From contig CASEIN010000031.1 in NCBI GenBank assembly GCA_949287985.1, positions 1-64,000 of the forward strand: 64,000 nucleotides of DNA, read 5' to 3'. A model generated the notes under the pieces. It did not search any database, was not told the origin of the DNA, and worked only from the letters and a program-made list of their open reading frames with translations. The stretch is from Mucispirillum schaedleri. Its GTDB lineage: Bacteria > Chrysiogenota > Deferribacteres > Deferribacterales > Mucispirillaceae. A program made the translations under genes and the position numbers. This document shows positions 1 to 64,000 of the stretch, piece by piece. Each line of letters starts with the position of its first letter. Position 1 is the first letter of the stretch.

Positions 1-415
1 CTTCTATTATATCTGATATCTGGCGGGTGCTTAAACCCTTGGCATACATTGATATGATTTTCTGGTCTATGGATGATATATCTTTTTGACGCTTCTTCAC
101 TATCTGGGGTTCAAAACTAGATTGTCTATCCTGGGGAACTGATATCTCTAACTCACCAAAATTACCGCTGATTGTTTTGTTTTTATAACCATTGCGGTAA
201 TCTTTATTATCTGAACGCTCTGATTTGCTGTAACCTAAATGAGCATCCATTTCTGTTTCCATCATCTCTTTGATGGTACCACCTAACAGGTCTTTTAAGG
301 CTTCTTGAATATCATTAGCTGATTTAATATCATATTCTGATAATAAATTCGCTATTATTTGACGCTTACCCTCCGTCATTACTACTTTGTGTACTGGTTT
401 CTTCATTCGTGCCAT
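1..415 (-). CDS. IS256-family (Mutator-type) transposase, N-terminal part
   Basis: The visible 138 residues match the N-terminal region of IS256-family DDE transposases. They include the EMMETEMDAHLGY block, SERSDNKDYRNGY, VPQDRQSSFEPQIV, KKRQKDISSIDQKIISMYAK and GLSTRQISDIIE. The start ATG follows a clear GAAAGGAG ribosome site. The protein is cut by the window edge, so the catalytic DDE residues cannot be seen and integrity cannot be judged. It would mobilise its own element by cut-and-paste or copy-out transposition, as known for the family. Confidence 0.9.
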   Translation of the reverse strand, partial: MARMKKPVHKVVMTEGKRQIIANLLSEYDIKSANDIQEALKDLLGGTIKEMMETEMDAHLGYSKSERSDNKDYRNGYKNKTISGNFGELEISVPQDRQSSFEPQIVKKRQKDISSIDQKIISMYAKGLSTRQISDIIE

Positions 416-494
416 ACTTAAGCTCCTTTCATATTTTTTTAGTATATCATAGAAAACTTAAGTTTGCACTATTTACAGACTTTTTTTCACAGGC
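1..494 (-). mobile_element. IS256-family insertion sequence, one end only
   Basis: The element contains the 5' part of an IS256-type transposase and runs off the left window edge. Its right boundary is inferred near the GAGCCTGTGAAAAAAAG sequence (minus strand) just upstream of the transposase leader, which looks like a terminal inverted repeat, followed by ordinary AT-rich host sequence. The other end, the second inverted repeat and the target duplication are outside the window, so the exact boundary is uncertain. Confidence 0.6.
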
Positions 495-518
495 TCGTTA
501 AATATAATATTTGTTAAA

Positions 519-2174
519 CTATATCAACTTTTCAGGTATAATCTTTAGTAAAAATGTTGTAATTCGTTTTAATAGTGTTGTATCTGGGCTGTGAGATGAT
601 ATTATGACTTTACCATCTCTATTTGTTTTCCATTTTATTTTGCCATTATCATCGTAAAGACGCCATGAAATATATTCAGACATATCTTGCTCCATAGCCT
701 GTCTTAAAATTTTTGCAAAATCCTCATTGAAAAATGCGGCAATAACTTCTGTATTATATATTGCAGACCTGCCATCTAGATTAAAACTTCCTATCCAGCT
801 TATTTTATCGTCTACTACTATTGTTTTGCTATGCAATGATGCACCAGAATTATGTCTGTTATAGACTTTATAGCCTTCGTTACGAAATTCATAAATATTG
901 ACACCATTTCTTATTAAGTCATCTCTATATCTGTCCCAGCCAGAATATACTACAGTGGCATCTGTTGAAGAAAGTGAGTTTGTTAATATATTTATATCTA
1001 TACCACTTTTTGTTCCCTTAATTAAGTTTTCTGTACCATTTTTACCAGGCACAAAATATGCAGCTGATACATATATAGATTTTTTAGTTTCTTTCCATAA
1101 CCCATCAAGTGCATCTATTATTGGGCTTATTTGTTCGCCACCCTCTGCTTTTTTAGGACTGTCTGCAATTAGTCTTGCATTGCCCCAGTAGATAGGGAAT
1201 TTTTTTGCATTATAGCTTTCTATAAATATTTTAACAGCTTCATTAAATATTTCTTTTTCCTGCTGATAATAAGCAGATTTTGAAACTATATCATTAACTA
1301 AATTTTCTAATTCTTTAGGGTTATTATGGTTTGGAAATACATCTACAGGGATAGATTTGTGATATGCCCAGTATTCTTCAAATGAACCTAGTGCATCTTG
1401 AGCAAGTTTTCCAATAAAAAGCACATCAGTATCTGAAAAATTCATCTCAGCACTATCATCAAAATAGTTGCTTGCAACATTTCTGCCGCCAATTATTACA
1501 GCAGAGCCATCAACTATAAAAAGTTTATTATGCATTCTGTAATTAAGGCGTGATATATTAAATAAAAACTGCGGATATTTTAATATTTTTGAGCGATATT
1601 CGTAAGGGTTAAATACTTTTACTTGTATATTTGGATGATAGTTTAGAAGCATAATATCGCTTGTATCAGAAGAAAGCCCGTTATCATCTACTATTATTCT
1701 AACCTTTACTCCCCTGTCTGCTGCCATTTTTAATTCATGCATTAATATTCTTGATGTTACATCGTTTTCATATATATATGTTTGGAGTTCTACGCTGTAT
1801 CTAGCCATTCGAACTAAAGCAATACGGTGTAAAAATGCAACTTTACCACTTTTTATAAGCATAGCACCACTTTTTTTAGGGTTATCAATAAGCTCATCTT
1901 TATAAACTGAGCTTATAGGTGTATCAAGAATATTAAATGGTGGGATAATAATTTTAGCAGATATTTTATTTTTATAATCTCGTGGCAGATTTTTTGTAGA
2001 GTATATTACTGTGGCACTACTTGCAATTAAAACTATACCTAAGATTATAAAAAAAGTTATTAACATATATCTACTCCTTTTTTTTGCATGTAGATTTTTA
2101 CGTATACGTAACACAGCAAATATTACTAAACCTGCAATAATTAATTGAAAAATACTTGTAAAAAAAGCTACCAT
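519..2174 (-). CDS. Cardiolipin synthase / phospholipase D family protein (ClsC-like)
   Basis: Two HKD phosphatidyltransferase motifs are present. The first is MHNKLFIVDG near residue 214 (followed by GGRNVASNYFDD) and the second is LHSKTIVVDD near residue 448 (followed by GSFNLDGRSAIYNTE). The spacing and the GGRN and NTE blocks resemble ClsC/YmdC of enterics more than ClsA. Two hydrophobic N-terminal helices would anchor it in the inner membrane. The expected role is cardiolipin synthesis from phosphatidylglycerol and/or phosphatidylethanolamine. I chose the ATG preceded by AAGG with 7-nt spacing; an upstream TTG would add 14 residues but lacks a ribosome site. Other phospholipase D activities cannot be excluded. 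Confidence 0.85.
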   Translation of the reverse strand: MVAFFTSIFQLIIAGLVIFAVLRIRKNLHAKKRSRYMLITFFIILGIVLIASSATVIYSTKNLPRDYKNKISAKIIIPPFNILDTPISSVYKDELIDNPKKSGAMLIKSGKVAFLHRIALVRMARYSVELQTYIYENDVTSRILMHELKMAADRGVKVRIIVDDNGLSSDTSDIMLLNYHPNIQVKVFNPYEYRSKILKYPQFLFNISRLNYRMHNKLFIVDGSAVIIGGRNVASNYFDDSAEMNFSDTDVLFIGKLAQDALGSFEEYWAYHKSIPVDVFPNHNNPKELENLVNDIVSKSAYYQQEKEIFNEAVKIFIESYNAKKFPIYWGNARLIADSPKKAEGGEQISPIIDALDGLWKETKKSIYVSAAYFVPGKNGTENLIKGTKSGIDINILTNSLSSTDATVVYSGWDRYRDDLIRNGVNIYEFRNEGYKVYNRHNSGASLHSKTIVVDDKISWIGSFNLDGRSAIYNTEVIAAFFNEDFAKILRQAMEQDMSEYISWRLYDDNGKIKWKTNRDGKVIISSHSPDTTLLKRITTFLLKIIPEKLI

Positions 2175-2271
2175 AACCCAACCTTGAAATTTAGTAAGTC
2201 TAGCATAAAAATACAAGTATTATCAATAAAAATAATATGCAAATTTTTAACAAAAGAGTATAATATATTAA

Positions 2272-4548
2272 TTAACTGCAGCTTTCACATATTTCTTCAT
2301 CACTGTAATTTGCTTTAGGTGTCTTCATATAATAAAGTGTTTTTATACCAAGCTCCATTGCATATTTTATATCTTCCCATAAAGCTTTCGCTGATTCTGG
2401 TTTTTTATAATAAAGAGTGATAGATTGTGCTTGGTCAATATATTTTTGCCTTATTGCTGCAAGTTCTATAATTGTTTTTGCTGGAATATCCCAGCATCGT
2501 TCATAGAACATTCTATTTTCTTTAATATTAGCAACAAGTGTAGGCAGGTTTTGGATACCTTCTTCCATATAGAAAAGGTCCATAACAGGCTCAATAGATT
2601 CTGTAGCATTAATGCTTTTACCACTTGTAGCAGTTGGTGCAATAGCTGCCACATAAGAAAAACGAATACCAAATGTTTTTATATCATCAGCTAATCTATT
2701 CCATTTTTTCTTATCAACCTTTAAATTAAATGATTTATAATCAAATAATGATAAATGAAATGGAGTTTTTCCACTATGCCATTTTGAGTTTTTAAATGCA
2801 GGGTATGGTCCGCGTTCTTTAGCCAATGAACAGGCAGCAGAATATAAGTGAAAATATAAATCATCAAAAAGTGCATTAGTAAATTCTTTTGCTTTCTCAT
2901 CTGTAAATTTTATTTTATTTTTTGCAAGCAGGTTAGCATAATTTAGCACACCTATGCCTATTGGTCTATTTTTCTTATTAGCAGCTTCCCCCTCTTTTAC
3001 TGGGTAAAACTGGGAATCTATTATATTATCGCAGCCCCTAAGCAAAGTATATGAAAATTCAGACTTTTGTTTATAATCCATATTATCCCATGATATAAGG
3101 TTAATAGAACAAAGATTACATATACCTATTTCACCACTTTTTTTTACCTGATGTATTTCATACTCATTATCTTCATTTAAATAAAGTTTTTCAGATATCA
3201 GTTTTGAAGCAGATGATGGCACAAGCACTTCAGTACATAAATTAGATGCACCAACAAATGTATTTAAAACAGACTGTTCATTAATATTATCAACAAAAGT
3301 TAAGTATAGATTACCACTTTCTGTGCGTATTTTTAATATAAGATAAAGTAAATCTTTTGCTTTAATAGTTTTTTTTCTAATACCCGGTTTTGTTTCATAG
3401 TAAAGGTAGGCTTTATCAAACTCTTTACCATATGTAGTATTTAATAGTGGAGTTTCTTTTGGGTCAAAAAGGGTGATATCCCCATTTTGTTCCACTCGTT
3501 CTTTAAAAATATTATGAATACGAATGGAATACATTAATTTTCTAGCCCTTGTATCTTCTGTACCACCTGCATCTTTTAACATTACCATATCCTGCACATC
3601 ATAATGCCAGAAAGGAAAAGTAATAACACATGAGCCTTTACGTTTACTTTGCTGGTTAAAAGCAGAAATTGTCTGCTCTACTCTCTTAATAAAAGGCACA
3701 GGACCGTCAGAAGTGCCATTAAATGAAGCAATTTTTGAGCCTGATGCACGAATATTTGATACATCATAAGCAATACCACCAGAAAATTTTGAGTATAAAG
3801 CAATATTTGAATCAGTTTGGTTTAAGCTCCATGTATCATCATCTGGAGTATTTAATACGCATGATGCCAGCTGTGCATTATTGTAGCCACTGTTCATAAT
3901 ACGTGGCGTAGCAAAAGTTATCTTATGCAGGCTTAACATATCATATGTATCTTTAATAAGCTGCATACGCTTTTTCTTATCATCATTATAAAAAGAATAC
4001 ATAGCAGCAACCATATAAGTAATCTGCGGCAGCTCAAGTTTTTTATTTTTTATGGTTTTACAGTATTTAGTAAAGAATATATTAAGTGCTTTATAGGTAA
4101 AAATAAAATCTCTATCTGGCACTATCATATCATTTAACATATCAATTTCTTTGTGTGTAAATGAGTTTATAAATTCTTTATTATATACACCACCAGATAC
4201 ACCGCGAGTAAGCACTAAACTTAAATGGGGATACTGACCTGTTTTTTTAAGCCCGTAAGTTTCTTTATATATTTTCATTAAATAAAGCTTTTCTGCTATC
4301 TCATCATATTCAGTATAAAGTGGGCTTATATTATTTACTGCCGTATTAATTAAAGCATCATAAAGGTCAGTTATTTTCATTTTATTATTGATTTTAATAT
4401 TTAAATCGTTAAGCAGTTTGTTTGTAAAAGCATCTTTACCACCAGTAGCCCATGAAGTAACTTTCCTAAGTTTTTCTTCATTATATGGCTCATGCCTGCC
4501 ATCTCTTTTTATTATTATATGTTTTTTACCTTCTGCTAAAGTAACCAT
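2272..4548 (-). CDS. nrdA: Ribonucleoside-diphosphate reductase class Ia, alpha subunit
   Basis: This is the catalytic large subunit that reduces NDPs to dNDPs in the cytoplasm with NrdB. An ATP-cone lies at residues about 10-100 (IIIKRDGRHEPYNEEKL). The reducing cysteine pair is in LASCVLNT and IGICNLCS. The active-site NLCTE block holds the thiyl-radical cysteine with its Asn and Glu partners. A tyrosine dyad (KTLYYMKT) near the C-terminus serves radical transfer, and the C-terminal CESC is the thioredoxin/glutaredoxin-reducible pair. The length of 758 aa is typical. The gene lies 8 bp after nrdB and has its own AAGGTGA ribosome site, so the two form an operon under the upstream B12 riboswitch. 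Confidence 0.97.
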   Translation of the reverse strand: MVTLAEGKKHIIIKRDGRHEPYNEEKLRKVTSWATGGKDAFTNKLLNDLNIKINNKMKITDLYDALINTAVNNISPLYTEYDEIAEKLYLMKIYKETYGLKKTGQYPHLSLVLTRGVSGGVYNKEFINSFTHKEIDMLNDMIVPDRDFIFTYKALNIFFTKYCKTIKNKKLELPQITYMVAAMYSFYNDDKKKRMQLIKDTYDMLSLHKITFATPRIMNSGYNNAQLASCVLNTPDDDTWSLNQTDSNIALYSKFSGGIAYDVSNIRASGSKIASFNGTSDGPVPFIKRVEQTISAFNQQSKRKGSCVITFPFWHYDVQDMVMLKDAGGTEDTRARKLMYSIRIHNIFKERVEQNGDITLFDPKETPLLNTTYGKEFDKAYLYYETKPGIRKKTIKAKDLLYLILKIRTESGNLYLTFVDNINEQSVLNTFVGASNLCTEVLVPSSASKLISEKLYLNEDNEYEIHQVKKSGEIGICNLCSINLISWDNMDYKQKSEFSYTLLRGCDNIIDSQFYPVKEGEAANKKNRPIGIGVLNYANLLAKNKIKFTDEKAKEFTNALFDDLYFHLYSAACSLAKERGPYPAFKNSKWHSGKTPFHLSLFDYKSFNLKVDKKKWNRLADDIKTFGIRFSYVAAIAPTATSGKSINATESIEPVMDLFYMEEGIQNLPTLVANIKENRMFYERCWDIPAKTIIELAAIRQKYIDQAQSITLYYKKPESAKALWEDIKYAMELGIKTLYYMKTPKANYSDEEICESCS

Positions 4549-4556
4549 ATTTCACC

Positions 4557-5639
4557 TTATAAATCATTTTTAAGTGTGCCTTTTTGGTATGAAGTATTAG
4601 ATGTTTCCTGTAAGGCTGCATTTTGTTTATTAATATTTCTATAGTTATTAAAAAAATCAATAATATCAGTTTTTTCTGATTTCATATATGGGTTGTCATT
4701 AACGCCTATATCTTTTAACCTAATATTTGCCCAGTATTTAATAAAACTTGCTGATATTTGGCTGTTTATACCTGCAACTTCATGGTCATCAAAAAGATAT
4801 TTTGCCCATAATATTTCCTGTTCTACTACATTTTGAGCTATTTCGTTTGCCATTTTAGCAAAGGTGCCGTTATCAAATAAGTATTTAAAGCCCTGTTCTT
4901 CTTCTTTTGATAAAATATTTAAAACATTTTTACCTGTAACCACATGGACTGATAATTCATCATGGGCAATTAATTTAATAGTTTTAGTAAAACCTGAAAT
5001 TGCATTATCATAGTTATCATTAATAATAAAAGTAACTAGAAATGAAAAAGGAAACTTTATACCTTCTAAAAAATATATCCCTAAAAGCAGGCGTAAAAGA
5101 GCAGTTTGTTTTTCTTCCATACTATATTTATTGCTGTTTTCTATACATATTTCAGATACCTTATCAAAGAGTTCGCATTCACTTTCCATACGTTTTTTTA
5201 CAAATTCATCAGTATATACTAAATCTAAAGTAAGGGCAGCAGCATGGCCAAATACTTCTGAAAGCCCATAAGAATATGATTCTGCATGTATTGCTTCTTC
5301 AATGGCAATACGAGCATATAGAAGGCTCCAGATAGAGCTTGTAACAACTTGAGAAAGCACATAGCTGATACCACTTGTTACACCACTATCCATTAATGTT
5401 TGATATGCAATATTAAGTTTAAAAGCACGTTTTACATCTGGTGGCAGGTTTTGAAATTTAGTTTTATCTGATTTATAATCAATTTCTTTTGTAAACCAAG
5501 TGTTTGCTTCACTTATCTCTTTTAGTTTCCTTGCAATATCATGGGTAATATTATCAATACGAATATAATTACCAAATTTTCCAAAAAATATTTTTTCATT
5601 TTCTACTTTAAATGAAATATCTAATACTGGTTTTGTCAT
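4557..5639 (-). CDS. nrdB: Ribonucleoside-diphosphate reductase class Ia, beta subunit
   Basis: This is the small R2 subunit that carries the di-iron tyrosyl-radical cofactor. EEAIHAESY gives ligands E115 and H118 and radical tyrosine Y122, the same numbers as in E. coli. KEIDYKSD and FLEGIKF supply further carboxylate ligands. The C-terminal SYQKG resembles the SYLVG radical-transfer tyrosine region. The last ligand motif reads HDELSVH (E228, H232), ExxxH instead of the usual ExxH; this was checked in the DNA and there is no frameshift. I start at the ATG with AAGGAT upstream (360 aa); a TTG 21 codons earlier has no ribosome site. First gene of the nrdBA operon. Confidence 0.96.
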   Translation of the reverse strand: MTKPVLDISFKVENEKIFFGKFGNYIRIDNITHDIARKLKEISEANTWFTKEIDYKSDKTKFQNLPPDVKRAFKLNIAYQTLMDSGVTSGISYVLSQVVTSSIWSLLYARIAIEEAIHAESYSYGLSEVFGHAAALTLDLVYTDEFVKKRMESECELFDKVSEICIENSNKYSMEEKQTALLRLLLGIYFLEGIKFPFSFLVTFIINDNYDNAISGFTKTIKLIAHDELSVHVVTGKNVLNILSKEEEQGFKYLFDNGTFAKMANEIAQNVVEQEILWAKYLFDDHEVAGINSQISASFIKYWANIRLKDIGVNDNPYMKSEKTDIIDFFNNYRNINKQNAALQETSNTSYQKGTLKNDL

Positions 5640-5664
5640 ATAATTATCCTTAATACATAAAATA

Positions 5665-5741
5665 CTAACTAGGCAGGCAGTGATATTTTTAAGCGAGGTC
5701 AATGCACAAAAATATTAAGTAACTACCTGCATAGTTAGTTA
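5665..5741 (-). promoter_or_regulatory. Candidate riboswitch expression platform with two alternative hairpins
   Basis: On the minus strand two 13-nt arms, CTAACTATGCAGG and CCTGCCTAGTTAG, can pair at 12 of 13 positions. The distal arm is followed by TATTTTAT. A competing short hairpin (TAACTA...TAGTTA) uses part of the same upstream arm. Mutually exclusive helices between a riboswitch and the first gene are what an attenuator looks like. The weak T-tract leaves open whether control acts on termination or on translation. This is inference from sequence complementarity only. Confidence 0.45.
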
Positions 5742-5787
5742 TAAAAGTGGTGAATAAAATTTAGATTAATAAGAGTACACACACATA

Positions 5788-5941
5788 AGTTAGCTTCCCT
5801 CCGAAGAATATTGATGAGATAAGTATATCCTGACTTGCCTTCATCCTCTACCCGCCTTCCCGAAAAACAGTGGCATAATGGGTTTTGTCTGGCATACAGT
5901 TGCGGGGGCAGTGCAGGCCTTTAACCTGCTTCCACTTAACT
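5788..5941 (-). promoter_or_regulatory. Cobalamin (adenosylcobalamin) riboswitch
   Basis: The minus strand carries the conserved B12 elements in order: a GCAGG...CCTGC stem, CTGCCCCCGCAACTGT, the B12 box GCCACTG...CGGGAAGGC, AAGTCAGGATATAC, and closing P1 arms AGTTA/TAACT. It sits about 150 nt upstream of nrdB and is read in the same direction. B12 binding normally switches the downstream genes off. Placed before a class Ia (cobalamin-independent) reductase it would repress nrdBA when B12 is plentiful. Confidence 0.93.
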
Positions 5942-6135
5942 CTGATTTATATCTATCAGAAAAAAAAATTATATTCAAGAGTAAATTTTTACTAAAATTA
6001 TAAATTGTTGATATAAGAGTAAAAAAACTTTATAACACTTGAATTGTCTTAATATCTATATGCAGTAATTCAAATAATCGGTTGATTTTTATTAGTTAGA
6101 TGTTTAGAGTAGTAATATATACATTTGGGAGTGAA

Positions 6136-7191
6136 ATGCGTTATATACTCATAATTTGTTTTTTATTTATACCATTATTTTCTTATGGTGAAGTAAAAAA
6201 AATCACAAAGACAGAGCGAGTAGTTGTTCCTCAAAACCAGTCAGTAGAACAGGTTTTAAAGTATACTGGAGAAAAACTTGCAAGGCTTGCAGCAGAGGAA
6301 GCAGGTGTTGCCATATCTACTGATACTGTTTTAGTTGATGGAAAAATATCTAAAGATGAAATCAAAATGCAGACAAGTGCCATTGCCCAAAAAGAAACAA
6401 AACTTTTAAAACAGGAAACTATAAAAGGTGTTACATATATTACTGTGCAGGTTACAGCTACTGTAGATTCTGCTGAGCTTGATGCTTTTTTAAGGCAGCT
6501 TATGCAAAATGAAGCCTTAAAAAAAGAACTAGAACAGGAAAGAAAAGCAAAGCTTGATTTAGAGAAAAAATTAAAAAATGCTTCTAAAGAAGAATATGAT
6601 AAAACATTAAGTAAAGAGGCAGAAAATATTGCAAAAGTGCAGGCTGCAAGGCAAAAACATCTTGAAATAGAGATGGCAAATGCAAAACAGCAGTTAATGG
6701 AGGCAGAACGCAGGCAGAAACAGGCAGAATTAGAAGCGGTGCAGGAATTAGAGCGTTTAGAAAAAGAATATAAAGCTCAAGATGCAGCATTAAAGAAAAA
6801 AATAGCTGAAGAAAAAAATGCAGAAGTTAAAGTTGAAATGGAATATCAGGCACTTTTAGCAGAGCTTACGCAAAATGCATTAATAAATGATAAAACATTA
6901 GATGCAGCAGCAAGTGATACTATTGAGATGATTGTAATAGATGCAGCAAGTGTTCGTGTTAATTTTGCTGCATTAATCAAAGAGTATAAGACCGTTACAG
7001 ATGCTAATAATAAAAAACTAAAACAGCTTCATGATAACCAGTTAAAACTTGTTAAAAATCAAACTTTTCAAGAAACAAAGCCTAAAAAGGGTGAATGGGA
7101 GCAAACAGACGAGTATAAAAACAGACTAGTAGAATATGAACGGAATAAAAAAGATTTTGAAAAAATAAAAAGGATAAAATACAATATATAA
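6136..7191 (+). CDS. Secreted coiled-coil protein, 5' part of a frameshifted gene
   Basis: I do not recognise a named family. The chosen ATG has GGGAGTG upstream and begins a signal peptide (MRYILIICFLFIPLFSYG); an earlier ATG lacks both. Residues about 30-130 resemble the repeated alpha/beta unit found in secreted LPP20/FlgT-like proteins. From about 135 to 260 the protein is a charged Lys/Glu/Ala-rich coiled coil. The C-terminal segment (KPKKGEWEQTDEYKNR) should continue into the next reading frame, but a stop intervenes. The following open frame completes a plausible outer-membrane protein, so this looks like the front half of a broken or phase-switched gene. Confidence 0.7.
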   Translation: MRYILIICFLFIPLFSYGEVKKITKTERVVVPQNQSVEQVLKYTGEKLARLAAEEAGVAISTDTVLVDGKISKDEIKMQTSAIAQKETKLLKQETIKGVTYITVQVTATVDSAELDAFLRQLMQNEALKKELEQERKAKLDLEKKLKNASKEEYDKTLSKEAENIAKVQAARQKHLEIEMANAKQQLMEAERRQKQAELEAVQELERLEKEYKAQDAALKKKIAEEKNAEVKVEMEYQALLAELTQNALINDKTLDAAASDTIEMIVIDAASVRVNFAALIKEYKTVTDANNKKLKQLHDNQLKLVKNQTFQETKPKKGEWEQTDEYKNRLVEYERNKKDFEKIKRIKYNI

Positions 7192-8203
7192 AAAAACTTA
7201 TAACGAAAAAATAGAAAAAAATAAGATAGATACTACAAAATCATTGGTGAAAGCATTAGAACCACTATATAAAAGGCTGCAAAAGTATTCTAATGGGCAA
7301 TATACATCAACAAACACAGCAAAAGCTGTTATTTCATTTGGAGAGCGTAATATAGACCACTTACGGCTACCTATATATATAAAATATAACGGTAAAAAGT
7401 ATAGTTTTGATTATAAATTTGGCAGTGTAGAAGAATTTAGGACAATGTATGAAACAAGGGGTAGTTTTAAGGCAATCCCACTTTTTGGTGCAGAAGCAAA
7501 GGGCAGCAGTCATGCACAATCATATTTAACAGGATTTAATGTGGTTCATCTTGGTAATAATAGAACTCAATTTTTTAAAGTAGATGCTGATTATAACATA
7601 TTTCCAGAGATAGTAGAATATGAAAAAATGTTGGAAGTTCTTAACCCTAAACCTAAAGAAGAACCAGTTAAAAAATCTGAAATAAAACGTCATACATCAG
7701 ATACGTATTCAAGATATCGTAACTCTATAGATCATTTTATGCTCTATGGTGTTTATAATGGCTTGGGTTTTGATATTGATAGCTATATGGTAGATATAGA
7801 TGCACAGTTACATTTTAAGTTTGGCGACTGGTTTGGTATATACTTTAATGGTGGTTTCTTTACTGGCTTTTATGATTTGGGCTACAATAAAAAATCCGAT
7901 TATTATGATTATTATGGCAGTTCATCAAGTAGTACAAGTACAGAAAGTTCAGATTTCATTTTACATGCAGGTATGGGGATAGATTTATATTTCAATGATA
8001 TAAGTATGATGTTTGTTGAAGCAAATGCAGGGTATGTATGGTCTAGTGATTATTTTAATAGATTTGTATTATTAGCAAAAGCTGGTATTGGCTTACATTC
8101 AATAGGTAACACTAAAATGCGCCTTAATTTATTTATAGAGCATACGTTCTTAGATCTGGTTAAAAAGCAAGTACCATTTTTTGGAGTAGGATTTCAATTT
8201 TAG
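7178..8203 (+). pseudogene. Outer-membrane barrel-like 3' part of the frameshifted gene
   Basis: This frame is open from the point where the upstream gene stops and has no credible start: the first candidates are TTG/GTG without a ribosome site. It reads smoothly on from the upstream product (YKKTYNEKIEKNK). Adding one TA to the TATATA tract at the junction would join the two halves into one protein of about 690 aa. The C-terminal 150 residues alternate aromatic and small residues and end in GVGFQF, a terminal Phe typical of outer-membrane beta barrels. There is a low-complexity Ser/Thr loop before residue 250. It could be a true pseudogene, a reversible variant or a sequencing error. Confidence 0.65.
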
Positions 8204-8231
8204 ATTAAAAAAATTATGAATTATATAAGAA

Positions 8232-8801
8232 TTAGTTAGCAGATATTTGGTTATATTCAGCAAGTAAATCATCAGATGGAGCAAGTAGTACCCGTTCAAT
8301 ATACGGGTACTTACCTTTAACACTTGTATAAATTTCTTTTAAGTCATCACTGTTTAAAATATCCTGCAACTGAGATTTGTAAACAGAAGCAAAAGTATTA
8401 TGGCTTAAATCTTCAGCTATAAAACGCTGGCATACTTCATTGCAAGCCTGCAGCACTTTTTCAGCAGCCTGTTTTCTTGCTCGTTCATGTTTACCAATAT
8501 TACCTTCTTCAGGTGTAACACTTGCTATTTCATTATAATCTTTTATAGCAGAATTTAAAAGCACCTGCATATCGTTATTAATAGATACTTCCTGCAGACG
8601 TTTAAATTGTTCTAAAAGCGTATTATGTTCGTGCTTAAGTTGAGCAAGCCTGTCATTAGTTTCATTAAGGTGCTGTTTTAACCTCATAATTTCATCTAAG
8701 TGATTATCGCCAGTTTCACTTGATTTTTTAACGGAAAACAATGCAAATACACTAATGCAGGCAGCAACAAAAGCAAGAAAAATAGAAATAAATGTTGCCA
8801 T
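8232..8801 (-). CDS. Hypothetical membrane-anchored coiled-coil protein
   Basis: The family is unknown to me. One hydrophobic helix (residues about 3-24) begins the protein. A heptad-rich stretch with MRLKQHLNETNDRLAQLKHE follows from 38 to 80, and the remainder is a soluble helical region rich in Ala, Glu and Lys. This arrangement suggests an inner-membrane anchor with a cytoplasmic or periplasmic coiled coil. The ATG is preceded by GGGAGGC, a strong ribosome site. It is convergent with the frameshifted gene and followed by no obvious partner. Confidence 0.75.
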   Translation of the reverse strand: MATFISIFLAFVAACISVFALFSVKKSSETGDNHLDEIMRLKQHLNETNDRLAQLKHEHNTLLEQFKRLQEVSINNDMQVLLNSAIKDYNEIASVTPEEGNIGKHERARKQAAEKVLQACNEVCQRFIAEDLSHNTFASVYKSQLQDILNSDDLKEIYTSVKGKYPYIERVLLAPSDDLLAEYNQISAN

Positions 8802-8940
8802 ATTTGCCTCCCGAATAATAAAGCATTTTTACCTTCATAAGTCAAGAAGCAAATATAGTGCCAAAAGAGTGAGTAATCTTTAACATTATATAGTTATAAA
8901 TATGAGGTATTATGCAAAACAACGTATATATTTATCAACA

Positions 8941-8970
8941 AAAAAGCTCACCATAAAGATGAGCTTTTTA
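8941..8970 (-). terminator. Bidirectional rho-independent terminator after tRNA-Arg
   Basis: AAAAAGCTCA and TGAGCTTTTT form a 10-bp stem with a 9-nt loop, giving T-rich tails on both strands. It lies 5 bp beyond the 3' end of the tRNA gene. Confidence 0.8.
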
Positions 8971-8974
8971 GAAG

Positions 8975-9048
<74 letters not shown>

Positions 9049-9213
9049 ATATTAGAATATATCTTTAACTATATATTTACTAATTTGTCAAGTAAATATT
9101 TTAAAAAATATAGATTTCTTGAATTTAATAAGTAATATATAAAAAATTTTCTTGCTTATGGTATGCCCATATGGTAAAAGTGATGTTTGAATGATATAGT
9201 ATAAAGAGGTATA

Positions 9214-9996
9214 ATGGAACTAAACAGCACGCAGGTATATATTGGCACAAGTGGTTATAATTATGATGACTGGAAAGGCACATTTGCACCAAAAGATGTG
9301 GATAATTATGACCTTTTAACACACTATAAAGCAGCCAGACTTAATTTTTTAGAGTTAACATACACTTTCTACCGTATGCCTATGGCAGAAAAAATTGCCG
9401 GAATATGTGACAGATTAGGTGATGATATTAAGCTTTCTATCAGGCTTCATAAATCATTAATGCGTAAAAACCCTAGTAATATAGATATTGATTCTTTTAA
9501 AGAGGGCATAGCACCTGCTTTAGAGCGTGGAATTGCTATTGCACTTTTAGCTGATTTTCACCATTTATTTACAGCAAGCCGTGAAAATTTTGATATACTG
9601 CTTGGTTTAAAAGAAAACTTTAAAGATATACCACTTTTTATAGAGCTTACAAACTCTACTTGGCATAAATCACGTTTTTATGATGATTTTAAAGCCAATG
9701 AAATAGGGCTTTGCACTGTTGATGGGCCATCTTTTAGAGGGTTTGCACCTTATAAGCCAATATGTTCTAATGGTGGTGTTTATTTTAGATTATATGGGAA
9801 AGACCCATTATGGATTAGTGGGCCAGATAAATTTTTAAATTATGATTATTCTGAAAAAGAGCTGCAAAGGTTTTTAAATGATGCAAGAGATGTTTCAGTT
9901 ATGGCAAAAAATATTTTCTTTTCTTTTTGCAATGTGGAGCATGGCTATGCACCTAAAAATGCAGTAGCACTTATGAATATGGTAGAGAATACTTAA
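9214..9996 (+). CDS. DUF72 family protein (YecE-like)
   Basis: The product opens with YIGTSGYNYDDWKGTFAP, the signature of the DUF72 TIM-barrel family. FLELTYTFYRMP and later PLFIELTNSTWH follow, and the length of 260 aa is usual. The biochemical role of the family is unsettled, so none is assigned. The ATG follows AAAGAGGT. It overlaps the next gene by one base (TAATG) and begins an operon with flhX, sppA and comM. Confidence 0.88.
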   Translation: MELNSTQVYIGTSGYNYDDWKGTFAPKDVDNYDLLTHYKAARLNFLELTYTFYRMPMAEKIAGICDRLGDDIKLSIRLHKSLMRKNPSNIDIDSFKEGIAPALERGIAIALLADFHHLFTASRENFDILLGLKENFKDIPLFIELTNSTWHKSRFYDDFKANEIGLCTVDGPSFRGFAPYKPICSNGGVYFRLYGKDPLWISGPDKFLNYDYSEKELQRFLNDARDVSVMAKNIFFSFCNVEHGYAPKNAVALMNMVENT

Positions 9997-10250
9997 TGAT
10001 AAAAAAAGCTACTGCCATAAAAGGTGATATAGAAAAGCATAAAGCGAAAGTTACAGCAGCAGCAAAAGGGTTGCTGGCTGAAGAAATGATAAAAATTGCA
10101 AAAGAGCATAATATCAAAATTCATCAAGATGAAAATTTGGCAGAAGTTTTATCTACTTTAGAAGTATATGAAAATTTAGATGATGATTTATATGAAGCAG
10201 TTTCTCAAATATTGCAGGAACTATATATAATAAATAAAAATTTGCCTTAG
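9996..10250 (+). CDS. Orphan FlhB cytoplasmic-domain protein (FlhX-like)
   Basis: The 84 residues match the C-terminal (FlhB-CC) domain of the flagellar/type III export switch proteins. Shared features are KGLLAEEMIKIAKEHNIKI, then ENLAEVLSTLEV, then YEAVSQILQELY. The autocleavage motif NPTH and the membrane domain of full FlhB are absent. In Helicobacter a similar protein, FlhX, can replace the cleaved FlhB domain. Here it probably contributes to flagellar export or is a stand-alone homologue. It is coupled to the DUF72 gene and is 17 bp from sppA. Confidence 0.82.
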   Translation: MIKKATAIKGDIEKHKAKVTAAAKGLLAEEMIKIAKEHNIKIHQDENLAEVLSTLEVYENLDDDLYEAVSQILQELYIINKNLP

Positions 10251-10267
10251 ACATTTAGGAGAGATAT

Positions 10268-11128
10268 ATGAAAAAATGGATAAAAATAGTAGTTGCAGTA
10301 GTGATAGTGCTTATATTTATTAGGGCGTTAGCAGTTATGGCTGGATTATCTGGCACTAGTGTTGGTATAACTTCCCCATCTATTGCAGTTATGGATATAA
10401 GTGGTCAAATATTTGACAGCAAAAGCACCATAGAAAAGCTTAATGAATATAAAGATAATCCATTAGTAGAAGGTGTTATTATTAGGGTTGATTCTCCCGG
10501 TGGAGCTGTTAATCCAAGTATGGAAATATATAACCATATACTAACTCTTGGCAAGCCTGTATATGCAGCTATGGGTTCTGTGGCAGCTTCAGGTGGTTAT
10601 TTAATTGCTTTAGGTGCTGATACAATATATGCAGAACCATCTACAATAACAGGCAGTATTGGTGTTATAATGAACTTAGTAAACACTCAAGAGCTTATGG
10701 ATAAAATCGGTATCGAAAGTGTAGTAATAAAAAGTGGTGAATTTAAAGATGCAGGCAGCCCAAGCCGTCCTATGACAGAAAAGGACAGGGAAGTATTAAA
10801 TGCTGTGCTTATGGATATGTATAACCAGTTTGTAGATATAGTAATAAAAAGGCGTGGTCTTTCTAAAGAGAAAGTGCTTGCTTTAGCAGACGGCAGAATA
10901 TACACAGGCAACATGGCACAAAAGGAAGGGCTTGTAAACCATATTGGTTCATGGCGTAAAGCATATGAAGATATGAAAGAGAAATTAAATAAACCAAATT
11001 TAATGCTTTATGAAGAGCCAAAAGAAAAAACTATGCTTGAAAAATTAACAGAGGCCACTTCCCGCACAGAGTTAAATAAAATATTGACTACAAAAACAGG
11101 CTTCTTTTATATGGCGGAAATATATTAA
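10268..11128 (+). CDS. sppA: Signal peptide peptidase SppA, short (36 kDa) form
   Basis: This is a membrane-bound serine protease that digests cleaved signal peptides. There is an N-terminal transmembrane helix (residues about 5-25), then an S49 domain. The nucleophile is in GSVAASGGYL (Ser about 108) and the general-base lysine is in SGEFKDAGSP (Lys about 160). The protein contains only one S49 domain (286 aa), the usual form outside enterics. The ribosome site is AGGAGAG, and the stop shares a base with the start of comM. Confidence 0.93.
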   Translation: MKKWIKIVVAVVIVLIFIRALAVMAGLSGTSVGITSPSIAVMDISGQIFDSKSTIEKLNEYKDNPLVEGVIIRVDSPGGAVNPSMEIYNHILTLGKPVYAAMGSVAASGGYLIALGADTIYAEPSTITGSIGVIMNLVNTQELMDKIGIESVVIKSGEFKDAGSPSRPMTEKDREVLNAVLMDMYNQFVDIVIKRRGLSKEKVLALADGRIYTGNMAQKEGLVNHIGSWRKAYEDMKEKLNKPNLMLYEEPKEKTMLEKLTEATSRTELNKILTTKTGFFYMAEIY

Positions 11129-12654
11129 TGTTTGCAAAGATAAATTCATCTTACCTTTATGGAATAAGCGGGGTAGGTGTGGAGGTGGAGTGTGATGTAT
11201 CCTCCTATGGTCTGCCCTCCTTTTCTATAGTTGGTTTAGGTGATAGTGCCATAAAAGAAAGTAAAGACAGGGTGAAATCTGCACTAAAAAATTTAGATTA
11301 CAATTATTTTACTCACCCAGTAACCATAAACCTTGCCCCTGCTGATATGAAAAAAGATGGCAGCCATTTTGACTTACCTATTGCCATATCCATATTAAAA
11401 GCTGTTGGTATAATAGAAAATAATACTGATGACTGCCTTATTATAGGCGAGCTTTCCCTTGATGGTAAATTAAGAAGTGTATCTGGTGTATTATCCATGG
11501 TAGAATATGCCACTTCATGCAACATAAAAAGAATAATACTGCCAGAAGGAAATATGCAGGAAGCATCATTAATACCTGAAGCAGAAGTATATGGCTTTAA
11601 TGAGCTTTCAGATGTAATAGGTTTTTTTCGTGGTGATATTAAAAAAGAGCCTTATATAAATAATGAAGAAAGCAGTGAATTAAGCAATGTATTTTACGAT
11701 GCAGATTTTAAAGATGTGCGTGGTCAGTTTCAGGCTCGCAGGGCAGCAGAAGTTTCTGCATGTGGAATGCATAATTTTATAATGATAGGAAGCCCCGGCA
11801 GTGGTAAGACTATGATAGCCAGGCGTATTCCATCTATTTTACCACCTATGACACTGCAGGAATCATTAGAATGCACAAAAATCCATTCTGTAGCAGGCTT
11901 AATTAAAGATAGTGGTTCGTTAATTAAAAAGCGTCCATTTATAAGCCCCCACCACACATCAAGTAATATTGCCATTATTGGTGGCGGCTCAAAGGCAAGC
12001 CCGGGAAATGTAAGCCTTGCCAGTGGCGGCATACTTTTTTTAGATGAAATGCTTGAATTTTCAAGAAGCGTATTAGAAGTATTAAGGCAGCCTATGGAGG
12101 ACAGGTTTGTAACTATTGCACGAGCTGGCAGAACTGTAACTTACCCTGCAAAATTTATGTTAATAGGTGCTATGAACCCATGCCCTTGCGGATATTTGGG
12201 AGATAATAGAAAGCAGTGTACCTGCACTCAAAATATGATAGAGCGATATAGAGCGAAGCTGTCTGGGCCTATGCTTGACAGGATTGATTTAATATCACGG
12301 GTGGAAGCAGTAGAATATAAAGATTTAATGGATATAAAAGAGGGAGAGCCTTCTGATATTATAAGGCAGCGTGTAATGCAGGCCCATGAAATACAGGCAC
12401 ACCGTTTTAAAAATGAAAATATTTTATATAATTCTGAAATGAATGAAAGTATGGTTAGAACTTACTGCCTTTTAGATGATGATGCACAAAAAACTATAGA
12501 AATAGTTATGAATAAATATAACATATCTGCAAGAAGTTATTCAAAAATTCTAAAAACATCAAGGACAATAGCAGATATGGCCCTTAGCGATAAAATCACA
12601 AAAACCCACGTTTTAGAAGCATTTCAAATGAAACTTCCAGATAGCACATTATAA
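11128..12654 (+). CDS. comM: YifB/ComM family Mg-chelatase-like AAA+ ATPase
   Basis: The N-terminal Lon-like fold (about 1-180) carries PADMKKDGSHFDLPIAI. The AAA+ core has Walker A GSPGSGKT at about 221-228 and Walker B GGILFLDEM. A cysteine-rich CPCGYLGD...CTCTQ insert and GPMLDRIDL follow, all typical of ComM. ComM is a hexameric helicase that drives branch migration during integration of transforming DNA. The full family length (508 aa) is present. It ends the operon begun by the DUF72 gene. Confidence 0.93.
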   Translation: MFAKINSSYLYGISGVGVEVECDVSSYGLPSFSIVGLGDSAIKESKDRVKSALKNLDYNYFTHPVTINLAPADMKKDGSHFDLPIAISILKAVGIIENNTDDCLIIGELSLDGKLRSVSGVLSMVEYATSCNIKRIILPEGNMQEASLIPEAEVYGFNELSDVIGFFRGDIKKEPYINNEESSELSNVFYDADFKDVRGQFQARRAAEVSACGMHNFIMIGSPGSGKTMIARRIPSILPPMTLQESLECTKIHSVAGLIKDSGSLIKKRPFISPHHTSSNIAIIGGGSKASPGNVSLASGGILFLDEMLEFSRSVLEVLRQPMEDRFVTIARAGRTVTYPAKFMLIGAMNPCPCGYLGDNRKQCTCTQNMIERYRAKLSGPMLDRIDLISRVEAVEYKDLMDIKEGEPSDIIRQRVMQAHEIQAHRFKNENILYNSEMNESMVRTYCLLDDDAQKTIEIVMNKYNISARSYSKILKTSRTIADMALSDKITKTHVLEAFQMKLPDSTL

Positions 12655-12718
12655 AACATATTTATATTTTTTAAAATACAAATGTGTATGAATTGTATGT
12701 AAAATAATAAGTAATTTA

Positions 12719-12780
12719 TTGACAAATGTAAGGTCATATGTTAATCCTATAAAAATCATATGAATTTGAAGTTATATGAC
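12719..12780 (+). promoter_or_regulatory. Candidate glpT promoter/operator region
   Basis: A perfect TTGACA is followed by three copies of a TCATAT/TTATAT half-site (GTCATATG, TCATATGA, GTTATATGAC), the outer two inverted relative to each other. The -10 box is unclear. The repeated half-sites upstream of glpT suggest a binding site for a regulator, whose identity is unknown. Confidence 0.3.
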
Positions 12781-12849
12781 TATGTAATGTTCTATTTTAG
12801 TATTTATATTTTAAATAAGGTCTTTATTTATTAAATGTAGGAGGCACTT

Positions 12850-14202
12850 ATGATAAGTATTTTCAAACCAGCTCCTCACATAGAGCGAGTTCCAGATGAC
12901 CAAGTAGACCTTTTATACAGGCGGTTACGTATTCAAGTGTTTATAGGTATCTTTGTAGGTTATGCTGCGTATTATTTTATACGTAAGAATTTTGCACTTG
13001 CCATGCCAGATTTAGCTAAAGAATATGGCTACAGCAATCAAGAGTTAGGTTTTGCATTAGCAGCTATTTCAATAGCTTATGGAATATCTAAGTTTATAAT
13101 GGGCTCATTTTCTGACAGGGCAAACCCAAGGTATTTTTTACCAGCAGGTCTTATAGCTGCATCTTGCATAATGCTTATCATGGGTTTTGCAGACTGGGCA
13201 TTATCATCAGTATGGATAATGTTTGTACTGCTTTTTATATCTGGCTGGTTTCAGGGAATGGGCTGGCCTCCATGTGGCAGGACAATGGTGCACTGGTGGT
13301 CACATAAAGAGCGTGGAACAGTTGTATCTTTTTGGAATGTAGCCCACAATGTAGGTGGTGGTTTACCTGCCATATTTTTTATGTTAGGTATGTATCTTTT
13401 TAATGACTGGCGTTCTGCTTTTTATATGCCTGCTTTTTTTGCAATACTTGTAGCTCTTATTGCATTTATATTAATGAGGGATACTCCACAGTCATGCGGT
13501 TTGCCACCTGTAGAAGAATATAAAAATGATTATCCACCTGATTATAATAAAGAAAGCTCTGAAAAAGAATTATCAGCAAAAGAAATATTTATGCAGTATG
13601 TTTTTCCAAATAAACTTTTGTGGTATATAGCATTTGCAAATGTATTTATATACTTAATTCGCTATGGTGTTTTAGACTGGTCACCAAAGTATTTAAGTGA
13701 AGCAAAACACTTTACAATGGATAAAAGTTCATGGTCATATTTCTTTTATGAATATGCAGCAATACCGGGCACATTACTGTGTGGCTGGATGAGTGATAAG
13801 ATATTTAAAGGCTCAAGAAGTATTACAGGCATATTTTTTATGGTGCTTGTAACAATAGCTATAGTAGTATTTTGGTTAAACCCAGCAGGCAATACACTAG
13901 TTGATTCTATATGTATGATAGTAATAGGCTTTTTAATATACGGCCCTGTAATGTTAATTGGTTTATACGCTTTAGAGTTAGCACCTAAAAAAGCAGCAGG
14001 AACAGCGGCAGGGTTTACAGGTTTATTTGGCTACCTTGGTGGCTCTGTGGCAGCAAGTGCAGTTATAGGTGCTTTAGTTGACAGGTATAGCTGGGACGGA
14101 GCATTTATACTTATGATAGCAGGCTGTATTTTATCTATATTACTGCTTTTTATTACATTTTTAAGTGAGAAAAAACAAAAAGCAATAAACAATACACTTT
14201 AA
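12850..14202 (+). CDS. glpT: Glycerol-3-phosphate/phosphate antiporter
   Basis: This inner-membrane MFS antiporter brings in glycerol 3-phosphate in exchange for phosphate. It matches E. coli GlpT from the first residues ([10 protein letters not shown]) through long identical blocks such as [39 protein letters not shown] and [19 protein letters not shown]. The two phosphate-binding arginines are in FIRKNF and YLIRYG. Twelve membrane segments are expected. The ribosome site is TAGGAGG. The unusually high similarity to enteric GlpT, shared by the next gene, suggests acquisition as a pair. Confidence 0.96.
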
Positions 14203-14218
14203 TTCATACCCATACCTC

Positions 14219-14272
14219 ATATGCTCTGGTATATTATAATATTAAATTATATATACTGGAGCATATTTCTTT
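14219..14272 (+). terminator. Possible terminator between glpT and glpQ
   Basis: ATATGCTC and GAGCATAT pair, with an inner GTATAT/ATATAC helix separated by a symmetrical TG mismatch, followed by TTCTTT. It is an imperfect terminator and may only reduce read-through into glpQ. Confidence 0.4.
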
Positions 14273-14326
14273 ACAAGTCCATATAATCATTCTATTATAA
14301 TGTAGTAATATTAGGGGATAAGCGTT

Positions 14327-15355
14327 ATGGAAAAAATAGTTATTGCCCACCGTGGAGCAAGTGGATATTTACCAGAGCATACTTTAGAATCAAAAGCATT
14401 AGCATATATGATGGGGGCAGATTATTTAGAGCAGGATTTAGCTATGAGTCGTGATGATTGCTTAATAGTAATACACGATATATATCTAGACAGGCTGACA
14501 GATGTAGCAGAAAAATTTCCTGAAAGAATAAGGGCTGATGGCAGATTTTATGTAATAGATTTTACATTGGAAGAATTAAAATCACTAAATTTTAGTGAAG
14601 GGTTTATAATAGAAAAGGGGCAAAAAGTTCAGGAATATAAAAACCGTTTTCCTATGTTTACATCTACTTTTAAACTGCATACCTTTGAAGAAGAAATAGA
14701 GTTTATTCAAGGTTTAAATAAAACTATGGGAAAAGATGTGGGAATATATGTGGAAACAAAAGCCCCATGGTTTCATAAGCAGCACAATAAAGATATATCA
14801 AAAGCTACATTGGAAGTATTAAAAAAATACGGCTATACTAAAAAGGAAGATAAAGTATATTTCCAAACTTTTGACTATCCTGATTTAAAATATGTACGGG
14901 AAACTCTTTTTCCACAATATAATATTGATGTAAAAACTATACTTTTATATGCTTATAATGACTGGCATGAAACATATGAATATAAAGAGGGTAAGTGGCA
15001 GCTTTTTGATTATGAACCATTAATGACATTTGATGGTATGAAAGAAGTATCTCGCTATGCAACAGGCACAGGTCCAAGCTATGATATGATAATAGATAAA
15101 GATAAATCGAAACAAGGCAGCATTGTTATTACTGATTTTGTAGCAAATACTCATAATAATAATATGATATGCCACCCATACACCGTTAGAAAAGATAAAC
15201 TGCCGCACTATGTTACTTCTGTTGATGAATTATATGATGCACTTTATTTTAAAGCAGATGTTGATGGGCTTTTTACTGATTTTACAGATTTAGCAGTAAA
15301 TTTCCTAAAAAACAAAATACAAAAGCTAGCTTTTACCAATATGCATTTTAAATGA
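14327..15355 (+). CDS. glpQ: Glycerophosphodiester phosphodiesterase
   Basis: The enzyme hydrolyses glycerophosphodiesters to glycerol 3-phosphate plus an alcohol. GDPD motifs are IAHRGASGYLPEHT at residues 5-18 and ADYLEQDLAMSRDD with the downstream HD (IVIHDIYLDRLTD). The body follows E. coli GlpQ closely (KAPWFH, VLKKYGYTKKEDKVY, HPYTVRKDKLP, GLFTDF). Unlike E. coli GlpQ it has no signal peptide: the mature sequence begins directly at the ATG, behind a GGGGATAA ribosome site, with a stop shortly upstream in frame. It is therefore probably cytoplasmic, and glpT next door would handle the product or substrate pool. Confidence 0.95.
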   Translation: MEKIVIAHRGASGYLPEHTLESKALAYMMGADYLEQDLAMSRDDCLIVIHDIYLDRLTDVAEKFPERIRADGRFYVIDFTLEELKSLNFSEGFIIEKGQKVQEYKNRFPMFTSTFKLHTFEEEIEFIQGLNKTMGKDVGIYVETKAPWFHKQHNKDISKATLEVLKKYGYTKKEDKVYFQTFDYPDLKYVRETLFPQYNIDVKTILLYAYNDWHETYEYKEGKWQLFDYEPLMTFDGMKEVSRYATGTGPSYDMIIDKDKSKQGSIVITDFVANTHNNNMICHPYTVRKDKLPHYVTSVDELYDALYFKADVDGLFTDFTDLAVNFLKNKIQKLAFTNMHFK

Positions 15356-15469
15356 TTATAAGAAAATGCTTGATTATTCTTTAAAACTTATATACAATCA
15401 AACCAGTAAAAAATATTGTATATATAAGTAATAACCATTTTGCATTTAAGATGCATATTGGAGTAAGTA

Positions 15470-16648
15470 GTGAGATTTATTAAAAGAACTCTTGAAAACG
15501 TATTAAAATCATCACCAGCAGATAAGTATATATTAGTTACAGGCATGGGTGAATGTGGAAAATCTACTTGCACCTTATCTGTATATGAAAAATACGGTAT
15601 TATTTCACTACATAATATTAAAGCATTAACTTTATTATCAAATAATCCTAAAGAGTTTTTCATAAAATACCCTGCTCCGTTAATAATAGATAATATGGAG
15701 GAAGGTTTATCATTATTAGACCATTTAGAAAAAATAATACCGTTAATTTTTATTTCAGACAGCGATGCTTCTGCCATAAAAAGTAAATTATCAGACAATG
15801 TTATAGTTTATAACCTGCATGGGTTTTCTGTATATGAACTTGCAAATATGGGACATATGCAAAAACCTTATTTACCAGCTGAGAAGTTGCCGGGTATCAT
15901 AAGCAAAAAAAGTTTAAATTACACATACCAGTTAATATGGCGTGGTTTTTCCCCAGAAGCTGCCATACTAGATAATAATAAGCAGTGGGATAATGTAATA
16001 AATAATATAGTGGAGAAGTTAATTAAAAATAATATTATGGGGCGTATAAATTTTGGTAGCAAACTTATATTTTTAAATTTTTTAAAAGAGCTTATTTTAT
16101 ATATGGGTAGAGAATTAAATATTTCAGAGCTGGCAGAGAAATTAAATATGGCACCAAATACAATAAAAAGCTGGATATCTATTCTTGAAAATATAAATTT
16201 TATATATCTTTTACAGCCATATAGTATGGATAACAATAGGCGTTACATTAAAACACCAAAGCTTTATGTGGAAGATACAGGTATAGCAGCATGGCTTTTA
16301 TCTTTAGATACGCCAGAAAAACTTGAGCAGTCAGATATGAACGGTAAGTTTTTTGAAAATTTTGTAGTAATGGAGATAGTAAAAAGCTACCACCACAATG
16401 GAAAAGAATGCAGGCTTTATCACTACAGGGATAATTTAAAGGTAAAGATAGATTTATTAGTGGAAGATGATAATTATTTATATCCAGTAATAATAAGTAG
16501 CACTCAAAACCCTGTAAAAGAAATGGCAGAGCCTTTTCAAAAAGCATTAATACATAAACAAAAAGGTTATGGCAACATAATCTGTTTAGTAGATAAATCA
16601 AAAAAGCTGGATAATTATGTTTCAGCAGTATCAATATGGGAGATATAG
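15470..16648 (+). CDS. Orphan AAA ATPase with DUF4143 C-terminal domain
   Basis: The P-loop is GMGECGKST near residues 24-32 and the Walker B-like strand is APLIIDNMEE, with Asn after the Asp where most homologues have Glu. A helix-turn-helix-like segment (ISELAEKLNMAPNTIKSWIS) and the YHYRDNLKVKIDLLVE nuclease-fold region follow, as in DUF4143 proteins. Such ATPases are widespread and variable between strains, and their role is unknown. The start is GTG with TTGGAG upstream. The next gene follows by 9 bp. Confidence 0.85.
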   Translation: MRFIKRTLENVLKSSPADKYILVTGMGECGKSTCTLSVYEKYGIISLHNIKALTLLSNNPKEFFIKYPAPLIIDNMEEGLSLLDHLEKIIPLIFISDSDASAIKSKLSDNVIVYNLHGFSVYELANMGHMQKPYLPAEKLPGIISKKSLNYTYQLIWRGFSPEAAILDNNKQWDNVINNIVEKLIKNNIMGRINFGSKLIFLNFLKELILYMGRELNISELAEKLNMAPNTIKSWISILENINFIYLLQPYSMDNNRRYIKTPKLYVEDTGIAAWLLSLDTPEKLEQSDMNGKFFENFVVMEIVKSYHHNGKECRLYHYRDNLKVKIDLLVEDDNYLYPVIISSTQNPVKEMAEPFQKALIHKQKGYGNIICLVDKSKKLDNYVSAVSIWEI

Positions 16649-16657
16649 AGGAAAATT

Positions 16658-17158
16658 ATGAGAAATAGTATTATTTTAGTAGCAGCATTAATTATTATGT
16701 CAGGCTGTATGGCTGAAAAATCAGTTAGTAAAACAAAGGAAGTTCAAAGAACTCAATATGCAAAAAGCAGTATTAGTAAAGTATATACCCCAAAAAATGA
16801 GATAATTGAATATGTAGGAAATAATAATAAAAGTAGTGTGGTTTATAATGTGAATAGAAGTATATTTACATACAGCATTAAATCAGCAGGCAGGAAGCAG
16901 ACTATAAAATTAAGTGGTTTAGCTGGACTTATAGATATTAATGGTAATCTATACTATACTGATTACAGGTCAGATAAAATAAAGACAACTAACTGTATAT
17001 ATGATGCAGGCACAAGAAATATTGTTATTAATTCTAATTCGGAATGTATAGTAGAAATGTATATTAAGATTGATAATATGCCAAAAATAGAAAATATAAA
17101 ATCCATTACATATATATCAGATTTGGGCAGCATTCCTTTAAAACAGATAATACGTTAA
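16658..17158 (+). CDS. Hypothetical lipoprotein
   Basis: The first 17 residues are a lipoprotein signal ending at the lipobox MSGC. The mature part is a Ser/Lys/Asn-rich linker followed by a beta-rich domain with two cysteines (TTNCIY and SECIVE). I recognise no family. The ribosome site is GAGGAAAA. It sits just after the ATPase gene and is closed by a strong terminator, so the two may be co-transcribed. Confidence 0.78.
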   Translation: MRNSIILVAALIIMSGCMAEKSVSKTKEVQRTQYAKSSISKVYTPKNEIIEYVGNNNKSSVVYNVNRSIFTYSIKSAGRKQTIKLSGLAGLIDINGNLYYTDYRSDKIKTTNCIYDAGTRNIVINSNSECIVEMYIKIDNMPKIENIKSITYISDLGSIPLKQIIR

Positions 17159-17180
17159 ATACTATTATATATTATCTATT

Positions 17181-17210
17181 AAAGCCTAATAAAATTATTA
17201 GGCTTTTTTT
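17181..17210 (+). terminator. Rho-independent terminator
   Basis: AAAGCCTAAT and ATTAGGCTTT form a stem around an AAATT-type loop, followed by seven Ts. It ends the ATPase-lipoprotein unit. Confidence 0.88.
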
Positions 17211-17279
17211 GTTTAAGCATATATATTCTATATAAATATAATATTTAAAAAATCCATAAAATTTTTTTAAAAAAAGTTC

Positions 17280-17306
17280 TAAAGTTTTATAAAGTCATAC
17301 CGATAA
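17280..17306 (+). promoter_or_regulatory. Sigma-28 (FliA) promoter of flagellin
   Basis: TAAAGTTT is followed after exactly 11 bases by ACCGATAA. The known sigma-28 consensus is TAAAGTTT-N11-GCCGATAA, so only the first base of the -10 differs. This places the flagellin gene in the late flagellar class. Confidence 0.9.
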
Positions 17307-17312
17307 GTAAAA

Positions 17313-17332
17313 TATCAGCAGGGAAGCTGATA
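17313..17332 (+). promoter_or_regulatory. Flagellin leader hairpin with GGGA loop (candidate CsrA site)
   Basis: TATCAGC and GCTGATA form a perfect 7-bp stem with loop AGGGAA, located at the predicted start of the flagellin transcript. The ribosome site further down reads AGGGAGGA. Two ANGGA motifs, one in a hairpin loop and one over the ribosome site, match the layout CsrA uses on Bacillus hag mRNA. No CsrA or FliW gene is in the window. Confidence 0.5.
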
Positions 17333-17448
17333 GAAAAAGTTTAAGATTTTTAAAAAAAATCCTAAAGTAAAATTGATAATTTGACGAAATAGGAAATATA
17401 AACACCATACATGGTTGGTACTCTATTGAGTAAGTCAGGGAGGACACG

Positions 17449-19800
17449 ATGTCAACAAGTATGATTCAAAACATGAATTTATTTTCAATGACACCAACAG
17501 TTAATGCAGGCAGAAACCAAGGTGCATTAAGTTCAGCTATAAAAAATCTTTCATCAGGTTTACAAATAAACAAATTTATGGACAATCCATCAAGAATGTC
17601 TATATCTGAAAAAATGAGAGGTTTTATTTTAGGACTTCAAACATCATCTCAAAACGCTCAAGATGGTATATCATATCTTCAAACTGCAGAAGGTGCTACT
17701 AATGAAATTACAAGCATGCTTCAAAGAATGAGAGAATTAGCAGTGGAAGGTTCAAATGGTGTATATACTGCTAATGACAGGCTTGAAATCCAAAAAGAAA
17801 TTGACCAATTAAAAGAAGAAATTGACAGAATTTCTGATACAACACAATTTAACACTAAAAAATTAATCAATGGTGATTCTAGTGGTGCATGGAATTCTGG
17901 AACAGATAAAATAAGTGCAGTTATTAATGGCACAGTAGCAGATGGCAACTATGACATTAATGTAAATGTTAAACCTGGACAAAACCAAGTTCAGTCATCA
18001 CAAATCTTCACATTAAGAGAAGGCGAACTTGGTGCATATATAAGCAATAAAGGCACAACAAACATTGGTTCAGTAATAGATCCAGAAGAATTAAACATGC
18101 CAAATCCAGCATCAGCAGGTTATACTGTAACAGTAAGCAACCCAACTGATGGTGGAGCAGCAGGAACTATAATATCAGCTTCAATGAGCTATGTAAACAG
18201 CTATCAACAAGATGGCTCTACAATGGCTTTTGGAAACATTACAGCAGTTACTACTAACGAAAGCGGTTACTTTTTAGTAGAATTTCCAGAAAGTAACTCT
18301 CAAGCTTCAGCTGGTGCTACTTTTAGAGTGAAATTTATATCAGCAGAAACTGGTGATGAAGGTGCTTGGGTAGAATACACTACAGCAGATGGTAAATTAA
18401 CTGGTGATTATAACTCAAATGGTTTTAATTTACAGTTTGAAATTCCAATGCTTGCTGGAGCAACAGAAGTAAAAGGTGGCGATAAATTCTTATTTAACGT
18501 ATCAGACTTTAAAGGCACAGCAAATGGTGATGATTTATTAGCTCAAGGTGGTGGTGCAATACAAGTTAGTGCAAATGGTGTTACAGGACCAACAATAGTA
18601 TATAACACACCAAACTCATTAACAAAAGAAGATAACCAAAACGGTATTGAAGAAACTAATGATGTAACAGTTCATATAGTATCTTTAGATCCAGAAACTG
18701 GTTATGTATCACAAGGTGAGATGACTTTAGGTTTTGAAGAAAAAGTAGGTGGTGCAACACAATCTGGAAACACAACTATTAACTTAAGAACAACTGGCCA
18801 AGCAGCAACTTCAACTACAAGGCTTTCAGAACTTGCAAACTTTGTAGATGAAAATGGTGTAGAACTTTTTGCAAACACTCAAGAGCTTACAATTTACGGT
18901 AATAACAATAAAGTAACAATTTACTTAGAAGGAGATGATACATTACAAGACTTCGTAGATAAATTAACAACTGCTATTACAAAAGATTTAGGTATGGGCA
19001 GTGGTTTAACAGAAGTAGACAAAAGGCTTGTAAACTTTAATGAAGTAGAAGGTGTTGGTTTTGGAGTAGTTCCAGGAACAATGATTCTTCAATCTGCATT
19101 AACTGGTAAAACTGGTGAGCTTTCATTTACTGGAACGCAAAAATTAATGGACGCATTAGGTCTTGAAGCAGTGCAGCAATCAAGCCAAAATATACAAACT
19201 ATTACAGCAAAAGATAACTTAACAGGTGTTGTAATCGGCGAAAGAATTACTAGTAATTCAAGAGTTACAGATGTTATTCCAGGTATTGATTTAATAGTAG
19301 ATTCAAGAACTGGTGTAGATGCAATCTATAACGAAGGAACTGGTAAAATTGATTTTATGCCAAGCAACAGGCTTGAAAACAAAAACTTAAATATCCATGT
19401 GGTAGATGCAAGAACAGAAATTCAAGTAGGTACAGAAAAAGGTGAAAAATTAGATGTATCACTTCCTGCTCTTAACACAATGGCATTAGGAATTAGTAAT
19501 ACTAATATTAATACACAAGATGATGCACAAAGAGCAATTACAGAAATTGATAATGCATTAACTAAAGTTGTATCTGTTAGAGCAAAAATTGGTGCAAATG
19601 TTAACAGACTTGAAAGCACTGTGAATACATTAGCTACTGCAGAGGAAAATACTGTTGCAAGTGAATCAAGAATAAGAGATACAAACATAGCAAAAGAAAC
19701 AACAGCTATGACAGCAGCACAGGTGGCATATCAAGCAAATATTTCACTGCTTGCACAAGCTAACCAAATACCAGCAATAGCAATGCAATTATTAAGATAA
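17449..19800 (+). CDS. fliC: Flagellin, large form
   Basis: This is the filament subunit, exported by the flagellar type III apparatus. The N-terminal D0/D1 region (about 1-150) has LSSGLQINKF, SISEKMRG and LQRMRELAVE (91-100). The C-terminal D1/D0 region (about 690-783) ends in NQIPAIAMQLLR. Between them lie about 540 Gly/Thr/Asn-rich residues, a variable surface domain well above the size seen in 500-aa flagellins. No cysteine is apparent. Codon use is less AT-biased and repetitive, as expected for a very highly expressed gene. The start is ATG with GGGAGGA, under a sigma-28 promoter. Confidence 0.96.
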   Translation: MSTSMIQNMNLFSMTPTVNAGRNQGALSSAIKNLSSGLQINKFMDNPSRMSISEKMRGFILGLQTSSQNAQDGISYLQTAEGATNEITSMLQRMRELAVEGSNGVYTANDRLEIQKEIDQLKEEIDRISDTTQFNTKKLINGDSSGAWNSGTDKISAVINGTVADGNYDINVNVKPGQNQVQSSQIFTLREGELGAYISNKGTTNIGSVIDPEELNMPNPASAGYTVTVSNPTDGGAAGTIISASMSYVNSYQQDGSTMAFGNITAVTTNESGYFLVEFPESNSQASAGATFRVKFISAETGDEGAWVEYTTADGKLTGDYNSNGFNLQFEIPMLAGATEVKGGDKFLFNVSDFKGTANGDDLLAQGGGAIQVSANGVTGPTIVYNTPNSLTKEDNQNGIEETNDVTVHIVSLDPETGYVSQGEMTLGFEEKVGGATQSGNTTINLRTTGQAATSTTRLSELANFVDENGVELFANTQELTIYGNNNKVTIYLEGDDTLQDFVDKLTTAITKDLGMGSGLTEVDKRLVNFNEVEGVGFGVVPGTMILQSALTGKTGELSFTGTQKLMDALGLEAVQQSSQNIQTITAKDNLTGVVIGERITSNSRVTDVIPGIDLIVDSRTGVDAIYNEGTGKIDFMPSNRLENKNLNIHVVDARTEIQVGTEKGEKLDVSLPALNTMALGISNTNINTQDDAQRAITEIDNALTKVVSVRAKIGANVNRLESTVNTLATAEENTVASESRIRDTNIAKETTAMTAAQVAYQANISLLAQANQIPAIAMQLLR

Positions 19801-19856
19801 TAAATAAAAAAATATAAAATATGATGCAGCGAACATAGCACATGAGGAGAGGCATT

Positions 19857-20030
19857 ATGGCAGCTTTAAACATTAACAAAAACGAACAAATTGGCGGAAA
19901 ATCACAACTTACTAAACTTTATGAAATCATGAGAGAAACAATGGAACAAGGTTTTTATGGTTCTGTTGAAGTAAAATTTGAAGCAGGTAAAGTTACTATC
20001 ATTAAAAAAACTGAATCTATAAAAATCTAG
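19857..20030 (+). CDS. Small DUF2292/YezD-like protein
   Basis: The 57-residue product has the pattern of the DUF2292 family: a helix (KLYEIMRETMEQG) followed by YGSVEVKFEAGKVTIIKKTE, a short beta hairpin. The ATG with AGGAGAGG upstream is chosen over an ATG five codons earlier. It lies 56 bp after the flagellin with no terminator between them and may be expressed from the flagellin promoter. Function is unknown; family members elsewhere are often near sulfur-assimilation genes, which is not the case here. Confidence 0.7.
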   Translation: MAALNINKNEQIGGKSQLTKLYEIMRETMEQGFYGSVEVKFEAGKVTIIKKTESIKI

Positions 20031-20134
20031 TGATATAAAGATTAAAAAAGTTTTTTTTAACTTGGCGGTTAAGGATATTATTTGATTATACGAAACTATT
20101 AAGCTCATTAATAGATTAAAACAATGCTCAAAAC

Positions 20135-20168
20135 AAAAAATGCAGGGCGAAAGCCCTGCATTTTTTTT
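20135..20168 (+). terminator. Strong bidirectional terminator
   Basis: TGCAGGGC and GCCCTGCA pair perfectly with a GAAA tetraloop, flanked by six As and eight Ts. It closes the flagellin and small-protein transcription unit. Confidence 0.93.
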
Positions 20169-20219
20169 ATATAAATTTTCAATAAAATAACACTAAAAAA
20201 TTATCAAAATATAATAAGA

Positions 20220-20246
20220 TTGACAATTACTGCTACAACTTATAAC
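20220..20246 (+). promoter_or_regulatory. Candidate promoter of the three-paralogue operon
   Basis: TTGACA is followed after 15 bp by TATAAC, 26 bp before the first gene of the tandem family. The spacer is short, so strength is uncertain. Confidence 0.4.
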
Positions 20247-20271
20247 ATGCTATAAAAAAAAGGAGATTATA

Positions 20272-21114
20272 ATGAAAAAAATAAGTTTTATAATTATACT
20301 GTTTTGTTCAATTTATAGTTATGCAAAAGCAGATGATTTTCAAGAAATTAAATCAGCAATGAGTGGACCTTGTGAATATGTTACAGAAGATGGCAAAAAT
20401 GAAAAACTTGGTGAATATATATATAGTAATTTATGTGCAGCAGTTTATAAAACAAATATAAATGATTTGGATAAGGCATATACGGCTTATAAAAAATATT
20501 TAAAGGATAATCAAGATTTTGCAGATAATATTTTAAAACATTTGCCAGATGAAGCACCAAAAAAAAGAAAAGATAAAAATAAAATACACCTTAGATTTAT
20601 GTATAATGATGTAGATTTTAATTTATTACTTTTAAAAAAATCAGACGGAATATATGTATATGATTATACAAAAATATGGTATTTAAGACAAGTTTTTGGA
20701 GGAGATAGTCAGCCTAGAAAAATTAATGATAAATTATCAGTAATAGAAAGCGGCAGTAAATTTGTAGGGAAAAATTTAATAAGTAAAGATTCAAATTTAG
20801 TAATAAAAAATGCATATTACTTCCAAGATAATGTGAATTATAAAAAATTTATAGTAAATACTAACAGCATGGAAGAAGCATATAAGATTATAAGAGAGTA
20901 TGCACTATCAAATGACCCATATTTAAATGATTATGCTCCAGAAGATTTACTTGCAACATATCCAAAAACACTTGATGAAAATAAAGCAACAAAAAGGATA
21001 AGTGATGATTATGTTATAACAGAGCTTTTATTAGGCGTAGTTGATAATAGTGTGTTAACTTTTAAAAAAGATGGTGATGTAATTTATGCAGAAGGAGAGA
21101 TTGCTCAACCATAA
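20272..21114 (+). CDS. Secreted tandem-paralogue protein, copy 1
   Basis: I recognise no family. A Sec signal peptide (about 1-20, ending SYAKA) precedes a roughly 260-residue domain. Features shared with the next two genes are a Cys pair (GPCEYV and NLCAAVYKT), ND/KDLDKAY, KRKDKNKIHLR, DGIYVYD, a NTNSMEEAYK motif, and a closing RISDDYVITE beta region. The conserved cysteine pair probably forms a disulfide in the periplasm or outside the cell. It has the ribosome site AAAGGAG followed by ATTATA, which is repeated before each copy. Confidence 0.8.
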   Translation: MKKISFIIILFCSIYSYAKADDFQEIKSAMSGPCEYVTEDGKNEKLGEYIYSNLCAAVYKTNINDLDKAYTAYKKYLKDNQDFADNILKHLPDEAPKKRKDKNKIHLRFMYNDVDFNLLLLKKSDGIYVYDYTKIWYLRQVFGGDSQPRKINDKLSVIESGSKFVGKNLISKDSNLVIKNAYYFQDNVNYKKFIVNTNSMEEAYKIIREYALSNDPYLNDYAPEDLLATYPKTLDENKATKRISDDYVITELLLGVVDNSVLTFKKDGDVIYAEGEIAQP

Positions 21115-21136
21115 TATATAAAAAAAGGAGATTATA

Positions 21137-21955
21137 ATGAAAAAGCTCAGTTTTATTTTTATACTGTTTTTGGCAGTAAATAGCTATGCACAAGAAAGTA
21201 AATTTAAAGAGTTAGATGGCTATGGTCTTTCAAGCGAAAAAAGTTGCAGTTATAAAACAAAAGAAGGCAAAACTGGTGTAGAGTTAGGCAGTAATATTTG
21301 TGTTCGTGTATATAAAACAGATATAAAAGATTTAGATAAAGCATATGAAGAGTACATAAAAGAAAATGAACATAAAGAGTTATTTGCTAAACTATCAAAA
21401 AAGGCACCAGAAAAACAAAAAGATAAAAATAAAATACATATAAGGATTTCATATAGAGGTGTAGATTATAATATATTATTTGAGAAAAAAGATGATGGCA
21501 TATATGTATATGACCATACTATGTTATGGCTGCCATATGAACTAGTAGGTAGAGATAAGCCAGTATATAGTGATGATAAAATAAAAGTATATAGAGGAAG
21601 CAGCCTGCAGGTAGGAAAAGATTATATCAATACTGTATCAAATGTATTAGTAAAGAATGTATATGTTGCATTTGAATATAATGATTTTTATGAGTTTGAA
21701 GTAAATACAACAAGTATGGAAGAAGCTTATAAATACATAAGAAAATATTTTATTCAAGATAGTGGCTATGGTTATGGTGATGAAGTAATTAACGATTATT
21801 TCCCTGAAACACTTTCTTCAAACAAAGCTACAGAGAAAATCAGCGATGATTATGTAACAACAGAATTAGGTATTGGTGAAGTTGATGTAAGTGTTATAGA
21901 ATTAAAAAGAAATGGAAATATGATTTATGGTGCAACTTCTGTTGCTCAACCATAA
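21137..21955 (+). CDS. Secreted tandem-paralogue protein, copy 2
   Basis: This is a paralogue of the genes on either side. The signal peptide ends NSYAQE. The two cysteines are in KSCSYKT and SNICVRVYKT, followed by KDLDKAYEEY, KQKDKNKIHIR, YNILFEKKDDGIYVYD and NTTSMEEAYKYI. Its first 25 residues and those of copy 3 are almost identical, and the 22-bp spacers before copies 2 and 3 differ at one or two bases, so duplication was recent. Function is unknown. Confidence 0.8.
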   Translation: MKKLSFIFILFLAVNSYAQESKFKELDGYGLSSEKSCSYKTKEGKTGVELGSNICVRVYKTDIKDLDKAYEEYIKENEHKELFAKLSKKAPEKQKDKNKIHIRISYRGVDYNILFEKKDDGIYVYDHTMLWLPYELVGRDKPVYSDDKIKVYRGSSLQVGKDYINTVSNVLVKNVYVAFEYNDFYEFEVNTTSMEEAYKYIRKYFIQDSGYGYGDEVINDYFPETLSSNKATEKISDDYVTTELGIGEVDVSVIELKRNGNMIYGATSVAQP

Positions 21956-21977
21956 TATATAAAAAAGGGAGATTATA

Positions 21978-22763
21978 ATGAAAAAGTTAAGTTTTATTTT
22001 TATACTGTTTTTGGCGGTAAATAGCTATGCACAAGAAAGCAAATTTAAAAAATTAGAAGGCTATGATATTTTTAATGAAAAAGGCTGCAGTTATACTACA
22101 CAAGATGGCAAAGAGAATGTTGCATTAGAAAGTACATTATGTGTATCTGTATATAAAGCAGATATTAAAGATTTAGATGAGGCATATGACACATTTAGAA
22201 AAGAAAATATGTTTCATCAAGATTATTTACCAGAAAAAGCACCAGTTAAAAGAAAAGATAAAAATAAAATACATATAAGACTAAAAAGTAATGGTGCAGA
22301 TTATAATATATTATTTGAGAAAAAAGATAATGGAGTATATGTTTACAGCCATTTAGGCTTGATAAGTAATAAAGACAGCATTGGCGAAGAAAAGGCAGAA
22401 TATGAAAGCGATAAACTGAAATATTATGAAACAAGAAGTATGCTTGTTGGGGAAAATTTAAAAAATACAGTATCAGGTGTAGTTATTCAAAAAGCCTACA
22501 GCTTAAAAGATAGTATATATTATCATATATATGAAGTAAATACATCAGATATTGATGAGGCATATAAAATAATTAATGAATTTAGAAATAAAAAATATAA
22601 TACAAATTACCCATTAACACTTGATAAAAATAAAAACACAAAACGTATAAATAGTGATTATGTTACTACTGATTATGATGTTATGGAAGTTGGTATTTAT
22701 ACATTAGAGCTTAAAAAACAGGGTAATAAGGTAATAGGTGTAGTAGAAATCACAGGCAATTAG
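21978..22763 (+). CDS. Secreted tandem-paralogue protein, copy 3
   Basis: This is the shortest copy (261 aa), with shortened loops in the middle and before the C-terminus. It retains the signal peptide, the cysteine pair (KGCSYTT, STLCVSVYKA), KRKDKNKIHIR, YNILFEKKDNGVYVY and the final NSDYVTTDYD region. The gene lies 22 bp after copy 2 and is the last of the operon; the repeat region and a terminator follow. Confidence 0.8.
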   Translation: MKKLSFIFILFLAVNSYAQESKFKKLEGYDIFNEKGCSYTTQDGKENVALESTLCVSVYKADIKDLDEAYDTFRKENMFHQDYLPEKAPVKRKDKNKIHIRLKSNGADYNILFEKKDNGVYVYSHLGLISNKDSIGEEKAEYESDKLKYYETRSMLVGENLKNTVSGVVIQKAYSLKDSIYYHIYEVNTSDIDEAYKIINEFRNKKYNTNYPLTLDKNKNTKRINSDYVTTDYDVMEVGIYTLELKKQGNKVIGVVEITGN

Positions 22764-22879
22764 ATAAAAAGCTTATAAATATATGGCTGAAAAATGATTA
22801 TATAAGTGAAATATATAAGCTATTTAAGCGATTATATTTAGTGAGCAACAAGGAACTTGTTTCCGTAGTTGCAAAGTTT

Positions 22880-22974
22880 ACAGTAATTATATGGGGTGAA
22901 TGTGAGCCACAGGATGTGGTGACTTTAGCAAGTGAGAGAGCATTTACTGCGACCGAGCGTAGATTTAAAAAATC
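22880..22974 (+). repeat. 95-bp direct repeat, copy 1
   Basis: This segment matches copy 2 at 89 of 95 positions. It is richer in G and C than its surroundings (TGTGAGCCACAGGA, GCGACCGAGCG). Reading frames cross it on both strands, but they have no ribosome site and look like by-products of the repeat. Copy 1 ends in a degenerate form of the terminator seen after copy 2. Confidence 0.85.
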
Positions 22975-23059
22975 TAAGGCGAGCGTTTTTTGCGAGGACA
23001 CTTTTTCCCGACTGGGTAGGGAGGAAAAAGAAAAAGTGGCTGGGTATGACTTTATAATC

Positions 23060-23154
23060 ACAGTAATTATATGTGGTGAATGTGAGCCACAGGAGGTGGC
23101 GACTTTAGCAAGCGAGAGAGCATTTATTGCGACCGAGCGGAGATTTAAAAAATC
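23060..23154 (+). repeat. 95-bp direct repeat, copy 2
   Basis: The repeat starts exactly 180 bp after copy 1. The 85 bp between the copies holds another inverted repeat (CACTTTTTC...GAAAAAGTG, 22999-23038), so the whole block could fold as a structured RNA. No function is known to me. Confidence 0.85.
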
Positions 23155-23172
23155 CACGGACGGATTTTTTAA
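23145..23172 (+). terminator. Rho-independent terminator at the end of repeat copy 2
   Basis: TTAAAAAATCC and GGATTTTTTAA pair over 11 bp around ACGGAC. It would stop transcription coming from the three-paralogue operon. Confidence 0.75.
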
Positions 23173-23192
23173 TAAAAGTTTAAATAGATTTT

Positions 23193-23267
23193 AATGGACT
23201 CCCTGCCTGTTTCTAAGCTAAATTGGCGGTTGCTTATAAAATGAAACAGGCAGAGGATAATTCCATT
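23193..23267. repeat. Nested inverted repeat of unknown role
   Basis: CTGCCTGTTTC and GAAACAGGCAG form a perfect 11-bp stem around a 29-nt loop, with an outer AATGGA/TCCATT pair. No T-tract follows. It could be a protein site or an RNA element. About 10 bases downstream begins AAGGATATTATT, which recurs near 20071. Confidence 0.6.
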
Positions 23268-23344
23268 GTCGGAAGGATATTATTATGTTATGCGAAAAAA
23301 GCAATCAAAATAAATGCATAAAGAAAAGTTTGGCGGAAATCTCT

Positions 23345-23566
23345 CTATGCACTAGCCATATTAAGGCTTTCTAATCGCTCCAACGCCTCTTTCGAAATGA
23401 TAACTTTATCCATAGCCATAGAAGTATCGTCAGATGAATTTTTAGGTTCACCTACTTTTTCACCTTTTACAAGCTTAGATAGTTCAGAAACACTTTGTTC
23501 ATTTTTTGCAGCAGCAGTATAAGCTGCATACTGGTTTGAAGTAGATATCATTAAAGAATCTGTCAT
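23345..23566 (-). CDS. Small hypothetical protein, probably sigma-54 regulated
   Basis: The 73-residue product is Ser/Ala/Lys-rich and ends in MDKVIISKEALERLESLNMA. The VxISxEA pattern is common in small flagellar-associated proteins and in FlgM-like tails, but I cannot assign a family. The ATG with AGAGGTG upstream is preferred over a start 14 codons earlier. A good sigma-54 promoter lies 45 bp upstream, which supports a link with flagellar or stress regulation. Confidence 0.6.
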   Translation of the reverse strand: MTDSLMISTSNQYAAYTAAAKNEQSVSELSKLVKGEKVGEPKNSSDDTSMAMDKVIISKEALERLESLNMASA

Positions 23567-23610
23567 TATAACACCTCTTTTAACTTCCCAATAGCTTACG
23601 CAAAACATAT

Positions 23611-23627
23611 AGCAATCAACATGCCAA
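23611..23627 (-). promoter_or_regulatory. Sigma-54 (RpoN) type promoter
   Basis: On the minus strand TTGGCATGTTGATTGCT matches TTGGCACG-N4-TTGCW except at one base, with the essential GG and GC exactly 10 bp apart. It faces the small gene downstream. Confidence 0.7.
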
Positions 23628-23655
23628 AAAAAACACTTGCCAAAATAAGAAAAAA

Positions 23656-25506
23656 ATGAAAAATATTCCTATGGTTAGTTTTGATAATGTATCTAAAAGT
23701 TATGGTGCAAGAGTTTTATTTGAAAATGTTACCTTTAATATAAATAAAGGTGAACGTATAGGGCTTGTTGGTAGAAATGGATATGGTAAGACCACATTAA
23801 TGCGTATTATTACAGGGGAAGAATCTGCAGATGATGGCAAAGTATCTATTCCTAAAAATTATAAAATAGGTTTTTTAAAGCAGCATATAAGTTTTAGTAA
23901 AAATAAAGTTGTAGAAGAAGTAATGCTTGGCTTAAAAGAAGATGAGAAAGACCAAAGGTGGAAAGCTGAAAAAATCCTTTCTGGGCTTGGTTTTTCTGCT
24001 GATGATATGGAAAAAGACCCTGCATCATTTTCTGGTGGTTACCAAGTCCGTATTACTTTAGCACAAACTCTGCTTTCTTCCCCTGACCTTTTACTTTTAG
24101 ATGAGCCTACTAACTATCTTGATATTGTTTCAATTAGGTGGCTAAAAAGTTTTTTAAACACATGGAAAGGTGAGTTATTATTAATTACTCACGACAGGCA
24201 GTTTATGGACGATGTAGTTACTCATATTGCAGGAATCCACAGAAGTAAGGTTAGAAAAATTGCTGGTAAAACAGATAAATTTTATGAGCAGATTGCCCGT
24301 GATGAAGAAATTTATGAAAAAACTAGAATAAATGATGAGCAAAAACGAAAAGAATTAGAGCAGTATATTACAAGGTTTAGGGCAAAAGCACGGCTTGCTG
24401 GTCTTGTGCAAAGCCGTATTAAAACATTAAATAAAATGGAGAAAAAGGAAAAACTTGAAGCCATTAAAAATCTAGAGTTTTCTTTTAAGTATAAATCTAT
24501 TACATCAAAACAAATAATGAGGGCGGAAAATATTTCTTTTTCATATGATGGAAAAAATTGTCTAGTTAAAGATTTATCTATAATAATAGGTAGTGAGGAT
24601 AAAATTGCAGTAATAGGAAAAAATGGTAGAGGAAAATCTACACTTTTAAAATTATTTGCTGGAATATTAAGCCCACAAAGTGGTAATATAATATATCATA
24701 CAGGTTGTGCAAAAGGGTATTATGAGCAGACAAATGTATCAAGTTTAAATCCTGAAAGCACAATTGAGGAAGAAATACAGTCAGTATCTGATACTTTTGA
24801 TAGAACATATGTAAGAAATATATGTGGCAGCATGCTTTTTAGCCAAGATGATGCATTAAAGAAAATAAAAGTTTTATCAGGTGGTGAAAAAAGCAGGGTA
24901 ATGCTTGGTAAGATTATTGCAAGCCCATTAAATGTTTTAATGCTTGATGAGCCTACAAACCATCTTGATATGGACGCATGTGATTCTTTAATAGAAGCTG
25001 TTGATAATTTTGAAGGTGCTGTTATAATGGTAACACACAATGAAATGTTTTTACATGCGCTTGCAAACAGGCTTATTGTGTTTCAAGATGAATATCCATA
25101 TATATTCGAAGGCACTTATGAAGAATTTTTAGAAAAAGAAGGCTGGAAAGAAGAAGGTGGAGCAAAAGAAAAAGAAGTAAAAACAAAAGTTACTAAAAAA
25201 GATGCCAGAAAATTACGCAGTGAAATAATTTCAGAAAGAAATAAAGTGGTTAAGCCATTAGAGGAAAAATCAACTGCTTTAGAAAACAGCATTAGTGAAT
25301 ATGAAGAAGAAGTAAGTAAGCTTAATGAATTATTAATAGAGGCATCATCTAATAATCAAGGTGAATTAATTGGAGAGTATGGTAAAAGATTATCTGAATT
25401 AAATAAATTAATAGATGATGCTTTTGAAGAATTAGATAAAATAGTGCAGGAACTAGAAATTAAGAAAAAAGATTACGATGAAAAATTAAATAAAATAGAA
25501 GAATAA
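23656..25506 (+). CDS. ABC-F family ATP-binding protein
   Basis: Two ABC domains lie on one chain with no membrane segments. Domain 1 has GRNGYGKTT, SGGYQVRITLAQ and LLLDEPTNYLD. A charged linker (about 215-290, EQYITRFRAKARLAG) follows. Domain 2 has GKNGRGKST, LSGGEKSRVMLGK and MLDEPTNHLD. The C-terminal 100 residues are a Lys/Glu coiled coil. ABC-F proteins act on ribosomes as translation factors or provide antibiotic protection; the subfamily cannot be fixed by eye. The ribosome site is weak. Confidence 0.93.
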   Translation: MKNIPMVSFDNVSKSYGARVLFENVTFNINKGERIGLVGRNGYGKTTLMRIITGEESADDGKVSIPKNYKIGFLKQHISFSKNKVVEEVMLGLKEDEKDQRWKAEKILSGLGFSADDMEKDPASFSGGYQVRITLAQTLLSSPDLLLLDEPTNYLDIVSIRWLKSFLNTWKGELLLITHDRQFMDDVVTHIAGIHRSKVRKIAGKTDKFYEQIARDEEIYEKTRINDEQKRKELEQYITRFRAKARLAGLVQSRIKTLNKMEKKEKLEAIKNLEFSFKYKSITSKQIMRAENISFSYDGKNCLVKDLSIIIGSEDKIAVIGKNGRGKSTLLKLFAGILSPQSGNIIYHTGCAKGYYEQTNVSSLNPESTIEEEIQSVSDTFDRTYVRNICGSMLFSQDDALKKIKVLSGGEKSRVMLGKIIASPLNVLMLDEPTNHLDMDACDSLIEAVDNFEGAVIMVTHNEMFLHALANRLIVFQDEYPYIFEGTYEEFLEKEGWKEEGGAKEKEVKTKVTKKDARKLRSEIISERNKVVKPLEEKSTALENSISEYEEEVSKLNELLIEASSNNQGELIGEYGKRLSELNKLIDDAFEELDKIVQELEIKKKDYDEKLNKIEE

Positions 25507-25516
25507 GGATAAAATT

Positions 25517-26224
25517 ATGAAAAAATTATTAGTTACATTATTAATGATATTATGTGCTTGCATAGTATATGCTCAAGAAAATAGTAATAATGATTTAAAT
25601 GCAGATAGTGCAAAACAAGAAGAAAGTAAATCTGTTGATAATAAATCAGATACTAAAACCGTAAAGAAAAAGCCGGATTTTAATAAGAAAAAAATATCAC
25701 TTGATAGAATAGATGAAAAAAAATGGTCACTGCGTCTTGGTTATGCTTATTTTTTCCCAAACAGCCAGTATGCTTCTATTTTTGCAAACAGGTTAAAAGT
25801 TGGTGGTGCTTACGATATAAATAGGTATCTTCAAGTGCAAGCAATGCTTTTTTATGCTGATGGCAGCAAAGGTTTTAATGTAAATGGAGTAAATACTAAT
25901 TTTTCTGGAACAATGTATAATCTTGGTGTTGTTGTAACAGGTATGTATCCAGTAGAATTATCTACTGGTGAGATTGCTCCATATGGAAGTTTAGGTGGTG
26001 TTTATACATTTGGTAACATGAAATCAACAGCTGGTGGCATAGAACAAAAACAAAACTTATCAGGTGGTGGCATTATTGTGCAGGCTGGTTTACAGTATAG
26101 TTTTAATGTATTTGCTTTTAGGGTTTATGGTGAATATTTACATGATTTTACACCAATAAAAATAAATAATATAAGTAATTTATCAGGTATAAGTGTTGGT
26201 GCAGAAATAGGAGTTAAATTTTAA
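25517..26224 (+). CDS. Outer-membrane beta-barrel protein
   Basis: A signal peptide (MKKLLVTLLMILCACIVYAQ) is followed by a Lys/Asp-rich linker and, from about residue 70, by alternating hydrophobic strands (WSLRLGYAYFFP, YLQVQAMLFYADG, FRVYGEYLHDF) ending in EIGVKF. The final Phe is the signal for the BAM assembly machine. The size suits an eight-stranded barrel of the OmpA/OmpW type. It follows the ABC-F gene by 10 bp and precedes radC by 4 bp. Confidence 0.82.
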   Translation: MKKLLVTLLMILCACIVYAQENSNNDLNADSAKQEESKSVDNKSDTKTVKKKPDFNKKKISLDRIDEKKWSLRLGYAYFFPNSQYASIFANRLKVGGAYDINRYLQVQAMLFYADGSKGFNVNGVNTNFSGTMYNLGVVVTGMYPVELSTGEIAPYGSLGGVYTFGNMKSTAGGIEQKQNLSGGGIIVQAGLQYSFNVFAFRVYGEYLHDFTPIKINNISNLSGISVGAEIGVKF

Positions 26225-26228
26225 ATAT

Positions 26229-26906
26229 ATGGCAGAGCAACCACCACATTATACAGGTCATAGAAAAAGGCTGAAAGAAAAGTTTGATAAAACACCTAAT
26301 ATTTTAGCAGATTATGAAATATTAGAGCTAATGCTTGGCTATGCAATACCTAGAAAAGATGTTAAAGTAATAGCGAAAGATATTCTTAAAAAAACTAATA
26401 ATATGGGTGATATTTTTAACCTTGACTGTTCAGATATAAAGGGAGCAGGCAAGGAAACAGAGAGATTTTTTAGAATAGTAGCAGAATTTTATAACAGAGT
26501 AGAAAATTCAAAAGCAGATTTTAAAGAAAGTATTACAAGCCCACTGCAAATATACAGGTTATTAAAGTATAGTACGGGGTTTGCTGAAAACGAACTTTTT
26601 ACTGTAATATTATTAAATAGTAAAAGCCAGCTTATAAGTAAAAAGGTGCTGACTGAAGGCATTGTTAATAGAGCAATAGTATACCCAAGGCAGATTGCAG
26701 AGTATGCATTAAAAGAAAAGGCAGTATATGTTGTCCTTGCTCATAACCACCCAACAGGTGACAGCAGCCCTTCTAAAAAAGATATAGAATTAACACAGCA
26801 TATAAAGGAAAGTTTAGATACATTAGGTATTATATTAAAAGACCATATAATAGTATGTAAAAACGAGTATACAAGCCTTTTTGATTTAGGATATATAGAT
26901 AATTAG
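26229..26906 (+). CDS. radC: RadC family (JAB/MPN domain) protein
   Basis: The N-terminal helical region (PPHYTGHRKRLKEKF) leads to a JAB domain with the metal motif HNHPTGDSSPSKKD at about 173-186. Length 225 aa matches RadC/YsxC-type proteins. Despite the name, a role in DNA repair is not established for the family. No strong ribosome site precedes the ATG, so translation may be coupled to the barrel gene. Confidence 0.92.
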   Translation: MAEQPPHYTGHRKRLKEKFDKTPNILADYEILELMLGYAIPRKDVKVIAKDILKKTNNMGDIFNLDCSDIKGAGKETERFFRIVAEFYNRVENSKADFKESITSPLQIYRLLKYSTGFAENELFTVILLNSKSQLISKKVLTEGIVNRAIVYPRQIAEYALKEKAVYVVLAHNHPTGDSSPSKKDIELTQHIKESLDTLGIILKDHIIVCKNEYTSLFDLGYIDN

Positions 26907-26958
26907 CAGCCAATGTATAAAAATTTTGAATTTTTTTTCATATTCTTAAAATTTCCCC

Positions 26959-26986
26959 TTGCTTTTTTTTCTCTTAGTTGTAATAT
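26959..26986 (+). promoter_or_regulatory. groESL promoter
   Basis: TTGCTT and TAATAT are separated by 16 bp. The predicted start of transcription falls inside the CIRCE element. Confidence 0.65.
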
Positions 26987-27012
26987 TAGCACTCATAGAG
27001 TGTGAGTGCTAA
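26986..27012 (+). promoter_or_regulatory. CIRCE operator (HrcA binding site)
   Basis: TTAGCACTC-N9-GAGTGCTAA is an exact CIRCE inverted repeat. HrcA bound here would repress groESL at normal temperature. The hrcA gene is not in this window. Confidence 0.97.
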
Positions 27013-27083
27013 TCATAAAAAGCATATCATAAGATGAAAAATAAATTAATATTATAAATAATTTCAGGAGGCTTAGAGGTATA

Positions 27084-27374
27084 ATGGCTAAAATCCAACC
27101 TTTACAAGACAGAGTTATTGTTAAACGCTTTGAAAGCGAAGAAAAAACTGCATCAGGTATTTTTATTCCTGATTCTGCTAAAGAAAAACCACAAGAGGGT
27201 GAAGTAGTAGCAGTTGGTGCAGGTAAATATTTAGATAATGGTAATATTATCAAACCTACAGTTAAAGCAGGTGACAAAGTGCTTTTCAGCAAATATGCAG
27301 GCACTGAAGTTAAAATAGATGGTGAAGACCTTCTTATTATGAGAGAAGATGATATATTAGGTATCATTGGTTAA
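27084..27374 (+). CDS. groS: Co-chaperonin GroES
   Basis: This is the 10-kDa heptameric lid of the GroEL chamber. The sequence [20 protein letters not shown], then [18 protein letters not shown], then [19 protein letters not shown] is typical, and the length of 96 aa is usual. It has an AGGAGG site upstream and lies 36 bp before groL, under CIRCE control. Confidence 0.98.
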
Positions 27375-27404
27375 TTTTTGAAAATATTATATTTTAGGAG
27401 ATAA

Positions 27405-29051
<1,647 letters not shown>

Positions 29052-29089
29052 TACCTGCCCCATATTAATATGATAATATAAAACAATAT

Positions 29090-29128
29090 ACCCGCCATAG
29101 AAAGAAAAAATACTGTGGCGGGTTTTTT
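29090..29128 (+). terminator. Terminator of groESL
   Basis: ACCCGCCA and TGGCGGGT pair around an 18-nt A-rich loop, followed by six Ts. Confidence 0.88.
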
Positions 29129-29150
29129 ATAATTATAACAGGTGGTAAAT

Positions 29151-29648
29151 ATGGCAAAGAATATTATGACAGAAGAACTTGAAAATACTTTAAATAATAT
29201 AATTATACCAGATTTAGAAAAATTGCTAGATAAGGAATACCAAACTGATGCAGAGATTTTAAAAGCATTAAGTGAACTTGAAGAAAAATGGGTTAATTTG
29301 CCACTACCACAGGAATATATTGAGGCTTTAAGTATGCTTGAAAGCCAAAAATATAAAAAAGATGATATATATAATTTAATGCCGTATATCCGTATATATA
29401 TTTTTACAATGAAACTTATAACTTATTTATTTTTCAAAAATAGTAAGTTTGATACTGAGATATCACTTATTTCATCATTAAACCAAATATGTATAGATGA
29501 GGCAGAAAATAAAGAAGCAGCAGAATATATATTAGAGCATATAAACTACGTGCAGGATATTGCTATGGCAAAAGATGATGAAAAAGAAAAATTAATTACA
29601 TCAGCACTGGAAGAAAATGCAGAAAGTTTTAAAAATAATATTAAATAG
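29151..29648 (+). CDS. Hypothetical helical protein
   Basis: I recognise no family. The 165 residues are predicted mostly helical and acidic, with no signal peptide (MAKNIMTEELENTLNNIIIP...). A repeated aromatic pattern lies in the middle (YNLMPYIRIYIFTMKLITYLF). The ATG is preceded by AGGTGG. It lies just after the groESL terminator and overlaps the convergent next gene by 8 bp. Confidence 0.7.
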   Translation: MAKNIMTEELENTLNNIIIPDLEKLLDKEYQTDAEILKALSELEEKWVNLPLPQEYIEALSMLESQKYKKDDIYNLMPYIRIYIFTMKLITYLFFKNSKFDTEISLISSLNQICIDEAENKEAAEYILEHINYVQDIAMAKDDEKEKLITSALEENAESFKNNIK

Positions 29649-30045
29649 CAAAAGGTTTTATTACTACAGCAGTATATAGTAGAAAAATTAATAAAAATAA
29701 TAGTATATATGATATTATTTCTGATTTTGGCATCATTTTAAAGCGATGCACTAAATTATGGGCAACAATGCTTGATAAAAATGTTCCGCATGCTAAAGCA
29801 ATAACGTATTCCATAGCTCTAAAAATACTGTGTTCAATATGAAAAATAGAATGGTTTAATAATAGAAAGATAAATAGAGCAAGTATTAGTATTGCATAAT
29901 CATATACATAACTTTCAAATATTTTTACAATATTAGATGATATTTTTTTTGAAAAAGGCAGTATTGCCAGAGAATACACAAAGTATATCATATATGTAAT
30001 AATAAAGAAAATTAAAAGATAAACTGTTATAATATTTAAAAGCAT
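29641..30045 (-). CDS. Hypothetical integral membrane protein
   Basis: Four hydrophobic helices fill the 134-residue chain: about 3-25, 45-62, 75-95 and 112-130. Short charged loops include FSKKIS and HRFKMMPKSE. The start is the ATG six bases after GGAG; a start four codons upstream is possible. Function is unknown. Confidence 0.7.
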   Translation of the reverse strand: MLLNIITVYLLIFFIITYMIYFVYSLAILPFSKKISSNIVKIFESYVYDYAILILALFIFLLLNHSIFHIEHSIFRAMEYVIALACGTFLSSIVAHNLVHRFKMMPKSEIISYILLFLLIFLLYTAVVIKPFAI

Positions 30046-30204
30046 ACTACTCTCCATATCTACATATTACAACAATAAAATAAGAAAATCTATAATTTTA
30101 CTAAATAAAATATAATTATAATCCGATAAGCTAATAAAACCCCTTGTATTTTTTGGGAAATTAAATAAGCAAAATTTGTTTCCAAATATTATATGGAGTA
30201 TTTT

Positions 30205-31086
30205 ATGTGCAAATATCCTTTAGTTGTGGGAGTGGGAGAATTATTGTGGGACAGGCTGCCTACAGGTAAGAGAGTAGGTGGTGCACCTGCCAATGTAGTT
30301 TACCACGCATCTTGTCTTGGAGCAGAAGGCTATGTTATTAGTGCAGTAGGTAATGATAAAATGGGTAAAAGCCTGCTTGAAGAAATAGGTAAAACAAAAC
30401 TGCACACTTGTATTGAGCAAGTTAATTATCCTACTGGCAGTGTGCATGTAAGTTTATCTGGTGGAATTCCAGAATATAATATTGTGGAGCAAGTGGCATG
30501 GGATTATATTCCAGTAACAGATAATGCATTAACCTTAGTGAAAAAGGCAGATGCTGTCTGCTTTGGAACGTTATGCAGTAGAAATGATGTTTCACATGAT
30601 ACAATTATTACATTACTAAAGCATACTAACCCATCAGCATACAGGCTTTTTGACATTAATTTACGCAGCAGCTTTTATTCTAAAGAATTAATTACAGAGC
30701 TTTTAAACTATGCTGATATTTTTAAAATTAATAAAGATGAAGCAATAGTGTTAAAAAGCATGATAGATGCAGAAATTAGTGATGATGAACTATGTAAAAT
30801 GTTGCTGGAAAAATATAATTTAAAATATTTAATATTTACAGACGGCAGCATTAGTTCAACTATATATACTAAAGATGAAAAATCTACAATACAAACACCA
30901 AAAGTAAACACGGTAGATACTATTGGTGCAGGTGATGCTTTTTCTGGTGCATTTTTATATTACACCCTTACAGAGATGCCACTTAAAGAGGCTCATAAAA
31001 TGGCTGTAAATATTTCAGCATTTGTATGCAGCCAAAGTGGTGCATGGCCTGTATATCCAAAAGTGCTGCATGATTATTTAGCTTAA
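30205..31086 (+). CDS. PfkB-family sugar kinase, probably fructokinase
   Basis: Ribokinase-family motifs are present: GGAPANVVYHASCLG near residue 25, GNDKMG, and the catalytic DTIGAGDAFSGAF near residue 245. The opening VVGVGELLWDRLPTG and the LFDINLR block resemble fructokinases, which form fructose 6-phosphate from fructose. The start lies six bases after GGAG; an upstream in-frame ATG would use that GGAG as codons. The substrate is inferred from similarity only. Confidence 0.87.
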   Translation: MCKYPLVVGVGELLWDRLPTGKRVGGAPANVVYHASCLGAEGYVISAVGNDKMGKSLLEEIGKTKLHTCIEQVNYPTGSVHVSLSGGIPEYNIVEQVAWDYIPVTDNALTLVKKADAVCFGTLCSRNDVSHDTIITLLKHTNPSAYRLFDINLRSSFYSKELITELLNYADIFKINKDEAIVLKSMIDAEISDDELCKMLLEKYNLKYLIFTDGSISSTIYTKDEKSTIQTPKVNTVDTIGAGDAFSGAFLYYTLTEMPLKEAHKMAVNISAFVCSQSGAWPVYPKVLHDYLA

Positions 31087-31860
31087 TTATTTTTCTGCCA
31101 GTTCAACAACCTGCACAGGAATATTTCCTACAAGCAGGTTTTTAAGTGATATAAATGCAGGCGTATCATCAGTTACAAGCACTTCTCTTAAGCCTTTACC
31201 ATCTTTTTTAAGGTTTAATTTTGCTATATCTTCAATAATATAGTGAGTGCTGTCCACAACTGATACTTGGGGCAGGTATTTTTCTATTAACTCTTTTAAA
31301 ACAGGGTAATGGGTGCAGCCAAGTATAACTGTATCTATCCCTGTTTTTGCAATATCTTTTAAAGTTTCTTCCACAACAGTTTCTGCCATTTTACCAGATA
31401 TTATTGCTTCTTCCACCAGTGGCACAAATAAAGGGCATGCCTGCTGGTAAACTTGAGCATCTGATAATATGTTTTTTATAGCATGGATATATGCTTTACT
31501 GTTAACAGTAGCATGGGTTCCAAGTACGCCAATTTTTTTATTTTTAGTCAAATCTACGGCATATTTTGCACCGGGTTTAATAACACCAAGCACAGGTATA
31601 TTTAATGATTTTTCTAAATCAGGCAAAGCGTGAGATGAAATAGTATTGCAGGCTACAATTAAAGCAGAAATATTATACTTTTCTTTTAAAAATGAGCCGC
31701 ATTCAATGCTGTACCTAATAATAGTATCTCTTGAACGGTTACCATATGGCACTCTAGCCACATCACCTAAATATATTAAATCATCATCTTTAAAATGGGC
31801 AGATACTGCTTTATATACAGTTAAGCCACCAATACCAGAATCATATACACCTATTGCCAT
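31087..31860 (-). CDS. murI: Glutamate racemase
   Basis: The enzyme makes D-glutamate for peptidoglycan. Both catalytic cysteines are in their motifs (VACNTISSHA and ILGCTHYPVL), and the N-terminus has VYDSGIGGLTV. Length 257 aa is typical. The stop directly abuts that of the sugar-kinase gene. Confidence 0.96.
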   Translation of the reverse strand: MAIGVYDSGIGGLTVYKAVSAHFKDDDLIYLGDVARVPYGNRSRDTIIRYSIECGSFLKEKYNISALIVACNTISSHALPDLEKSLNIPVLGVIKPGAKYAVDLTKNKKIGVLGTHATVNSKAYIHAIKNILSDAQVYQQACPLFVPLVEEAIISGKMAETVVEETLKDIAKTGIDTVILGCTHYPVLKELIEKYLPQVSVVDSTHYIIEDIAKLNLKKDGKGLREVLVTDDTPAFISLKNLLVGNIPVQVVELAEK

Positions 31861-32063
31861 AATTGCCTCAATGCACTACATATCATTTACACACGTATAT
31901 GATAACATATTTATATTAAAAAATAAATATAAATATAATTACTAAGTTTACATAAAAATATTTAGATTACTACAATTTTTATTAATAAACCTTGTCTATA
32001 AATATGATTTAAAAATCAAATCAATTTTACGCCTTTATTTAAAATAATAAAATTAAAATAATT

Positions 32064-33782
32064 TTAAAATGTAATAAGAGTTGGTTTTATAACATCTTTA
32101 TTTTCGTATTTATCAAGTCCTAATAGTATAGAGGTTTTTAAACCCCATAAATATAATAAACCATTATTTGTTAAAGCATACAATTGACCACTAGGATTAC
32201 AAAGTAATTTTTTTACTGGTTCTTTAATATTTATTTTTGTTGGTGTATGTGTATCTTCATAATGATTAAGCCCAAGTTGTCCTTTATTGTTTAAACCCCA
32301 TGCATACACTAAACCTGTATTTGTCAAAGCATATATAGAGCCATTATTTATAAGTATTTCGCTAATGGATTCATCAATCTTTACTTTTACAAGAGTATTT
32401 TGACTTGTAAAGTTTCCTATTCCAAGTTGACCATCATTATTGTATCCCCATGCATACAGCGAGCCATCATTTGCTAGAATATATATTAGGTTGTGATCTT
32501 TCGCAAAATAGATATTATTAACTTGTCCATTGATCTCTACTTTTGTAGGGGTATCAACATACTGTTTATTAATATTAACAATAAGTTGTCCTTTATCATT
32601 ATTTCCCCATGTATATAAAGAACCATTTTTTGTAATTGTATACATAGAATCATTGTTTATAATAATTTCTTTCACTGGCTCATCTATATCTAATTTTTTA
32701 GGTTGGTATACATTATCAAATTGTTCTTTTTTATTATGATGCCAAGTATATAATAAACCATTTTCTGTTATAGCATAAACAACATTGTCTTTATAGAATT
32801 GAAAACCATCAAAAAATACTATATCTTTAACTTTTTCTTGTATATCAATTTTTTTTGGAGCTTTATCTCCATACCAACCTGTATATAAATTGCCCTCTTT
32901 TGTAATAGCATAAACAATATCTGAAAAAGAGCCAGATTTTTGTAAAATCTTAAATTTAAGAATATGTTCTGGAAAATCAACAGGTGCAGGTGATATTCTA
33001 TTTTTATAATCACCTAATTTTAGCTGTCCTTTTTCATTATTTCCCCATGCATATAATGAGCCATTTTTTGCAATAGCATAGTTAGAAATATATACAGATT
33101 TATCATCTGAATTATAAAATCTAACTGAAAATAATTCTTTAAATTGTTCTTCTATAGAATTTATTTTTGTAGGAGTGCTAGTATAGTTATAATTTCCTAT
33201 TCCAAGCTGACCTTCATTATTACTTCCCCATGCATATAATGAACCATTTTTCGTAATAGCATAATTATATATTGGGCTATGAATTTTATGTTCATCAAAT
33301 AAAAAAAATTGTTTAATAGGCTCTTCTATATCAACTTTAATAGGATCAAAATTACCATATTCTTTTCTATTTCTTCCAAATTCATAAAAATTATTATTTA
33401 CTGTTTTAGCATATATTTTAGTATGGTATGCACTTTCAGTGATTAATATATTATCGATAGGTTCTGGAATATTAACTTGTTGCTTTAAAGCCTCTTTAAT
33501 GGTAGTAATTTCACCATCATGTCCAAGAATTAATGAATGTTGATAGTCTCTTTCCTTATACCATGAATATACTAAACCATTTTGATCTACTATATATGTA
33601 TAATCATTATATAATATAAGCTCTTTTACAGAGATATTATTTAATGTATTATCATCTTTTATTATATTATGTTCACTAGTATAAGATGAATTATTTACAC
33701 TAAACCCTAAATTATGGAAAAAACAACCTGTAAACATTAATATTGCAATAAAAATAATTGTAAAATAAATTTGTTTATTCAT
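32064..33782 (-). CDS. RCC1-repeat lipoprotein
   Basis: A lipoprotein signal ends at the lipobox FTGC (about residue 20). About ten repeats follow, of the form NGSLYAWGxNNxGQLGxG-x(8)-PTKI. This is the RCC1 (regulator of chromosome condensation) blade, which folds as a beta-propeller. Some blades are divergent (NGNLYTGWYGDKAPKK). A lipid anchor and no membrane span suggest a surface or periplasmic propeller used for binding. It is the last gene of the four-gene operon that starts at the phase-variable promoter. The bound partner is unknown. Confidence 0.85.
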   Translation of the reverse strand: MNKQIYFTIIFIAILMFTGCFFHNLGFSVNNSSYTSEHNIIKDDNTLNNISVKELILYNDYTYIVDQNGLVYSWYKERDYQHSLILGHDGEITTIKEALKQQVNIPEPIDNILITESAYHTKIYAKTVNNNFYEFGRNRKEYGNFDPIKVDIEEPIKQFFLFDEHKIHSPIYNYAITKNGSLYAWGSNNEGQLGIGNYNYTSTPTKINSIEEQFKELFSVRFYNSDDKSVYISNYAIAKNGSLYAWGNNEKGQLKLGDYKNRISPAPVDFPEHILKFKILQKSGSFSDIVYAITKEGNLYTGWYGDKAPKKIDIQEKVKDIVFFDGFQFYKDNVVYAITENGLLYTWHHNKKEQFDNVYQPKKLDIDEPVKEIIINNDSMYTITKNGSLYTWGNNDKGQLIVNINKQYVDTPTKVEINGQVNNIYFAKDHNLIYILANDGSLYAWGYNNDGQLGIGNFTSQNTLVKVKIDESISEILINNGSIYALTNTGLVYAWGLNNKGQLGLNHYEDTHTPTKINIKEPVKKLLCNPSGQLYALTNNGLLYLWGLKTSILLGLDKYENKDVIKPTLITF

Positions 33783-33803
33783 TAAAACCCCGTAGACTTA
33801 TAT

Positions 33804-34400
33804 TTATTTTTTATTAATAAAAAAATGAGAGAATTTTTCGAAGCATGCATCATAATCAGGAAGAATATGTTGTGTTTCTTTAGTATTTTTTGTATTTGTT
33901 TGAAATATATCAATGGAAGAGACAAACATTGTTTTTAAAGGACGATATCCCGAAGTATTTTTTTCATTAAATACTACCCTTAATATAAAATCGGTATTTA
34001 TTCTCTCTGATAAAAACTTATATGCATTAATGCATGGGATATCACCACTTATTATATGATCAATTATGTTTGAATCAAATTTTATAACTTCAAAAATAAT
34101 TGTTTTATCACTATCCATTGTGCTCATTCTTAATGAATCTGTATGTTTTAAATCAATCATTTCAGCTATTGCATTAATAGCAACTTTTGCTTTTTCAACT
34201 TCAGCATAATAGTAAAAAGGCATATTATCAGGACAATTATCTACACATGTATAATTATCAAGATGACTAAAAATAGTTTTTCTAATTTCAGCAAATTGCC
34301 TAGATGATATATATTTTTGAGTAATATCTGCTTGTGATGTATACGCAAAAGAAAACAATATAATTAATATAAACAGCAAATTATAAAACATTTTAATCAT
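33804..34400 (-). CDS. Hypothetical secreted protein
   Basis: The signal peptide is MIKMFYNLLFILIILFSFAYTSQA. The 174-residue mature part is mixed alpha/beta with a cysteine pair (YTCVDNCPD) and a third cysteine in IPCINAYKF. No family is recognised. An AAGG site precedes it. It lies between two lipoprotein genes, 21 bp before the RCC1 gene, and is probably in the same transcript. Confidence 0.75.
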   Translation of the reverse strand: MIKMFYNLLFILIILFSFAYTSQADITQKYISSRQFAEIRKTIFSHLDNYTCVDNCPDNMPFYYYAEVEKAKVAINAIAEMIDLKHTDSLRMSTMDSDKTIIFEVIKFDSNIIDHIISGDIPCINAYKFLSERINTDFILRVVFNEKNTSGYRPLKTMFVSSIDIFQTNTKNTKETQHILPDYDACFEKFSHFFINKK

Positions 34401-34456
34401 ACAATATTCCTTAATTATTCTTTATTTTAAATATTTTCGGTATAATCAATTAATGT

Positions 34457-35335
34457 TTACCAGCCATCTGTTTCATTACTATCAAGAAATTTTGAATGAA
34501 TATCTGCATTATACCCTTCCCCACCTTCTTTACCATCTGCACCTAATGAATATATTTCATAGTCTGCTTCCACAGTTTCTGCTGGACATCTATAAATATA
34601 ATTATTTCCCCATGGATCTTTTGGAACAATGTTTGCTGAAAGATATCCACTAGGGTTCCAGTTATTAGGAATAGGTTCTAACTCTGGTTTTTTTACAAGG
34701 GCCTGTAAACCTTGACTAGTAGTAGGATAGTTACCATTATCAAGTTTATACATCATTATAGCTGTTTCAAATACTTTAATATCATTTTGCGTTTTTTTTA
34801 CATTCTCTTTAAGTTCTTTCTTTGAATATTTCTTTTGAGCTGGTTTTTGTTTTGGTATAGCTTTTAAATCATCAACCTCAAGAGTAACATATATTTTTTT
34901 ACCATCATCTGTGTGTTGTGCTTCATAAACTATATCCAATGCTATACCTATTTCATTAAATTTAGCTGTTGCCTTGCAAGAGCATTTTTTAATAGACTTA
35001 TCAACATTTGTAGAAAATATCTCATCAAGAGTTATATTTGTTGTTTGTAAAAAATTTACATCATACTTAAGCAAATTTAAAAGCATATTTATTTCATTGT
35101 CTGAATATCCTTCCTTTTGTAATTCTTGTTTTAAAATAATTGAAAAAGTTTTTTTATCAATAAATAGTGACATTCCTTCTACTGTTTCTGATAAATCTGA
35201 CTTAATATTTATTAGTTGTTCTCTAGAAAGTTTAATTGCTAATTCTTTAACATTATCATCACTACATTTTGGTGTCTTATTTAGGCAGCTAGATAATAAC
35301 ATTACTAAAAATATTGAAAATAAAATTTTTTTCAT
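34457..35335 (-). CDS. Lipoprotein with a GspG-type pseudopilin C-terminal domain
   Basis: The lipoprotein signal has lipobox LSSC. Residues about 25-170 form an unrecognised domain with a CSC motif. Residues about 190-290 match the C-terminal part of GspG major pseudopilins: a helix ([20 protein letters not shown]), [27 protein letters not shown] and [12 protein letters not shown] with the calcium-loop aspartates. The usual prepilin leader and hydrophobic stalk are missing, so it cannot be a normal pilin. The start is nine bases after GAGG; an ATG five codons upstream overlaps the previous stop (ATGA) and could also be used. Confidence 0.82.
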
Positions 35336-35346
35336 ATTAAATAACC

Positions 35347-35751
35347 TCATATTTCTGATTTTATAAAAAAATCATCAGTAAAACCCCATGCAATTTTAAC
35401 TTGTTGTTTTATGTGTTCATTATTATCTTTAATTCTAAATCCATGTGTTAAATAATATTTTGCAGTCATTTTATTACCTTGAACAAAAAATGTACAAGAA
35501 ACTCCTAGTGATAAAAAATTGACAATTAATAAATATTGTTCCAAATAACTAGAATAGTAACCCGCATCAAACAGAGCAATATTAATAATATGTGTTATTA
35601 GCAGTAAACAAATAATTATGCCATAGGAATACATTTTTCTAATAAAAAAAGGTATTCCAAACAACATACCAAAAAAGAATAATGTCCAGCTATAACCTAA
35701 TTTAACTTGTCTTGCCTCACCTGTTACAGGATGTATAAAATTTACATACAT
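35347..35751 (-). CDS. Membrane protein resembling DUF2628
   Basis: A short N-terminal segment mentioning [20 protein letters not shown] leads into two or three membrane helices. The tail has [12 protein letters not shown], which resembles DUF2628 membrane proteins. The role is unknown. It is the first gene after the promoter with the C9 spacer, has a strong AGGAGG site, and its stop overlaps a potential start of the next gene. Confidence 0.72.
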
Positions 35752-35780
35752 AAAATATGCCTCCTAAAAAATTTTCTTCA

Positions 35781-35807
35781 GTATAGCATGGGGGGGGGAA
35801 TGTCAAG
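35781..35807 (-). promoter_or_regulatory. Promoter with C9 tract in the -35/-10 spacer (candidate phase-variable promoter)
   Basis: On the minus strand a perfect TTGACA is followed by a 15-base spacer (TT, nine Cs, ATGC) and TATACT, with the TG of an extended -10. Nine identical G/C bases in such AT-rich DNA are striking. The optimum spacer is 17, so a gain of two Cs would give the ideal promoter and the present allele is predicted to be weak. Slipped-strand changes in such tracts are known to switch porA in Neisseria. Confidence 0.8.
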
Positions 35808-35987
35808 ATTAAATTTTAAATATATTAAATTTATTAAAAATAAAGTAAATTTGTTAAATAAGATATTTGTATAACTGCTTTTACATGTAGGATAATATAT
35901 AAATAATGCATTACTATTAACTCTTTTTAAAATAAACTATACATATTAAAAAAAATTATCTATATTAGTAGAAAAAATGGAAATAAT

Positions 35988-37154
35988 ATGGAAGTAATAA
36001 ATAATTTAGAAATAACTGATACAGCTTATGGTGGTGCAGGTGTTGGCAGAAGTCAGGACGGCAGAGTTATATTTGTCCACAACACTGTAGAAGGTGATAT
36101 TGTTAATGCTGAAATTTATGAAGATAAGAAAAGTTTTGCAAAAGCAAACCTTTTAAATATTATAAAACCATCAGTTTATCGCATTAAGCCAGAGTGTGAA
36201 AATGCCATTCATTGTGGCGGCTGCCCTTTTGCTCATATTGATTATGAAGCCCAGCTTAATATTAAAAAGCGTATAATATTAAACCAGTTACGAAAGTATA
36301 AACATGAAATCCCCAATATAAATATTTTTAAAAGCAGTAATAAAGGTTACAGGTTAAGGGCAACTGCAAGAAGTAAAGAAGGAAGAATAGGTTTTTATGC
36401 TCAAGGCACAAATAAGTTAATATATGCAGATAACTGCCCTGCCATAAAGGAAAGTTTATTTGAAAAAATGAAAAATTTTGCCTGTGATAATAATTTAACT
36501 GGCGAAATTTATGCAATAGAAAATGATGAAAATATAAGCCTTGCAAGTATTAAAAGCGAGCATATAAATATTAAAAACACATCATATTTTGAAGGCTGCA
36601 ATATAGATAATAAAAAATATGGAATATCTAGTATGAATTTTAATACACCATATGGTGCAGTGCCTGTTACATATAAATCTTTTTTTCAAGCAAACAGGTA
36701 TTTATTACATGATTTTCAAAAATATGCCATATCTTTAGTAAGCGACCATATGGATATTGTAGAACTTTATGCAGGAGCAGGTTTTTTTACATGCGGCTTA
36801 ATGCAAAAAGGAAATGTGCAGGCTTGCGAGTATGAGCAAATATCATCAAATCTAGGCAGAAAGTTAGGGTATAATATTAAAACTATGGATAGTGGAAAGT
36901 TTTTACAAAATATAAAAAAATGTGATACAATATTTTTAGACCCACCACGAGATGGGGCAGATAAAAAAGTAATAGAAGCAATAAAGCGAATAAAACCCTA
37001 TGAAATAATATATGTATCATGTAATCCAAATACTTTAGCAAGGGATATTATTCGTTTAGAAGATAGTTATAAAACTTATGAGTTTAGTATGTTTGACATG
37101 TATCCAGATACATATCATGTGGAAAGTGTTGTAAGGCTTATAAAGGTGAAATAA
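35988..37154 (+). CDS. TrmA/RlmD-family RNA 5-methyluridine methyltransferase
   Basis: An N-terminal TRAM domain (about 1-55) is followed by Fe-S cysteines (CENAIHCGGCPF and ADNCPAI). The SAM-binding ELYAGAGFFTCGL, DPPRDGADKK and the nucleophile motif YVSCNPNTLARD complete the enzyme. It methylates uridine C5 in 23S rRNA or tRNA; which target cannot be told from sequence alone. The stop overlaps the next start (TAATG). Confidence 0.92.
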   Translation: MEVINNLEITDTAYGGAGVGRSQDGRVIFVHNTVEGDIVNAEIYEDKKSFAKANLLNIIKPSVYRIKPECENAIHCGGCPFAHIDYEAQLNIKKRIILNQLRKYKHEIPNINIFKSSNKGYRLRATARSKEGRIGFYAQGTNKLIYADNCPAIKESLFEKMKNFACDNNLTGEIYAIENDENISLASIKSEHINIKNTSYFEGCNIDNKKYGISSMNFNTPYGAVPVTYKSFFQANRYLLHDFQKYAISLVSDHMDIVELYAGAGFFTCGLMQKGNVQACEYEQISSNLGRKLGYNIKTMDSGKFLQNIKKCDTIFLDPPRDGADKKVIEAIKRIKPYEIIYVSCNPNTLARDIIRLEDSYKTYEFSMFDMYPDTYHVESVVRLIKVK

Positions 37155-37591
37155 TGAAAGTAACAGTTAATCTAATATCTAATGTATTTTTAGCAGGGCT
37201 TATAAGCATGCTCCCATTTTTATCTATTATACGTGGAGCATTAGGTAATGATAATAGTAATATTATGGCTTACCTTCCTGTTATGACAGCTCCCTTTCTA
37301 GTTTATATAATATCAGCTTTTGGGCTTGAAATTGCAGAGCAGGGTTATAAGGCAAGGCTAGAGAAAAACCGTGCATCTACAATTTATTTTCTAATGCTGA
37401 TATCTACTATTATAGTGCCATATTTATTAGCAATGCTTACAATAGGAGTAAGCTATATGAAAGAAATATCTTTTATAGTTTTTTTACTGCTTTATATATA
37501 TACTTTTTATATTTTTTTAAAAGGGAGTAAAATATCAGTATTTTTTATACTGCCGCTTTTAATTTATAAAATTAATAATTTTTTAAGGTGA
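37154..37591 (+). CDS. Hypothetical membrane protein
   Basis: Four hydrophobic helices make up most of the 145 residues. A charged loop (EQGYKARLEKNRAS) lies between helices 2 and 3. I see no family match. It is translationally coupled to the methyltransferase gene and is followed by rdgB after 3 bp. Confidence 0.75.
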   Translation: MKVTVNLISNVFLAGLISMLPFLSIIRGALGNDNSNIMAYLPVMTAPFLVYIISAFGLEIAEQGYKARLEKNRASTIYFLMLISTIIVPYLLAMLTIGVSYMKEISFIVFLLLYIYTFYIFLKGSKISVFFILPLLIYKINNFLR

Positions 37592-37594
37592 TGT

Positions 37595-38170
37595 ATGAAG
37601 TTATATGCTGCTACGAAAAATAAAGGGAAAATATTAGAGATTAATAAAATACTTCATGATGCAGGCATTGAGTGTGAAAGCTTTCCTAATATGGAAGATG
37701 TGGAAGAAACAGGCACAACATTTGAAGAAAATGCTAAAATAAAGGCAGATTATTTATCATCAAAACTAAAAGATGAATATGTTATAGCAGATGATTCTGG
37801 CTTATCTGTAGAATCTCTAGGTGGAGCACCGGGGGTTTATTCTGCAAGGTATGCAGGAAACCATGGTGATGATATTGCAAATAATAAAAAACTGCTGCAA
37901 GAGATGCAGGGCAAAAAAATCAGAAACTGCAAATATGAATGTGTTATTGCGTTATCTAAAAATGGTAAAACTATTAAGACATTTTATGGTTATATAGATG
38001 GTGAAGTAGCAGAGTATGAAAAAGGCAGTGGTGGTTTTGGTTATGACCCACTTTTTTTGCTTCCAAATGGTAAAACAATGGCAGAAATATCAATTGAAGA
38101 AAAAAATAAAATAAGCCATAGATTTATTGCATTAAATCAGTTAAGGGAGTATTTGATTAATAATAAATGA
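37595..38170 (+). CDS. rdgB: XTP/dITP pyrophosphatase (RdgB/HAM1)
   Basis: The enzyme cleanses the nucleotide pool of dITP and XTP. YAATKNKGKILEI, ADDSGLSVESLGGAPGVYSARY, GFGYDPLF and KNKISHRFIAL are the family motifs in order. Length 191 aa is typical. The stop overlaps the next gene by 4 bp (ATGA). Confidence 0.96.
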   Translation: MKLYAATKNKGKILEINKILHDAGIECESFPNMEDVEETGTTFEENAKIKADYLSSKLKDEYVIADDSGLSVESLGGAPGVYSARYAGNHGDDIANNKKLLQEMQGKKIRNCKYECVIALSKNGKTIKTFYGYIDGEVAEYEKGSGGFGYDPLFLLPNGKTMAEISIEEKNKISHRFIALNQLREYLINNK

Positions 38171-40077
38171 AAAAGATTGTTCTAGTAATTACTATATTTT
38201 TACTACTGCAAATATCAGCAGGTCTTGTAATATATTTTAAATCTGAAATAGAGTATGCTAAATTATATGTCCCTAGTATTGATAATATAAGCACGTATAA
38301 TACAAATATATCTTTTACCATATATGGAAAAGATAATTTGGTAATGTATCGTAAATATTATAAAAGGCAGGAAAAATTAAAGGGCAGCTACCCTATGATG
38401 AAAGTTATGCCTATGATAGATATAATCATAAACCAAAGGCACCACAGCATAAAAGAAACAGGAATAGAACGCTGGAAAATGATAATATTAAATAATCAAG
38501 GTATAGACCCTTTTTCTTTAGAGGGAGCAGCTTATGTGCATTATACTGATATGTTAATATCTAAAAGTGATTTAAAAGGCCCTAAAAAAGAGTTAGTAAG
38601 ATGGTATACAATAGATAAACTAAACAACCAGTATAGCAAAGTAGGGCTTTCAAAACTTTTACTTGATTCATCAAGCTATGCTGAAAATATATATGGGATA
38701 GCAGCTGCATCAAAATATTATTTTAATAAGGAAATAGAAAATGTAAGTATGCTGGAGCTGGCATTTTTACTTTCATGCATATCCTGGGATAATAAGGTTA
38801 TAGATGCTGTAAAAAATTACCAAGAACTTGATAGAAAAGCTAGAAATATACTATATATATTATATAAAAATAAAGATATATCAGAAGAAGAATATAATAA
38901 AAATATGGCTGAAAATATAACATTTCAACCAGAGATAATCAATACTGTAGAGCCAGCATATGTTCATGCAGTGTTAAAACAAATTGAAAATATTAAAGAG
39001 ATTAATGATAATCTTGGAAAAGTAAATGTATCTGTCTATACAGGTTATGATGATAGAGCAAATAAAATAGCAAGGGAAGTATTAAAAGATTATTATAAAG
39101 ATAAAGATGATGAAATACAAACTGCATTTGTGCTTTTAAATAATAAAACTCAGGAAGTAATATCTGCCATAGGTAGTAGAAGGTATGATACGAAAGTAAA
39201 TAGAGCCTTAACTATTTCAAGGCAGATGGCTTCCACTTTTAAGCCTATTGTATTTTTATCTGCTTTTGAAAAGGGTATTAGGCCATCAGACCAGGTGGTG
39301 GATATGCCTTATGAGTTTGTAGTAAAAGATGTGGTATACAAGCCAAATAATTATAATGGTTTTTTTATGGGAAAAATACCTATTCGCTATGCTTTTGTAT
39401 ATTCTCTAAATAATTCTACAATAAAAGTAGCAGAGATGGCAGGGCTTAAATATGTAAGAGATGTAAGTATATCATTAGGTATGAATAAGGATATACAGCC
39501 CTTTTATGCAATGGCTTTAGGTTCCTTTCCTGCAACACCTATGACAGTTGCCCAAATGTTTTCCACTATTGGCAACCTTGGTGAATACAAAAAAGCAACA
39601 CTTGCCACATCTTATAAAATTGGAGATAAAGAATACAGTCTGAAAGAGCCTTCTAAACAGGTAGTATCAAAAGAGGCAGCATACCAGACATTATATATTA
39701 TGCAGGCTGTTGCAAGCAGGGGGACAGCAAGAGGGGCAAGGCTTTTAAAAGGAACGGGAGCAAAAACAGGCACATCAAACGATACAAGAGATGCATGGAC
39801 TGTTGCTGTTTTTGGAGATTATACTGCTGTTGTATGGGTAGGCTATGATGATTTACGACCTATAACAATAGGTGGCAGTGGTGGCAGGCTTGCAGCACCA
39901 ATAATTGCAGAATTTCAAAGAAGATATTTTGGTAAAGATGCAACTTTTACTTTTCAGGTGCCTAATAATATAGTATTTAAAAGAGTAGATGCAAGAACTG
40001 GGCTTTTAACTAATAGAAAATCTTCAGGAACATATATAGAAGCATATAATAAAAAACGACTACCAAAAAGTGAGTGA
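38167..40077 (+). CDS. Class A-like penicillin-binding protein with degenerate glycosyltransferase domain
   Basis: There is an N-terminal membrane anchor (about 3-22) and then a region aligned with GT51 transglycosylases (AENIYGIAAASKYYFNK). The catalytic EDxxFxxHxG motif and the TQQ motif are not found; the equivalent stretch reads ILNNQGIDPFSLEG. The transpeptidase domain is intact: STFK (Ser about 356), SLN near 413 and KTGT near 533. It is therefore predicted to cross-link peptidoglycan but not to polymerise glycan. It lies between rdgB and aroK. Confidence 0.85.
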   Translation: MKKIVLVITIFLLLQISAGLVIYFKSEIEYAKLYVPSIDNISTYNTNISFTIYGKDNLVMYRKYYKRQEKLKGSYPMMKVMPMIDIIINQRHHSIKETGIERWKMIILNNQGIDPFSLEGAAYVHYTDMLISKSDLKGPKKELVRWYTIDKLNNQYSKVGLSKLLLDSSSYAENIYGIAAASKYYFNKEIENVSMLELAFLLSCISWDNKVIDAVKNYQELDRKARNILYILYKNKDISEEEYNKNMAENITFQPEIINTVEPAYVHAVLKQIENIKEINDNLGKVNVSVYTGYDDRANKIAREVLKDYYKDKDDEIQTAFVLLNNKTQEVISAIGSRRYDTKVNRALTISRQMASTFKPIVFLSAFEKGIRPSDQVVDMPYEFVVKDVVYKPNNYNGFFMGKIPIRYAFVYSLNNSTIKVAEMAGLKYVRDVSISLGMNKDIQPFYAMALGSFPATPMTVAQMFSTIGNLGEYKKATLATSYKIGDKEYSLKEPSKQVVSKEAAYQTLYIMQAVASRGTARGARLLKGTGAKTGTSNDTRDAWTVAVFGDYTAVVWVGYDDLRPITIGGSGGRLAAPIIAEFQRRYFGKDATFTFQVPNNIVFKRVDARTGLLTNRKSSGTYIEAYNKKRLPKSE

Positions 40078-40080
40078 TTT

Positions 40081-40608
40081 ATGGAATTTAGTAACGAACA
40101 AAAGGATAAGATTTATTTGACAGGATTTATGGGCACAGGTAAAACAACAGTAGGCAAGCTTTTAAGCCAAAAATTAAATTACAGGTTTATAGATACTGAT
40201 GATTTAATTGAAAAAGAAACAGGTATGACCATAGAAGAAATCTTTAATACTTATAATGAAGAATATTTTAGAGAGCAGGAAAGAAAGGTGCTGAATTCTA
40301 CATTTAACTTAAAAAGGGCAGTTATTTCAACAGGTGGTGGGCTTGTAACATATAAAGATAATATAGAGCTTATAAAAAATAATGGCATAGCAGTAACTTT
40401 AACAGCTTCCCCTGATGTAATTTTTTCAAGAATATCTAAAGATGCAAATATACGACCACTTTTACAAGGTGATAATAGAGAAGAAAAATTAAATTTACTT
40501 ATCCAAAAAAGAGTGTATTATTATATATCATCTCATTTTGTAATAGATACAAGTATGTTAACTGCACAGCAGATAGTGGACAAAATATGTCAGGAGGCAG
40601 GTTTTTAA
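40081..40608 (+). CDS. aroK: Shikimate kinase
   Basis: The enzyme phosphorylates shikimate in the chorismate pathway. Walker A is GFMGTGKTTVGK, followed by DTDDLIEKETG, YFREQERKV and STGGGLV, and the lid region is ANIRPLL. It lies 3 bp after the PBP gene and directly before aroB. Confidence 0.95.
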   Translation: MEFSNEQKDKIYLTGFMGTGKTTVGKLLSQKLNYRFIDTDDLIEKETGMTIEEIFNTYNEEYFREQERKVLNSTFNLKRAVISTGGGLVTYKDNIELIKNNGIAVTLTASPDVIFSRISKDANIRPLLQGDNREEKLNLLIQKRVYYYISSHFVIDTSMLTAQQIVDKICQEAGF

Positions 40609-41655
40609 ATGAAATGCACAACAGTAAATATATCATCACAGAAAACAAAATATAAAATATACGTGGGTAGTGGGTTTATTCAAAATAGAATAGAGGACTA
40701 TGCAAATGATAATGCATTTTTCATAGTAGATGAAAAAGTGGCATCACTTTATAAAAATATAATCCCACAAAACAGTAAACAGGTGTATTTATTTAAAGCT
40801 AGTGAAAGAAATAAAACATTAGCCAACGTGGAAAGAATGCTAAAGTTTTTAAAAAATCAGGGAGCATTAAGGGATTCTACCCTTGTGGCTATAGGGGGCG
40901 GCATAACAGGTGATACTGCTGCATTTACAGCATCACTTTATATGCGTGGTATAAAGCTTATACAAATTCCTACAACACTTCTTTCTATGCTTGATTCTAG
41001 TGTTGGTGGCAAAACTGGTGTAAACCTGCAGGGGATAAAAAATAATATTGGAACATTTTATCAGCCAAAAGAAGTTTTAATAGACTGTTATTTTTTAAAC
41101 AGCCTTACAAATAAAGAATATTTAAACGGATTTGCAGAAGCTGTAAAAATTGCAGCCGTGCAGGATAGAGATTTTTTTGGCTACATTGAAGAAAACATTA
41201 AGCATATATTAGACAGGAAAAAATCAGTAATGGAAAAATTAATTTTAAAATCATGTATGCTTAAAGCCCATGTAGTAGAGCAGGACGAAAAAGAATCAGG
41301 TATTCGTAAGCTTTTAAATTTTGGGCATACTGTAGCTCACGGTATTGAAAGCGATTCTAAATATAGAGTCCATCATGGCTATGCTGTTGCAATGGGCATG
41401 ATATATGAAAGTCAGTATGCACTTAATAATGGTTATTTAGATGAAGAAACATTTAATAAAATCAAAAATTTACTAACAACATTAAAATATCCTGTAACTT
41501 ACACACCAAAAGATAAGGAAAAAATGCTGCTTGCTATATCAAAAGATAAAAAGGCTGGTAAAGATGGCATTAGTATGGCTGTTGCAGGCAGTGATATGCA
41601 GGGTGTAATAATAAATAATGTAAAACCAAAAGAAATAATTGACTTATTCTATTAA
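40609..41655 (+). CDS. aroB: 3-dehydroquinate synthase
   Basis: This is the NAD-dependent second step of the shikimate pathway. AIGGGITGDTAAFTASLYMR, PTTLLSMLDSSVGGKTGVN, KLLNFGHTVAHGIE and HHGYAVAMGM carry the metal and substrate ligands. Length 348 aa is typical. The ribosome site is CAGGAGG. Confidence 0.96.
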   Translation: MKCTTVNISSQKTKYKIYVGSGFIQNRIEDYANDNAFFIVDEKVASLYKNIIPQNSKQVYLFKASERNKTLANVERMLKFLKNQGALRDSTLVAIGGGITGDTAAFTASLYMRGIKLIQIPTTLLSMLDSSVGGKTGVNLQGIKNNIGTFYQPKEVLIDCYFLNSLTNKEYLNGFAEAVKIAAVQDRDFFGYIEENIKHILDRKKSVMEKLILKSCMLKAHVVEQDEKESGIRKLLNFGHTVAHGIESDSKYRVHHGYAVAMGMIYESQYALNNGYLDEETFNKIKNLLTTLKYPVTYTPKDKEKMLLAISKDKKAGKDGISMAVAGSDMQGVIINNVKPKEIIDLFY

Positions 41656-41687
41656 AAAAAAGTATTATGTATAAACTGCTATATTGT

Positions 41688-41730
41688 TTTGGATAGGTTT
41701 GCTGCTTTTTAAAGCAAGTAACTATCCAAA
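41688..41730 (+). promoter_or_regulatory. Hairpin between aroB and the acidic repeat gene
   Basis: TTTGGATAG/CTATCCAAA with an inner TTGCT/AGCAA helix form a long stem, without a following T-tract. It could be an attenuator, a processing site or a regulator site ahead of the acidic repeat gene. Confidence 0.4.
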
Positions 41731-41764
41731 GCAATTATAATAATATATAAGGGGTAGCTTTTAG

Positions 41765-43675
41765 GTGGACGAAAGAACACATGCACGCTATATGTCAGAT
41801 ATAGCCTATTTTCTTTCTAAAATGGAGGCAGAGCCTAATTCAGGCTATTTCATACCTATTGCTTTAGCATATAATAAGCTTGAAAAGTATGATGAAACTA
41901 TTGCCATGTGCAAATCTGCCATAGAGCGTTTTCCTGCAAACTGTGCTGCTAAAACATTTTTAGCAGAAGCTTATGTTTATAAGGGACAGTTTGATTTAGC
42001 TAGAGATTTATTGTTTGATGTTACAGCCGAAGATGACAACAACTATAAAGCATTAAAACTTCTTGGAATAATATGTAAAGAAAATGGTGATACTACTGAT
42101 GCTTTAAAATATCTAACTGGTGCTTATATTCGTTCTCCAGAAGATGAAGAAGTCAGGAAGATGATTGAAGAGCTTGGTGGTTCACTAAACCCTGCCCAAA
42201 TCTATGATGAACGTATGAAACGTCAATCACAAGCAGCTCTTGACAGCGAAGAAGATGAAGAATTAAGAACATATCAGGAAATTGACCAGCGTATTAGAAA
42301 TGCAGAAATAATTATGGCAGATTTAGTGGCAGATACTACTATTTCAGCAAGAGATTATTCTGAAGAAGAAGACTTTTACTCTGATGATCCTAATGATTTT
42401 ATGCCATTAATTACACAACATGAAGAAGAGGAAGAAGAATTTTCTGATGATCCAAATGATTTTCTACCTACTATTACAGAAAATGCACAAGAAGAAGATG
42501 ATAATAAAGGCAAGGAAACAGAAGAACATAATGATTTACTTGCAGCATTAAGCGAAGATAATAATGAGCAAAGTGATAACGATGATTTATTATCAGCTTT
42601 AAGTGAAGATAATAACAAGAAAAACGATAACGATGATTTACTTGCAGCTTTAAGTGAAGATAATAATGAGCAAAGCGATAACGATGATTTACTTGCAGCT
42701 TTAAGTGAAGATAATAATGAGCAAAGCGATAATGATGATTTACTTGCAGCTTTAAGTGAAGATAGTAATGAGCAAAACGATAATGATGATTTACTTGCAG
42801 CTTTAAGTGAAGATAATAATGAGCAAAGCGATAATAATGATTTACTTGCAGCTTTAAGTGAAGATAGTAATGAGCAAAACGATAATGATGATTTATTATC
42901 AGCATTAAGTGAAGATGATAACGAGCAAAGTGATAATGATGATTTATTATCAGCTTTAAGTGAAGATAGTAATGAAGAAAGTAAAAACGATGAATTATCA
43001 TTAGATAATGAAGATGAAGCAAGTGATATAAATATACTTCCACCTGAAGAAAATAATGATAGCGAAGATATATTAGAAACAACAGATAGTGATGAAAATA
43101 ATATTATTAATGAGCAAGAAGAACAGCATGAAGATAATATAGAAGAACAAGGTGAGCAGCAGTTATTTGATGATAGTAATGATAATATGAGTAGTGCAGA
43201 TAGTTTATTAGATGAGCAGGAAATAGACCAAGAGCAAGATTTAGGAGATATAGAAGATAATAAAGAAAATATTTTAGAAACATCTAATAAAGATAGTAAA
43301 ACAAAAACTGAAGATAAAAGTGAAACAAAAGAATTATCAGAACATGAAAAGGAAGTAAAAGATTTATATAATAGAAAAATACCGTCATCAGTAGTGGATA
43401 TGACATATGATGATATGATAGATGATGATTTTAAATATGGCTCCATAATTGATGATAGTTATAGAGATAATGATAATGAACTGCCAAATATAGATTTAGG
43501 CGAATCTGCACCTTTTACACAAGGGGATATTATGGACGAAATATTAGGTGCTGTTGGTATGACTCAGGAAGATATGACAAATGATGAAGAAATCGAGTTT
43601 TCAGATAAAGAGAAAACATTAGAAAAACTGGAGCAGTTTTTAGAAAAAGTAAGAACCAATAAGGAAAATGTATGA
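41765..43675 (+). CDS. TPR protein with long acidic tandem-repeat region
   Basis: Residues about 1-135 contain TPR helices (NSGYFIPIALAYNKLEKYDE, FLAEAYVYKGQFDLARDLL, LLGIICKENGDTTDALKYL). Residues about 256-408 are nine near-identical 17-residue units of the type DDLLAALSEDNNEQSDN. A further acidic stretch and a short folded C-terminus (about 600-636) follow. No membrane segment is seen. The TPR part suggests protein binding, while the acidic part is expected to be disordered. The start is GTG after GGGGTAG. The gene sits inside the aro cluster and overlaps aroQ (ATGA). Confidence 0.85.
   Translation: MDERTHARYMSDIAYFLSKMEAEPNSGYFIPIALAYNKLEKYDETIAMCKSAIERFPANCAAKTFLAEAYVYKGQFDLARDLLFDVTAEDDNNYKALKLLGIICKENGDTTDALKYLTGAYIRSPEDEEVRKMIEELGGSLNPAQIYDERMKRQSQAALDSEEDEELRTYQEIDQRIRNAEIIMADLVADTTISARDYSEEEDFYSDDPNDFMPLITQHEEEEEEFSDDPNDFLPTITENAQEEDDNKGKETEEHNDLLAALSEDNNEQSDNDDLLSALSEDNNKKNDNDDLLAALSEDNNEQSDNDDLLAALSEDNNEQSDNDDLLAALSEDSNEQNDNDDLLAALSEDNNEQSDNNDLLAALSEDSNEQNDNDDLLSALSEDDNEQSDNDDLLSALSEDSNEESKNDELSLDNEDEASDINILPPEENNDSEDILETTDSDENNIINEQEEQHEDNIEEQGEQQLFDDSNDNMSSADSLLDEQEIDQEQDLGDIEDNKENILETSNKDSKTKTEDKSETKELSEHEKEVKDLYNRKIPSSVVDMTYDDMIDDDFKYGSIIDDSYRDNDNELPNIDLGESAPFTQGDIMDEILGAVGMTQEDMTNDEEIEFSDKEKTLEKLEQFLEKVRTNKENV
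42530..42988 (+). repeat. Nine in-frame 51-bp tandem repeats
   Basis: The units encode 17 residues each and differ mainly by synonymous or N/S and Q/K changes. The length is a multiple of three, so copy-number change would keep the frame. This is a likely site of length polymorphism between strains. Confidence 0.92.
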
Positions 43676-44103
43676 AAATATTGATTATTAATGGACCAAA
43701 TATAAATATGCTTGGCAAACGTGAACCAGGTCATTATGGTGGTATCACATTTATGGAGCTGGAAGAATTAATTAGAGAAAGAGCAGAAAAACATGGTATA
43801 GCAATAGATTTTTTCCAGTCTAATAGTGAAGGTGATATAGTAACATGTATTCAGCAGGCAGAAAGTTATGATGGTATAATAATAAATGCTGGAGCATATA
43901 CCCATACAAGTATTGCAATAAGAGATGCACTGCTTTCTATTAAGGCAAAATTTATTGAGGTGCATTTATCTAATGTATTTGCAAGAGAGCCATTTAGGCA
44001 TCAATCTTACCTTTCAGATATTGCTTTTGGAGTAATAGCAGGGTTTAAGGAAGATTCTTATTTGCTGGCACTTGATTACTTTGCAACAGGGGTGTGGCAG
44101 TGA
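43672..44103 (+). CDS. aroQ: Type II 3-dehydroquinate dehydratase
   Basis: This is the third step of the shikimate pathway, usually a dodecamer. IINGPNINMLGKREPGHYG has the catalytic Arg and Tyr, FFQSNSEGD follows, and IINAGAYTHTS and IEVHLSNVFAREPFR complete the site. Length 143 aa is typical. It overlaps both neighbours. Confidence 0.96.
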   Translation: MKILIINGPNINMLGKREPGHYGGITFMELEELIRERAEKHGIAIDFFQSNSEGDIVTCIQQAESYDGIIINAGAYTHTSIAIRDALLSIKAKFIEVHLSNVFAREPFRHQSYLSDIAFGVIAGFKEDSYLLALDYFATGVWQ

Positions 44104-45164
44104 TAAAGCGTATAGCAGAAGTTCAAAGGCAGTTACGTAAGTTAGAAATACCTGCAGTGCTTGTAACCAACCTTACTGATGTTAAATATTTAAGTGGCTT
44201 TACAGGCACAACTGCTTATATGATTGTAGATTTAGAGGGTGCATTTTTTTATACTGATGGCAGGTATGATGTGCAGTCTAAAGAAGAAGTGTATGAGCAT
44301 ATTAATATTGAGATAGTAAAAGATTATAATAAAATATTTAGTGAAGACTGTTCAAAATATAAAAAAATATTATTACAGCCAAGCTGTTCTATTAATATTA
44401 GCTCAAAAGTGGCAGCAGGTGGAGTCGAAATATATCTTGATGAAAATGATATAATGCAAACATTAAGAATGATAAAAGATGATAAAGAAATTAAATTAAT
44501 AAGAGAGCAGTATAAACTGGCAGGTAAAGCATTTTTAAAAGCATTAAAATCATTTCAATATAATAATAGTGAAAAATCATGGGCTGCAGCTTTAGAATAC
44601 CATATGAAGATGCTTGGAGCAAAGGGTGAAAGTTTTGAAACTATTGTTGCTTCTGGTATAAGGGGAGCTATGCCCCATGGTGTTGCAAGTGATAAAATAG
44701 TTATGGAAAGTGAACCTGTTATTATAGATTTTGGAAGCCGTGATACATATACAAGTGATTACACACGTATGGTATATAACGGCAGTGATAGTGAAATATT
44801 AAATGTAATAGATATTGTTCGAGTAGCTGTAGAAAAATCTATTGAAGGAATAAGTGAAGGAATAATCTGTAGTAATGTTGATAAAATTGCAAGAGATTAC
44901 ATTACAGAAAAAGGTTATGGAGAGTATTTTAACCATTCGCTGGGTCATGGTGTGGGGATTGATGTTCATGAACTGCCAGTGCTAAGGGCAAAGTCTGATA
45001 CTGTTATAGAAGACGGCATGGTATTTACAATTGAACCAGGAATTTATTTGCCTAATAAATTCGGTGTTAGGTTAGAACAAACAGTATATATCAATAATAA
45101 TAAAGCAGAAATAATAAGCGATACTCTGGATAAATATGTGTATAATATAGCAGAATTAGGTTAA
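44100..45164 (+). CDS. M24-family Xaa-Pro peptidase
   Basis: This is a pita-bread metallopeptidase that removes residues next to proline. The creatinase-like N-domain occupies about 1-125. Metal ligands lie in IIDFGSRDTYTSDYTRMV, HSLGHGVGIDVHE, FTIEPGIY and VRLEQTV. The start is the GTG overlapping the aroQ stop, seven bases after GGGG; another GTG two codons upstream is possible. The aroQ-peptidase pairing is common in bacteria. Confidence 0.92.
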   Translation: MIKRIAEVQRQLRKLEIPAVLVTNLTDVKYLSGFTGTTAYMIVDLEGAFFYTDGRYDVQSKEEVYEHINIEIVKDYNKIFSEDCSKYKKILLQPSCSINISSKVAAGGVEIYLDENDIMQTLRMIKDDKEIKLIREQYKLAGKAFLKALKSFQYNNSEKSWAAALEYHMKMLGAKGESFETIVASGIRGAMPHGVASDKIVMESEPVIIDFGSRDTYTSDYTRMVYNGSDSEILNVIDIVRVAVEKSIEGISEGIICSNVDKIARDYITEKGYGEYFNHSLGHGVGIDVHELPVLRAKSDTVIEDGMVFTIEPGIYLPNKFGVRLEQTVYINNNKAEIISDTLDKYVYNIAELG

Positions 45165-45420
45165 AAATAAAACAGTTTTTCATATTTGTTTTATATTGGT
45201 ATTAATTTATTTTACCTGTTTTAAATAATAATATAATATTTATGGCATAATATTCATAAAAATATATTTTTATTATCCTTTTTATCTTTCTTTTTATTGC
45301 TTTCATAAAAATTATATGGTAGACTTATATCTATGCATTATAACAAGCTGTTTTAAAATTAATATTATCTAATTTATAAAGGTTTTGCTTTATGAATTTT
45401 AGATATATTTGGAGGTCTAC

Positions 45421-47034
45421 ATGAATGACAATCCAACTAGTCAGGAATCAGGTAAAGTAGCTGATGTGCAACTCAATGACAAGAAAGAGAAAAAGCAAAA
45501 AGTTATCATAGGTTATTCAGCTACGCAAAGAATAGGTTTAGTGCTTGGTCCTGTTTTATTTATTATTATGTTACTTTTACCAGTTCCAGAAGGTATGGAG
45601 GTTTCTGCTATGCGAGTAGCAGCCATTACAGTATTAATGGCAATATGGTGGATTACAGAAGCAGTGCCTATACCTGCTACTTCATTATTACCGATTTTAT
45701 TTTATCCATTTCTAGGTGTAGCACCTGTTGGGGAAGTTACAGCACAGTATGCAAACCCTACAATATACTTATTTATTGGTGGTTTCTTTGTTGCAGTTAC
45801 TATGGAAAGGTGGAACCTTCACAGACGTATTGCACTATACACTATTAAGCTTGTAGGCACAAGCCCTGCTAAAATGACATTAGGTTTTATGGTTGCAACA
45901 GGTTTTATTTCCATGTGGGTGTCAAATACAGCTACAGCTATGATGATGGTTCCTATTGGTTTAGCAGTTATTGCACAAGTTACAGGGATTTCTTCAAAAC
46001 AGCTCCTTGATGGCAGTGTAGGTGAAAGGGAGCAAAACTTTGGTAAAGGTTTAATGCTTGCTATTGCATATGCTGCTTCTATTGGTGGTATTGCAACGAT
46101 TATAGGAACTCCTCCAAATACTATTATGGTTGGTATGCTTAACACTACTTATGGTCAAACAATATCATTTGCTGAATGGATGATGCTTGGTTTACCACTT
46201 GTAATTATAATGCTTGCAATAACTTGGGTTTTAATTGTTAAATTCCTTTTCAAAACAAAAGATTTAAAACTAGCAGATGGCGAAAAAGTTATTGATGATG
46301 AAATCAAAAAAATGGGTAAAATCAAAAAAGAAGAACAAATAGTTTTAGCAGTATTTATATTAGTTGGTCTTTTATGGGTATTTAACCCTGTATTGGTTGA
46401 TGCAATTCCTGCATTAAAAGGCAAATTAAATGATACTGTTATTGCAATGTTTGGAACAATGCTTTTATTTATAATCCCTGCTAACTGGAAAACAGGTGAG
46501 TTTATACTTGACTGGAAAACAGCAGTAAAAATTCCTTGGGATATAGTTCTTCTTTTTGGTGGTGGTTTTGCTGTAGCTTCTGGTTTTGAAAAATCAGGTC
46601 TTGCAAAATATATCGCTCAACAGCTTAATGGTTTAGAAGGGCTTCACATGTTAGTATTTATTACAATAGTAACATTACTTGTAGTATTTTTAACAGAGAT
46701 TACATCAAACACAGCTACAGCTACATTACTTGTTCCAATAATGGGTGCTTCAGCAGTTGCACTTGGTATCCACCCATATGCAACAATAGTTCCTGCATGT
46801 GTTGCTGCATCTTTTGCATTTATGTTACCTGTTGCTACCCCACCAAATGCAGTAGTATTTGGTAGTGGTGCCGTCCGTATTAAAGATATGGCAAAAGCAG
46901 GGCTTTGGTTAAATCTGCTTGGAACTGTAATTATAGTAATTTTCATCTACTATTTTATGCCACTTCTTTGGGGTATAGATTTAAATACTACTCCAGACTG
47001 GGCATTAAATACAGCAGCTTCAGTAGCTAAATAA
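45421..47034 (+). CDS. DASS (SLC13) family sodium/dicarboxylate transporter
   Basis: Twelve or so membrane helices are present with the two duplicated SNT signatures: SMWVSNTATAMMMVP and TEITSNTATATLLVP. IWWITEAVPIPATSLLP and ATPPNAVVFGSG are further family blocks. Likely substrates are succinate, fumarate or malate, imported with sodium. The start ATG lies behind TTGGAGG; an earlier start would add four residues. The 256 bp upstream hold no clear feature, and a perfect hairpin follows. Confidence 0.93.
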   Translation: MNDNPTSQESGKVADVQLNDKKEKKQKVIIGYSATQRIGLVLGPVLFIIMLLLPVPEGMEVSAMRVAAITVLMAIWWITEAVPIPATSLLPILFYPFLGVAPVGEVTAQYANPTIYLFIGGFFVAVTMERWNLHRRIALYTIKLVGTSPAKMTLGFMVATGFISMWVSNTATAMMMVPIGLAVIAQVTGISSKQLLDGSVGEREQNFGKGLMLAIAYAASIGGIATIIGTPPNTIMVGMLNTTYGQTISFAEWMMLGLPLVIIMLAITWVLIVKFLFKTKDLKLADGEKVIDDEIKKMGKIKKEEQIVLAVFILVGLLWVFNPVLVDAIPALKGKLNDTVIAMFGTMLLFIIPANWKTGEFILDWKTAVKIPWDIVLLFGGGFAVASGFEKSGLAKYIAQQLNGLEGLHMLVFITIVTLLVVFLTEITSNTATATLLVPIMGASAVALGIHPYATIVPACVAASFAFMLPVATPPNAVVFGSGAVRIKDMAKAGLWLNLLGTVIIVIFIYYFMPLLWGIDLNTTPDWALNTAASVAK

Positions 47035-47070
47035 TTACTTGATAGATATTTATTAAAGGGGGTAGATTAC

Positions 47071-47115
47071 TGAGGCGAACCCCATTTATTTGTCCAATAA
47101 ATGGGGTTCGCCTCA
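47071..47115. repeat. Perfect 20-bp inverted repeat without T-tract
   Basis: Two exactly complementary 20-base arms (starting TGAGGCGAACCCC) flank the loop TGTCC. GC content is far above the local average. It is downstream of the dicarboxylate transporter. The lack of a T-tract means it is not a classic terminator, but it could stabilise the mRNA end. The remaining 257 bp up to the next gene show nothing I can name. Confidence 0.85.
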
Positions 47116-47372
47116 AAATAACAATATAAATTTATATTAATAATACATTATATAATATAAATGACCATAATATAATTAATTTAATTATATTTTTATGGAA
47201 GATTACAGAATAGCTTATACAAAACAATACACTATAAATTAGAAATGAAAATATTTCAGAGTAAAACTGTATAAAAGAAATTGTTGTAAGTAATTATATT
47301 AGTTAAATGAATTTTTATATTAAATTATAAGCTATTATAATCACATATGTATATATAAAAGTTAATAATAAA

Positions 47373-47837
47373 TTAACCTTTCGTATGGGCCCTTGCTTCA
47401 AGTAAATGAATATGAATACACACAACTTCTGTAATATCTAATGTTTTTATAGGAAATTCATTATATTTTTTACCAGTATATTTTTCCATTAATAAATCAA
47501 GTGCAAAAGATTTATCTTCATATGACTGTAAAAATTCTGCATGGCCTTTGCCATAAACAGAATAAAAATAGCTTGAATGGCCACAGGCAGTATCAGCTTT
47601 TTTTAAACCATCATATCTATCTGCCTGAAAAGTTATAATATCCCTTTTTAAAAAAGGTATTTTTTTTCCTTTAAGCCCAGTATGGAAATAAAGCTTATTA
47701 TCAAAATATGCAAAATTAACTGGAACAATATAAGCATGCCCTTCATCATCAACTAAACCAAGATGTAATATTTCCATTGATGAAAGAGCAGCAATTTTTT
47801 CGTTTTCATCATGTATTATTCTATTGCTTTTACCCAT
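47373..47837 (-). CDS. Pyridoxamine-phosphate-oxidase-like flavin-binding protein (NimA type)
   Basis: This is a split-barrel fold protein. MEILHLGLVDDEGHAYIVPV, NFAYFDNKLYFHTGLKGKK and YFYSVYGKGHAEFL match the NimA/PPOx family that binds FMN. The catalytic activity in this organism is unknown; relatives include nitroimidazole reductases. It is coupled to the upstream IclR regulator (TAATG overlap), so the pair forms an operon. Confidence 0.82.
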   Translation of the reverse strand: MGKSNRIIHDENEKIAALSSMEILHLGLVDDEGHAYIVPVNFAYFDNKLYFHTGLKGKKIPFLKRDIITFQADRYDGLKKADTACGHSSYFYSVYGKGHAEFLQSYEDKSFALDLLMEKYTGKKYNEFPIKTLDITEVVCIHIHLLEARAHTKG

Positions 47838-48619
47838 TAGTTTTGATAGCCAAGCCTTTTAGATATTTCTTTAGCATATTTTTTTGCAATAGGCAGTATA
47901 TCATTTACAAGCCTTTCATGGCTCATTCTATACCCTGGGCCTGCAACACTAATTGCTGCAACAGGTGTCCCTAAATAATCTTTAATAGGCACAGCAATGC
48001 AGCATACATTATTTTCAAACTCCTGGTTATCAATGGCATATTCGTTAGCACTAACTTCTTTTAAATGTTTTTTCAATTCAGGCAAAGAAGTAATAGTATA
48101 ATCAGTATATTTTTTTAATCTTGCACCAAGATACATTTTATTAAGTTCATCTTCACCAGAAAAAGCAAGCTGCACTTTACCAATAGATGTGCAGTATGCA
48201 GGCACATCTTTACCAACACGAGAAACTATACGGACAGGGTGGTCTGCTTCAACTAAATCAAGGTATATAACATTGCCTTCTCTCAATATACCCACATAGC
48301 AGGCTTCACCAACTTCTGATACTATTTTTTCCATAAATGGACGAGCAAGGCGCAGGAAACCTAATTTATTAATAAATTTCTGACCTAAATTAAAAATACC
48401 AATACCAAGTCTGTAGTTTTCTGTAACAGGATTTTGTTCTATATAGCCACAAGCAGATAAAGTAGCTAAAAGTCTAAACACATTATTTTTATGTAAACCA
48501 AGTGTTTTAGAAAGTTCGGTAACTCCAAACTCATCTTTATCATAATTTGTTCTAAAAACTTCAAAAAGCTGTAAAGCATGCTGAACCGATTGGATAGATT
48601 TTACATTAGGTTTATACAT
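47837..48619 (-). CDS. IclR-family transcriptional regulator
   Basis: The N-terminal winged helix-turn-helix (about 5-65) contains FGVTELSKTLGLHKNNVFRLL. The effector domain follows with LEVDHPVRIVSRVG-like text (VEADHPVRIVSRVGKDVP) and YCTSIGKVQLAF. The start is chosen at the ATG after AGGAGAA; a TTG six codons upstream is less likely. It may regulate the flavin-protein gene or the neighbouring dicarboxylate transporter. The effector is unknown. Confidence 0.92.
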   Translation of the reverse strand: MYKPNVKSIQSVQHALQLFEVFRTNYDKDEFGVTELSKTLGLHKNNVFRLLATLSACGYIEQNPVTENYRLGIGIFNLGQKFINKLGFLRLARPFMEKIVSEVGEACYVGILREGNVIYLDLVEADHPVRIVSRVGKDVPAYCTSIGKVQLAFSGEDELNKMYLGARLKKYTDYTITSLPELKKHLKEVSANEYAIDNQEFENNVCCIAVPIKDYLGTPVAAISVAGPGYRMSHERLVNDILPIAKKYAKEISKRLGYQN

Positions 48620-48794
48620 AACAATATTCTCCTGCAAATATATTATGTAAATTATAGAATAATGTTATAGATTTGGCAAGAAAATTATATTAAAAACATA
48701 AAAAAAGATGCATAAAATATATATAAAAATTTTTATATATAAATTATACATTTATTATCAATAAGTTATTGGTAAGTAAAAATGCAAATATATA

Positions 48795-49886
48795 TTATTT
48801 GCTGGTATTTTTTTGTGTTTCTTCTGTAGCTTTTGGTTGTGGAAGTGGTTTTTCAAATACGTAAGTATCTATTAATATTTTAATAAAAGCTGCAATTGGC
48901 AGTGCTATAAGCATACCAAGAAAACCACCTAGAGAGCCACCTATCATTAAGCCTACAATAACAACAACTGGGCTTATACCTAAACTATCGCCAACTATTT
49001 TTGGAGTAACTACCATACTTTCAATAACCTGCACTATTACATAACCTATTATTGTATATACAATAGGTAAAAATTGATGGAATGTAAGTGCTGTAGCAAT
49101 AATTGCACTAATTAAACCTACAGTAAAGCCCACATAAGGTATCATTGCTCCATAGCCTGTAAGTATACCTATAAAGAGCCAGCCTTTAACACCAAGTATT
49201 AAAAGGACAGCACTATACATTACTGAAAGTATTGTCCCAACTAAAAACATACCTCTAAAATATTTGCCGATTAATGTTTCAAATTGAGATACATGCTCTA
49301 CTACTTTTTCTAATTTGAACCTAACAATTACTTTATTTGTAAACTGTTTAAAATCAGGAAATTCTACAAGTAAAAAGAATACAAGCACAGGCACAATAAA
49401 TACATTTACAAGCACCCCTGCAATATTTGCAGCAGAAAGAGCAGCAGATGATAATGTATTTAAAATATATTTAGAAATAATACCTATTCTTTCAGTTATA
49501 TATGCTTTGCTTGTTTCAAAATCAAGTGATGATTCTATATTAAATTTTGCAAGCATTTTTTCAATAAAAGCAAAAACATTATTAATATACTGTGGTGTAT
49601 GGTCAATAATATATTTTATATCATTTACCATAGCAGGCACAAGCCCCATTAATAGTAATAGTATAAAAAATATTAAAATCAACACAAGTAATAAAACACT
49701 TAAAAATCGTGGTATATGAAGCTTAACAAAAAAATCAACAATTGGATTTAAAAGATAAGCTATTAAAACAGAAATAATAAAAATAATTAAAATATCTCGT
49801 GTTGCATTTAATAAAAATAATACAAATAAAGAACTGGCAAATATAGCAATATTTTTCAAAGAAAAATCTATATCGTTAAATTTCAT
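48795..49886 (-). CDS. AI-2E family transporter (PerM/YdiK-like)
   Basis: About eight membrane helices surround a central region (KFTNKVIVRFKLEKVVEHVS) and a C-terminal GSLGGFLGMLIALPIAAFIKIL block typical of the family. Members export autoinducer-2 or act as Na/H antiporters. The substrate here is not known. The ribosome site is GGTGGG. It lies 20 bp after the TPR gene of the same direction. Confidence 0.9.
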   Translation of the reverse strand: MKFNDIDFSLKNIAIFASSLFVLFLLNATRDILIIFIISVLIAYLLNPIVDFFVKLHIPRFLSVLLLVLILIFFILLLLMGLVPAMVNDIKYIIDHTPQYINNVFAFIEKMLAKFNIESSLDFETSKAYITERIGIISKYILNTLSSAALSAANIAGVLVNVFIVPVLVFFLLVEFPDFKQFTNKVIVRFKLEKVVEHVSQFETLIGKYFRGMFLVGTILSVMYSAVLLILGVKGWLFIGILTGYGAMIPYVGFTVGLISAIIATALTFHQFLPIVYTIIGYVIVQVIESMVVTPKIVGDSLGISPVVVIVGLMIGGSLGGFLGMLIALPIAAFIKILIDTYVFEKPLPQPKATEETQKNTSK

Positions 49887-49906
49887 TTATACCCACCATA
49901 TATAAA

Positions 49907-50641
49907 TTAAATATTATCAATCTCAAGATTATTGGGAAATAAAGATGCTGCTTCTGTTTTTAAAAGTTTAAGTTCATCTTCTCTATCAGTTTTAGATAGT
50001 GTTGTCAAGTAGAACTTAATAAATGAAAAGTTACGATACCCTTTGTTATATATTACTTTACAAATATTTGCAGCATCATTGAAGTTACCATTTTCAAAAT
50101 TTATTTTAGATGATTCCAGTAACGCATCAATATAATCAGGGTTAATATTTATTGCTTTATCTAAATCTTGTAATGCCTGTTTATCTTTTGAAAGCTGGTA
50201 TCTTGTAATCGCTCTATAATAATAAGCATCAGCAAAATCTGGACTTTTTTCAAGGACATCAGTAAATATATTTTCTGCATCATTCATTAGCCCTTGTTGA
50301 AAATATACTTGACCTAGTAAAAATCTTGAACGCTGGTGTTCTGGGTTTATATTAATTGTTTTAAGAAGTATATCATGTGCTTTATCTAAGGCCATAAGCC
50401 TGTAATAGCAAAGCCCAAGCTTATATAAATACATAGATTTATTAGGAGAATATTCCACTGCTTTTACAAAATGTTTGCAGGCTTCAGAAAGATTGTTTAA
50501 ATCACTGTAACATAAGCCTAAATGATAATGGGCAGCACCTAAATCATAACCATTATTATTAATATGTTCATTTAAAAGCTTAATAGCTTTAGATAAATCA
50601 CCAGATAAATATTCATCAATTCCTGCGTGCAGACTATCCAT
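49907..50641 (-). CDS. Tetratricopeptide repeat protein
   Basis: Five or six TPR units run through the 244 residues (AAHYHLGLCYSDLNNLSEAC, MYLYKLGLCYYRLMALDKAH, SRFLLGQVYFQQGLMNDAE, AYYYRAITRYQLSKDKQAL). No signal peptide or catalytic domain is seen, so it is probably a cytoplasmic scaffold. It lies 1 bp after rluD and has an AAGGGG site. Confidence 0.88.
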   Translation of the reverse strand: MDSLHAGIDEYLSGDLSKAIKLLNEHINNNGYDLGAAHYHLGLCYSDLNNLSEACKHFVKAVEYSPNKSMYLYKLGLCYYRLMALDKAHDILLKTININPEHQRSRFLLGQVYFQQGLMNDAENIFTDVLEKSPDFADAYYYRAITRYQLSKDKQALQDLDKAININPDYIDALLESSKINFENGNFNDAANICKVIYNKGYRNFSFIKFYLTTLSKTDREDELKLLKTEAASLFPNNLEIDNI

Positions 50642-50642
50642 A

Positions 50643-51539
50643 TTATTCCCCTTTAAGTTGTTCTTGTAAGGTTACCATATCTTTTGGCAGTTGTAAAGAA
50701 AGAGTAAGTGTTTGGTTTGTATCAGGTGGTATAAACTCTAAAAAATAAGAATGAAGTGCCTGCCTTTTAAAATCATATAACGGCTTTCCACCATAAAGAA
50801 TATCACCTGCTAAAGCATGCCCCATGCTTGCAGCATGAACTCTAATTTGATGAGTTCTGCCTGTATAAATAGTTACTTCAGCTAAAAATGCTTTTTTATA
50901 TTTTTCTATAACTTTAAAATGGCTTTTAGCATACTTGCCATCATTATTAACAGCCATTTTTTGCCTGTTATACTTATCTCTTGCAATGGGTGCTTCAATT
51001 GTTTTTTCTACAAAGTTTGGAACACCACAGCATATGGCAAGGTATTTTTTTGTAATGGCTCTCTCTGAAAAAAGCTTGGAAAGTTTCATTCTATAATCTG
51101 TATTTTTAGCGATTATCATAAGCCCTGATGTATCTTTATCAAGCCTGTGAACAATGCCTGGGCGAAAGTCGTTATCTTCATCTTCTATTGTAAAGGTATA
51201 TAAAAGTGCATTTACTAATGTATTATCAAAATTTCCGGGAGCTGGGTGAACAGTTAAACCTGCAGGCTTATTTATAACTGCAAAATTTTCATTATCATAA
51301 ACAATATCAAAAGGAATATTTTTTGGTGTTAAATCAATTTGCTTTTCATCTGGAAAAGTAAGGTGGATAATATCCCCTGCTTTAAGTTTTGATGATTTTT
51401 TAGCAACCTTATTATTAATCAGTACAAGATTATTTTCAAATAATGATAGTATGTAAGACCTGCTTTTACCACTAAGGCGGGCACAGGCACTATCTGCTCT
51501 TTCGTTATCAATATCGTTTATATAATCTTTTTCTTCCAT
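50643..51539 (-). CDS. rluD: 23S rRNA pseudouridine synthase RluD family
   Basis: There is an N-terminal S4 domain (about 10-70) and then the RluA catalytic fold with GIVHRLDKDTSGLMIIAKN, containing the essential Asp. Later motifs are GRTHQIRVHAASMGHALAGD and LHSYFLEF. It converts uridines 1911, 1915 and 1917 of helix 69 to pseudouridine in E. coli; the exact target here is inferred. Length 298 aa is typical. Confidence 0.9.
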   Translation of the reverse strand: MEEKDYINDIDNERADSACARLSGKSRSYILSLFENNLVLINNKVAKKSSKLKAGDIIHLTFPDEKQIDLTPKNIPFDIVYDNENFAVINKPAGLTVHPAPGNFDNTLVNALLYTFTIEDEDNDFRPGIVHRLDKDTSGLMIIAKNTDYRMKLSKLFSERAITKKYLAICCGVPNFVEKTIEAPIARDKYNRQKMAVNNDGKYAKSHFKVIEKYKKAFLAEVTIYTGRTHQIRVHAASMGHALAGDILYGGKPLYDFKRQALHSYFLEFIPPDTNQTLTLSLQLPKDMVTLQEQLKGE

Positions 51540-51713
51540 TTATATATTTATAATAGATATAGAAAAATTTACAAGCAAAATATTAAATAAACAAAAAAAT
51601 AAATATAATAGTCATATTTTACTTGACTATATACAAATTAATTGGTAAAAATATCATTCACTCTTGCTATAGAATATAATTGTCTATGGCTAAAAACCGT
51701 AAGGGAGGTCCTA

Positions 51714-52154
51714 ATGAGGACATATGAAACTATTTTTATTCTTAAGTCTAGCTTAACGACTGAAGAACAAGAAAAACACATTGAATTTTACAAAGAAAAC
51801 ATCACTTCTCACGGTGGGGAGCTGGTGAAAGTTGATGTTTGGGGTAAACAAGCACTTGCTTATCCTATCGAAAAACAAACTGAAGGTTTTTACGTATTAA
51901 TTCAGTTTAAAGCAGAAAGCAGCTACATTAACAATGAGCTTGAAAAACGCTATCAGTTTAATGAAGATGTTCTACGTTATGTTATAGTTATGCTTGATGA
52001 GAAAAAATTTAAGCTTAACCCTCGTAAAGAGCCAGTTCGCAGAGAACGTCCTGCTGACAAGGCTGGTAAAGCTAAAAATGAAAACGGCGAAGAAGTAGAA
52101 GATATGCAGGAAGAAAATATCTCTATGGAAGAAGCTCAAACTCAAGAGCAGTAA
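51714..52154 (+). CDS. rpsF: 30S ribosomal protein S6
   Basis: The S6 fold occupies residues 1-100 (MRTYETIFILKSSLTTEE, VDVWGKQALAYPIEKQTEG, ENDVLRYVIV-like end). A charged 45-residue C-terminal tail rich in Glu and Lys is longer than in E. coli. The ATG with GGGAGG upstream is the correct start; an earlier open frame extends 24 codons but has no site. First gene of rpsF-ssb-rpsR. Confidence 0.96.
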   Translation: MRTYETIFILKSSLTTEEQEKHIEFYKENITSHGGELVKVDVWGKQALAYPIEKQTEGFYVLIQFKAESSYINNELEKRYQFNEDVLRYVIVMLDEKKFKLNPRKEPVRRERPADKAGKAKNENGEEVEDMQEENISMEEAQTQEQ

Positions 52155-52175
52155 TCTCTTTTAAGGAGAATAACC

Positions 52176-52586
52176 ATGGCTTCATATAACAAAGTTGTGT
52201 TAATGGGTAATGTTACAAGAATACCTGATGTAAGGAATTTGCCGGGAAGTGCAACAGTTGTTGCAACAACAGGCTTAGCTGTTAACCGTAAATATAAAGA
52301 TAAAGAAGAAGTTATGTTTATTGATATTGTGGTATACGGTAAACAGGCAGAAACTATGGGCATGTATGTTACAAAAGGCACTCCATTACTTGTGGAAGGA
52401 AGATTATCTTTCAGACAGTGGGAGCAGGAAGGCCAAAAACGCTCTAAACATGAAGTCATTGTTGAGTCATTCCAAATGGTTGGAGGACGCAAAGACAGGG
52501 AATTCGACGAAAGTATGGTGGATAAAGACGATTTAAAAATGCCATCAGATGATAGTATGATACGCGACGAAGATGTCCCTTTTTAA
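52176..52586 (+). CDS. ssb: Single-stranded DNA-binding protein
   Basis: An OB-fold occupies residues 1-105 (NKVVLMGNVTRIPDVR, FIDIVVYGKQAE). A short acidic tail follows, ending in DEDVPF in place of the usual DDIPF; this tip binds repair partners. Length 136 aa is on the short side. It lies 21 bp after rpsF with AAGGAG upstream. Confidence 0.96.
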   Translation: MASYNKVVLMGNVTRIPDVRNLPGSATVVATTGLAVNRKYKDKEEVMFIDIVVYGKQAETMGMYVTKGTPLLVEGRLSFRQWEQEGQKRSKHEVIVESFQMVGGRKDREFDESMVDKDDLKMPSDDSMIRDEDVPF

Positions 52587-52615
52587 AATTAGCTTAAATA
52601 TAATGGAGGACAGTT

Positions 52616-52846
52616 ATGGCTGTTATTAAAAAAAGATTTCAAAAGAAAAAAGTTTGTCGCTTTTGTGTTGACAAAATAGATATTGATTATAAAGACGCAA
52701 AATTATTACGTCAGTTTATTACAGAAAGAGGTAAAATTATGCCTCGCAGATTAACTGGCACTTGTGCAAAACACCAAAGGCAGTTAGCAGCAGCTGTTAA
52801 AACTGCAAGAATTATTGCATTAGTTCCTTTTACACTTAACAAGTAA
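52616..52846 (+). CDS. rpsR: 30S ribosomal protein S18
   Basis: [18 protein letters not shown] and [20 protein letters not shown] are the S18 core. Length 76 aa is typical. S18 pairs with S6 on the small subunit. The ribosome site is TGGAGGA. A hairpin follows instead of rplI. Confidence 0.97.
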
Positions 52847-52861
52847 TTTATATTAATATAT

Positions 52862-52888
52862 CACCAGTAGTTTTTAAAGCTACTGGTG
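52862..52888 (+). terminator. Hairpin after rpsR
   Basis: CACCAGTAG and CTACTGGTG pair over 9 bp around TTTTTAAAG. It lacks a T-tract, so read-through to the next gene is expected; it may act as an attenuator. Confidence 0.45.
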
Positions 52889-52905
52889 CTTAGTGGTATT
52901 TCAAG

Positions 52906-53946
52906 ATGACAGGCTCAGCACAGTTATACTCAATATTAAGTTTTTTATCATTTTATCTTATATATATTACGTCCAAATCTATTTTTTCTTTTTTTGGAGT
53001 AATTTTATTTATTGCTTCAGGCATTGCTTTACTTGCTTACTTTGAGTCAAAATTTCGTTCAAAAAAATCAGATATTATCTCTGTAGTTTTTTACATATTA
53101 TTTACTGCATTTTTTCTTGTGCTTCCAAAATTAAACAGTGTTATTGCAAATAGTGGTATAAGTATTAATGCTGCAAACCTTCAAGGTTACTGGATGCCTG
53201 TTTATGTTATAATCATATTAATACCAGTATATTTTTTATATAAAAACAGGCAGCATAACAGACCTATGTATATTCCTGTGCTTTTAGCTGCTTTTATTCC
53301 TTTAGCTGTTACAGGTTTAGCACTACTTTTACTTGATGGGTTTAGAAATTACAGCATTAACACAATAGCTAATATTATACAAGTAAGTGTAATAGACTAT
53401 ATTACACAAATTAAAAATACAGCAGGAAACCAGCTGCCTGAAGTTTATGGGGATATATTATCATATGCTACATTAAATAAAATGCAGATAGCAAAGCAGA
53501 TTGTTTATTTATCACCATCATGGGTAGCATCATCATTTATATTAGTAATATATATGGCAGACAGGTTTAAGCCATTAATAAAAGATAATGCACTAGTAGT
53601 AAGAGAGTTTAGAATACCAGATGCACTTGTATGGGTATTAATTGCAGGTGGTTTTTTAATACTTGTGCCAAATGAAGTAGTAAAATTTGTATCCTATAAT
53701 ATATTAATAATATTTGGTATACTTTACTTCTTCCAAGGTATGCAGATAACAAACAGAATATTAGATAGATTTCAAGTATCATTTTTCTTTAGAATGTTGC
53801 TTTTTATGTTTATATTTATTGATTTTGTAATGTTTGCCGTAATTATTATTATGATAGGCTTATTTAGCATATGGTATAAACCAAAATGGCTTTATCAAGA
53901 AGATAACAGTGACAATAAAGGCGATAATAATGGAAACAACAGCTAA
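52906..53946 (+). CDS. DUF2232 (YybS-like) membrane protein
   Basis: Seven to nine hydrophobic helices cover the 346 residues. The region NKMQIAKQIVYLSPSWVASS and the position directly after rpsF-ssb-rpsR match DUF2232 proteins, which are often found there. The role is unknown. A Lys/Asn/Asp-rich tail ends the protein. The next gene starts inside its last codons. Confidence 0.78.
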   Translation: MTGSAQLYSILSFLSFYLIYITSKSIFSFFGVILFIASGIALLAYFESKFRSKKSDIISVVFYILFTAFFLVLPKLNSVIANSGISINAANLQGYWMPVYVIIILIPVYFLYKNRQHNRPMYIPVLLAAFIPLAVTGLALLLLDGFRNYSINTIANIIQVSVIDYITQIKNTAGNQLPEVYGDILSYATLNKMQIAKQIVYLSPSWVASSFILVIYMADRFKPLIKDNALVVREFRIPDALVWVLIAGGFLILVPNEVVKFVSYNILIIFGILYFFQGMQITNRILDRFQVSFFFRMLLFMFIFIDFVMFAVIIIMIGLFSIWYKPKWLYQEDNSDNKGDNNGNNS

Positions 53947-54880
53947 CGAGCATAAAGGGGAAAAAACAAAAGCCACAAAAGTAGCAATTACAGTAGCATT
54001 TTGTTTAGCAGTATCTAAAGCAGTAGTTGGGTTTATTACTGGCTCTCTTTCAATTCTCTCATCAGCAGTAGATTCTATTTTAGATATTGCAGCATCATTT
54101 TTTAACTTTATAGCCATAAAAAAAGCAGAAGAACCAGCAGATACAGGTCATCAATATGGTCATGGCAAATATGAAGCAATGGCAACATTTATACAGTCTA
54201 TAATCATATTTGTATCAGGCTTATTTATCTTAATTTCAGCATGGGATAAATTTATCCATAATAAACACCCTGAAGTATCAAATGCCGGCTTTGTGGTAAT
54301 GGGTATTTCTATTGGGGCTACTGTATTTTTAACAATCTATCTTCGCTATATGGCAAAAAAAGAAAATTCTTTAGTGCTTGAAGCAGATGCTATGCACTAC
54401 TCTATAGATTTATATACAAATATAGGCATATTAATAGCTTTATTTATTATTAAATATACTGGTCTTACGGTAATAGATTCCATAGTAGCAGCCATAGTTG
54501 CAGTATATATTATATTTTCTGCCATAAAATTAAGTTTACAGGTATCAAAACAGCTGCTAGATTCAAGTATTGAAGAAGAAGTATATAACAAGCTTGTAAA
54601 AGTATTAGAAAGTTTTGGGGAATATCATCTTGATTTTCACAGGCTTAGAACAAGAAGTGCAGGTAATGAAATATTTATAGACATGCACTTAACACTATGC
54701 AGAAAACTAACTCTTGAAGAAGTGCATCAAATAACAGATATAATAGAGCATGCCATATCAAAAGAAATAAAAGGTGCAGATGTTACAATACATCCCGAAC
54801 CATGTGAACACACTGGCGATGATGATAGTGAATGTAACTCAAAAAGAATAAGGCAGGGGCTTGAAAAATTACAGGTTTAA
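53930..54880 (+). CDS. Cation diffusion facilitator metal-efflux protein
   Basis: This is a six-helix transporter of the FieF/CDF family. Metal-site motifs are SAVDSILDIAAS (DxxxD type), YGHGKYEAMA and EADAMHYSIDL. The C-terminal cytoplasmic domain (about 210-295) contains FIDMHLTL and HPEPCEH. The metal, zinc, iron or manganese, is not determined. The start is the ATG after AAAGGCG, overlapping the previous gene by 17 bp. Confidence 0.92.
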   Translation: METTANEHKGEKTKATKVAITVAFCLAVSKAVVGFITGSLSILSSAVDSILDIAASFFNFIAIKKAEEPADTGHQYGHGKYEAMATFIQSIIIFVSGLFILISAWDKFIHNKHPEVSNAGFVVMGISIGATVFLTIYLRYMAKKENSLVLEADAMHYSIDLYTNIGILIALFIIKYTGLTVIDSIVAAIVAVYIIFSAIKLSLQVSKQLLDSSIEEEVYNKLVKVLESFGEYHLDFHRLRTRSAGNEIFIDMHLTLCRKLTLEEVHQITDIIEHAISKEIKGADVTIHPEPCEHTGDDDSECNSKRIRQGLEKLQV

Positions 54881-54881
54881 T

Positions 54882-56315
54882 TTACTCCCCTTTATAGCCT
54901 GATTTTAAATCTTGAATTTTCTCATTTTCCTTTTTAGTTATTAAGCTTACACCAATATATATAATGGCAGATATACATATTCCTGTTATAGCCTGCGATG
55001 CAGACTGGACTTTCCAAAATACAGGAAGTGAAATACCCTGCACTATTAACAGGTTATAAACTGCAAATACAACACCAAAAATCATGGAAGCAACAGCACC
55101 GTAAGAGTTGCCACGTTTCCAAAAAAAGCCCATTACTAATGGAATAAATACACCACTTGTAATAATATCTGAAGCTACAAAAGAAAGTTTTAATATAGAA
55201 CGGACGGCAACAGCTAGAAAAATAGCAATAATAGCAACAATAAATGTAGATAGCCTTGATATAAACATAAGTTTTTCTTCACTGTATTCTTTTGGTGCAA
55301 TATCCAAGCTTATAGTCATAGCAGCAGTATTTATTAATGAATCCATTGTAGACATAACAGCAGCAGAAAGCCCAAGAAAAACAAATGCACCTAAAATAGG
55401 GTTCATATAGTTAGTAACAATAGCAGCAACAACACCACCTTTTGGAAAATCAGGAAATAAAGCAATGGATACCATACCAGTAAATACAACTATTAAATAT
55501 AATGGAATATATATAAAAAAGCTCATTACAGCCATTTTTGTAGCATCATTTTGTGTTTTAGCTGCACTAATTCGTTGCCATACATTTGCCTGTATTACCC
55601 AGGAAAGACCAAATGTAATAACAAATACCATATTTTTTTCAAAACCGTAGGAAAATGAAAAAAAGTTCTCATAACCTTCTTTTAAAGATGCTGCATTATA
55701 TATATTATCTAACCCACCTGAGAAATAAAAAGCAGTTACTAATACAATAGCGGCAGAAATAAAAAACAGCACAAATTGTATAATATCAGTAATAACTACC
55801 CCTTTAAACCCACCAAATATGGAATATATTACAACAATAGATGTGCCTAAAATCACTGAATATACATAATCTATACCAAGATAAACGCTAAATATTTCGC
55901 CAATACCCACCATTTGCACAGCAGCATTTAATGTCATAAAAAATAAAATCATTATAGCAAGAATTTTGGCAGTAAAAGGAGAATAACGTGTCTGCATTAT
56001 TTGACCTTGAGTTAAAAAACCAATACGGCGAATAAATGCAGAGCCTAGTATCATAACAAAAGTGGAAGCAAGCACAGGCATACCGTATATCCAAAAAGCA
56101 GACATACCTTCTTTATAGGCAGAATCAGCTGTTTCTATGGCTGAGCCTGCTCCCCACCAGGAAGCAATAAAGGTAATAGATAACGCCCAAAAAGGCAGTG
56201 TTCTTCCTGCAAAGAAAAAATCCAGTGTATTTCTGCTTTTTTTCTCACGAAATACAACTAAAAGTAGAACAGCAAAATATAAGATTAATAAAATCAATGA
56301 AAATATTTTTAACAT
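54882..56315 (-). CDS. Sodium:solute symporter (SSS family)
   Basis: Thirteen membrane helices are expected in 477 residues. The opening DFFFAGRTLPFWALSITFIA and later GVVITDIIQFVLFF and GLSAAVMSTMDSLINTAA are SSS signatures. The substrate could be pantothenate, proline or another solute and is not determined. It is convergent with the cation-efflux gene, the stops lying 1 bp apart. No strong ribosome site is seen. Confidence 0.92.
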   Translation of the reverse strand: MLKIFSLILLILYFAVLLLVVFREKKSRNTLDFFFAGRTLPFWALSITFIASWWGAGSAIETADSAYKEGMSAFWIYGMPVLASTFVMILGSAFIRRIGFLTQGQIMQTRYSPFTAKILAIMILFFMTLNAAVQMVGIGEIFSVYLGIDYVYSVILGTSIVVIYSIFGGFKGVVITDIIQFVLFFISAAIVLVTAFYFSGGLDNIYNAASLKEGYENFFSFSYGFEKNMVFVITFGLSWVIQANVWQRISAAKTQNDATKMAVMSFFIYIPLYLIVVFTGMVSIALFPDFPKGGVVAAIVTNYMNPILGAFVFLGLSAAVMSTMDSLINTAAMTISLDIAPKEYSEEKLMFISRLSTFIVAIIAIFLAVAVRSILKLSFVASDIITSGVFIPLVMGFFWKRGNSYGAVASMIFGVVFAVYNLLIVQGISLPVFWKVQSASQAITGICISAIIYIGVSLITKKENEKIQDLKSGYKGE

Positions 56316-56472
56316 AGATTGATTATATTTATATTAATAATAATTTTCAAGTATAATATTAACCATAAGACAAATAAGTAAATAATGTATTACAATATTA
56401 ATAATGTAGATTTAAATAATTTTGTTTTACAAAAAAAGTGCAGGGTGGTATATTTAAATTAAGTGGTGGTAA

Positions 56473-56715
56473 ATGAGTAATATTATATTATTAGAACTAG
56501 AAGAAGATATTCGTTTAGCAGCAGTAATTGTTGCAAGGAATAGAAATATTATATTAAAAGCTTATAAAGCTTATAAAGAATATGAAAAAGATATAAAAAA
56601 AGATGATGTTGTTTACTCATCAAATAAACAGGAAAGTGATGAGCATAACTTTTTTTATATAAAAAAACCATATACAGCCCATGAGCTTCTTCAATTAATC
56701 AATGGAGATAAATAA
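56473..56715 (+). CDS. Small protein resembling a truncated receiver domain
   Basis: The 80 residues begin NIILLELEEDIRLAAVIVA, reminiscent of the ILLVDDEEDIR start of response-regulator receivers. They end in FFYIKKPYTAHELLQLI, like the KPF...ELLxxI of receiver helix 5. The phosphoacceptor aspartate and middle of the fold are missing. It may be a decayed or minimal receiver. The gene has GTGGTGG upstream and ends 1 bp before dnaE. Confidence 0.6.
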   Translation: MSNIILLELEEDIRLAAVIVARNRNIILKAYKAYKEYEKDIKKDDVVYSSNKQESDEHNFFYIKKPYTAHELLQLINGDK

Positions 56716-56716
56716 A

Positions 56717-59700
56717 ATGGATAAAGATAATAATACAGATATGAAGCATACAGAAGAAAAAGAGCGAAACTTTGTGCATCTTCATTTACATACTGCATTT
56801 TCTGCCCTTGATGGTGCTATAAAAATAGAAAAGTTAGCGGAAAGTTTGAAGGAAAAAGGTATGGATATGTGTGCCATTACAGACCATGGAGTAATGTATG
56901 GTATTATAGATTTTTATAAAACCATGAAAAAATACGATATAAAGCCTATTATTGGAAGTGAGTTTTATATTGCACCAGACAGCAGGCATAATAAGAAAGA
57001 CCACTATAAAGTGGGAGATGATACAAATTACCATTTAGTGCTTTTAGCAGAAAATAACGAAGGCCTGCAAAATTTATATAAACTTTCAACACTTGGTTTT
57101 TTAGAAGGGTTTTATAGAAAACCTAGAATTGATAAAGAAATTTTAAAGCAGTATTCAAAGGGAATAATTGCTCTTTCTGCCTGTCTTGGTGGTGAAATAA
57201 GCCGTAAATTTTTAAAAGAAGGCTATGATGCAGCTAAAAAAGCAGCAATAGAATATGATGAGATACTTGGCAGAGGCAACTATTTTTTAGAAATACAGGA
57301 AAACGGTATCCCTGAGCAGAAAATAGTAAATAATCAGTTAATACAAATATCAAAAGAAACAGGTATACCACTTGTTGCAACATGCGACAGCCACTATTTA
57401 AATAAGGAAGATTATTCATCGCATAATATATTAATGCAAATACAGCTTGGGCAGATTGGCGAAGAAAAACGAAAACCAAGGCTTAAGCCAATAGATGCAA
57501 ATCAGGAAATAAAAACAGAAGCACCTAAAAGTTTAGAAGGCGATGTTAACGGCTATCTTGCTATGGAAGATGATTTAGATGATTTAAGCAGAAGCACATC
57601 CGATACCATAGACCCAGCTATAATGCATTCTAGAAGTGGCAAAATGGAATACTCCAGCATGCTTTATGTTAAAAGTGTTGATGAAATATACCATGATTTT
57701 GCATACTGTTTAGAAGCTGTGGAAAATACGGTAAAAATAGGTAAAAGATGTAATGTAGATATTACTTTTGGTGTAAACCACCTGCCTTTATATGAAGTGC
57801 CAGAAGGTTATACATTAAAATCATACTTTATAGAATTAGCAGAAAAAGGGCTTGAAGAACGCCTTAAAAAAGTGCCACAGGAACAGCACCATATATACCA
57901 TGAAAGGTTAAAATACGAGCTTGATATTATTATAATGAAAGGCTTTGATGCTTACTTTTTAATAGTGTGGGATTTTATTAATTATTCCAGAAAAAATAAT
58001 ATTCCAGTAGGTCCTGGCAGGGGCTCTGGTGCTGGTTCACTAGTTGCATATTCATTGACTATTACAGATATAGACCCTATTCGTTTTAAGCTTTTCTTTG
58101 AAAGGTTTTTAAACCCAGAGCGAACAAGTATGCCTGACTTTGATATAGATTTTTGTGTGCGTGGCAGAGAGGAAGTTATAAAGTATGTTACATCAAAATA
58201 TGGTTCAGACAGGGTTTCTCAAATTGTAACATTTGGCACATTAAAGCCAAAAAACGCTGTAAGAGATGTATGCAGGGTATATAATACGCCACTTGTAGAA
58301 GTTAATAAACTTGCAAAATCTATTCCAGATGGTCCATCTATTACCACATTTCAAAAAGCATACGATGCAGACCCAGAGCTTTATGACAGGTTTAAAAACA
58401 TAGAGCATGGGGAAGAAATCCGTAAGCACAGCGAAAATTTAGAAGGGCTTATAAGGCAGGTGGGAATCCATGCTGCTGGTGTTGTAATAGCTGATAAGCC
58501 GTTAGTAGAATATGCTCCCCTTGCAAAAGGTCCTAAGGGTGAGGTAATTGTTCAGTTTGAAAAAAACGCAGCAGAATCTGTTGGGCTTATTAAGTTTGAC
58601 TTTTTAGGGCTTAAAAACTTAACTATTATTGATGAAGCAGTAAAAAGGATACATGAAAAAGTTGATAAAGATTTTGATGTAAACCATTTAGCTTTAGATG
58701 ATAAAGATGTATATGATATGCTGCAGCGTGGAGATACGGCAGGTGTTTTCCAGCTTGAAAGTACAGGTATGAAAAACCTGCTTAAAAAACTTCGTCCATC
58801 AGTTTTTGAAGATATAATTGCGGCAAACGCATTATACCGCCCGGGTCCAATTGACAGTGGTATGCTTGATAGTTTTATACGCAGAAAGCACGGTGAAGAA
58901 GAAGTAATATACCCATTTGAAGAAATAGAAGATATATTAAAAGAAACATATGGTGTCATCGTATACCAAGAGCAGGTAATGCAGATTGCCCAAGTTTTAG
59001 GTGGCTATTCTCTTGGTGCTGCTGATAATCTTCGTCGAGCTATGGGTAAAAAGAAAAAAGAAGAAATGGAGAAAAACAGGGCAGTATTTTTATATGGTGA
59101 TGAAAGCAGAAATATTCCTGGCGTGCAAAAACTTGGCAAAGATGTTCAAAAAGCTTCAGATTTATATGATTTAATAGATAAATTTGCAGGCTATGGTTTT
59201 AATAAATCACACTCTGCAGCATACGCTTATATTGCATACCAGACTGCTTATTTAAAACTAAAATATCCAAAAGAATATATGAGTGCATTATTATCTGTTT
59301 CTATTGATAATATTGATGATGTGGTAAAATATATTGAAGAATGCAGGAAAATGGGTATAAAAATTCTGCCGCCTAATATTAATAAAAGTTATTTTGATTT
59401 TAGAGTGGAAGATGATGGCATACGTTTTGGGCTTGGTGCTATTAAAAGTGTGGGGGAAGCTGCTATTACTTCATTTATAGTAGAGCGAGAAAAAAACGGT
59501 GAATATAAAAACGTATACGATTTATGCAACAGAATGGACTTTAAATCAGCAGCCAATAAGAAAACAATAGAGGCGTTTATCTATTCTGGGGCATTAGATT
59601 GTTTTGGAAAATCACGCCACCAAAACGCCTGTGTATATTTATCAGCCTTAGAGCAGGCAGCAGGCAGAGCAAAGGATAAAGAAAAAGGCTTTGGCTCTAT

Positions 59701-60460
59701 TTTAGATTTTATATCTACAGAAGGTGATGAATATTACCCAGATGTTGAAGAGCTGCCAACAAAAGAGTTATTAGCAAGAGAAAAAGAAATACTAGGGTTT
59801 TACTATACAGACCACCCACTGCGAGAATACAGGGAGTTTATAGAATCCTTTGCTGAAGATATAGATATAGTAAAATCAATGCGTGCAGAAAATGAAGTAA
59901 TTGTTTGTGGTATGATAAAATCAGTAAAACACCATATAACAAAAACAAAAAAAGAAAAAATGGGGTTTTTAGAGTTAGAAGATGCAGCAAACAGTATAGA
60001 AGTTGTAGTATTTCCAAAAGTGTATATGGATAGTGTAATGCATTTGAAGGAAGATAATATAATCGCAGTTCGTGGAGTATTTAGCCCAAATCCAGATGAT
60101 GAGAAGGGGGGCAGCCTGCAGGCAAGGAAAATAATGTCATTAGGTAAGGCTTTAGAAGAAAATGTAAGCTCCATAAATATTACTATTGATACATTAAAAT
60201 CAACACCAGATAAGGTATTCCAAATAAAAACACTGCTTGCCAGGTTTAAAGGTGAACTTCCAGTGGAGATTACTTTTATTATAGATAATAACCGTGTAAA
60301 AGTAAACGTGCTTGAAGAACACTATGTATGCCCAGATACTGAATTTATAGAGCAGTTAAAGCAGGTTCCCGGTGTGGTGGATATATCATTTGGTATGATA
60401 GATGAAAATAACTATTATAATAAAAACTTTAACCATGATTATGCATTAGTAGAGGCTTAG
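56717..60460 (+). CDS. dnaE: DNA polymerase III alpha subunit
   Basis: This is the replicative polymerase. The PHP domain (about 15-310) has HLHLHTAFSALDGA, TDHGVMYG and TCDSHYL. The polymerase core has GPGRGSGAGSLVAYS and the metal-binding PDFDIDF at about 473-479, then YQEQVMQIAQVLGGYS. An OB-fold follows near 1060 (VIVCGMIKSVKHHITKTKKEK). Residues about 248-313 are an extra acidic stretch inside the PHP region. The start ATG follows GGAG at nine bases; an in-frame ATG five codons earlier overlaps the previous gene. Confidence 0.97.
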   Translation: MDKDNNTDMKHTEEKERNFVHLHLHTAFSALDGAIKIEKLAESLKEKGMDMCAITDHGVMYGIIDFYKTMKKYDIKPIIGSEFYIAPDSRHNKKDHYKVGDDTNYHLVLLAENNEGLQNLYKLSTLGFLEGFYRKPRIDKEILKQYSKGIIALSACLGGEISRKFLKEGYDAAKKAAIEYDEILGRGNYFLEIQENGIPEQKIVNNQLIQISKETGIPLVATCDSHYLNKEDYSSHNILMQIQLGQIGEEKRKPRLKPIDANQEIKTEAPKSLEGDVNGYLAMEDDLDDLSRSTSDTIDPAIMHSRSGKMEYSSMLYVKSVDEIYHDFAYCLEAVENTVKIGKRCNVDITFGVNHLPLYEVPEGYTLKSYFIELAEKGLEERLKKVPQEQHHIYHERLKYELDIIIMKGFDAYFLIVWDFINYSRKNNIPVGPGRGSGAGSLVAYSLTITDIDPIRFKLFFERFLNPERTSMPDFDIDFCVRGREEVIKYVTSKYGSDRVSQIVTFGTLKPKNAVRDVCRVYNTPLVEVNKLAKSIPDGPSITTFQKAYDADPELYDRFKNIEHGEEIRKHSENLEGLIRQVGIHAAGVVIADKPLVEYAPLAKGPKGEVIVQFEKNAAESVGLIKFDFLGLKNLTIIDEAVKRIHEKVDKDFDVNHLALDDKDVYDMLQRGDTAGVFQLESTGMKNLLKKLRPSVFEDIIAANALYRPGPIDSGMLDSFIRRKHGEEEVIYPFEEIEDILKETYGVIVYQEQVMQIAQVLGGYSLGAADNLRRAMGKKKKEEMEKNRAVFLYGDESRNIPGVQKLGKDVQKASDLYDLIDKFAGYGFNKSHSAAYAYIAYQTAYLKLKYPKEYMSALLSVSIDNIDDVVKYIEECRKMGIKILPPNINKSYFDFRVEDDGIRFGLGAIKSVGEAAITSFIVEREKNGEYKNVYDLCNRMDFKSAANKKTIEAFIYSGALDCFGKSRHQNACVYLSALEQAAGRAKDKEKGFGSILDFISTEGDEYYPDVEELPTKELLAREKEILGFYYTDHPLREYREFIESFAEDIDIVKSMRAENEVIVCGMIKSVKHHITKTKKEKMGFLELEDAANSIEVVVFPKVYMDSVMHLKEDNIIAVRGVFSPNPDDEKGGSLQARKIMSLGKALEENVSSINITIDTLKSTPDKVFQIKTLLARFKGELPVEITFIIDNNRVKVNVLEEHYVCPDTEFIEQLKQVPGVVDISFGMIDENNYYNKNFNHDYALVEA

Positions 60461-60467
60461 GAAAGAT

Positions 60468-61307
60468 ATGAAGAAAGCATTAACAATAGCAGGAAGCGAT
60501 AGTGGTGGCTGTGCAGGAATTCAGGCAGATATAAAAACCATGAGTGCATTAGGTGTTTTTGGAATGAGTGCTATTACAGCAGTAACATCACAAAATACTT
60601 TAGGGGTTAGTCATATTGAAGAATTAAGTGTTAAATCAGTTACAACACAGATTGAAGCAATATATGATGATTTAACACCAGATGCTATTAAAAGTGGTAT
60701 GCTTTTTTCAAAGGATATTATAATGGCAGTTTATGAAGTATTAAGCAGGCGAAATAAAGTGCCATATGTGCTTGACCCTGTAATGGTTGCTACAACTGGA
60801 GCAAAGCTTTTGCAAGATGATGCTATAGAAGTGATGATAGAAAAACTTTTTCCACTGGCTGATATTGTAACACCAAATATACCAGAGGCAGAGCTTATTA
60901 GTGGTATAAAAATATCAAGCCAAAAAGATGTTGATGAGGCATGCAGAATAATAAAAGGAAAGGGTGTAAAAAATGTTATTATTAAAGGCGGCCATTTTGA
61001 AAACAGTGAAGAATCAGTAGATACATTATATGATGGTCAAAACCACTATGAAATAGCAAGCACAAGGGTGGATACAAAAAATACACATGGAACAGGCTGC
61101 ACATATTCTGCTGCTATTACTTCATACTTAGCATTAGGGTTTAATATGCTTGAATCATGCAAGTATGCAAAGCAGTATATTACAACAGCAATAATTTATG
61201 GGGCAGAGCTTAATTTAGGAAAGGGTAGTGGACCTGTTAACCATTTTTTTGAAAATGTAAAAAATAACGATGGAACAATATCATTTGGGAGCTGTTCCTG
61301 TGGGTAA
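60468..61307 (+). CDS. thiD: Hydroxymethylpyrimidine / phosphomethylpyrimidine kinase
   Basis: The enzyme makes HMP-pyrophosphate for thiamine. ALTIAGSDSGGCAGIQADIK, VLDPVMVATTGAKLL, KNVIIKGGH and DTKNTHGTGCTYSAAI are the family motifs. Length 279 aa is close to normal; the last ten residues (FGSCSCG) are an extra tail that overlaps the next gene. Confidence 0.96.
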   Translation: MKKALTIAGSDSGGCAGIQADIKTMSALGVFGMSAITAVTSQNTLGVSHIEELSVKSVTTQIEAIYDDLTPDAIKSGMLFSKDIIMAVYEVLSRRNKVPYVLDPVMVATTGAKLLQDDAIEVMIEKLFPLADIVTPNIPEAELISGIKISSQKDVDEACRIIKGKGVKNVIIKGGHFENSEESVDTLYDGQNHYEIASTRVDTKNTHGTGCTYSAAITSYLALGFNMLESCKYAKQYITTAIIYGAELNLGKGSGPVNHFFENVKNNDGTISFGSCSCG

Positions 61308-62034
61308 TATTTATAAAGAGTATGACTTTTTTGCATATTTTTATAATAAATACTGGATGGCTTCTTCCCCTAAATATTTTAGGGAAGCGTTAGAATTACT
61401 GCTTTATAAATATTTAAAAAAGGGCGATAATATATTAGATTTATGCTGCGGCACTGGTCATATGGCATATTATTTTGAATCAGACGGTTATAATGTTTGT
61501 GGAATAGACGGTTCAAAAGCTATGCTTGATTATGCAAAAAATAATGCTAAAAAAAGCAAATTTTTTCAAATGGACGCAAGAGATTTTGTGCTTGATAGTA
61601 ATTTTAAGGCAGTAACATGTCTTTTTGACAGTATAAACCATATATTATGTGAAGAAGATTTACTAAAAGTCTTTAAAAATGTATATAACCATTTGGAAGA
61701 TGACGGCATATTTTTATTTGATGTAAATTCATATGAATCATGTCAGGAAGTATCACTAGGTGATATTACAGCAGTGGAAGAAGAAAATGTATTTATATCA
61801 AAAGGCATATTTGATGAAAAAGAAAATATGATATCATATAATCTTACTACTTTTATAAAGGAAGAAGATAAATGGATTAGGCAGGATAGCTGTGTATATG
61901 AAAAATATTATAATGAAAAAATAATAACAAGCCTGTTAAAAAAAGCAGGTTTTAGCAGTATCAATATTATTTTTGGCATAGATATTGAAATAGAAGCTTT
62001 AGAAGACAGGATATTTTTTACAGTATGGAAATAG
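61300..62034 (+). CDS. Class I SAM-dependent methyltransferase
   Basis: Motif I is NILDLCCGTGHMAYYFE near residue 46, followed by GIDGSKAMLDYAKNN and CLFDSINHIL. The substrate is unknown. I start at a GTG eight bases after GGGAG that overlaps the thiD stop; an ATG ten codons earlier is possible. The gene is coupled to thiD and followed at 1 bp by a secreted-protein gene. Confidence 0.88.
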   Translation: MGNIYKEYDFFAYFYNKYWMASSPKYFREALELLLYKYLKKGDNILDLCCGTGHMAYYFESDGYNVCGIDGSKAMLDYAKNNAKKSKFFQMDARDFVLDSNFKAVTCLFDSINHILCEEDLLKVFKNVYNHLEDDGIFLFDVNSYESCQEVSLGDITAVEEENVFISKGIFDEKENMISYNLTTFIKEEDKWIRQDSCVYEKYYNEKIITSLLKKAGFSSINIIFGIDIEIEALEDRIFFTVWK

Positions 62035-62035
62035 T

Positions 62036-63412
62036 ATGAAAAAATTAAGTTTAGTTATTATCTACTTATTGTTATTGCTGCCAGTTTCTTTGTTTGCTCA
62101 AGAACTGCAGGGTATAGGTTATGGGAATACCACAGAGGAAGCAAAAGAGGAAGCATTAGCAGACCTTTCATCTGCTATAAAAGTGCAGGTATTTTCAAAA
62201 CACGAGCAGACTACTATAAAAAGTAATGATAAAGTATCATCTGATTATACCAGGTGGACAAAGCTTTCTACAAATGTACCGCTTATAAGCCCATCAATTT
62301 ATTATTCAAAAGAAAACGGCAAACGTAAAGCAACTGCTGTTCTTGATAAACCAGAGCTTTATAGCGATAAACTATCAAGTATAGCAGAAAAGATTGATAC
62401 TATAACAAAAGATGTAAAACAAGGTGGCGATAAATCACTAAATTACAGGCTTTTAACATCTGTTCAGCCACTTTATGATGAATATGAAAGCTATCAGGTA
62501 GTGGCTGATGTGTTAGGTATTGATTATAGAAAACCACAGATAAGTTCTGCCCAAGCATTAAATATGCTTTTAGAGCTGCAGACTGCTCCACCATCACTGG
62601 AGGTGGCAGCAGAAGTGCTCACAAAAGAGATGAATGAAAAAAATATATATGTTGTTCCAGTTTTATATGCAGGCAGGGAAAATATAACAGAGTTTGGGGC
62701 ATTTTTTAAAGATATGCTTTCTACAAAAGTAAATTCTGTAGAGGTGGAGGAAGATGCATCAAACAAATTAAAATGCACATACACTTTGAGTGGTGGCGAT
62801 ATAGTTGTGGCATGTTCTCTAATTACAGGTGTATCAAAAGTGCTAAAATCATCGGCTGTAAAAATCCCAAAAGAGCTTGTAGCTATGGAGTCTGTTCCTA
62901 AGCAGGATACTACATCTATTTTAAATTCATACACGCCGCCAAAAACAGATTATAAGTTATGGATTAAAATATCTACAGATGGGGACGCATCATTTTTACG
63001 AGAAAACGAGCCTTTCTCATTGCTTGTAAAAGCAAATAAACCAGGCTATGTATATTTTTTAACTGTAAATAACGGCGATGGTGGGGAAGCCAATGTGTTG
63101 CTTCTTGACTGGAACAATAAGTTTATAAAGTATATAGATAAAGACCATGTAAATAAATGGGTAAGTTTAGGTCAGTTTAGAGTGCATGCACCATTTGGCA
63201 GTGAAACATTGTATGCTTTTGGGCTTGAGAAAGAGCCACTGCCAGAATACATTGTGCCAGAATATACACTGGATAAAATAGGCTATTTAAGAAACGTTCG
63301 CCCTGAAGTGCTTATGCAGGATATGTTATATCTTTTTAAAAGGCAGCAGGGAGATAAAACTATGACATCTATTACTTATTCCACAGCACCAAACAGGAAA
63401 AAGGTAAAATAA
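62036..63412 (+). CDS. Secreted DUF4384 protein with LPP20-like N-terminal domain
   Basis: The signal peptide ends SLFAQ. Residues about 22-110 resemble the LPP20/FlgT-type unit (GIGYGNTTEEAKEEALADLS). The middle part is alpha/beta. Residues about 310-420 match DUF4384 (PFSLLVKANKPGYVYFLTVN, NKFIKYIDKDHVNKWVSLGQ). The family occurs in the periplasm near kinases or peptidases; its role is unsettled. The ATG starts 1 bp after the methyltransferase stop. Confidence 0.85.
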   Translation: MKKLSLVIIYLLLLLPVSLFAQELQGIGYGNTTEEAKEEALADLSSAIKVQVFSKHEQTTIKSNDKVSSDYTRWTKLSTNVPLISPSIYYSKENGKRKATAVLDKPELYSDKLSSIAEKIDTITKDVKQGGDKSLNYRLLTSVQPLYDEYESYQVVADVLGIDYRKPQISSAQALNMLLELQTAPPSLEVAAEVLTKEMNEKNIYVVPVLYAGRENITEFGAFFKDMLSTKVNSVEVEEDASNKLKCTYTLSGGDIVVACSLITGVSKVLKSSAVKIPKELVAMESVPKQDTTSILNSYTPPKTDYKLWIKISTDGDASFLRENEPFSLLVKANKPGYVYFLTVNNGDGGEANVLLLDWNNKFIKYIDKDHVNKWVSLGQFRVHAPFGSETLYAFGLEKEPLPEYIVPEYTLDKIGYLRNVRPEVLMQDMLYLFKRQQGDKTMTSITYSTAPNRKKVK

Positions 63413-63425
63413 TTAAGGGCAGATT

Positions 63426-64000
63426 ATGAAAAAAATTATATTTATAGTAGTGTTATTATTTGCAGTAAATTTATATGCTGCTCCAAAAATAGATTATTCT
63501 AAAAGTTACCAGGTAACTTCTACTGCTGCATCAGAAAAATATGCAGTATTTGGCAGTTTTGATGGCAATATTAGGGTAGTATCATATGATACATCAGATA
63601 TTTCACTGCTTGAAAACGCCCATAAAAAACCAGTAATATCATTATCTTTTAGTAAGGACGGCAGTTTTATGGCAAGCGCTTCCCAAGATGATGAGATTAT
63701 TTTTTGGGATATGGTAGATTTTGTAGAAATAAAACGCATAAAAAAACATGGTCAAGGGGTAAGGGCAGTTGCTGTCAGCCCAAAAGGTGATATGCTTTAT
63801 ATCGCTTTTCCAAACAGCATATATGAATATGAAACAAGTAAATGGGTAAATACAGCTATTTTTGAAGGCTATGATAACGGTATATATAGTATTGAAATAA
63901 ACAGTAAGGGGGATAGGCTTGCAGCAGGCTCAAAACTTGGAGATATTTATATAACAGATATTAATAAGCAGGAAATAGTAAAGACAATAAAAGCAGGCAG
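63426..64000 (+). CDS. Secreted WD40-repeat protein, N-terminal part
   Basis: The signal peptide (MKKIIFIVVLLFAVNLYA) is followed by WD40 blades of the type VISLSFSKDGSFMASASQDD-EIIFWD and VRAVAVSPKGDMLYIA. It would form a periplasmic or exported propeller. The ribosome site is AAGGGCAG. It lies 13 bp after the DUF4384 gene and is cut by the window end after about 191 codons, so any further domain is not visible. Confidence 0.88.
   Translation, partial: MKKIIFIVVLLFAVNLYAAPKIDYSKSYQVTSTAASEKYAVFGSFDGNIRVVSYDTSDISLLENAHKKPVISLSFSKDGSFMASASQDDEIIFWDMVDFVEIKRIKKHGQGVRAVAVSPKGDMLYIAFPNSIYEYETSKWVNTAIFEGYDNGIYSIEINSKGDRLAAGSKLGDIYITDINKQEIVKTIKAG

Follow-up and report, generated by a model that had tools for sequence, protein, structure and literature searches.

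A minus-strand promoter in the window (the whole 64,000-nucleotide stretch of Mucispirillum schaedleri DNA analysed here) carries nine C residues between its -35 and -10 hexamers, and promoters of the same kind are found throughout the genus. Judged from the sequences, phase variation by slippage is probably the best explanation of these tract promoters. In the proposed mechanism a slippage-prone C9 tract would set the distance between the -35 and -10 regions of a sigma-70-type promoter. Strand slippage during replication would give rise to cells with a spacing of 14, 15, 16 or 17 bp, and the changed spacing would alter transcription of the envelope operon behind it. The promoter would belong to a genus-wide set, serving mostly lipoprotein genes, that operates alongside poly-G frame-shift loci within genes. 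That the tracts slip within populations, and that transcription changes as a result, is what we infer; the observations from which we do so are given below.

The promoter, at 35806-35780, reads TTGACA-TT-C9-ATGC-TATACT with a spacer of 15 bp and lies 28 bp 5' of the first gene of the operon. Its tract, CCCCCCCCC, stands on the minus strand between TTGACA TT and ATGC TATACT. The -35 hexamer is exact, and the extended -10 region (TGC-TATACT) combines a hexamer with five of six matches and a TG one base before it. The elements are, in the direction of transcription:

35807..35820, minus strand: AT-rich stretch plus a C, immediately before the -35 hexamer
35801..35806, minus strand: -35 hexamer TTGACA
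35790..35798, minus strand: C9 tract within the 15-bp spacer
35780..35789, minus strand: extended -10 region ATGC-TATACT (TG at 35788-35787, hexamer at 35785-35780)
35760..35765, minus strand: ribosome-binding site (Shine-Dalgarno) AGGAGG

The ATG of the first gene follows the AGGAGG at 35751. This is the sole match to the motif within the window, where 0.02 would be expected from shuffled sequences, and C9 at 35790-35798 is the window's only C or G run of at least seven. Like promoters of the porA/fetA type, that at 35806-35780 thus has a G/C homopolymer between -35 and -10, and here too the tract lies upstream of surface or envelope genes. Four closely spaced open reading frames on the minus strand are found downstream, followed by a possible read-through gene:

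35347..35751, minus strand: gene 1, multi-pass membrane protein of 134 aa, no Pfam family
34457..35350, minus strand: gene 2, lipoprotein of 297 aa with a C-terminal GspG-like domain (Pfam T2SSG, 5e-35)
33804..34400, minus strand: gene 3, 198 aa, signal-peptide-like N-terminal start, no family
32064..33782, minus strand: gene 4, RCC1-repeat lipoprotein of 572 aa, lipobox ...LMFTGC
31087..31860, minus strand: glutamate racemase-like murI (named from sequence), possible read-through gene

Gene 2 probably starts at an internal MKK and has the lipobox ...MLLSSC. The C-terminal part of its product (34457-35350) matches GspG, the pseudopilin of type II secretion, with an NCBIfam TIGR01710 match above the cut-off; the product is without the pilin N-terminus. 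The first-pass annotation had described both a promoter of this anatomy (TTGACA, nine Cs, a 15-bp spacer and an extended -10 on the minus strand) and an envelope operon behind it. Reading of the sequence confirmed the former, and the latter was borne out by a membrane protein in first place and lipoboxes in genes 2 and 4.

murI begins 203 bp beyond gene 4 on the same strand. Between the RCC1 gene and murI no terminator-like site was found in 31840-32200, and the only minus-strand promoter-like match in this region is a weak one at 32190-32163, inside the RCC1 reading frame. The operon transcript may therefore reach murI, so that a usually essential gene may be fed by the operon promoter.

Homologues of gene 1 lie behind C-tract promoters in three relatives, G005, G006 and G008, the last with two copies. 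The orthologous promoters have C9 in G005, C9 with a spacer of 14 in G006 and C8 with a spacer of 14 in G008, and the order next to murI is kept in G005 and G008. In most of these places lipoproteins and secreted proteins come next after the gene 1 homologue.

The window genome (G000, 2.44 Mb) contains 29 C/G tracts of at least nine once overlapping matches are merged. A first-order Markov model derived from the window gives an expectation of about one, so that long tracts are in clear excess over composition, as in known phasomes. Nine further tracts of this genome sit in similar -35/-10 spacers. Genomes were covered by pattern searches and by reading the sequence surrounding the matches. A search with the pattern TTGAYA-NN-C5 gave 47 places over ten Mucispirillum genomes, mostly the same promoter, and reading of all fetched tract loci genus-wide led to 73 accepted spacer promoters, about 6-11 per well-assembled genome. 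The single promoter noticed at first is in other words one of many C/G-tract spacer promoters that recur across the genus, with tract lengths of 7 to 11 (C7 in 2, C8 in 6, C9 in 55, C10 in 9 and C11 in 1). Their association with promoters was counted in the four genomes in which every listed tract of at least eight was taken: 31 of 136 tracts have an exact TTGACA on one side and, on the other, a -10 with five or more of six matches. The corresponding figures are 3 of 1786 for positions 5' of genes that lack a tract and 9 of 20000 for random positions. G001, G002, G003, G008 and G009 were left out of this rate because their stretches had been chosen for promoter-likeness. Three arrangements can be distinguished:

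Arrangement I: cTTGACA-TT-C9-RTGA-TATAAT, spacer usually 15
Arrangement II: TTGACA-AAT-C9/10-TATAAT, without TG, spacer 14-19
Arrangement III: TTGACA-N10-G9-TATGAT, spacer 19, with G9 in all six copies

In the TG-type promoters (arrangement I) a spacing of 15 is commonest (37 of 49), and an A-rich stretch followed by a C, the latter present in 92%, precedes the -35 hexamer. The mirror-type G9 promoter is seen in the window genome at L001:1486-1530 (G000:C65:135614), with similar ones in G001, G002, G003, G007 and G008.

The tract promoters drive about 27 gene families, most of which encode lipoproteins. By a simple rule a lipobox was found in 42 of 70 first genes as compared with 6 of 57 genes of the window, and the same bias was obtained when families were counted (16/27 vs 6/57, p = 5e-6). 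A signal-peptide-like start, again by a simple rule, was present in 11 more of the 70 first genes and in 15 of the 57 window genes. Since the design is repeated several times per genome and mostly precedes lipoprotein genes, the genus probably uses its tracts as random on/off or up/down switches.

Between relatives the lengths of the tracts differ in part. Orthologous promoters with flanks that are 98.3% identical have C9 in G002 and C7 in G003; a second pair, with flanks 95% identical, has C9 in G000 and C10 in G005; and in a third promoter family with closely similar flanks C8 is found versus C9. One of the promoter differences between close pairs, that of G000:C72 and G005:C1, goes back to an A replaced by C next to the tract. 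Per base, promoter tracts changed in length about 4-fold more often than their flanks acquired indels (p = 0.04), and for coding tracts the excess was 13-fold (p = 3e-7), in a comparison of few pairs that are not independent. Slippage had originally been proposed for the promoter at 35806-35780 itself. The idea gains from the relatives, in which orthologous tract lengths differ and coding tracts shift frame, and loses at its own locus, where both the window genome and its nearest relative G005 have C9 with a flank identity of 98.3%. The two are sister species, and all tract comparisons are between species.

Tracts within genes make a stronger case for slippage than those in promoters. Of 51 coding tracts, 49 have G on the coding strand; 33 tracts are in frame and 18 are not. 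As in phasomes described elsewhere, coding tracts open or break reading frames between relatives: the frame of a sulfatase gene is open in G000, which has G10, and interrupted in G005, where the tract is G9. Among the genes whose tract is in frame are those for a sulfatase, a DNA methylase, a GT8 and a GtrII glycosyltransferase, located in G000 at L006:739-2745, L021:71-1777, L029:1012-2034 and L030:914-2422, respectively. Sulfatases, DNA methylases and glycosyltransferases are classes typical of phase-variable genomes. Orthologues of some of these poly-G genes are shifted out of frame in relatives, which makes a phasevarion driven by the methylase conceivable.

It might be argued that the nine Cs are not a switch at all. 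In the most serious of the other explanations, which we nevertheless regard as rather unlikely, C9 would be a regulator-binding site or a DNA-shape element of a lipoprotein regulon; the length of nine would be under selection and slippage mere noise. The search patterns allowed other lengths, and still 55 of 73 promoters have C9, and 37 of the 49 TG-type ones have a spacing of 15. The bases flanking the tract, TT before and RTG after it, are conserved as well, and the G9 variant has a spacing of 19 in 6 of 6 copies with the N10 gap. The near-constancy of C9 did at first seem to favour a fixed element over phase variation, but this argument was dropped after a control with coding tracts, in which C9 is equally common (65 of 93, p = 0.49). 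Constancy is for this reason no evidence of a constraint specific to promoters, and nine may simply be the length at which slipping tracts of this genus come to rest. The occurrence of lengths 7, 8, 10 and 11 within the same promoter family also argues against a fixed element, for which no regulator was identified. Across the tract promoters the flanking spacer bases did not compensate for tract length. What keeps this explanation alive is that promoter tracts are somewhat less variable: coding tracts differ in 9 of 15 close pairs, promoter tracts in 3 of 15 (p = 0.06). C9 in the two sister species and the usual spacing of 15 bp likewise leave room for a fixed-length regulatory element. A more specific form of the proposal, which we would rate slightly lower, is that a regulator or DNA-shape switch reads C9 or G9 as nine C:G pairs in a spacer of off-optimum length (15 or 19, i.e. 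17 ± 2), and in this way controls a regulon of lipoproteins throughout Mucispirillum, slippage being secondary.

Very improbable is a tract without function that was inherited with a promoter cassette, spread with duplicated lipoprotein genes and was tolerated. Some of the promoters do precede lipoprotein genes that are paralogues and resemble one another in their upstream sequence, but about 27 families of first genes are without mutual BLASTP matches, the tract occurs in three arrangements (C with TG, C without TG and G tract), and it is kept between species. An assembly artefact or a chance homopolymer can practically be dismissed: although most of the genomes are draft metagenome assemblies, the same promoter is present at orthologous places in independent genomes, the family is also found in the single-contig genome G006, and 29 tracts stand against about one expected.

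If phase variation by slippage is accepted, it must be asked which tract length would represent the active state. The first-pass annotation had considered the 15-bp spacer sub-optimal, with one or two additional Cs raising expression. This is a plausible extrapolation, with porA and tp0126 as its sole basis; their spacer tracts work best at 17 bp (PMC7864442). By this analogy both resting states, 15 bp and 19 bp, would give little transcription, and rare changes by two bases would increase it. A point against phase variation is that, were 17 bp the best spacing, most tract promoters would be weak in each of the genomes, the TG type at 15 and the G9 type at 19. Among tract-free consensus promoters of the genus (TTGACA with TGNTATAAT) a spacing of 16 is commonest, in 8 of 21 matches, several of which are orthologues.

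Outside the genus, a pattern scan of GTDB revealed scattered C-tract spacer promoters with a spacing of 13-20 and lengths of 7-13, including some in Treponema and Clostridia. Those at L076, L095, L104 and L132 (Treponema), at L105 (Spirochaetes) and in several gut Clostridia have a spacing of about 16-20 and lengths of 8-13; several precede genes with a ribosome-binding site, so that the design is similar in unrelated gut bacteria. A genome of the sister genus (G011) has more than 50 C/G tracts of at least eight, mostly of length nine, of which only about 4 of 20 inspected (L292-L311) are in promoter-like places. In a further genus of the same family the four genomes have only 1 to 4 such tracts each. 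Viral contigs L312-L329, several of them near-identical, share the promoter TTGACATTCCCCCC with six Cs and a spacing of 17. These C6 promoters at 17 bp on phage contigs were rejected as a comparable family, as they are not long tracts.

Mucispirillum, a member of the Deferribacterota, is a core commensal of the mouse gut and has been linked to inflammation in mouse models (PMC5285517). If the tracts do switch, the combination of lipoprotein promoters with glycan and DNA-methylase genes would create many surface types in a clonal population, with consequences for host recognition, phage resistance and differences from strain to strain. The sequences name the exact loci at which tract lengths can be counted in existing reads.

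A literature search, with most subscription journals outside its coverage, found no report of phase variation in Mucispirillum. The closest known systems are porA and fetA of Neisseria, in which poly-G or poly-C lies between -35 and -10 and its length sets the spacing (PMC7864442, PMC5320596). The promoters described here resemble these in having a homopolymer in the spacer of an envelope-gene promoter. For Neisseria there are measurements of the variation and of the transcription that results from it. In Mucispirillum one near-identical promoter occurs many times per genome, mostly before lipoproteins and with a modal spacing of 15 (or 19). Treponema pallidum, of an unrelated phylum, also has homopolymer tracts in promoters of surface genes: poly-G is found in the promoter regions of several of them, and in tp0126 the tract lies between -35 and -10 (PMC7864442). 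The poly-G of the tprL promoter is mostly 9, and yet ranges from 7 to 11 within isolates (PMC7864442), so a consensus of nine does not exclude switching. In the fim2, fim3 and fimX promoters of Bordetella a C tract is likewise present, and one extra C was accompanied by a 3.8-fold lower fimX transcript (PMC1891110). There, however, the tract lies between the -10 and a region bound by an activator, while the Mucispirillum promoters have a consensus -35. Campylobacter, another gut bacterium with many poly-G/C tracts, has them mostly in genes, about 20% of its phase-variable gene groups holding intergenic tracts (PMC6321876); the tract promoters of Mucispirillum, unlike these, are of a common standard design. 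The mechanism is thus already known from Neisseria porA/fetA and Treponema tp0126, but the re-use of one standard promoter across a genus of gut commensals looks to be unreported.
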